The notes beneath the pieces were generated by a model that saw only the letters and a program-made list of their open reading frames with translations, was not told the origin of the DNA and ran no database searches. A program made the position numbers and the translations under genes. Shown here one piece after another: positions 1-24,114 of a stretch of DNA of 24,114 nucleotides. Source of the stretch: a virus; the IMG/VR virus record IMGVR_UViG_3300043446_001736, positions 1-24,114 of that record; one strand, given 5' to 3'. Position 1 is the first letter of the stretch. Every line of letters begins with the position of its first letter.

Positions 1-303
1 CTCGTCTTGTAATAAAAGATCCCATAGAGGTTCAGTCTCCATTAATTGGTTTAGGTGATTCTCATCTTTAATGTCTTTGTAAACACTAACATTTAAAAAA
101 TCTAATTTTTGATATCCACGTTTTTCAGCTATTTTATAATCAATGTTAGCAAGATTATCTATAGGATTATAGGGAATGTCTGTTAAGTAAATACCGGTAT
201 TATGAGGAACTAGTTTTTCGTCTTGAGACCTACTGGCTTTAATATGTTTTATTACAGCCAATGCTTTTTCTCTGTCGGCAAAATCAATGTCAATATCTGG
301 CAT
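1..303 (-). CDS. DnaE-like (family C polymerase palm-motif) protein, partial
   Basis: The reading frame opens at 303 and runs off the left edge, giving the first 101 residues. Its very N-terminus reads MPDIDIDF (residues 1-8), which matches the PDxDxDF block of bacterial DNA polymerase III alpha; in E. coli DnaE this block carries catalytic Asp401 and Asp403. Residues 61-71 (KRGYQKLDFLN) resemble the block around the third catalytic Asp555 (VKFDFLG type). A TGIYLTDIP stretch lies between them. The spacing between blocks is about 60 residues, against roughly 150 in DnaE, and no PHP domain precedes them, so this is a much reduced version. Its ATG shares one base with the preceding stop (TAATG), so it is translationally coupled as the last visible gene of the minus-strand operon. 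Whether it polymerises DNA is unknown. The motif match is seen directly; homology is inferred. Confidence 0.7.
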   Translation of the reverse strand, partial: MPDIDIDFADREKALAVIKHIKASRSQDEKLVPHNTGIYLTDIPYNPIDNLANIDYKIAEKRGYQKLDFLNVSVYKDIKDENHLNQLMETEPLWDLLLQDE

Positions 304-494
304 TAGTGTTTAACCTCTGATTCAAAAAGTAATAAAGGTAAATTTTCCTGTAGGTATACTGAATATTGCTCAGCGTCATCATTAGTTTCAAATCCACTTA
401 ATTTAACATATATTGTACGATCTTCCTCACTTAATATAACTTCCATATCAAGTTCAGTTTTTTGAATATCGCTTGGCGGAACAGGGTGTGTCAT
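303..494 (-). CDS. small conserved phage protein, unknown function
   Basis: This encodes a 63-residue acidic protein with no signal peptide or membrane segment. Its start overlaps the stop of the upstream zinc-finger gene as ATGA (491-494), and its stop overlaps the start of the DnaE-like gene by one base. This tight double overlap on the operon strand is the main evidence that it is real. The sequence alternates short beta-like stretches (MEVILSEEDRTIYVKLSGF) with a C-terminal helix. I do not recognise a family. Its position suggests it is made together with the DnaE-like protein. Confidence 0.65.
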   Translation of the reverse strand: MTHPVPPSDIQKTELDMEVILSEEDRTIYVKLSGFETNDDAEQYSVYLQENLPLLLFESEVKH

Positions 495-1186
495 AGATTT
501 GATTCCTTAACAATGTTTTTCACCAGCTCAAGGTCAAATGTTTGTTTACGAAATTTTTTTGACCAAATTTGTGGATCTATAATACTACTTATTGCCGAGA
601 GCTGATCATCTCTAAGGTTAGTCAACATGTTTTTACCGCTAGTTGAATTTAATATTAACCAAGGACTTATCTTTCCATCTTTAATATCAAATACTGCTCT
701 ATTACTGCTAACATAAAGAAAGTAATGGTTCCATAAACTGTTATTGTCTTTGGCCCACGACTCCATGTGTTTAATAGACCTTTCTAATGCAGTTTCTACA
801 CCTTCAGTATGAATTAAATTTATAACATATTTTTCATACAGCTCATCCCTGCACCAATGATCTAGTTTGACACCGCTGGTTATAACATAGTCAATGTATT
901 TGGTAGGATATAAAGGATTAACATTACTAATGTAGCTACCAAACTTTACAAAGGCATTGTAGTAGGGACTACGACTAAATTCTTCGTAAGTTTTATTTTC
1001 ACCGTGTTTTTGAGTTATTTGAAAAAATCTATTAAAGGCTTGATATCCTATAACAACAGCCTTATCATCTTTAGCTAGATACCTACGTTTTTGTTCACAA
1101 AGGTGTACAGCAAGAGTTTTCTCCTGCATATATCCATGACCACAGTATTGACAAACGTAAGGTTTCTCCACTTTAAATTTTAGCAT
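491..1186 (-). CDS. Cys/His finger-containing phage protein
   Basis: This encodes 231 residues. Near the N-terminus, YVCQYCGHGYMQEKTLAVHL followed by C forms a C-x2-C ... H-x-C arrangement (about residues 11-30), which looks like a single zinc finger followed by a basic stretch (EQKRRYL). The remaining 200 residues are rich in aromatic and charged residues with helical character; SPWLILNSTSGKNML is a recognisable block near residue 175. I infer a nucleic-acid-binding or replication-accessory role from the finger and from neighbours of replication type. I do not recognise a named T4 counterpart. It starts 2 bp after the stop of the upstream gene and ends with an ATGA overlap into the 63-residue gene. 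Confidence 0.75.
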   Translation of the reverse strand: MLKFKVEKPYVCQYCGHGYMQEKTLAVHLCEQKRRYLAKDDKAVVIGYQAFNRFFQITQKHGENKTYEEFSRSPYYNAFVKFGSYISNVNPLYPTKYIDYVITSGVKLDHWCRDELYEKYVINLIHTEGVETALERSIKHMESWAKDNNSLWNHYFLYVSSNRAVFDIKDGKISPWLILNSTSGKNMLTNLRDDQLSAISSIIDPQIWSKKFRKQTFDLELVKNIVKESNL

Positions 1187-1188
1187 AG

Positions 1189-1662
1189 TTAGAACATTTT
1201 TGCAATAGTTTTATCATCATAACCGTAACTCTTTGCCAGTTCCTTTGCTTCCTTTACTGTCATAATTTTTGCCAGTAACTCAATTTCATCAGTTTTTCTT
1301 GTTGGATAAATTTCCATAAGGAACTTATCAATTTTATTGTTACCTTCTTTCTTTTTAAATCCAATCCATTGATGAAAGAACACTTGCCTACTTTCATGAC
1401 TACACATACAAAGCAACTGCCACATCAATTTTGGATGTTTTTGTAGTGTATTCCAATGTTTATTAAAATACTCGTTGACTGTTAATACGAAATGTTCTTG
1501 TAAATCTCTCTTACTAGAATTTACATTACTAATATATCTATTAAGAATAAAGAATTCTTGCTTTAATGCTTTTTTATTAGCATCATCTAGTTCATCCCAT
1601 AGGTCTTTGCAGTTCATATCAACTGCGGCTAATTTTTCTTTTAGTTCAACTTTATCACTCAT
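1189..1662 (-). CDS. possible clamp-loader small subunit (gp62-like)
   Basis: This encodes a 157-residue, largely helical protein. The pattern FFILNRYISNVN ... VLTVNEYFN ... FFHQWIGFKKK, with a C-terminal ELAKSYGYDDKTIAKMF, resembles from memory the layout of clamp-loader subunit gp62 in marine T4-like phages: an N-K/R-x-x-S block, an NEYxN-type block, an R..F..W block and a terminal YGYS/D-x-x-x-A segment. T4 gp62 is 187 residues and works with gp44 to load the gp45 sliding clamp on DNA. Neither gp44 nor gp45 is in the window, and the match is a pattern impression rather than an alignment, so the name is tentative. The gene starts 8 bp inside the preceding gene and lies in the middle of the minus-strand operon. 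Confidence 0.45.
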   Translation of the reverse strand: MSDKVELKEKLAAVDMNCKDLWDELDDANKKALKQEFFILNRYISNVNSSKRDLQEHFVLTVNEYFNKHWNTLQKHPKLMWQLLCMCSHESRQVFFHQWIGFKKKEGNNKIDKFLMEIYPTRKTDEIELLAKIMTVKEAKELAKSYGYDDKTIAKMF

Positions 1663-1954
1663 CTTTGGGTACTAATCCATTACTGTGTTTATCTCTAACA
1701 TCATCTAGATCTTGAAAAAGACGTTTTTCTTGTTGCGTAAGTTTGTCTTTATGCGTCTTACGAGGGTTTCCACACAAATAGCACTCTGGATTTCCGCAAT
1801 CCATTGCATGATGCTTTACTAAACGGTGCGGCTCTTTTATGTTTTCTTCATTAAATGTATTATGTGACTTGGCAATTTTGACCTGTTTAGCAATGGCATT
1901 TTCATCTTTCTGGCGGCGTTTACTGTTTTTAAATTTATCAGTTGGTTTACTCAT
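1655..1954 (-). CDS. small basic Cys-rich phage protein
   Basis: This encodes 99 residues with a basic Lys/Arg-rich N-terminal half. A compact HAMDCGNPECYLCGNPRKTH block (about residues 49-68) has a C-x4-C-x2-C arrangement flanked by histidines, suggestive of metal binding. The same kind of DCGNPEC..CGNPRK block occurs in small hypothetical proteins of marine T4-like phages, as I recall. The biochemical role is unknown; a nucleic-acid or protein adaptor function would fit the charge and the putative metal site. Its ATG overlaps the upstream stop as ATGA (1951-1954), and its stop lies inside the start region of the next gene, so it is coupled on both sides. Confidence 0.7.
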   Translation of the reverse strand: MSKPTDKFKNSKRRQKDENAIAKQVKIAKSHNTFNEENIKEPHRLVKHHAMDCGNPECYLCGNPRKTHKDKLTQQEKRLFQDLDDVRDKHSNGLVPKDE

Positions 1955-2223
1955 AATGGATTATCTTTGCTTAAACGATATATCATTATAACATTAGCTA
2001 GAGCTTTTTGTAAAGCAGGATTGGTTTCAGCCATACGATGTATTTCACCCCACATCTTACTATCTCTGAGATGTTCAATTAACGGACGCCCGTCACTAGT
2101 TCTCGGATCATAATCAACACCTATAATTTTACGTGTAGAAGGATCAGATCCAAACTCTCTTGAGTAGATTGCATCGCCAACTCTTTCATATATGTATGTT
2201 GCGTTTTCTTTAAGCTGTCCCAT
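1951..2223 (-). CDS. small conserved phage protein, unknown function
   Basis: I place the start at 2223, giving 90 residues beginning MGQLKENATYIYERVGDAIY, because this looks like the natural N-terminus of a phage protein family and a G-rich stretch lies just upstream. The longer frame opening at 2289 would sit deeper inside the cupin gene. Features are a YERV..A.YSREFG block, a DPSTRKIIGVDYDPRT segment and a C-terminal helix. There is no membrane segment or recognised domain. It overlaps the end of the cupin gene by 14 bp and the start of the Cys-rich gene by 4 bp. The function is unknown; I have the impression that it is widespread in T4-like marine phages. Confidence 0.7.
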   Translation of the reverse strand: MGQLKENATYIYERVGDAIYSREFGSDPSTRKIIGVDYDPRTSDGRPLIEHLRDSKMWGEIHRMAETNPALQKALANVIMIYRLSKDNPL

Positions 2224-2566
2224 CTTTTGTATACCCCACTGTTTCTCTTTCAATATCTTCGTGATCAAATTCTGCCCAGTATAATTCAAAAGCTATAGTA
2301 TCTTCAACAGCTTCGAACTGGTGATATTCGCCCGGTGCAACTTTAGTATATTGTCCGTCTGTTAAAACAGTTTCGTCAACTAGACTATAGTTGTTCTTCC
2401 ATACTCGAATAATTAATTTGCCTTTTTCAACAAAGAATCCATTCCATTTGTATTTGTGTTTGTGCTTTGAGCAAACGCCGCCGGCGGCAGCTTCTATACG
2501 ATGAAATTCTAATACTCCATTTGCTTCAAGTAACTCGGTCACACCCCAAACTTTTCCAGCTTTCAT
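2210..2566 (-). CDS. small single-domain cupin protein
   Basis: This encodes 118 residues forming one cupin barrel. Cupin motif 1 is visible as CSKHKHKYKWNGFFVEKGKL (His-x-His, then a later Glu and Gly) and motif 2 as GQYTKVAPGEYHQFEA (P-x-G-x-x-H). Such cupins bind a metal and include sugar-nucleotide epimerases and mannose-6-phosphate-isomerase-like proteins; the substrate here cannot be told. A strong Shine-Dalgarno AAGGAG (2572-2577) precedes the ATG with 5-base spacing and overlaps the stop of the upstream gene. A second cupin in this window (the C-terminal half of 17113-17871) belongs to a sugar-nucleotide protein, so this one may also serve carbohydrate metabolism, although it sits among replication-type genes. 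Confidence 0.75.
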   Translation of the reverse strand: MKAGKVWGVTELLEANGVLEFHRIEAAAGGVCSKHKHKYKWNGFFVEKGKLIIRVWKNNYSLVDETVLTDGQYTKVAPGEYHQFEAVEDTIAFELYWAEFDHEDIERETVGYTKDGTA

Positions 2567-2575
2567 AACAACTCC

Positions 2576-3082
2576 TTATAGGATTTTACTTAGGTCAATG
2601 ATGTCATTTTGTCTACTTATTTCTTTTACAAAATAAACACAGTTAGGACTAGACTCAGTATTAGTAGGTATGGCCAGCAATTGACCATTACGCATTTTTG
2701 GAAAATACCATTTAACATCATTGTAAAAATTAACAATTTCAATTTTTTTAAATTCTATTCTAAATCCATTAATTGGGTTAAAACAAAATGCTTCAAATCC
2801 TCTATCATTTAGGCTAGTTAACGGCAATATTTCAATGTCGCAGGCACTGGTACTATCACCAACTGCAATAGACCAGTCAATTGGCATAGTAACTTCATCG
2901 TTCCCTATACGTAGTACCATTGCTGGACTATTAAACGATTCTAAAAAGATTAATGGTATATAAAAGAAATCAGGATTTTGTGGATCGCTATTATCTAATA
3001 CTGCGAATCTAATGTCTTCTTCTATCTCATCAGGCAAATTGTTCAAATCAAAAGCCTTGTTATCTAACGTGAGTATTTGCAT
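2576..3082 (-). CDS. conserved phage protein, unknown function
   Basis: This encodes a 168-residue acidic, beta-rich protein. Blocks that look conserved are SPAMVLRIG, VTMPIDWSIAVGD, ILPLTSLNDRGFEAFCFNP and VKWYFPKMRNGQLLAIP. The mix of small beta strands, aromatics and a run ending YFVKEISRQND suggests a compact soluble domain. I recall similar proteins in marine T4-like phages but no assigned function. It starts 1 bp after the SGNH gene, with an AAAAGG Shine-Dalgarno, and its stop codon overlaps the ribosome-binding site of the cupin gene. It may be regulatory or structural, and I have no evidence to choose. Confidence 0.7.
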   Translation of the reverse strand: MQILTLDNKAFDLNNLPDEIEEDIRFAVLDNSDPQNPDFFYIPLIFLESFNSPAMVLRIGNDEVTMPIDWSIAVGDSTSACDIEILPLTSLNDRGFEAFCFNPINGFRIEFKKIEIVNFYNDVKWYFPKMRNGQLLAIPTNTESSPNCVYFVKEISRQNDIIDLSKIL

Positions 3083-3083
3083 A

Positions 3084-3971
3084 TTAACCTTTTATTTTTT
3101 TAAAATATGTAGAAACAACATCAATATAGTTTGTATGTTTCTTTGACAAAAATTCTTTTTTAGATTCTAAGAATTTTGTATACATAATCGAACTAAATTC
3201 TTTCCTTGCAAAGTTACTATCATTCACAGTTTCTTCACTTAGAAAGTCAGATAAAAAATCTAAATTTAAATTTATTTTTTCATTGTTTGTTATAAGATTT
3301 ACAATTTTATTTTTTAATATTTTATGGTTAGAAAAACACAAATGGCATCCTCGAGCATCCATTCCAAAAAATATAGTATTTGTGTCTAAAGTTTCAAAGT
3401 CATCATTTATTTTAATAAGACTTTTTTCTATTGTACTATCAGTAAATTCTGCGTGACTTACATTTAGAAGATTGCCTTCGACAATATCTAAAAAATCAAA
3501 TTGTTTCATATCATATTCTAAATTACGAAAACATGAAATAATTATTGGCTTGCGCCACTGCTGTATCCTAGATAAATTATTCAACCATGCTAGTCTATTT
3601 TCTTCCCACATATCACCTAATTGAGGTCTATATAGGTAACTAAAGTAATTTATTGCAGCAGTACCAAATCCTGGAGGTAATTGTTGATCTATATTAATGA
3701 CATTAACATTAGATATTTCAGGTATTGGTTCATAAAACCAAAATCTACTAGGTTCAGTTAATAATACAATAATTTGATCATCTTGTGTAATAAAATCTCG
3801 ATTGTCTGCAATCTTACTAAAACAGTAATCTTGCGAGGAGCCAATGCCTCCACCAATGTATAGCTGACATTTAAAATGTTTAGCTAATAAGGTCATCCAA
3901 TAATTATCAATTGAATCGCCGGGAGGATATGCACCAAAACTATCAGAAAAAATAAAAAGTTTGTTTATCAT
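3084..3971 (-). CDS. SGNH/GDSL-hydrolase-like protein
   Basis: This encodes 295 residues. The N-terminus FIFSDSFGAYPPGDS carries a GDSx-type nucleophile block (Ser11 in S-D-S-F-G). GGGIGSSQD (about residues 40-48) fits block II glycine. The later DARGCHLCFSNHKILKNKI (205-223) fits block V with His210 or His216 as the catalytic base and Asp205 nearby. SGNH enzymes hydrolyse esters, for example acetyl groups on polysaccharides or lipids. No signal peptide is visible, so it acts in the cytoplasm or is packaged. The last 70 residues are lysine-rich and helical, beyond the hydrolase core. It starts 1 bp after the uvsW stop. An acetyl-esterase acting on surface sugars would fit the nearby island; that is inference. 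Confidence 0.6.
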   Translation of the reverse strand: MINKLFIFSDSFGAYPPGDSIDNYWMTLLAKHFKCQLYIGGGIGSSQDYCFSKIADNRDFITQDDQIIVLLTEPSRFWFYEPIPEISNVNVINIDQQLPPGFGTAAINYFSYLYRPQLGDMWEENRLAWLNNLSRIQQWRKPIIISCFRNLEYDMKQFDFLDIVEGNLLNVSHAEFTDSTIEKSLIKINDDFETLDTNTIFFGMDARGCHLCFSNHKILKNKIVNLITNNEKINLNLDFLSDFLSEETVNDSNFARKEFSSIMYTKFLESKKEFLSKKHTNYIDVVSTYFKKIKG

Positions 3972-3972
3972 T

Positions 3973-5433
3973 TTAACGCCAGTCTATCTTCTCAATCGTG
4001 AACGGATAGCGAGCTTCCTTGTAAAACTTTTTGCGCTGAGTAAGGTGCCTTTTGGCATACTTGCAGGTACTTGTGATGTCCCAGATCTGTACGAAGTCTT
4101 TGTCTTCAGCTCGCCTAATACCTCGCCCAATACTTTGTATAACCCTTGTAAAGCTCTTTCCGGGTTCCAAAAGAACCAGATTAAAAATCCTAGGGATATT
4201 AATACCCACAGCGGCCACACCATAAGTCGCCACAATAATCTTGTTATTAGCAATCGCAATTTCATCGTATTCTTCTTTTCTATCTTTAGTTTTAACTTCA
4301 CCCGATATAAACACGCTATCAGGAATTTCATTTACTAGAAATTTACCAGTATCTATTCTATTGACTAGAACTAGTGTGTTACCACTGTCTGCAATTTTAC
4401 TAATTAATTTAGATAGATAGATCATACGATCTTCGTCTGTTACAAGATACTTATATTCTTCAGCATAACTCTTAAATTCAGGCAAGTCAATCATTTGCAT
4501 AATAGCAACATGACATTGACTAAGCACACCTTTTTCTTGTAAGTCGTGTGCAGCCACCTGATGCACTACCGGACCTATGCTGACAAATATCTGTTCATAC
4601 TCAAACGGTTCTTTAGGCACTGTGCCTGTTAAACCCCATCGTATTGGTGCATTGCATAGATTCTGTGTTAATAAATTTTTAAGCACATTGGCTTTGGCCA
4701 TATGTACTTCGTCAACAATAACAGTTTGAACACCGTCTAAAAATTCTGCCAGTGTTAATAACTCTGCTTCGTGATTCTTTGATTTTTTATCTAAAATGTT
4801 AAGACTTTGCCATGTACAAATAGTGTGCGTACGACCTAATTCTTTACGGTCTCCGTAATACACACCTACATCTAAACCACAGTTGATAAAGTCTTCTTCC
4901 GTTTGTTCTACCAGACTTTTATTAGGTACAATAGTGATTGTGCGACCATGAGGTTCGCATAATTTAGATAGTGTAGCAGTTGTAATTGTCTTACCAAATC
5001 CTGTAGCAATTTCCTGCAAACACTGAGGATTTTGCAAAAATTTATTAATAACTTCTACTTGGTCATCGCGTAGTCTAATAGGTTGTCCTTCATACCTGTG
5101 ACCTTTAGGCCAACAACGATCTCCCCAAAAGTCTTCTTTTATTTCAGGAAATGTTAACTGTATAGGATGTCGATTGTCTTCAACATCAGTAACCTCAACT
5201 CCATTATTTTCCAGGATTTCAAGTATCTTAGGTAACTGCGTCAAGTAGCCGTTACCTCCTAAACCAAACAGACTCACTGATCCGTCCCAACGACCTAGTT
5301 TGTAAGCAGGGCGATATCTAGCAGTGGGATCTTCGTACTTAAATGTGTTAGCTAGCTTACGCCTAATTTCAACAGGCAAACCTTCTAACTTAAGATTTAC
5401 TTCGTCTCTAATGGTAATTTTACACGATGGCAT
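3973..5433 (-). CDS. uvsW: UvsW-type recombination helicase
   Basis: This encodes a superfamily 2 DNA/RNA helicase of 486 residues; T4 UvsW is of similar length. In T4 it unwinds branched recombination intermediates and R-loops and drives the switch to recombination-dependent replication. Visible motifs in order are a Q-like LRDDQVEVI (121-129), Walker A EIATGFGKT (141-149), DEVH box (241-244), motif III GLTGT (267-271), VATYGVAAVGINIP (401-414) and motif VI QSIGRGIRRAEDK (433-445). The first 110 residues match the small N-terminal domain expected of UvsW (YKLGRWDGSVSLF). It overlaps the upstream 393-residue gene by 14 bp. All catalytic motifs look intact. Confidence 0.93.
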   Translation of the reverse strand: MPSCKITIRDEVNLKLEGLPVEIRRKLANTFKYEDPTARYRPAYKLGRWDGSVSLFGLGGNGYLTQLPKILEILENNGVEVTDVEDNRHPIQLTFPEIKEDFWGDRCWPKGHRYEGQPIRLRDDQVEVINKFLQNPQCLQEIATGFGKTITTATLSKLCEPHGRTITIVPNKSLVEQTEEDFINCGLDVGVYYGDRKELGRTHTICTWQSLNILDKKSKNHEAELLTLAEFLDGVQTVIVDEVHMAKANVLKNLLTQNLCNAPIRWGLTGTVPKEPFEYEQIFVSIGPVVHQVAAHDLQEKGVLSQCHVAIMQMIDLPEFKSYAEEYKYLVTDEDRMIYLSKLISKIADSGNTLVLVNRIDTGKFLVNEIPDSVFISGEVKTKDRKEEYDEIAIANNKIIVATYGVAAVGINIPRIFNLVLLEPGKSFTRVIQSIGRGIRRAEDKDFVQIWDITSTCKYAKRHLTQRKKFYKEARYPFTIEKIDWR

Positions 5434-6601
5434 TAATTGTTCCTTCTAACGGCGGCCTATCGTTATAGTATACAATCAAATCAACAGCATCGCAATAGAC
5501 ACTGGTTTTATTGTTCTTAAAATGATTTGAAAAGCTAATCACTGTCTTTGGATACCATTGTGATTTTATCAAAAATTTAGGCAATTTGTTATTAGCTATA
5601 CCAGCAATTTTTGTTTGGTTGTTAAGTAGCGAATTATATTTGAGGGTTCCTACCTCACTGTTAAAAACTTTATTTGATTCGGCGGTATTATCAAATCTAA
5701 AATAAATTCCCACGTTATCATTGATATTATTATTCTCTAATGCAGAGGCTAATTTTTTCAAATTTTGATGGCATTCTTTACTGTCATGGCCATTAAAAAT
5801 AATCAATGCAGGTAGTCTAGACAACTCAAATAAACTGGCAATCAAATCTGTTAAACTGGTCTGAGTAGCGTTGACATAAACTTTTGTACTGGTACGATTG
5901 GCAATTTTTTCTGCCAGTGAATTTTCTGAAATTTTGTCAAAAATTTGGTATTGATATCGAAATTTTCGATCATGCAATTTCAATGAATTACTTTGATCTA
6001 TTGAGGTAACTTCCTCTGACAACAAATCAATTTGACGTTGATTGCTGAGATTGTAAACATTGAAATAATTTTTATTCGACTTTAGTATGTCTTTAATTTC
6101 TCGGTAAAAATTGGTGATTTTTTCGTCGATTTCAAACTGGTGTCTAGCAAATGCATCCAGTACCAGTGCAACATTTTTTTCTGTTAAAGGTATACTGTAA
6201 GATTTTGTTGTACTTGAAAGCACCTGACCTTGAATATTCTTTGTAAGGTCACTGACTATTTGTTTTAATCGCTTGTTATAGGTAAATTCTATGACAATTT
6301 GTGGATCTACACCTTTTGACAATGAAATTTTTCGTGTTTGTTCTATAACGCGAAAAGGTTTACTCCATGTTTCTAATTGCACGATTTCTGCAAATGCAGG
6401 ATAAGAATTTTTTAAGTGATCCAGATTTTCTTTGAATATTTTTACTAGCAATTTTCCCTGATTTTCGGTCAAAAAATTGCCAAACTGAATTTGCCTCGAA
6501 AGGCTATTCAAAATTTTTCTGTCTCTTCCCGGTACGTCTTTGCTTAGAGGTTGAGCGCCGAGTTTGTTTAACTCTATGAGTAATTGGTCTACAGTGATCA
6601 T
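5420..6601 (-). CDS. uvsW-coupled phage protein, unknown function
   Basis: This encodes 393 residues translationally coupled to uvsW by a 14-bp overlap. No Walker A or DExx motif is visible, so it is not an active helicase by itself. IVIEFTYNKRLKQIVSDL followed by SYSIPLTEKN and a DAFARHQFEID segment (about 104-155) is reminiscent of the HARP-type domain that precedes some annealing helicases. The C-terminal 130 residues (LPALIIFNGHD; TKIAGIANNKLPKFLIKSQW; KTVISFSNHFKNNKTSVYC; DAVDLIVYYNDRPPL) look like a RecA-like fold without catalytic residues. I infer an accessory or DNA-binding partner of UvsW. No good Shine-Dalgarno precedes the ATG; see the promoter at 6608-6636. Confidence 0.8.
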   Translation of the reverse strand: MITVDQLLIELNKLGAQPLSKDVPGRDRKILNSLSRQIQFGNFLTENQGKLLVKIFKENLDHLKNSYPAFAEIVQLETWSKPFRVIEQTRKISLSKGVDPQIVIEFTYNKRLKQIVSDLTKNIQGQVLSSTTKSYSIPLTEKNVALVLDAFARHQFEIDEKITNFYREIKDILKSNKNYFNVYNLSNQRQIDLLSEEVTSIDQSNSLKLHDRKFRYQYQIFDKISENSLAEKIANRTSTKVYVNATQTSLTDLIASLFELSRLPALIIFNGHDSKECHQNLKKLASALENNNINDNVGIYFRFDNTAESNKVFNSEVGTLKYNSLLNNQTKIAGIANNKLPKFLIKSQWYPKTVISFSNHFKNNKTSVYCDAVDLIVYYNDRPPLEGTINAIV

Positions 6602-6607
6602 TTAACT

Positions 6608-6636
6608 ATTTTACTAAAATTTTCAAAAAAAGTCAA
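6608..6636 (-). promoter_or_regulatory. sigma70-type promoter for the uvsW operon
   Basis: On the minus strand, TTGACT (6636-6631) and TAAAAT (6613-6608) are separated by exactly 17 bases, each one mismatch from the sigma70 consensus. It sits in the only gap (6602-6643) between the island and the uvsW operon. The expected start site, about 7 bases past the -10, falls on or next to the A of the ATG at 6601, so the message would be leaderless or nearly so. The local AT richness makes a chance match possible. Confidence 0.55.
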
Positions 6637-6643
6637 GTTTTTC

Positions 6644-7489
6644 TTAAAAAATTCTTGACAGTGGTATACCTTGTTCTAGCTCTTCAATGGTCCACTCAGT
6701 ATGACAAATTTTTTCTAACCATTGAGATCTGTCAGGTCTTTCAGGGTCTTCAATTTTTTCAAAATTTTTGGTAGAAATGGGGTATGCTAGGCTGTCAGGT
6801 GATGAAAAAACTGGTATACCACTAATGGCTGCTAAAATTCCAGTGTTGCCTGACAAATTTACAACACAGTGGGCAGAAGAAAAATCTGCATGGTGGTCAA
6901 AGTCGTCATACGTCCCGGCAATTTTTTGAGGTATGTGAATTTCTGCGGCAATTTTTCCAATTTTTTGACACCAATCAAAATCTCTAGGGTGAGGACGAAA
7001 AATAATTTTTCGATCAGTAAAATTTTTAATATTTTCTACCAGTGCGTGTAACCATTTTTCTGGAGCAGGCTGAGCTAGCCATTGTTCACTTTTAGTATGC
7101 TGACCACAAATGACAATATTTTTACCAGTGGTGCGCCATTCTTTCAAAAAAATACCTAATTTTTTAGAACGACCATTTTCTAAGTTTTTATCATTGCCAA
7201 AATAGCCGTTTGCATTGATATGATTAAGTCCTATACGCCAAGTTGTGCCGCGTATTAGTCCGCCTACTTCCAAAACAATGACGGGTTTGCCTAGTCTTTT
7301 TGCAGTTTGCCAAATTTCTTGATTAGGCTGCATACGTCCGTTCCATAATACGGACCAAATGACATAGGCATCGGCATTTAGGTCATGTTCTACTAGTTCG
7401 TGTCCTAATCGAACCGCGCCTCTACTGAATGCGGTAAACACCGGCACTGAATTTAATGCACCGAATTTAGGAAAAATTGCCAGTCTCAT
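6644..7489 (-). CDS. capsule-polysaccharide-type glycosyltransferase-like protein
   Basis: This encodes 281 residues with a GT-B-like fold related to capsule polysaccharide biosynthesis proteins (KpsC/KpsS, CDP-glycerol transferase style). Evidence is KIIFRPHPRDFDW in the C-terminal half, the acceptor/nucleotide-type block VVNLSGNTGILAAISGIPVF, and a C-terminal PDRSQWLEKICHTEWTIEE. The same order of blocks recurs in 14599-15498 and in the C-terminal half of 15491-17116, so the three are paralogues. There is no signal peptide or membrane segment. It is divergent from the plus-strand cluster across a 38-bp gap and ends 42 bp before the uvsW operon. It probably transfers a sugar or sugar-phosphate to a surface glycan; donor and acceptor are unknown. 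Confidence 0.75.
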   Translation of the reverse strand: MRLAIFPKFGALNSVPVFTAFSRGAVRLGHELVEHDLNADAYVIWSVLWNGRMQPNQEIWQTAKRLGKPVIVLEVGGLIRGTTWRIGLNHINANGYFGNDKNLENGRSKKLGIFLKEWRTTGKNIVICGQHTKSEQWLAQPAPEKWLHALVENIKNFTDRKIIFRPHPRDFDWCQKIGKIAAEIHIPQKIAGTYDDFDHHADFSSAHCVVNLSGNTGILAAISGIPVFSSPDSLAYPISTKNFEKIEDPERPDRSQWLEKICHTEWTIEELEQGIPLSRIF

Positions 7490-7527
7490 AAGGCAGATAA
7501 GTAATATATGTATTTAATAGGAATCTC
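7490..7527. promoter_or_regulatory. divergent intergenic region heading the plus-strand cluster
   Basis: This 38-bp AT-rich gap lies between divergently transcribed genes and must hold, or be flanked by, promoters for the ten-gene plus-strand cluster and for the minus-strand capsule-type gene. TAATAT (7502-7507) and TATTTAAT (7511-7518) are -10-like, but no convincing -35 at standard spacing was found in either direction. AGGA (7519-7522) is the ribosome-binding site for the ATG at 7528. Promoter identity is not resolved. Confidence 0.4.
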
Positions 7528-8346
7528 ATGAGAAAATTTGCCGTAGTGACTACTTTTCATGAAAAAGGTCTGCACCAATATGCTCAAAAAATGATTGATA
7601 CATTTTGTGTCATGTGGCCGGAGGAAGTAACTCTCCACATATATCCAGAATTATGCAATCCTGCAATTAGAAACCATAATCATGTTACACTAAAACGTCT
7701 TGAAGAACTAGACGACTTAATGAAGTTTAAAGAACGCTGGCGAAACGTGCCTAAAGCTAACGGAGATGTCAGCGGCGACCCCGTGCGTAGTCTACGCAAA
7801 GATGCTGGTAAGGGTTTTAAATGGGATGCGGTACGCTTTGCACATAAAGTCTATGCTATTTTTCATTGTGCTAAAGAAACCGACGCTGATGTGCTGTTTT
7901 GGATGGACGCAGATATGATTTGCCATAGTCCTATTACAATGGATGAGATAAATCAACTAGTACCTGAAGACCGAGACCTTTGTTTTTTAGGTAGAGAAGG
8001 AAAATTTAGTGAGTGTGGTCTCTATGCTATGAATTTACACAGTCCACACCTTAGACAATTCTTAGAAAACTTCCAACGCTTCTACGATGATGCAGAAAAT
8101 GGAATTTTTACGCTTGAAGAATGGCATGACAGTTTTGTTTTTGACGCAGTTAGACAAACTGTACCTTTACTTGAATTAGATTGGAGCAAAGGTCTAATAA
8201 AAGGTGAAGGACATCCTCTAATTAACAGTCGTTGGGGTGCGTATCTTGATCACCTCAAAGGCGCACGTAAAAAAACAGGTCGTAGTTTGCAAACAGACCT
8301 CCGAGTCAATCGCACAGAACAATATTGGATGGAAAATCAACAATGA
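7528..8346 (+). CDS. GT-A-type glycosyltransferase
   Basis: This encodes 272 residues beginning with a beta strand (KFAVVTTFHEKGL) and carrying a DxD-type metal/nucleotide-sugar motif in VLFWMDADMICHSP (about residues 129-142). EWHDSFVFD further on resembles the acceptor/catalytic segment of GT-A enzymes. It likely transfers a sugar from a nucleotide donor in the cytoplasm. An AGGA ribosome-binding site precedes the ATG. It is the first gene of the plus-strand cluster, which runs opposite to all flanking phage core genes, and it ends with an ATGA overlap into the FkbM methyltransferase. The specific sugar is unknown. Confidence 0.75.
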   Translation: MRKFAVVTTFHEKGLHQYAQKMIDTFCVMWPEEVTLHIYPELCNPAIRNHNHVTLKRLEELDDLMKFKERWRNVPKANGDVSGDPVRSLRKDAGKGFKWDAVRFAHKVYAIFHCAKETDADVLFWMDADMICHSPITMDEINQLVPEDRDLCFLGREGKFSECGLYAMNLHSPHLRQFLENFQRFYDDAENGIFTLEEWHDSFVFDAVRQTVPLLELDWSKGLIKGEGHPLINSRWGAYLDHLKGARKKTGRSLQTDLRVNRTEQYWMENQQ

Positions 8347-8990
8347 AAGAAAGTTACGGATTTTGGTTTCCAGACTATGACAATCATTTCCCACGATTAT
8401 TGGCAAAAAGTCTGCAAAAAGAAGGTATATTACGTTATCAATGGCGTGCTAGAGATGCTGCTATTGAAAACTGTATCAACAAACGAGTTTGCATTGACAT
8501 AGGAGCCAATGTTGGTTTATGGAGTTGTGATCTAGTCAAGTCTTTTCGCAATGTTGTTGCCTTTGAGCCAGTAGAAGAATTTAGAGAATGCTTTAAGATG
8601 AACGTTATTGAAGGAAACTACAGTTTATATCCTATGGCATTGGGAAATACTGAAAGTTTTATTAATATGAACATAGTAGAAGGCAATACTGGTCATAGTC
8701 ATGTTGATCCTACCAGTGTGGGACAAGGCCGGATACCACTTAAGACGCTAGATAGTTTTAATTTTACTGAAGTTGACATGATTAAAATAGATGTTGAAGG
8801 CTATGAGCGTGATATATTGTTAGGAGCCGAAAAAACTATCAAAACAAATAGACCAGTAATGGCTATAGAACAGCAAACACACGAATACCAAGACGATCAA
8901 CAAGATTTTCCCTGTGTACGCCTATTAGAGTCGTGGGGTTATACTGTAGTTGGACAATTTAATAAGGATTGGATACTTAAATGGCTTTAA
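8343..8990 (+). CDS. FkbM-family SAM-dependent methyltransferase
   Basis: I choose the ATG at 8343, giving 215 residues, because it forms an ATGA overlap with the preceding stop; the in-frame ATG at 8325 would lie further inside the upstream gene. The SAM-binding block VCIDIGANVGLWSCDL, the acidic strand-2 end VVAFEPVEEF, and the FkbM signatures IPLKTLDSF and DMIKIDVEGYERDILLGAEKT are all present. FkbM enzymes O-methylate sugars or small molecules. Here the neighbours are glycosyltransferases, so methylation of a glycan residue is likely. It overlaps the next gene by 10 bp. Confidence 0.85.
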   Translation: MKESYGFWFPDYDNHFPRLLAKSLQKEGILRYQWRARDAAIENCINKRVCIDIGANVGLWSCDLVKSFRNVVAFEPVEEFRECFKMNVIEGNYSLYPMALGNTESFINMNIVEGNTGHSHVDPTSVGQGRIPLKTLDSFNFTEVDMIKIDVEGYERDILLGAEKTIKTNRPVMAIEQQTHEYQDDQQDFPCVRLLESWGYTVVGQFNKDWILKWL

Positions 8991-9958
8991 AAATTAGATT
9001 TTACAGTGATGCTTACAAACCTAAACGTGCTAGTCATAGACTTCGTGGAGAATTAACAGCCTATTCACTAGCAGACCAAGGATACGATAGTAAAATCCTT
9101 ACAGACTGGTCTGAAGTTGATCGAGACACTATTGTTATCTTTTTAAAACGTAGTATGCCGGCTAGTATACAACGTGCTAAAGACTTAGGTGCCAAAACTG
9201 TTTATGACTTGTGTGATAATAAATTTGATGAAAAGGAAGAATACGGTCCTAACTGTCAATTAGTAGATGTTGTCAGCGTTAACAGTGTTAACATGGGTAT
9301 TAGTACATTAGAAAACACAGGTAGACGTAGTGTTGTCATGCCTGATCCGTTTGAACGTCGTATACTAGAACCTAAGTTTAATCCAGGACACGAAATGCAG
9401 TTGCTATGGTTTGGTAGCCAAAGCAGTTTAGGATTTTTACCTATTGTCGAAATGTGGAAACGTCTAGAAGCTGAAGTTGGTAATTATAGATTTCATATGA
9501 TTATGAGCAAACCTGATCGCGTATGGAGCAAAATGCGTAAACGTGCAGACAAAGGCGAAATTACAGGTGTAAATTTCAATCGATTGACATTATACGAATG
9601 GACTTGGGATTTACAAGGAGAATTATTAGATAAGTGCGACATGGTTGTTATGCCAGTTGTGGTAGATAATTATAGAACAGAAACAAAAAGTGCCAATCGT
9701 GTTATCGATAGTCTAGCATCTGGCAGATATGTAATTACAAGCCCTCTAGCCAGTTATTTAGAATTTAGTCCCTATACTTGGCAGGACCCAGATTATATTG
9801 CGGGTATTAAAGATGCATTTTTTAATCCAGAAAAGACATTAGAAAAAATACGTGCAGGACAAAAATATACAATAGAAAATTTTTCTGCAGAAAAGTTAAG
9901 TAAAAATTGGATTGAAGAAATACTAAAGGAACTAGGATGGGAAGCCCGAATGATTTAA
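8981..9958 (+). CDS. GT-B-type (group 1-like) glycosyltransferase
   Basis: This encodes 325 residues in two Rossmann-like halves. The N-terminal half (YDLCDNKFDEKEEYG; VVMPDPFERR) and the C-terminal half (MQLLWFGSQSSLGFLPIVEM; then CDMVVMPVVVDNYRTETKSA and NRVIDSLASGRYVITSP) follow the layout of glycosyltransferase group 1. The K-S-A-N-R-x-x-D-S-L-A-S-G-R segment corresponds to the nucleotide-binding E-x7-E region with altered residues. It most likely acts with the adjacent glycosyltransferases and methyltransferases on a glycan. It starts 10 bp inside the FkbM gene and its end overlaps the next gene by 22 bp. Substrate unknown. Confidence 0.75.
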   Translation: MALKIRFYSDAYKPKRASHRLRGELTAYSLADQGYDSKILTDWSEVDRDTIVIFLKRSMPASIQRAKDLGAKTVYDLCDNKFDEKEEYGPNCQLVDVVSVNSVNMGISTLENTGRRSVVMPDPFERRILEPKFNPGHEMQLLWFGSQSSLGFLPIVEMWKRLEAEVGNYRFHMIMSKPDRVWSKMRKRADKGEITGVNFNRLTLYEWTWDLQGELLDKCDMVVMPVVVDNYRTETKSANRVIDSLASGRYVITSPLASYLEFSPYTWQDPDYIAGIKDAFFNPEKTLEKIRAGQKYTIENFSAEKLSKNWIEEILKELGWEARMI

Positions 9959-10524
9959 TTTATATCAAAGAAGTTTGTCCTAATGTAACTGGACATGTGT
10001 TAGAAATTGGTGCAAGAGAAAACACCACAGGTTTTAGGGTACACTTTCAAGACAAGGTAGCATCATATACCGGCACAGATATTGAAGCAGGTCAAGATGT
10101 TGATGTCCAGTGTGATTTGTTAGACGCCAACAATCCATTGCCTAAAAATTATTACGATTTAGTAATCTGTTGTAGTGTTATGGAGCATGTTCCTAATCCG
10201 TGGGACCTAGCTAAGAATATTGCAGACTTGGTCAAACCAGGAGGACAATTGTATATTTGTGTCCCATGGTCATGGCGCTATCATCCGTATCCAGATGACT
10301 ACTATAGATTTAGTTTTAGAGCTATAGAATATCTCTATCCGAATTTTAATTGGGACCGTTATGCTTATACTACAGAAAATACAGGCGACTTTAAATGGGT
10401 AGCTAAGGATGCTATCAGTGATAGAAAAATGGTCTATGCATTACATGATGATAATGGACGTAAGATTAAAAAGTATCTGTCATACTTACTGATCAACATG
10501 ATAGGAACTAAAAATGTTGCGTGA
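9937..10524 (+). CDS. class I SAM-dependent methyltransferase
   Basis: This encodes 195 residues. Motif I is VLEIGARENTTGFRVHF (about 22-38). Asp at the end of strand 2 occurs in YTGTDIE, and the post-motifs DLVICCSVMEHVPNPWDLAK and LVKPGGQLYICVPW fit the type 11 methyltransferase family. The aromatic segment WRYHPYPDDYYRFS is shared with methyltransferases of surface-polysaccharide loci in my recollection. The start lies within the end of the upstream glycosyltransferase and is preceded by AAAGGA. It is probably a sugar methyltransferase. All recognisable SAM-binding elements are intact. Confidence 0.78.
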   Translation: MGSPNDLIYIKEVCPNVTGHVLEIGARENTTGFRVHFQDKVASYTGTDIEAGQDVDVQCDLLDANNPLPKNYYDLVICCSVMEHVPNPWDLAKNIADLVKPGGQLYICVPWSWRYHPYPDDYYRFSFRAIEYLYPNFNWDRYAYTTENTGDFKWVAKDAISDRKMVYALHDDNGRKIKKYLSYLLINMIGTKNVA

Positions 10525-11065
10525 GGCAGTAGAAAAGATTGCAGGCCAACTTGTTAGATTACATTTAGGTTGCGGTCATCAAAAATTTACAGGCTATATT
10601 AATGTCGACGGTGAGTATATGAGCTACGATAGTGATATTGTCATACATGACATTAGCAAACCGTTTCCATTAGATGACAATACAGTAGATGAAATACTAA
10701 CTGTACATGTCATAGAACATTTTAGCAGGGAAATTCCTCCTGCTATGTTTAAAGAGTTTTATCGTATTTGCAAACCTGGCGGATTTGTAGCAATGGAATG
10801 GCCTGATTTGCTTAAAATGTGCCAGGAAGTAGTTAACAATCCTGATTGTTTTTGGACTCATGATAAACGCCTAGTTAAACGTACAGTGTCAGGGATCTAC
10901 GGTGATTTTGCCAGATATCCAGATCCAGTGATGTTGCACAAGTGGGGTTATAGTGCAGAAAGCATGATGAGATTATTACGTGATGCAGGGTTTACCAATG
11001 TCTACAGCGAAGCTAATCATCATCCTAAATCTAGTATAGATAGCAGAGTAGTTGCATACAAATAA
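10514..11065 (+). CDS. class I SAM-dependent methyltransferase (second copy)
   Basis: This encodes 183 residues with motif I RLHLGCGHQKFTGYINVD (about 14-31) and the type 11 signatures DEILTVHVIEHFSRE and FYRICKPGGFVAMEWPD. The C-terminal HKWGYSAESMMRLLRDAGFT also matches this family, where it closes the active site. It is adjacent to another methyltransferase and overlaps it by 11 bp, preceded by an AGGA ribosome-binding site. It is too divergent from its neighbour for a recent duplication. Its TAATG junction shares one base with the start of the kinase gene. It is likely to act on a glycan or nucleotide-sugar; target unproven. Confidence 0.78.
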   Translation: MLREAVEKIAGQLVRLHLGCGHQKFTGYINVDGEYMSYDSDIVIHDISKPFPLDDNTVDEILTVHVIEHFSREIPPAMFKEFYRICKPGGFVAMEWPDLLKMCQEVVNNPDCFWTHDKRLVKRTVSGIYGDFARYPDPVMLHKWGYSAESMMRLLRDAGFTNVYSEANHHPKSSIDSRVVAYK

Positions 11066-11808
11066 TGGCTGCTAAGGTGATAAAAGAATTTATAGGATTC
11101 TCCGGCAATCAAATCTATCTAATGAAAAAAGATAGATTGTTTGTTAGAAAGTCTGGTAATGTTCTTAGAAATGTCGAGCGTATGTATGCCTTGGAACATC
11201 TCTTACCTATGCCTAAAATTTATCAGTATAGTAAAAATAAATTTGATATGGAATACATAAACGGTTTAGATATGAAGTCATATCTAAAATCTTACAGTTA
11301 TGATCACTTATTAAATTTTATTTTGGCAACCTTAGATAAGTTATCACAAAATAAAACATTAAAAGATTACACAGAAATTTATCAAACTAAATTAGACGAA
11401 ATAGATTTTAGCAATGCAGAATTTACTAAAGATGATCTATTAGAATCACTACCTAAACAACTACCGCAAACAAATTATTTTGGAGATTTCACACTAGAAA
11501 ATATTTTATTTCATGAACAGCGTGGGTTTATGATGATAGACGGACAAACCAGTGATTATGACAGTTACATTTTTGACATAGCCAAACTTCGTCAAGATTT
11601 AGAATGCCACTGGTTTATGCGCCATTCTCCTATACGTATTGATGTAAAATTACAGCATATACAGCAAGGTATATTTGAACAATATCCAGAAGCAGACAAT
11701 GTATATTTGTTAATTCTAATGTTAATGCGTGTTAGTAGATATGCTAAACACGGATCTTTTGAATACAATTACTTAATTGACAGAGCAAACACACTATGGA
11801 AATTATAA
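11065..11808 (+). CDS. APH/choline-kinase-fold small-molecule kinase
   Basis: This encodes 247 residues. RLFVRKSG (25-32) supplies the ATP-binding lysine (Lys29), NYFGDFTLENILF (137-149) is the catalytic loop with Asp141 and Asn146, and FMMIDGQTSDYDSYIFDIAKL (155-175) holds the metal-binding Asp159 followed by the D-x-A-K/R segment typical of APH/LicA-like kinases. The histidine usually before G-D is Phe139 here. Such enzymes phosphorylate choline, ethanolamine, sugars or aminoglycosides. The following gene is a nucleotidylyltransferase overlapping by 13 bp, which points to a kinase plus activation step as in LicA-LicC or AmgK-MurU. Substrate unknown. Confidence 0.7.
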   Translation: MAAKVIKEFIGFSGNQIYLMKKDRLFVRKSGNVLRNVERMYALEHLLPMPKIYQYSKNKFDMEYINGLDMKSYLKSYSYDHLLNFILATLDKLSQNKTLKDYTEIYQTKLDEIDFSNAEFTKDDLLESLPKQLPQTNYFGDFTLENILFHEQRGFMMIDGQTSDYDSYIFDIAKLRQDLECHWFMRHSPIRIDVKLQHIQQGIFEQYPEADNVYLLILMLMRVSRYAKHGSFEYNYLIDRANTLWKL

Positions 11809-12488
11809 TGCCAGCTGCGGGGTTATCTCGCAGATTCCCTAATATGAAACCAAAATACTTACTAGAAAGTGGCTCTGGTAAGTTAATGTACGAACGTGCA
11901 GTAGAACCTTTTATTGATACAAATAGTATTACAATAGGTATATTAAAGGCGCACAACGATCTTTATCAAGTTGAAAACACAATTAAAAAAACTTACGGTA
12001 ATAAGATCGCAGTTGTTGTTTTAGACAAAGAAACTACAGGACCAGCTGACACAGTTTATCAAATTGTTAGTAAAATAGGTTTAACAGAAGAAGAAATACT
12101 AATCAAAGACTGCGACAGTTTCTTCAATCACGACTATCAAGAAGGTAATTATATTTGTGTTACCAGCATCATGCAACACGAAATATTGCGTAATTTGGCA
12201 GCTAAAAGTTATATTGTCAGCAATGATCAAGGCATTATTACCAGCATTATTGAAAAACAAGTAGTATCAGATAAATTTTGTGTGGGCGGATATAAATTTG
12301 AATCGGCTATATTATTTTGTGATGCATTTGAAAAATTAAAAGACAATCACATAGAAGAAATATTTGTCAGCCATTGTATTGAAGAATGTCTTAACAATGA
12401 ACATATCTTTAAAGAAAGCCTAGTGCGTGACTATGTTGATGTTGGTACTGCCGAAGCATGGTTAGAATATATAGAGAATAAGAAATGA
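11796..12488 (+). CDS. sugar/alcohol-phosphate nucleotidylyltransferase
   Basis: This encodes 230 residues starting MEIIMPAAGLSRRFPNMKPK, the G-x-G/S-x-R ... K signature of nucleotidyltransferases (signature lysine around 18-20). ETTGPADTVYQ (79-89) is the base-recognition block, ILIKDCDSFF (101-110) contains the metal-binding Asp, and DYVDVGTAEAWLEY near the end is the second metal/product region. I prefer the start at 11796 because MEIIMPAAG is a normal family N-terminus. The family makes CDP-, UDP- or dTDP-activated compounds from NTP and a phosphorylated substrate. Pairing with the preceding kinase suggests two successive activation steps. The length is close to LicC/MurU-type enzymes. 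Confidence 0.78.
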   Translation: MEIIMPAAGLSRRFPNMKPKYLLESGSGKLMYERAVEPFIDTNSITIGILKAHNDLYQVENTIKKTYGNKIAVVVLDKETTGPADTVYQIVSKIGLTEEEILIKDCDSFFNHDYQEGNYICVTSIMQHEILRNLAAKSYIVSNDQGIITSIIEKQVVSDKFCVGGYKFESAILFCDAFEKLKDNHIEEIFVSHCIEECLNNEHIFKESLVRDYVDVGTAEAWLEYIENKK

Positions 12489-13363
12489 ATTTAGCAATTT
12501 TTTATACAGGCGATATAAGACACAATCAACATATTGCAAAGACTAATCATAACTTTTTAATTACGGCACTAAAAGAAGTATGTGAAGTAAAAATATATAA
12601 TTTTACTAAAGGTGATCCAGAAAGAGGCCTTTGTCCTTATGACGATGGCGAACCAGACAATACATATCGTAGAGGACAAGGCGGAGCAATACAGGTTTGG
12701 GATTTTTGTCGAGGTGTTGATCGAACAACAGAAGACATAGTATTAAGGTTAAGAACAGATGTTTGGTTTACCAAATCTAGTATAAAAGCCGTTGTAGAAG
12801 AATTAAAATTAATGATAGCAGGCGAATCTGGTATTGCATATTTTGGCAGTGACTGGGTTAATCAAAGTGCCGGCATTGAATACAAAAGATTACCTGTACA
12901 CATTGATCACGACGGTGTTGTTCAAGACTTTATTATAATGGCTAAAAGAGAAAGTGTTGAAAAAACTGCTACGGTTATAGAACGGTTAAATGAAGTAATA
13001 CCAAATAAACGACGTAGTGGCAATAAGGCCTTTAGGTATATTATACCAGTAGAACTAGAACCTTGGCATGCTAATAGTGAAATCTTATCTGCAAAAGGAC
13101 TTAGAAAACAGTTAACGCCAGTACATAGAATATTATGCCATATGTGGTTAATTAGAAAAGATTATGATAATTATCCATCTGACAGCGAAGTATGTAAAGA
13201 CTATATACAAAGCTATATTGTAGATGGTAAAAATCGTTTAAGTAAAAAGAATTTAGTTGATCCTCATCCTATGCAAGAGGGTATAGATTGGTGGCGTAGT
13301 ACACACGGGTGGGCTCCTAAAAAATTAGAAATTGGAGAATGGTGGGCATGGCAATCGGAGTAG
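12485..13363 (+). CDS. WavE-like glycosyltransferase, first tandem paralogue
   Basis: This encodes 292 residues. An N-terminal strand (LAIFYTGDIRHN) is followed by GGAIQVWDFCRGVD and EDIVLRLRTDVWFTKSSI (about residues 90-107), where R-T-D resembles the conserved acidic site of WavE-type LPS-synthesis proteins. The same blocks occur in the next gene, so the two are tandem duplicates. This copy has an additional C-terminal region of some 90 residues rich in Trp (GIDWWRSTHGWAPKKLEIGE). It starts with an ATGA overlap (12485-12488). It is probably a glycosyltransferase acting on a surface glycan; the WavE relation is from motif resemblance only. Confidence 0.6.
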   Translation: MNLAIFYTGDIRHNQHIAKTNHNFLITALKEVCEVKIYNFTKGDPERGLCPYDDGEPDNTYRRGQGGAIQVWDFCRGVDRTTEDIVLRLRTDVWFTKSSIKAVVEELKLMIAGESGIAYFGSDWVNQSAGIEYKRLPVHIDHDGVVQDFIIMAKRESVEKTATVIERLNEVIPNKRRSGNKAFRYIIPVELEPWHANSEILSAKGLRKQLTPVHRILCHMWLIRKDYDNYPSDSEVCKDYIQSYIVDGKNRLSKKNLVDPHPMQEGIDWWRSTHGWAPKKLEIGEWWAWQSE

Positions 13364-14022
13364 TTCAAATTGGCCTTAAAAGATTTTATGATTCAGCCAA
13401 ATCTAATCATCAAAAGTTATTGAATACTTTAAACAGTCGTTATGCGATAAATGTCTATGATTATTATAGAGATGCAGATAGTCCTAATTGTCCTTTTGAT
13501 CTTAGCGGCAAAGTACAAGTTTGGGACTTCTTAACTGCTAGAGATAAAATTAACGAAGATATTATTATTAAATTAAGATCCGATGTATATTTTACTCAAA
13601 GTAGTATTGAAGTTATTTGTAACGAAATAGATAACGTACAACGTAACGAATGTGATGTAGTATATCTAGGTATTGATTTTATGAATGACTACAATAAAGT
13701 TCATAAAAGAGAAGATGCAAGATCTGTAGCAAAGACTACTGATTTTGTTGTTATAGCTAGACGTTCTTGTTTATTAGATACGGATACAGTAACTGAAAGT
13801 CTTAAAGCTGTAAAAGATAAAAGTGGTAATAAAACATTCTATGCAATACTAACACCAGAGGCTAGGGCAGTTAAAGTTAGCTGCCAAATGTATTTGTTTA
13901 GAAAAGAGTATGAGCAATTAGAAAGCTGGCAAATATATTGGGATTGGTGCAGCGAATATAAAAAATCTCAAGAAGCACAAACTTGGGTTTACAATAATAG
14001 GGATACAATAAATGCCTTCTGA
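13348..14022 (+). CDS. WavE-like glycosyltransferase, second tandem paralogue
   Basis: I place the start at 13348 (MAIGVVQIGLKRFYDSAK, 224 residues) because GGAG at 13334-13337 is correctly spaced for it but would touch an ATG at 13339. The blocks GKVQVWDFLTARD, EDIIIKLRSDVYFTQSSIEV and TDFVVIARRSC align by eye with GAIQVWDFCRGVD, EDIVLRLRTDVWFTKSSIKA and QDFIIMAKRES of the upstream gene. It lacks that gene's long C-terminal part. The shared L-R-S/T-D centre is the likely active-site region. The two may transfer related sugars in sequence or form a heteromer. Function is inferred from the paralogue and the cluster. Confidence 0.6.
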   Translation: MAIGVVQIGLKRFYDSAKSNHQKLLNTLNSRYAINVYDYYRDADSPNCPFDLSGKVQVWDFLTARDKINEDIIIKLRSDVYFTQSSIEVICNEIDNVQRNECDVVYLGIDFMNDYNKVHKREDARSVAKTTDFVVIARRSCLLDTDTVTESLKAVKDKSGNKTFYAILTPEARAVKVSCQMYLFRKEYEQLESWQIYWDWCSEYKKSQEAQTWVYNNRDTINAF

Positions 14023-14611
14023 ATATTATTTAAAAAGTGTAGAAATAGGTCGACAGTTTCAGGCAAACAACACATCGTGGGGCGGCGATGACTGTAAAAA
14101 TTATCACTTACAGATTAGATTTCTTATGGACAAATACAATGCCAAAACTGTTTTAGATTACGGTTGTGGTAAAGGGCGTCAATATCAAAACTTAGTTCCG
14201 TATGGATTACCAAACGATCAAATTACTGAGCCTATGACTTTTACAACTAGAATTAATGCAGAGTCTGTACATTGCTACGATCCGTGTGTGCCAGAATTTG
14301 ATAAAGAGCCTATAGGACAAAAGTTTGATGCTGTAATTTGTACACAGGTATTAGGCAGTATACCAGATGTTGATATTGCATGGATTAAAGATAAGTTTAT
14401 GAACTATGCTACTAAGTTTGTGTTTATAGGGTTGCATAGTCCAACAGCACCAGTTAAACGTAAAAAGTTAATGTATGATCCGCAATACCTAACACATCCT
14501 AGAAGTATCGAATGGTATCAAGAAAAATTTAACAACTGGACAGGACCTAACTTATATTGGTGGTTTAGAGACACAGAGCATCATATTAACAATTGGTATC
14601 AGGTCAAGTAA
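14012..14611 (+). CDS. class I SAM-dependent methyltransferase (last gene of plus cluster)
   Basis: This encodes 199 residues with the SAM-binding motif KTVLDYGCGKGRQYQNL (about 45-61), an acidic strand in VHCYDPCVPEFD and KFDAVICTQVLGSIPDVD as the post-motif region. The C-terminal third is unusual for the family, with several tryptophans (WYQEKFNNWTGPNLYWWF) and histidines. It begins 11 bp inside the preceding gene, with AGGGA upstream. Its 3' end overlaps the 3' end of the convergent minus-strand gene by 13 bp. It is the fourth methyltransferase of the plus cluster; target probably a glycan, unproven. Confidence 0.75.
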   Translation: MPSEYYLKSVEIGRQFQANNTSWGGDDCKNYHLQIRFLMDKYNAKTVLDYGCGKGRQYQNLVPYGLPNDQITEPMTFTTRINAESVHCYDPCVPEFDKEPIGQKFDAVICTQVLGSIPDVDIAWIKDKFMNYATKFVFIGLHSPTAPVKRKKLMYDPQYLTHPRSIEWYQEKFNNWTGPNLYWWFRDTEHHINNWYQVK

Positions 14612-15498
14612 GGTAAAAACTTTTTATAAATTAGACCTTGTCTGCTTTCTTCATCAGTCCAGTGACAAGCAGCTAGGTCATAAAGCCACTGATTTCGATC
14701 TGGAAACAACGGATTGTTTAATTGATTAACATGTTTGTTTGCAACATCCCAGCAGACGCTACTAGTATCGTCAACGTACAACGGCACCCCAGATACTACA
14801 CTAGCAACTCCGCTAGAACTGTTAAAAACAAATGCAGCTTTTGCTCTTTGTAGATCTGTTAATAAAGGAATAACTGTGCTGTCACTGATTGTAACTCCAG
14901 GTTGTAACAACGGAGTTAAATCAGCAACCTTTCCAGGGTGTGGTCTTAACACAATAGGCAAATTGCTGTATTGTCGAACTTCGATAATTTTACGTCTAGC
15001 CCACTCGACAGGATCTAATCCTTTCATTCCCCATCCACCATCACGTTGTATTAGAAATAAAAGATAATCTCCCTGGTCCCTCCAAGATTGTATAGTTAAA
15101 CCTAAATCCTGACTAAGTTGGTTCCATTTACTAGCATCACTATTTTTGTTAGCATACTGACTGGTATCATAGTAAACTCCGTTAATACTATAACGCAAAT
15201 ACTTACTGTCTGTATCGGAAAACTTAAAACAATTGGCATCTATAGCCATAATATGATTGCCGGCTTGTTTTTGTAACTCAACTAATTCTGCACGAAACTT
15301 AATATTTTGTGTTGACAGTATAGGACTAGGCCAGCCTAATATAACTGCTAGTTTAGCAGGTCGGTAGATATAATCTCTTTCTAATAGAGCCCATGCGCCA
15401 ACATGTGCAGCACCTTGATAAAAAGCTGTTAGTGTATCAACTTTTCTACCAGGGTTTTGTTTTTGTAAGCTGCTAAGGTAAACAACAACATCATACAT
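14599..15498 (-). CDS. capsule-polysaccharide-type protein (paralogue)
   Basis: This encodes 299 residues with the same block order as 6644-7489: PIVLRPHPGKVADL, then KAAFVFNSSSGVASVVSGVP, then NPLFPDRNQWLYDLAACHWTDEE close to the C-terminus. These are hallmarks of capsule-polysaccharide/CDP-glycerol-transferase-like GT-B proteins. The N-terminal half is divergent. It starts 8 bp inside the end of the upstream fusion gene and is the last gene of the minus-strand run that began with uvsX. It probably transfers a sugar to a surface polymer. Confidence 0.72.
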   Translation of the reverse strand: MYDVVVYLSSLQKQNPGRKVDTLTAFYQGAAHVGAWALLERDYIYRPAKLAVILGWPSPILSTQNIKFRAELVELQKQAGNHIMAIDANCFKFSDTDSKYLRYSINGVYYDTSQYANKNSDASKWNQLSQDLGLTIQSWRDQGDYLLFLIQRDGGWGMKGLDPVEWARRKIIEVRQYSNLPIVLRPHPGKVADLTPLLQPGVTISDSTVIPLLTDLQRAKAAFVFNSSSGVASVVSGVPLYVDDTSSVCWDVANKHVNQLNNPLFPDRNQWLYDLAACHWTDEESRQGLIYKKFLPYLT

Positions 15499-17116
15499 CT
15501 TCGTTTAATATTTTCCAAGCTGTGCCGTCGCGCATTTCTGCTTCAGTGAATTGACAATAGGCTAAATGTGCCGCCCATGCTTCTACTTCATCTAAGCTAG
15601 GATATTTAGGTTGTTCAATAAGCGATAAATCACTGTGACACATACTTTGTGCTGCATTAGGTCCAAGTGTAAATGCTGGTTTACCGTGTAATATAGCCTC
15701 TGTAGCTGCAATACTGTTATAAGTTACTAAGCAGTGTACATCTTTATCTAACGCCATTTCAATAGAATCTACTGTAACTCGATCTCTACGACTAGGTTTT
15801 GTTCTAATAATAATTTCTCTGTCTGTGTATTTTTTAATTGTTTCAACAGTAGTTTTTAACCACTCGTCAAGATTTTGTCCAAAGCACTCCATAGCTTTTG
15901 CACTAGGAGGACACAATAGTATTGTTGATCCTGTTTTAAATTTTTTCTTTTGATAACCAGTAGCAGCTAGTCTATCTAACGGACGCTCAATAATAGGACC
16001 GCAGGCCTGCATAGCATTTTTAGTAATTCTATGATAAAGTTTTTTACGACCATTACCAAAATATCCTGTATCTATGTAATAGTAATTACGACCAATTTCT
16101 TCACACTTTCTCATGTGTTTACTTTTGGTAATGCCTCTAAAAACAACAGGAGTCATAGATTGCTCTACTTTGTCGTAATTAGTAATTTGGCCGCCGCTGC
16201 CTGTTATAAACGATACCATAAATGGATCATAAGGATGTCCTTTATTATCCTCAGGATCACGACCTCCATCTACTGCATACACAGCATTGTTGTTCAACAT
16301 TTTTAATTCCTTAACTACGTCATCTTCTTTAACATTAAACCATTCGCCTGCAGGGTCAACTCGATACTTTAATACGTTATTAAATAAATTTTTTATTTCT
16401 TGTGGTATATTTACAAATGGATCTGTAGGAGCTTCTGGTAACTTAGAATCTTCATAATTTAATTTTTCTAAAATCCAGTTGGCACCGTACTCACATTTAA
16501 CATAGTTAGGGAACCATGGGCCGCCTTCCGTGTAGTGTATTGCCTTAGGCTTACCATCTTCGGGTTCTTTATGCCACCCTACTAACCAGTTCCATTCACA
16601 CTTTAATTCACCAATTTGATTATCTTTAAGCCATTCAAAACGATGTAAATATTGTCCAGATTTTTCATTAACTAGTTTCGGTGTAAGTTCTTTATTTTGA
16701 GGGTGGGCACAATTCCATAGTATTACACTACTCCAATTTTTTCTAGGATATTGAAACTGTTCTTTACCATCCATCTTAACAGTGCTTTTAGGTTTATAAT
16801 CATGTTTAACAACCATAACAGCATATTGGTCATCTGCCTGATCAAATAATTCTTTAATGTCTTCTACAAATATAATATCGCAGTCACAGAATACTGCCCA
16901 ACCTTTATAATTCATCAAGTGAGGTACTAAAAAACGAGTAAAGGTAAACTCTGTTGATGCTAACGGATCAATTGGGCGCCAATAGATTTCTTTACTTCTA
17001 AGGTCTTTTTGTTTTAAAGGCACTACATCAGCACTAGATTGTCTTGATACAATACTATGTCTACAAACTTGATAAGCAATGTCCTCTCTAGAATCCCATC
17101 CTACAAATACTTTCAT
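15491..17116 (-). CDS. two-domain glycosyltransferase: GT-A head plus capsule-type tail
   Basis: This encodes 541 residues. Residues 1-220 form a GT-A-type domain: KVFVGWDSREDIAYQVCRHS at the start, TEFTFTRFLVPHL (55-67), the DxD motif in WAVFCDCDIIFVED (73-86), and a GGPWFPNY segment near 198-205. Residues about 275-541 form a capsule-type GT-B-like domain: EIIIRTKPSRRDRV (434-447), HCLVTYNSIAATEAILHGKP (461-480), then CQFTEAEMRDG. That second half is the third paralogue of the capsule-type proteins, with T-K-P-S in place of R-P-H-P. The fusion couples two transferase activities. Start and stop overlap the neighbouring genes by 4 and 8 bp. Confidence 0.75.
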   Translation of the reverse strand: MKVFVGWDSREDIAYQVCRHSIVSRQSSADVVPLKQKDLRSKEIYWRPIDPLASTEFTFTRFLVPHLMNYKGWAVFCDCDIIFVEDIKELFDQADDQYAVMVVKHDYKPKSTVKMDGKEQFQYPRKNWSSVILWNCAHPQNKELTPKLVNEKSGQYLHRFEWLKDNQIGELKCEWNWLVGWHKEPEDGKPKAIHYTEGGPWFPNYVKCEYGANWILEKLNYEDSKLPEAPTDPFVNIPQEIKNLFNNVLKYRVDPAGEWFNVKEDDVVKELKMLNNNAVYAVDGGRDPEDNKGHPYDPFMVSFITGSGGQITNYDKVEQSMTPVVFRGITKSKHMRKCEEIGRNYYYIDTGYFGNGRKKLYHRITKNAMQACGPIIERPLDRLAATGYQKKKFKTGSTILLCPPSAKAMECFGQNLDEWLKTTVETIKKYTDREIIIRTKPSRRDRVTVDSIEMALDKDVHCLVTYNSIAATEAILHGKPAFTLGPNAAQSMCHSDLSLIEQPKYPSLDEVEAWAAHLAYCQFTEAEMRDGTAWKILNEDV

Positions 17117-17871
17117 TTTCGTTCTATATCCTCTTCAATACACAACTGACCAAATTGTACTTCTAAAATATGACATGGTTCAGCGGTATTGTTATACCCT
17201 CTATGCCATACAAGTGCTCCTATATCATAATCAGTATTTTCAAAAATTTGAATATCACCAGTAACACCGTTATATTCTGTCTCAACCCTGCACGAGCCTT
17301 TTAATACGTACCAATGTTCTGCTCGTAAGCGATGTCGTTGCATACTTAGGCTTTTTCCTGGTTCTATCACTAGCTCTTTAACTTTGTAAGTAATTTTATC
17401 GTCTAATACTCTGTACCAGCCCCAGGGTCTAATAGTTTTAGGATTTTTCCATTCTTCTAGGATCCAACTGCTAGAATTTTTCTTATCTATGCCACCTACT
17501 CCAAAAACAAATTCTAAGTGTAACATTTCCTTAAGAACATCCATTTCTGGAATGTTTTCTTTTGTACGATCACCGCCATTTGCAAAAATAATATGAGCAT
17601 TTGGGTATATAGCTCTTACTTTTCTGATAGCATCTTTAGCAGAATTATCGCTGTCGTTAAAGTTAATTACTCGATCAACAACGTGCAGTGCCGCAACAAT
17701 GTTGGCACGTTCTTCCCAATGCAAGAAAGGCCTACCCTTTTTACGGGTAAGCCATTCATCTGAGTTAATGCCAACGATTAATTTATCACCTAACTCTCGA
17801 GCAGAGTTAAAATATGCAATGTGTCCAGAATGGATAGGATCGAAACCGCCTGTAACCAAAACTATTTTCAT
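17113..17871 (-). CDS. cytidylyltransferase-cupin fusion protein
   Basis: This encodes 252 residues. Residues 1-140 match the RfaE-C/GCT-type nucleotidyltransferase fold: VTGGFDPIHSGHI (6-18) with the HxGH motif, VGINSDEWLTRKKGRPF (33-49), ANGGDRTKEN (97-106) and the K-N-S-S-S motif at 131-135. Residues 148-252 form a cupin like the C-terminal isomerase domain of ManC/type II phosphomannose isomerases: RPWGWYRVL, SLSMQRHRLRAEHWYVLKG and ALVWHRGYNN, with His180, Glu185 and His223 as probable metal ligands. It would join nucleotide activation and isomerisation of a sugar. It starts 8 bp after uvsY, so it probably shares its transcript. Confidence 0.82.
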   Translation of the reverse strand: MKIVLVTGGFDPIHSGHIAYFNSARELGDKLIVGINSDEWLTRKKGRPFLHWEERANIVAALHVVDRVINFNDSDNSAKDAIRKVRAIYPNAHIIFANGGDRTKENIPEMDVLKEMLHLEFVFGVGGIDKKNSSSWILEEWKNPKTIRPWGWYRVLDDKITYKVKELVIEPGKSLSMQRHRLRAEHWYVLKGSCRVETEYNGVTGDIQIFENTDYDIGALVWHRGYNNTAEPCHILEVQFGQLCIEEDIERK

Positions 17872-17879
17872 AGCTTTAT

Positions 17880-18335
17880 TTACAACGTAGCATCTTCCAT
17901 TCCTGCAACTCTGAGCTTGACAATGTTAGTTAATTGCCATTGCTTCTGGTCAAGGGCTTTAGTAATACCTAACCATTTGTTTCTAAGTAGAGCAAATTCG
18001 TTGATAATTTTTTCAAAATCAACAACATCTGATTCACCTTCTACAAATTTTTCACAGTCTCTGCTACTAAGTGCTCGTTGATAATTTTCAAGATATTTTC
18101 GAAAATGTTGACTTTTGAGTCTACGAAGTTCTATGTTTAGATATTCTAATATTGCTTCAATTTCTTGCAGTTGACTGAATCTCACTTCCACAATGCCAGG
18201 CATACTGGCTGCTGCCTTTTCAATATTTCCCGCTATGCGAGCATCATTACGTGCAGCCTGCAATTCGGCTTCGTAGTATAACACAGCATCGGGAATATGA
18301 GATATGTCTTTAGAAACTTTTGCGTACCAGCTCAT
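17880..18335 (-). CDS. uvsY: UvsY recombination mediator
   Basis: This encodes a 151-residue, helix-rich protein (T4 UvsY is 137). Like UvsY of marine T4-like phages as I remember them, it has the central SRDCEKFVEGESDVVDFEKI block and the C-terminal ALLRNKWLGITKALDQKQW then LTNIVKLRVAGMEDA. In T4 UvsY loads the UvsX recombinase onto gp32-coated single strands by helping displace gp32. Here gp32, uvsX and uvsY are consecutive apart from one small acidic gene, which supports the assignment. It begins 3 bp after the acidic gene. The primary sequence is far from T4 UvsY, so the name rests on family memory plus context. Confidence 0.75.
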   Translation of the reverse strand: MSWYAKVSKDISHIPDAVLYYEAELQAARNDARIAGNIEKAAASMPGIVEVRFSQLQEIEAILEYLNIELRRLKSQHFRKYLENYQRALSSRDCEKFVEGESDVVDFEKIINEFALLRNKWLGITKALDQKQWQLTNIVKLRVAGMEDATL

Positions 18336-18338
18336 AGA

Positions 18339-18590
18339 TTAATCTTCGTCGTCGCCATAATCCCAATTATCTTCTTCAAAATCTTCTTCCTCTTCTGCGC
18401 CTTCGTCAAGGTAATACTCAATGGCTGCATCAAGGTCTTCATCTACTCCGGTAGCAGATTCAAGTGTTCTATCACTAACACCATGATCTGCAAGCAAATC
18501 GATATATCTTTCTGCTACTACATCAAGTAATTTTTTATCAACATACTCTTTAAATAGCATCCAAATATCAGCAACTTGATTTTCATTCAT
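18339..18590 (-). CDS. small acidic protein between uvsX and uvsY
   Basis: This encodes 83 residues with a predicted helical first half (ADIWMLFKEYVDKKLLDVVA) and a strongly acidic tail (EEEEDFEEDNWDYGDDED). The start overlaps the uvsX stop by 8 bp, so translation is coupled. The tail is reminiscent of acidic C-termini that compete with DNA for binding proteins, such as that of gp32. A role in tuning gp32-UvsX-UvsY assembly is inference from charge and location. I recognise no characterised family. Confidence 0.75.
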   Translation of the reverse strand: MNENQVADIWMLFKEYVDKKLLDVVAERYIDLLADHGVSDRTLESATGVDEDLDAAIEYYLDEGAEEEEDFEEDNWDYGDDED

Positions 18591-19653
18591 GTTCTAAAAT
18601 TTCCCCAGTTTCAAGGTCGATGTTAGATTTTACACTAGGATTCTTTGCAAAGTCAACCATGACTTTGTCAAGGCATCCATCTTCGTTACGTTCCCACTCT
18701 TTACGATAGAGTTTGATCTCTTCCGACCCAGCGTATTTAAGTCGATTGCCATCTTTTTGCAAGAATCCCTTGCCTTCGAACAGGTCAACTAATCCACTAT
18801 ATGGATTCATACCTGTTTCATAAGGAATCTTTACCTGTACACTTTCAAAAGGTTTTGCATAACGAGTTTTCATAACCTTACAGGCTGCACGGATGCCTCG
18901 AACTTCTGAGATCTTATTACCGTCATCATCTTCTTTGAGCTTGAGCTTTTTCATTGCCACTACAATTGAACTTGCATAGATAAAGCCTTGACCACCTGAA
19001 ATTTTATCGTCTGGATCGAACATATCCTGGCTAGCGTATGTGTGATTAGTAGCCACTAGGCCGACATTCGCACTACCAAACATATTGACACAATTGCGAA
19101 CTAACGCTGTAAGTGCTTTTGGCTTACGGCCCATATCACCTTTTAAATCTCCTGCTTCAAATTGATTAACATCAGTCGGAGTTAACAGCATACCTAATGA
19201 GTCAATGACAAATAAAACTTTTGGTCTAGTTTCTTCTGGCATTGCCTTGTACTCTTTCATAAACTCATTAATAGTTTTAGCAACGTCATCAATCATTGCC
19301 ATATTAAGTTTAAGCAGTTTGTCTTCGCTAGTGTCAACGCCTAATGCTTCTAGCCATGATTGATCAAGTGCGTTTTCACTGTCAACTAGAACAACATAGA
19401 TACCTTGTTCTTGTGCATGACGAATTAAGTTACCTGAGCAAATATATGATTTGCCTGCGCCGGATTCTCCGGCAAATACAGTAACCTTACCTAACGGAAC
19501 ACCTTTGTGGAAATCTCCGCTAATCAAATAATTTAAGGCATAGTTGCCTGTTGAAACCCAGTCTGTAGGGTCGTTAAAGCCAACGCCTAGACCGTCAATA
19601 CTTTTTGTTAATGTTTTTCTAAATTTACTTAAATCAAATGCCTTTGTAGCCAT
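18583..19653 (-). CDS. uvsX: UvsX RecA-like recombinase
   Basis: This encodes 356 residues (T4 UvsX is 391). It forms filaments on single-stranded DNA and carries out ATP-dependent strand exchange, which starts recombination-dependent replication. Visible are Walker A GESGAGKS (62-69), VLVDSENA (88-95) with the catalytic glutamate, Walker B VLFVIDSLG (146-154), the polymerisation/L2 neighbourhood VATNHTYASQDMF, and DKISGGQGFIYASS. A ribosome-binding AAGGA lies upstream of the ATG. The hairpin at 19675-19697 separates it from gp32. All core catalytic residues appear intact. Confidence 0.95.
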   Translation of the reverse strand: MATKAFDLSKFRKTLTKSIDGLGVGFNDPTDWVSTGNYALNYLISGDFHKGVPLGKVTVFAGESGAGKSYICSGNLIRHAQEQGIYVVLVDSENALDQSWLEALGVDTSEDKLLKLNMAMIDDVAKTINEFMKEYKAMPEETRPKVLFVIDSLGMLLTPTDVNQFEAGDLKGDMGRKPKALTALVRNCVNMFGSANVGLVATNHTYASQDMFDPDDKISGGQGFIYASSIVVAMKKLKLKEDDDGNKISEVRGIRAACKVMKTRYAKPFESVQVKIPYETGMNPYSGLVDLFEGKGFLQKDGNRLKYAGSEEIKLYRKEWERNEDGCLDKVMVDFAKNPSVKSNIDLETGEILEHE

Positions 19654-19674
19654 ATTAAATCCTTAAGAGAAGAA

Positions 19675-19697
19675 GGCTCGGGCATATTACCCGAGCC
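19675..19697 (-). terminator. GC-rich hairpin between gp32 and uvsX
   Basis: An 8-bp perfect stem (GGCTCGGG / CCCGAGCC, 19675-19682 and 19690-19697) with a 7-base loop lies in the 54-bp gap. On the minus strand it is followed by a pyrimidine tract TTCTTCTCTT that is only partly U-rich. It may be a weak terminator lowering uvsX output relative to gp32, or an mRNA-stabilising 3' structure for the gp32 message. Confidence 0.65.
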
Positions 19698-19707
19698 ATA
19701 TTACCTA

Positions 19708-20691
19708 TTACTTGTTACGATTACGAATCATAGCAAGGATGTCTTCTGCCTTGCTACCGCCTGTGCTTGCAGGCTTTGATTCTTCTGCTTTAGGAGCAGG
19801 TGTTGCTTTAGGAGCAGGTTCTTCCCAAGGAGCATCGTCGTCATTAGCTACTGGTGCAGCCTTTGTAGGAGCCTTAGCGACAGGATCTCCTGTAGCAGAA
19901 CTCATACCTGCTGGCTTAAAGTACTGACCCCAACGATCCATATCAAACGGCTCACCGTCTACTGATGCCTCAAACATTTCTTTGATAACCTTCAGCTCAA
20001 CATCGGTTGGCTTCTTTGGCAAGTAGTCTTTGAGACTAAACAAGCCGTGGGCTTCTAAAGCGGCAGTTTCCTTATCGTCGAGCGGACGAGTACGACGGCT
20101 CCACTTGCTAGTAGAATAGTCAGCATAACCACCTTTGCTAGTTTTAATCAGTTTAAAGTCAACACCATTAACTGCATCAGTAGGCAGATCATCCATTTCT
20201 GGATCAAGCAATGCACTACGGATAAGTTGGAAAATTTGAGGACCAATAATAAATCTACGAATAGGGTTTTCTGGAGTTTGTTCTTCTTTCAAACCATCTT
20301 CAACAACAAAGCCTTGGAAGATGTAACTACGCTTCTTCCAATACTTACGACCCATGTCTTCTAGGCTAGGATCTTTGAACCAACCACGTACTTCACTAAG
20401 TATTGGGCAAGTTTCGCCATACATTTCCATACAAGGAACGTTGACAGTAACCTGCTTGTTGTCTGTAGAACCCTTCACACCGGCGAAAGGCAATTTGATC
20501 ATTGCACGTTCTACCCAGAAAAATGTATTGTCGGAATTTCCGTCAGGAAGAAAACGGACTGTTGATTCGGAACCTTCCTTTAAGTTCCAGAACGGATAAA
20601 TGGAATTGTCTCCACCTGTTCTGTTACCATCGCCACTTGTGCGGCCTTCTTGTTCCTTTAATTTTGCGCGAATTTCAGCTAATGATGCCAT
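19708..20691 (-). CDS. 32: gp32 single-stranded DNA-binding protein
   Basis: This encodes 327 residues (T4 gp32 is 301). It coats single strands and organises replication and recombination proteins. The OB-fold region is recognisable: YPFWNLKEGSESTVRFLPDG (32-51), IKLPFAGVKG (65-74), RFIIGPQIFQLI and DFKLIKTSKGGYADYSTSKW. In the region of the T4 zinc site (H64, C77, C87, C90) only Cys87 and Cys95 remain (CMEMYGETCPIL), so the classical ligand set is incomplete. The C-terminal tail is an acidic then Pro/Ala/Lys-rich segment (DDDAPWEEPAPKATPAPKAE) that ends in a basic helix (AEDILAMIRNRNK), unlike the acidic end of T4 gp32. The Shine-Dalgarno is perfect. Confidence 0.93.
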   Translation of the reverse strand: MASLAEIRAKLKEQEGRTSGDGNRTGGDNSIYPFWNLKEGSESTVRFLPDGNSDNTFFWVERAMIKLPFAGVKGSTDNKQVTVNVPCMEMYGETCPILSEVRGWFKDPSLEDMGRKYWKKRSYIFQGFVVEDGLKEEQTPENPIRRFIIGPQIFQLIRSALLDPEMDDLPTDAVNGVDFKLIKTSKGGYADYSTSKWSRRTRPLDDKETAALEAHGLFSLKDYLPKKPTDVELKVIKEMFEASVDGEPFDMDRWGQYFKPAGMSSATGDPVAKAPTKAAPVANDDDAPWEEPAPKATPAPKAEESKPASTGGSKAEDILAMIRNRNK

Positions 20692-20697
20692 AATGAG

Positions 20698-20703
20698 CCT
20701 CCT
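20698..20703 (-). promoter_or_regulatory. strong Shine-Dalgarno of gp32
   Basis: AGGAGG on the minus strand lies 6 bases before the gp32 ATG at 20691. It is the best ribosome-binding site in the window, consistent with the large amounts of gp32 a T4-like phage needs. The upstream leader (20704-20760) is A/U-rich and largely lacks G, so it is probably unstructured. Confidence 0.75.
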
Positions 20704-20761
20704 AATAAATTTTAATAGCCTTTTGTTTTGCCTTTAATTTGTTTTAGAACCTACTAAAACA

Positions 20762-20793
20762 AAAAACGCATACATGTTATTGTATGCGTTTTT
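20762..20793 (-). terminator. rho-independent terminator after the 646-residue gene
   Basis: This is a perfect 13-bp inverted repeat (20762-20774 and 20781-20793) with a 6-base loop. On the minus strand the stem is followed by TTTTTTGTTTT, a good U-tract. The core stem is CGCATACA/TGTATGCG extended by A:T pairs. The reverse strand also ends in T's, so it could act in both directions, although no plus-strand gene approaches. It separates the terminase/646-residue unit from gp32. Confidence 0.82.
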
Positions 20794-20800
20794 ATTTATG
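20793..20800 (-). promoter_or_regulatory. late-promoter-like octamer upstream of gp32
   Basis: CATAAATA on the minus strand differs by one base from the T4 late promoter TATAAATA. It directly abuts the terminator stem, so a start site about 6 bases past it would fall inside the 5' arm of the hairpin and leave a gp32 leader of roughly 95 bases. The match is short in an AT-rich genome. Confidence 0.35.
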
Positions 20801-20806
20801 TTTGCA

Positions 20807-20822
20807 AGAGCTTTTTCGCTCT
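20807..20822 (-). terminator. small hairpin just after the 646-residue gene
   Basis: A 5-bp stem AGAGC/GCTCT with a 6-base loop lies 13 bp past the stop at 20836 and just before the 13-bp terminator. It is too short to be convincing alone and has no U-tract, but together they form a tandem pair that may stabilise the mRNA 3' end. Confidence 0.35.
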
Positions 20823-20835
20823 AAATATGAGTATT

Positions 20836-22776
20836 TTATATCAATCCTGCCAACTGACGCATTCTTTTAGATTCATACATAGTACTCAACTCACTAATGA
20901 CATGTTTCGCAATGTCTTTAGCATCTTCACCAAATTCTTTTTCAACAGAAATTAGAACACCAGTTTCGCCCTTCGGAAAACGACCCGTTGTTTCATCGTA
21001 CATTGATTTAATAAATTCGACTACTTCTTGAGTCTTCTTTTGAGCAACTTCTTCGGAAAAGTAGTCTTCGATTTGTAATCCAGCTTTTGTAATCGCTTCG
21101 CCTAATGACATTTCTCCATTACCGAAGTTTACTATTGTTTCAGATGTTGCTCCGGCTTTTTTGGCCTTTTCAATAGCCTTTGCCATTCCTTGTCGTGCAA
21201 GGTGGCGTGCCTGTGAATACCCTTGACCGTGTTTGCCCGGAGTAACCGGTTTAGATTTTTTGTCGTTTGCATCAGTATGCCACGGTGGATCGTCGCCTTC
21301 TGCAACTGGCGCTGGTTGTTCAGCTGGTGCCTCAGGTGCCGCTGGTGCTTCTGCTGCTGGTGCCTCAGGTGCCGCTGGTGCTTCTGCTGCAGGAGCAGGC
21401 TCTTTGGCATCGGCAGTATAATTTAATTTAGTAGCAATATCTGTTTCATTTTCTTTATCTTTAGCTTCAACGTATTGCTTAATTGTATCTCTTACATCGC
21501 CTTCTGGATTTATTTTTCCTAGAGATTTTAGCGCATCATTTAAGTCTTCGTCGTCAATTATACCTTTAAGACTTTGAATAGCATTAGTGCCGTCAGTACC
21601 CGCTGGTATTTCGTTTGCCATTAGTTGATTTAGTTTATCTAATGCAACGCCTTGTGTCTGGTCATTGTTAAAAAGATCATTATCTTCCTTGACTAATTGT
21701 TCTAAATATGATTCAAAGTCAGATAATTCTGCAAGTTCATTTTCTAGTTCTAAACCTGTAGATTGTTCTTGAGCTAGAATTAGATCTTCCGGAGTGAGCT
21801 CAACTACTGGGGCAACGTCTTCTCCAACTAGATTATATATGTAGGGGAAAACATTCTTTAATTCTTCATTAAAATTACGAATAGTTAAACGATCTACCCA
21901 ATCATTTATAACGTCTTCTGGGATAAGTTTCTCTTCTCTTTTAGTAAAATTTTCAGCAAATGACTGATAATATGTAGGTCGCTGGAGATTTGAAATTTCT
22001 TTTTTAATTTGATCAATACGTTCAAAAACTTTACCGTTAATAGAATCCATCGCTTCAGCAATTACAGGATGACGGTCAACATATCCCTTAAACATACGAA
22101 GTTTGTTTAGTTCTTCTGACAGACTAATTATATGTTGTCCAATATCATCATAACTTGTGCCGCCTGCAGCTACGTGTGTAGCAAGAGCACGAGCACCATT
22201 TAAGTGCTTATAAGGATAACGGAATCTCTCCCCTTCTGCATTTTCAATAAAAATATTTTCAATGTGCATTGTTCGACCAGCAGGTAAATCATAATTTACA
22301 GGTCTAGAATGTTTAACAATTAATTTTGCCTCACCCATATTCTGAAAACTAGTTTTACTGGTTCCCCATAATTTACTTTCCGTCATTGCAGCTTCTCCGC
22401 TATTATTCGATAAAAATTTGTAGTCGCGTTTGTCCAGATTTGTTTTAGCAATATCTCTAATTGAAAAATTAAGCAATCTTGCCTTAGCAAAGTCTCTCAT
22501 TCCTCGCAAAAATCTAAACCATTGCTTTTTAATTAAACTAGGTTGGTCGTCGACTATATCATTACTGTATAATATAACTATTCCGTCGTCGTCAGAAAGA
22601 CTAACACTAATAGTGCCTAAATTTGTATTGTTTTTTACATAATCAAATTCGAAAAAGCGAGCATCTTGTGGACGGTCCGTGACCTTGCTGTTTCCATCCC
22701 CTAGTTGTACTTTTGGAAATTGTGTACGTATTTTTCCAAACAATTCCTTAGCAATTAAATCAAGATTTTTATCCAT
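20836..22776 (-). CDS. large phage protein with Pro/Ala linker, unknown function
   Basis: This encodes 646 residues. Residues 1-150 form an acidic alpha/beta region with ESKLWGTSKTSFQNMGEAKL. About 155-320 is a helical stretch including DLPAGRTMHIENIFIENAEG and ATHVAAGGTSYDDIGQHI. Next comes an acidic helical middle, then a low-complexity Pro/Ala/Glu linker with two perfect 11-residue repeats, and a C-terminal domain (KHGQGYSQARHLARQGMAKA ... ETIVNFGNGEMSLGEAI) ending YESKRMRQLAGLI. That terminal peptide resembles the ends of several structural proteins of marine T4-like phages in my recollection. Lying directly after terminase and ending in a strong terminator, it is probably a late or virion-associated protein. 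No enzyme motif was found. Confidence 0.75.
   Translation of the reverse strand: MDKNLDLIAKELFGKIRTQFPKVQLGDGNSKVTDRPQDARFFEFDYVKNNTNLGTISVSLSDDDGIVILYSNDIVDDQPSLIKKQWFRFLRGMRDFAKARLLNFSIRDIAKTNLDKRDYKFLSNNSGEAAMTESKLWGTSKTSFQNMGEAKLIVKHSRPVNYDLPAGRTMHIENIFIENAEGERFRYPYKHLNGARALATHVAAGGTSYDDIGQHIISLSEELNKLRMFKGYVDRHPVIAEAMDSINGKVFERIDQIKKEISNLQRPTYYQSFAENFTKREEKLIPEDVINDWVDRLTIRNFNEELKNVFPYIYNLVGEDVAPVVELTPEDLILAQEQSTGLELENELAELSDFESYLEQLVKEDNDLFNNDQTQGVALDKLNQLMANEIPAGTDGTNAIQSLKGIIDDEDLNDALKSLGKINPEGDVRDTIKQYVEAKDKENETDIATKLNYTADAKEPAPAAEAPAAPEAPAAEAPAAPEAPAEQPAPVAEGDDPPWHTDANDKKSKPVTPGKHGQGYSQARHLARQGMAKAIEKAKKAGATSETIVNFGNGEMSLGEAITKAGLQIEDYFSEEVAQKKTQEVVEFIKSMYDETTGRFPKGETGVLISVEKEFGEDAKDIAKHVISELSTMYESKRMRQLAGLI
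21323..21388 (-). repeat. perfect 2 x 33-bp tandem repeat in the linker
   Basis: Two identical 33-bp units (21323-21355 and 21356-21388) encode 11 residues of Ala/Pro/Glu each (AEAPAAPEAPA). They are in frame and GC-rich against an AT-rich background. Slippage would lengthen or shorten the linker by whole units without a frameshift. Confidence 0.9.
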
Positions 22777-22784
22777 ATGTATAT

Positions 22785-24114
22785 TTAGCCTAATGTTGAC
22801 GAAACAAATATTGGCATGGGCATTTCAAATTCTTCCTCAATTGACCCGTCGTTGCTACTAAAATTATCAAATACCCGTCCGTCCCAATCCGACAGCACCT
22901 TACTCATACGTATAATTAGCAGCAAGGCCGCAACAAGGTCGTCGGGCTCTTCATTTTTACCTTTAAAGCTAATGCCAGTAGCAATGTAGTTTTTCAACTC
23001 AGAAATTAAGGGTTTAGAATTGATTTTCATTTTACCGGACTCAATAAGATACTTTGCTCTAGCAGCTGCTTCTATCTTAGTTTTATGAGTGGTATTAAAC
23101 CCTTTACGGAACCTACGCACATGTCCTTTTCTAATAGGCTCGCTTACAAACATTCCCGGAAAATGATCCTCGCCAATATCCTTGATGCAAACAAGTCCTG
23201 CTTCGCCAACTGTATTATTTTCAATTGACCAGTATATATCATTGAGATGTTCTTCTCCGATTGTGTCTGCTATGTATTTTAGAATTTCTCGAAGTATTTT
23301 AATTTGCCCTTGAATTGGGGTAAGGTTATGGTGCCACTCGGCAACTTGTACAAAACTTGGTAGTTCGAATACTTGAATACCTGCATAATTGCCCCCTGTG
23401 CCTAGACTAGGATCTAGTGCAACAGCATAAATCATACCCTTCTGAGGTTCTTTATACCAGCGAGTCTGCCCCATATTCATTATAGGGGCTTTACCCTCCA
23501 TGCCTGCTAGATGGATGCTATGTATTAGCGTTTCATCGTAAACTAAGAATTCACAGTTATATTCACGACGGAATCGTTCTTCACCGATACGCCCTTTTTC
23601 TTCAACAGCCCATGCACCGTCCCTGTCGGGATGTTCACTCCAATGACAAGTAAATGGAAAGAAACCATTTAACCCCTTTCCGTCAGGATTTTCATTACCG
23701 AACTCATCAAATTTCTTGTTTGCCTCTTTCCAAATAGTGGCGAATGTGTCTTCGTCGCTGTTTGGTGTGCTAGTAATAATAGCACGGCCGCCAGTAGCCA
23801 ATGTTGGAGAAATACTTGTCCAAAATTCGTCAGCTATATTTGCTGGAACAAATGCAAATTCGTCGCAGTAGAGTAATGAAATACTCATGCCTCGTCCTGT
23901 ATTACCGGTAGTTGTGGTTGATATAATACGACTACCATTATCGAATTCAATACTTCCTTTATTGTAATTAACAACTCCGCATCTTATATGGTCTGGACAC
24001 AGTTCATATGCATACCTAATACGTTGCATAATTTCTTGTGATCCTGTATATTTGTGAGCACTAATAAGAATAGTCTGATCTGGATGAAACATTGCATACC
24101 AAAGTAAATATCCG
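22785..24114 (-). CDS. 17: large terminase subunit gp17, 5' end outside the window
   Basis: This is the C-terminal part of the packaging motor, about 442 residues, open at the right edge. The frame continues upstream of the internal Met at 24092 with GYLLWYAMFHPDQTILISAH, closely like T4 gp17, so the true start and Walker A lie outside. Visible are the Walker B ISLLYCDEFAFVP, the coupling motif AIITSTPNSDED, and the RNase H-like nuclease domain with acidic residues in YAVALDPSLGTGGNYAGIQ, IYWSIENNTVGEA and the late EEPDDLVAALLL. It cuts concatemeric DNA and drives ATP-powered packaging at the prohead portal. It ends 8 bp before the 646-residue gene. No tail genes follow, unlike the T4 order. 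Confidence 0.95.
   Translation of the reverse strand, partial: GYLLWYAMFHPDQTILISAHKYTGSQEIMQRIRYAYELCPDHIRCGVVNYNKGSIEFDNGSRIISTTTTGNTGRGMSISLLYCDEFAFVPANIADEFWTSISPTLATGGRAIITSTPNSDEDTFATIWKEANKKFDEFGNENPDGKGLNGFFPFTCHWSEHPDRDGAWAVEEKGRIGEERFRREYNCEFLVYDETLIHSIHLAGMEGKAPIMNMGQTRWYKEPQKGMIYAVALDPSLGTGGNYAGIQVFELPSFVQVAEWHHNLTPIQGQIKILREILKYIADTIGEEHLNDIYWSIENNTVGEAGLVCIKDIGEDHFPGMFVSEPIRKGHVRRFRKGFNTTHKTKIEAAARAKYLIESGKMKINSKPLISELKNYIATGISFKGKNEEPDDLVAALLLIIRMSKVLSDWDGRVFDNFSSNDGSIEEEFEMPMPIFVSSTLG

Follow-up and report, generated by a model that had tools for sequence, protein, structure and literature searches.

A minimal DNA polymerase III alpha split over two genes has been described from sequence in the group 2.2 jumbo phages (Iyer et al., 2021; PMC7824862), for which the authors suggested a role in one-strand synthesis or repair and took the split to be a possible primitive state. 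A 172-aa alpha-like protein of phage CBB, CBB_328, was noted as truncated by Buttimer et al. (2017; PMC5259590), and we find it to be the partner half discussed below. Attai et al. (2018; PMC6102473) mentioned a Pol III alpha (gp316) in Atu_ph07. The split Pol III alpha is not mentioned in a 2026 review of jumbo phages, and within the open-access literature (subscription papers lay outside the search) we found no experimental papers on the split enzyme. The window analyzed here, i.e., the whole stretch of 24,114 nucleotides from a viral record, holds at its left edge a previously unrecorded member of this already described family; the split itself is not new.

The gene at the left edge of the window

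The C-terminal half of the split DNA polymerase III alpha is encoded on the minus strand at positions 1..303 of the window, where an ATG at 303 opens a reading frame that runs off the left edge, so that 101 of its 192 codons lie inside. The sequence to the left, which a previous sequence-only reading of this DNA had called for, was supplied by an IMG/VR contig (L002) that is co-linear with the window: the shared part is identical and the neighboring genes are the same. In this contig the complete gene occupies L002:3001-3579, and its 192-aa product reads MPDIDIDFADREKALAVIKHIKASRSQDEKLVPHNTGIYL...QKLDFLN...FHLNGHG...LAMIRPAKRHL...YYFKKAHAVAYAMAIIVQMNLI....

The protein matches PHROG 11778 ("DNA polymerase"), with E=9e-35 for the partial and 2e-67 for the full sequence, and the RaK2 protein belongs to PHROG 11778 likewise. 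Relatives of this C-terminal half are found at no fewer than 545 IMG/VR loci and in at least 63 GenBank phage records; over the first 101 residues, the window copy is ~30-55% identical to the cultured members. When 84,980 bacterial and archaeal genomes were scanned with the family alignment, using few patterns, there was no cellular copy among the matches listed, the sole one being an ordinary full-length DnaE (L303). None of the defense-system families matched the protein. Pfam analysis of the full 192 aa revealed no PHP domain, as had been claimed from the partial sequence, and no other match; besides PHP, the beta-binding, OB and tau-binding parts are all missing from the chain. The GRGS nucleotide-binding motif is also not in this protein, which opens directly at MPDIDIDF.

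Catalytic motifs and relationship to Pol III alpha

The sequence-only reading had pointed to two blocks, MPDIDIDF and QKLDFLN, as holding the three catalytic aspartates of family C polymerases. Both are indeed read in the 1-303 frame, at 280..303 and 91..111 (minus strand), and they align with residues 399-406 of E. coli alpha and with its KFDFLGL at 553-559, respectively. In this alignment, the numbering of which was confirmed on the MG1655 gene, phage D3, D5 and D68 correspond to E. coli D401, D403 and D555, in agreement with the assignment made earlier. The motif alignment further pairs K66 with K553, R135 and P136 with R639 and P640, K166 and H168 with K758 and H760, and Y172 with Y764. 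The much shorter spacing that had been remarked upon amounts to 63 residues between the second and the third catalytic Asp, vs. 152 in E. coli. Moreover, D3, D5, D7, H34, K66, D68, R135, P136, K138 and H168 are identical in all 157 distinct full-length homologues, and Y172 is kept in 155 of them; the family thus shows the opposite of the poor motif conservation that had been named beforehand as evidence against the relationship. The two motifs are not a product of chance.

A profile built from 83 homologues and run against the PDB chain sequences (177,635) gave nine matches for the C-terminal half, every one of them a DNA polymerase III alpha, including Mycobacterium 5lew and 7pu7, E. coli 2hnh, and Thermus 2hpi and 3e0d. 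These matches are collinear, running through the MPDIDIDF, KxDxL, RP and KxH..xY blocks. The individual profile scores are weak (best PDB E = 0.0037 for the C-terminal half and 0.027 for the partner), and therefore the structural test matters. The AlphaFold model of the C-terminal half reached a mean pLDDT of 93.3, and its PDB fold matches 1-15 in Foldseek were all Pol III alpha, the probabilities beyond them being at noise level; the TM-scores of the fold matches are ~0.4-0.5 for the halves, a consequence of each being a fragment. The modeled C-terminal half has the Pol beta-like palm and fingers fold known from Pol III alpha, and an unrelated fold, the other outcome envisaged in the earlier reading, was found neither by AlphaFold nor by the PDB fold search. 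Hence, the relationship of the C-terminal half to DnaE and family C, proposed at first from the letters of the partial gene, is supported by motif conservation, by profile searches in which Pol III alpha was the only hit among solved structures, and by fold matches.

The partner half and the genomic setting of the two genes

The DnaE palm needs a GRGS nucleotide-binding stretch directly before PDxDxDF. In the phages studied here, the GRGSS nucleotide-binding part is carried by a separate protein of ~160-180 aa, in which the motif G-x-GRGSSV-x-S is invariant and the C-terminal EFLK/EFLR corresponds to FERFL of E. coli (388-392). The profile of this partner aligns to E. coli 321-392 and the C-terminal half begins at 399; the two halves tile the catalytic core with a six-residue gap and zero overlap. 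The same complementarity is seen in Pfam PF07733, which the partner covers from ~11 to ~98 with a score above the curated cut-off and the C-terminal half from 98-101. Run against the 177,635 PDB sequences, the partner profile found Pol III alpha chains only. Its AlphaFold model has a pLDDT of 88.7, falling to ~81-83 around the GRGSS loop, and PDB fold matches 1-12 of this model consist entirely of Pol III alpha or PolC. A gene fusing the two halves was sought in all fetched loci, and none was found. Since the GRGS part of the palm is encoded by a separate gene in the same phages, the C-terminal half is one subunit of a catalytic core split over two genes, not a free-standing mini-polymerase. 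The miniature polymerase proposed in the sequence-only reading therefore stands as far as its family C palm is concerned, but the protein is incomplete, being the C-terminal subunit only, with its GRGS part on another gene.

We searched 27 records of relatives for the partner with Pfam PF07733. It was present in 16 of them, which are all 16 of the large genome records, while the other 11 are partial contigs, 65 to 191 kb long. A family B polymerase was found in exactly the same 16 records and in no others. The 16 include a 364-kb contig whose copy of the C-terminal half is 75% identical to that of the window. The partner is also encoded by 59 of the 60 listed GenBank phages that have the C-terminal half, W12-3 (a 109-kb record) being the lone exception. 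Homology and co-occurrence thus point to a pairing of the two proteins. The idea of a second polymerase, raised before on the strength of the T4-like setting, fits the finding that relatives encode a family B polymerase as well, but the C-terminal half alone is not a full enzyme.

Directly upstream of the polymerase gene, and sharing one base with it, lies a 63-aa ORF (303..494, minus strand) with no significant family match, whose counterparts are annotated as "virion structural protein" in some cultured relatives. A UvsW-type helicase (3973..5433, minus strand; Pfam ResIII 6e-19, Helicase_C 4e-10) is the conserved upstream neighbor, and the order from helicase to polymerase half is also annotated in RaK2. 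Across the window and L002, uvsW is followed by small genes, the 63-aa ORF, the C-terminal half, a reverse-strand ORF, a 269-aa ORF and a primase-like ORF; we identified the last three from their sequence and position. The same order is found in RaK2, PBECO4, CBB, PA5oct and others, where the virion protein and the primase are annotated, as is the helicase where the stretch reaches it. The C-terminal half is flanked by uvsW on one side and by the gp61 primase and gp41 helicase on the other. In both genomes examined, the partner lies near a gp44-type clamp loader: in the 364-kb relative a clamp-loader-like ORF, as read from the sequence, is found a few genes downstream of it, and in phage CBB it is annotated near the clamp loader likewise. 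Thus, both halves sit in replisome clusters, which are distant from each other. In the 364-kb relative (L119:3747-5573), the partner is followed by ORFs that appear GroES-like, MazG-like and gp44 clamp-loader-like, possibly a second replisome cluster.

The surroundings hold further genes that we record in their own right. Upstream of the polymerase half, positions 2210-2566 of the window code for a small cupin-like protein that matches PHROG 7851 ("cysteine dioxygenase") at E=3e-11. The region between uvsW and uvsX (7528-17871) appears to carry genes for glycan and sugar-nucleotide enzymes, read as putative glycosyltransferases, methyltransferases and nucleotidyltransferases, one of them apparently cupin-fused (17113-17871), which would be an unusual cargo for a T4-like core. 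Past the primase-like gene, an ORF at L002:5910-6302, starting with MNIWGINALNHGSSLAVFENSKL..., resembles a carbamoyltransferase of the NodU/CmcH type.

Possible function and comparison with known systems

We consider it probable that the protein at the left edge of the window contributes the C-terminal half, with Mg2+ binding and fingers, to a family C polymerase made of two proteins, which assemble non-covalently as an accessory polymerase. The two chains would associate without covalent linkage, with the palm closing at the loop between residues 392 and 399 of E. coli alpha. The GRGSS motif of the partner would bind the nucleotide triphosphate, the Asp triad would be provided by the C-terminal half, in which D3, D5 and D68 would hold the metals, and nucleotide addition would proceed by the usual two-metal mechanism. 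The assembled enzyme may perform a limited accessory job at the phage replisome, for instance in primer extension, gap filling or repair; such a limited role seems the most likely one, given the constant presence of a family B polymerase and the lack of the clamp, OB and tau parts. Counting against a two-chain enzyme are the absence of the clamp-binding, OB-fold and tau-binding parts of DnaE, the much shorter insert between the catalytic blocks, and the position of the two genes far apart in the genomes.

Breaks in the loop at which the palm would close are also seen in phages of Bacteroidota (records L306, PQ571274.1; L310, KC821604.1; and L311, MT074137.1). In Cellulophaga phage phiST (gp044/gp045) and Bacteroides phage BS-TP1, a DnaE of otherwise full size is broken at exactly the same loop, directly before PDxDxDF, and in Bacteroides phage DAC16 the unbroken DnaE has an insert at this loop. 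The C-terminal part of the BS-TP1 DnaE (L306:5966-7672) is without annotation in its record. The loop thus tolerates breaks in unrelated phages, and this supports the notion that the halves can work as separate chains. Unlike those of the jumbo-phage split, the broken ends of the phiST and BS-TP1 proteins carry extra sequence (tails). In the case of BS-TP1, the tail shows a weak resemblance to a Hint/intein domain (Pfam Intein_splicing E = 7e-4, below the cut-off), and no NCBIfam family matched it. This raises the possibility of a split intein at the origin of the jumbo-phage split.

More tentatively, and with the balance of our expectation on the other side, we propose that the two proteins reconstitute an active family C polymerase of ~350 residues that has no PHP domain, needs no clamp and would work with the family B replicase in one replisome, and that the split may go back to a lost split intein or to a primitive state. 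If so, this enzyme would rank among the smallest known. An active enzyme formed by the halves would reveal the minimum for a family C polymerase and provide mechanistic studies with a small, two-component form of it. It would also mean that polymerases of families B and C naturally share a replisome, with a bearing on how bacterial replication machineries are related to archaeal/eukaryotic-type ones. The family concerned is common (>500 IMG/VR loci) and is conserved among cultured phages infecting E. coli, Klebsiella and Pseudomonas.

It is unlikely, yet deserves to be weighed, that the halves assemble without polymerising and serve the family B replisome as a subunit with a structural or regulatory role, e.g., in binding the primer-template or in the hand-off from primase to gp43. 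A non-catalytic subunit would suit the family B polymerase found in every large record with both halves, the replisome clusters in which the C-terminal half adjoins primase and helicase and the partner adjoins the clamp loader, and the missing clamp-binding and OB parts of DnaE; however, the metal-binding Asp residues and GRGSS are strictly invariant, which would be unexpected if catalysis had been lost. Far less credible is a protein directed at the host, which would disturb host replication by mimicking or pairing with fragments of the host DnaE, or would enter the virion, as the virion annotation of some neighbors in relatives could hint. The partner half is encoded by the phage itself and co-occurs, the family is spread over phages of many different hosts, and the host DnaE is full-length, so that its own C-terminal half already occupies the place in question. 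The small size and the loss of most DnaE domains might also be taken for signs of a decaying remnant of a captured DnaE gene, a reading that is refuted by selection and conservation: both halves are under purifying selection, with a median dN/dS of 0.076 for the C-terminal half (92 closely related pairs) and 0.061 for the partner (13 closely related pairs), the active-site residues are invariant family-wide, and the C-terminal half is kept together with its partner in nearly all listed cultured phages (59/60). Least of all can the motifs be a chance match in an unrelated fold, since the weak single-sequence searches (Pfam PF07733 E = 0.18 for the partial protein, below the cut-off; phmmer against the PDB with no DnaE and just one irrelevant weak match) are overridden by the PDB profile search, the AlphaFold model and the fold search, which lead exclusively to Pol III alpha and refute this reading.

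The two-protein family C polymerase that we favor can be set against three known systems. With the split Pol III alpha of jumbo phages (PHROG 11778 and its partner, PHROG 11127), the window copy shares the family. The jumbo phages have the two-gene split, with an N-terminal NTP-binding and a C-terminal Mg2+/DNA-binding unit, and a family B polymerase and T4-like genes stand alongside; the same is true of the relatives of the window copy. Unlike the cultured members, the window copy comes from an uncultivated phage and lies on a 24-kb fragment without the partner gene. In comparison with the jumbo-phage split, the phiST and BS-TP1 halves keep PHP and the full C-terminal parts of DnaE, and their genes are close together. 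The DnaE proteins of E. coli, M. tuberculosis and Thermus have PDxDxDF, KxDFL, RP(G/A) and K(S/A)HxxxYA in the same order as the phage protein, and the predicted fold of the phage halves is, according to Foldseek, that of DnaE/Pol III alpha. DnaE is a single chain of ~1,100 aa with PHP, thumb, beta-binding, OB and tau-binding parts, whereas the phage split polymerase consists of two chains totaling ~350 aa and has none of those parts.
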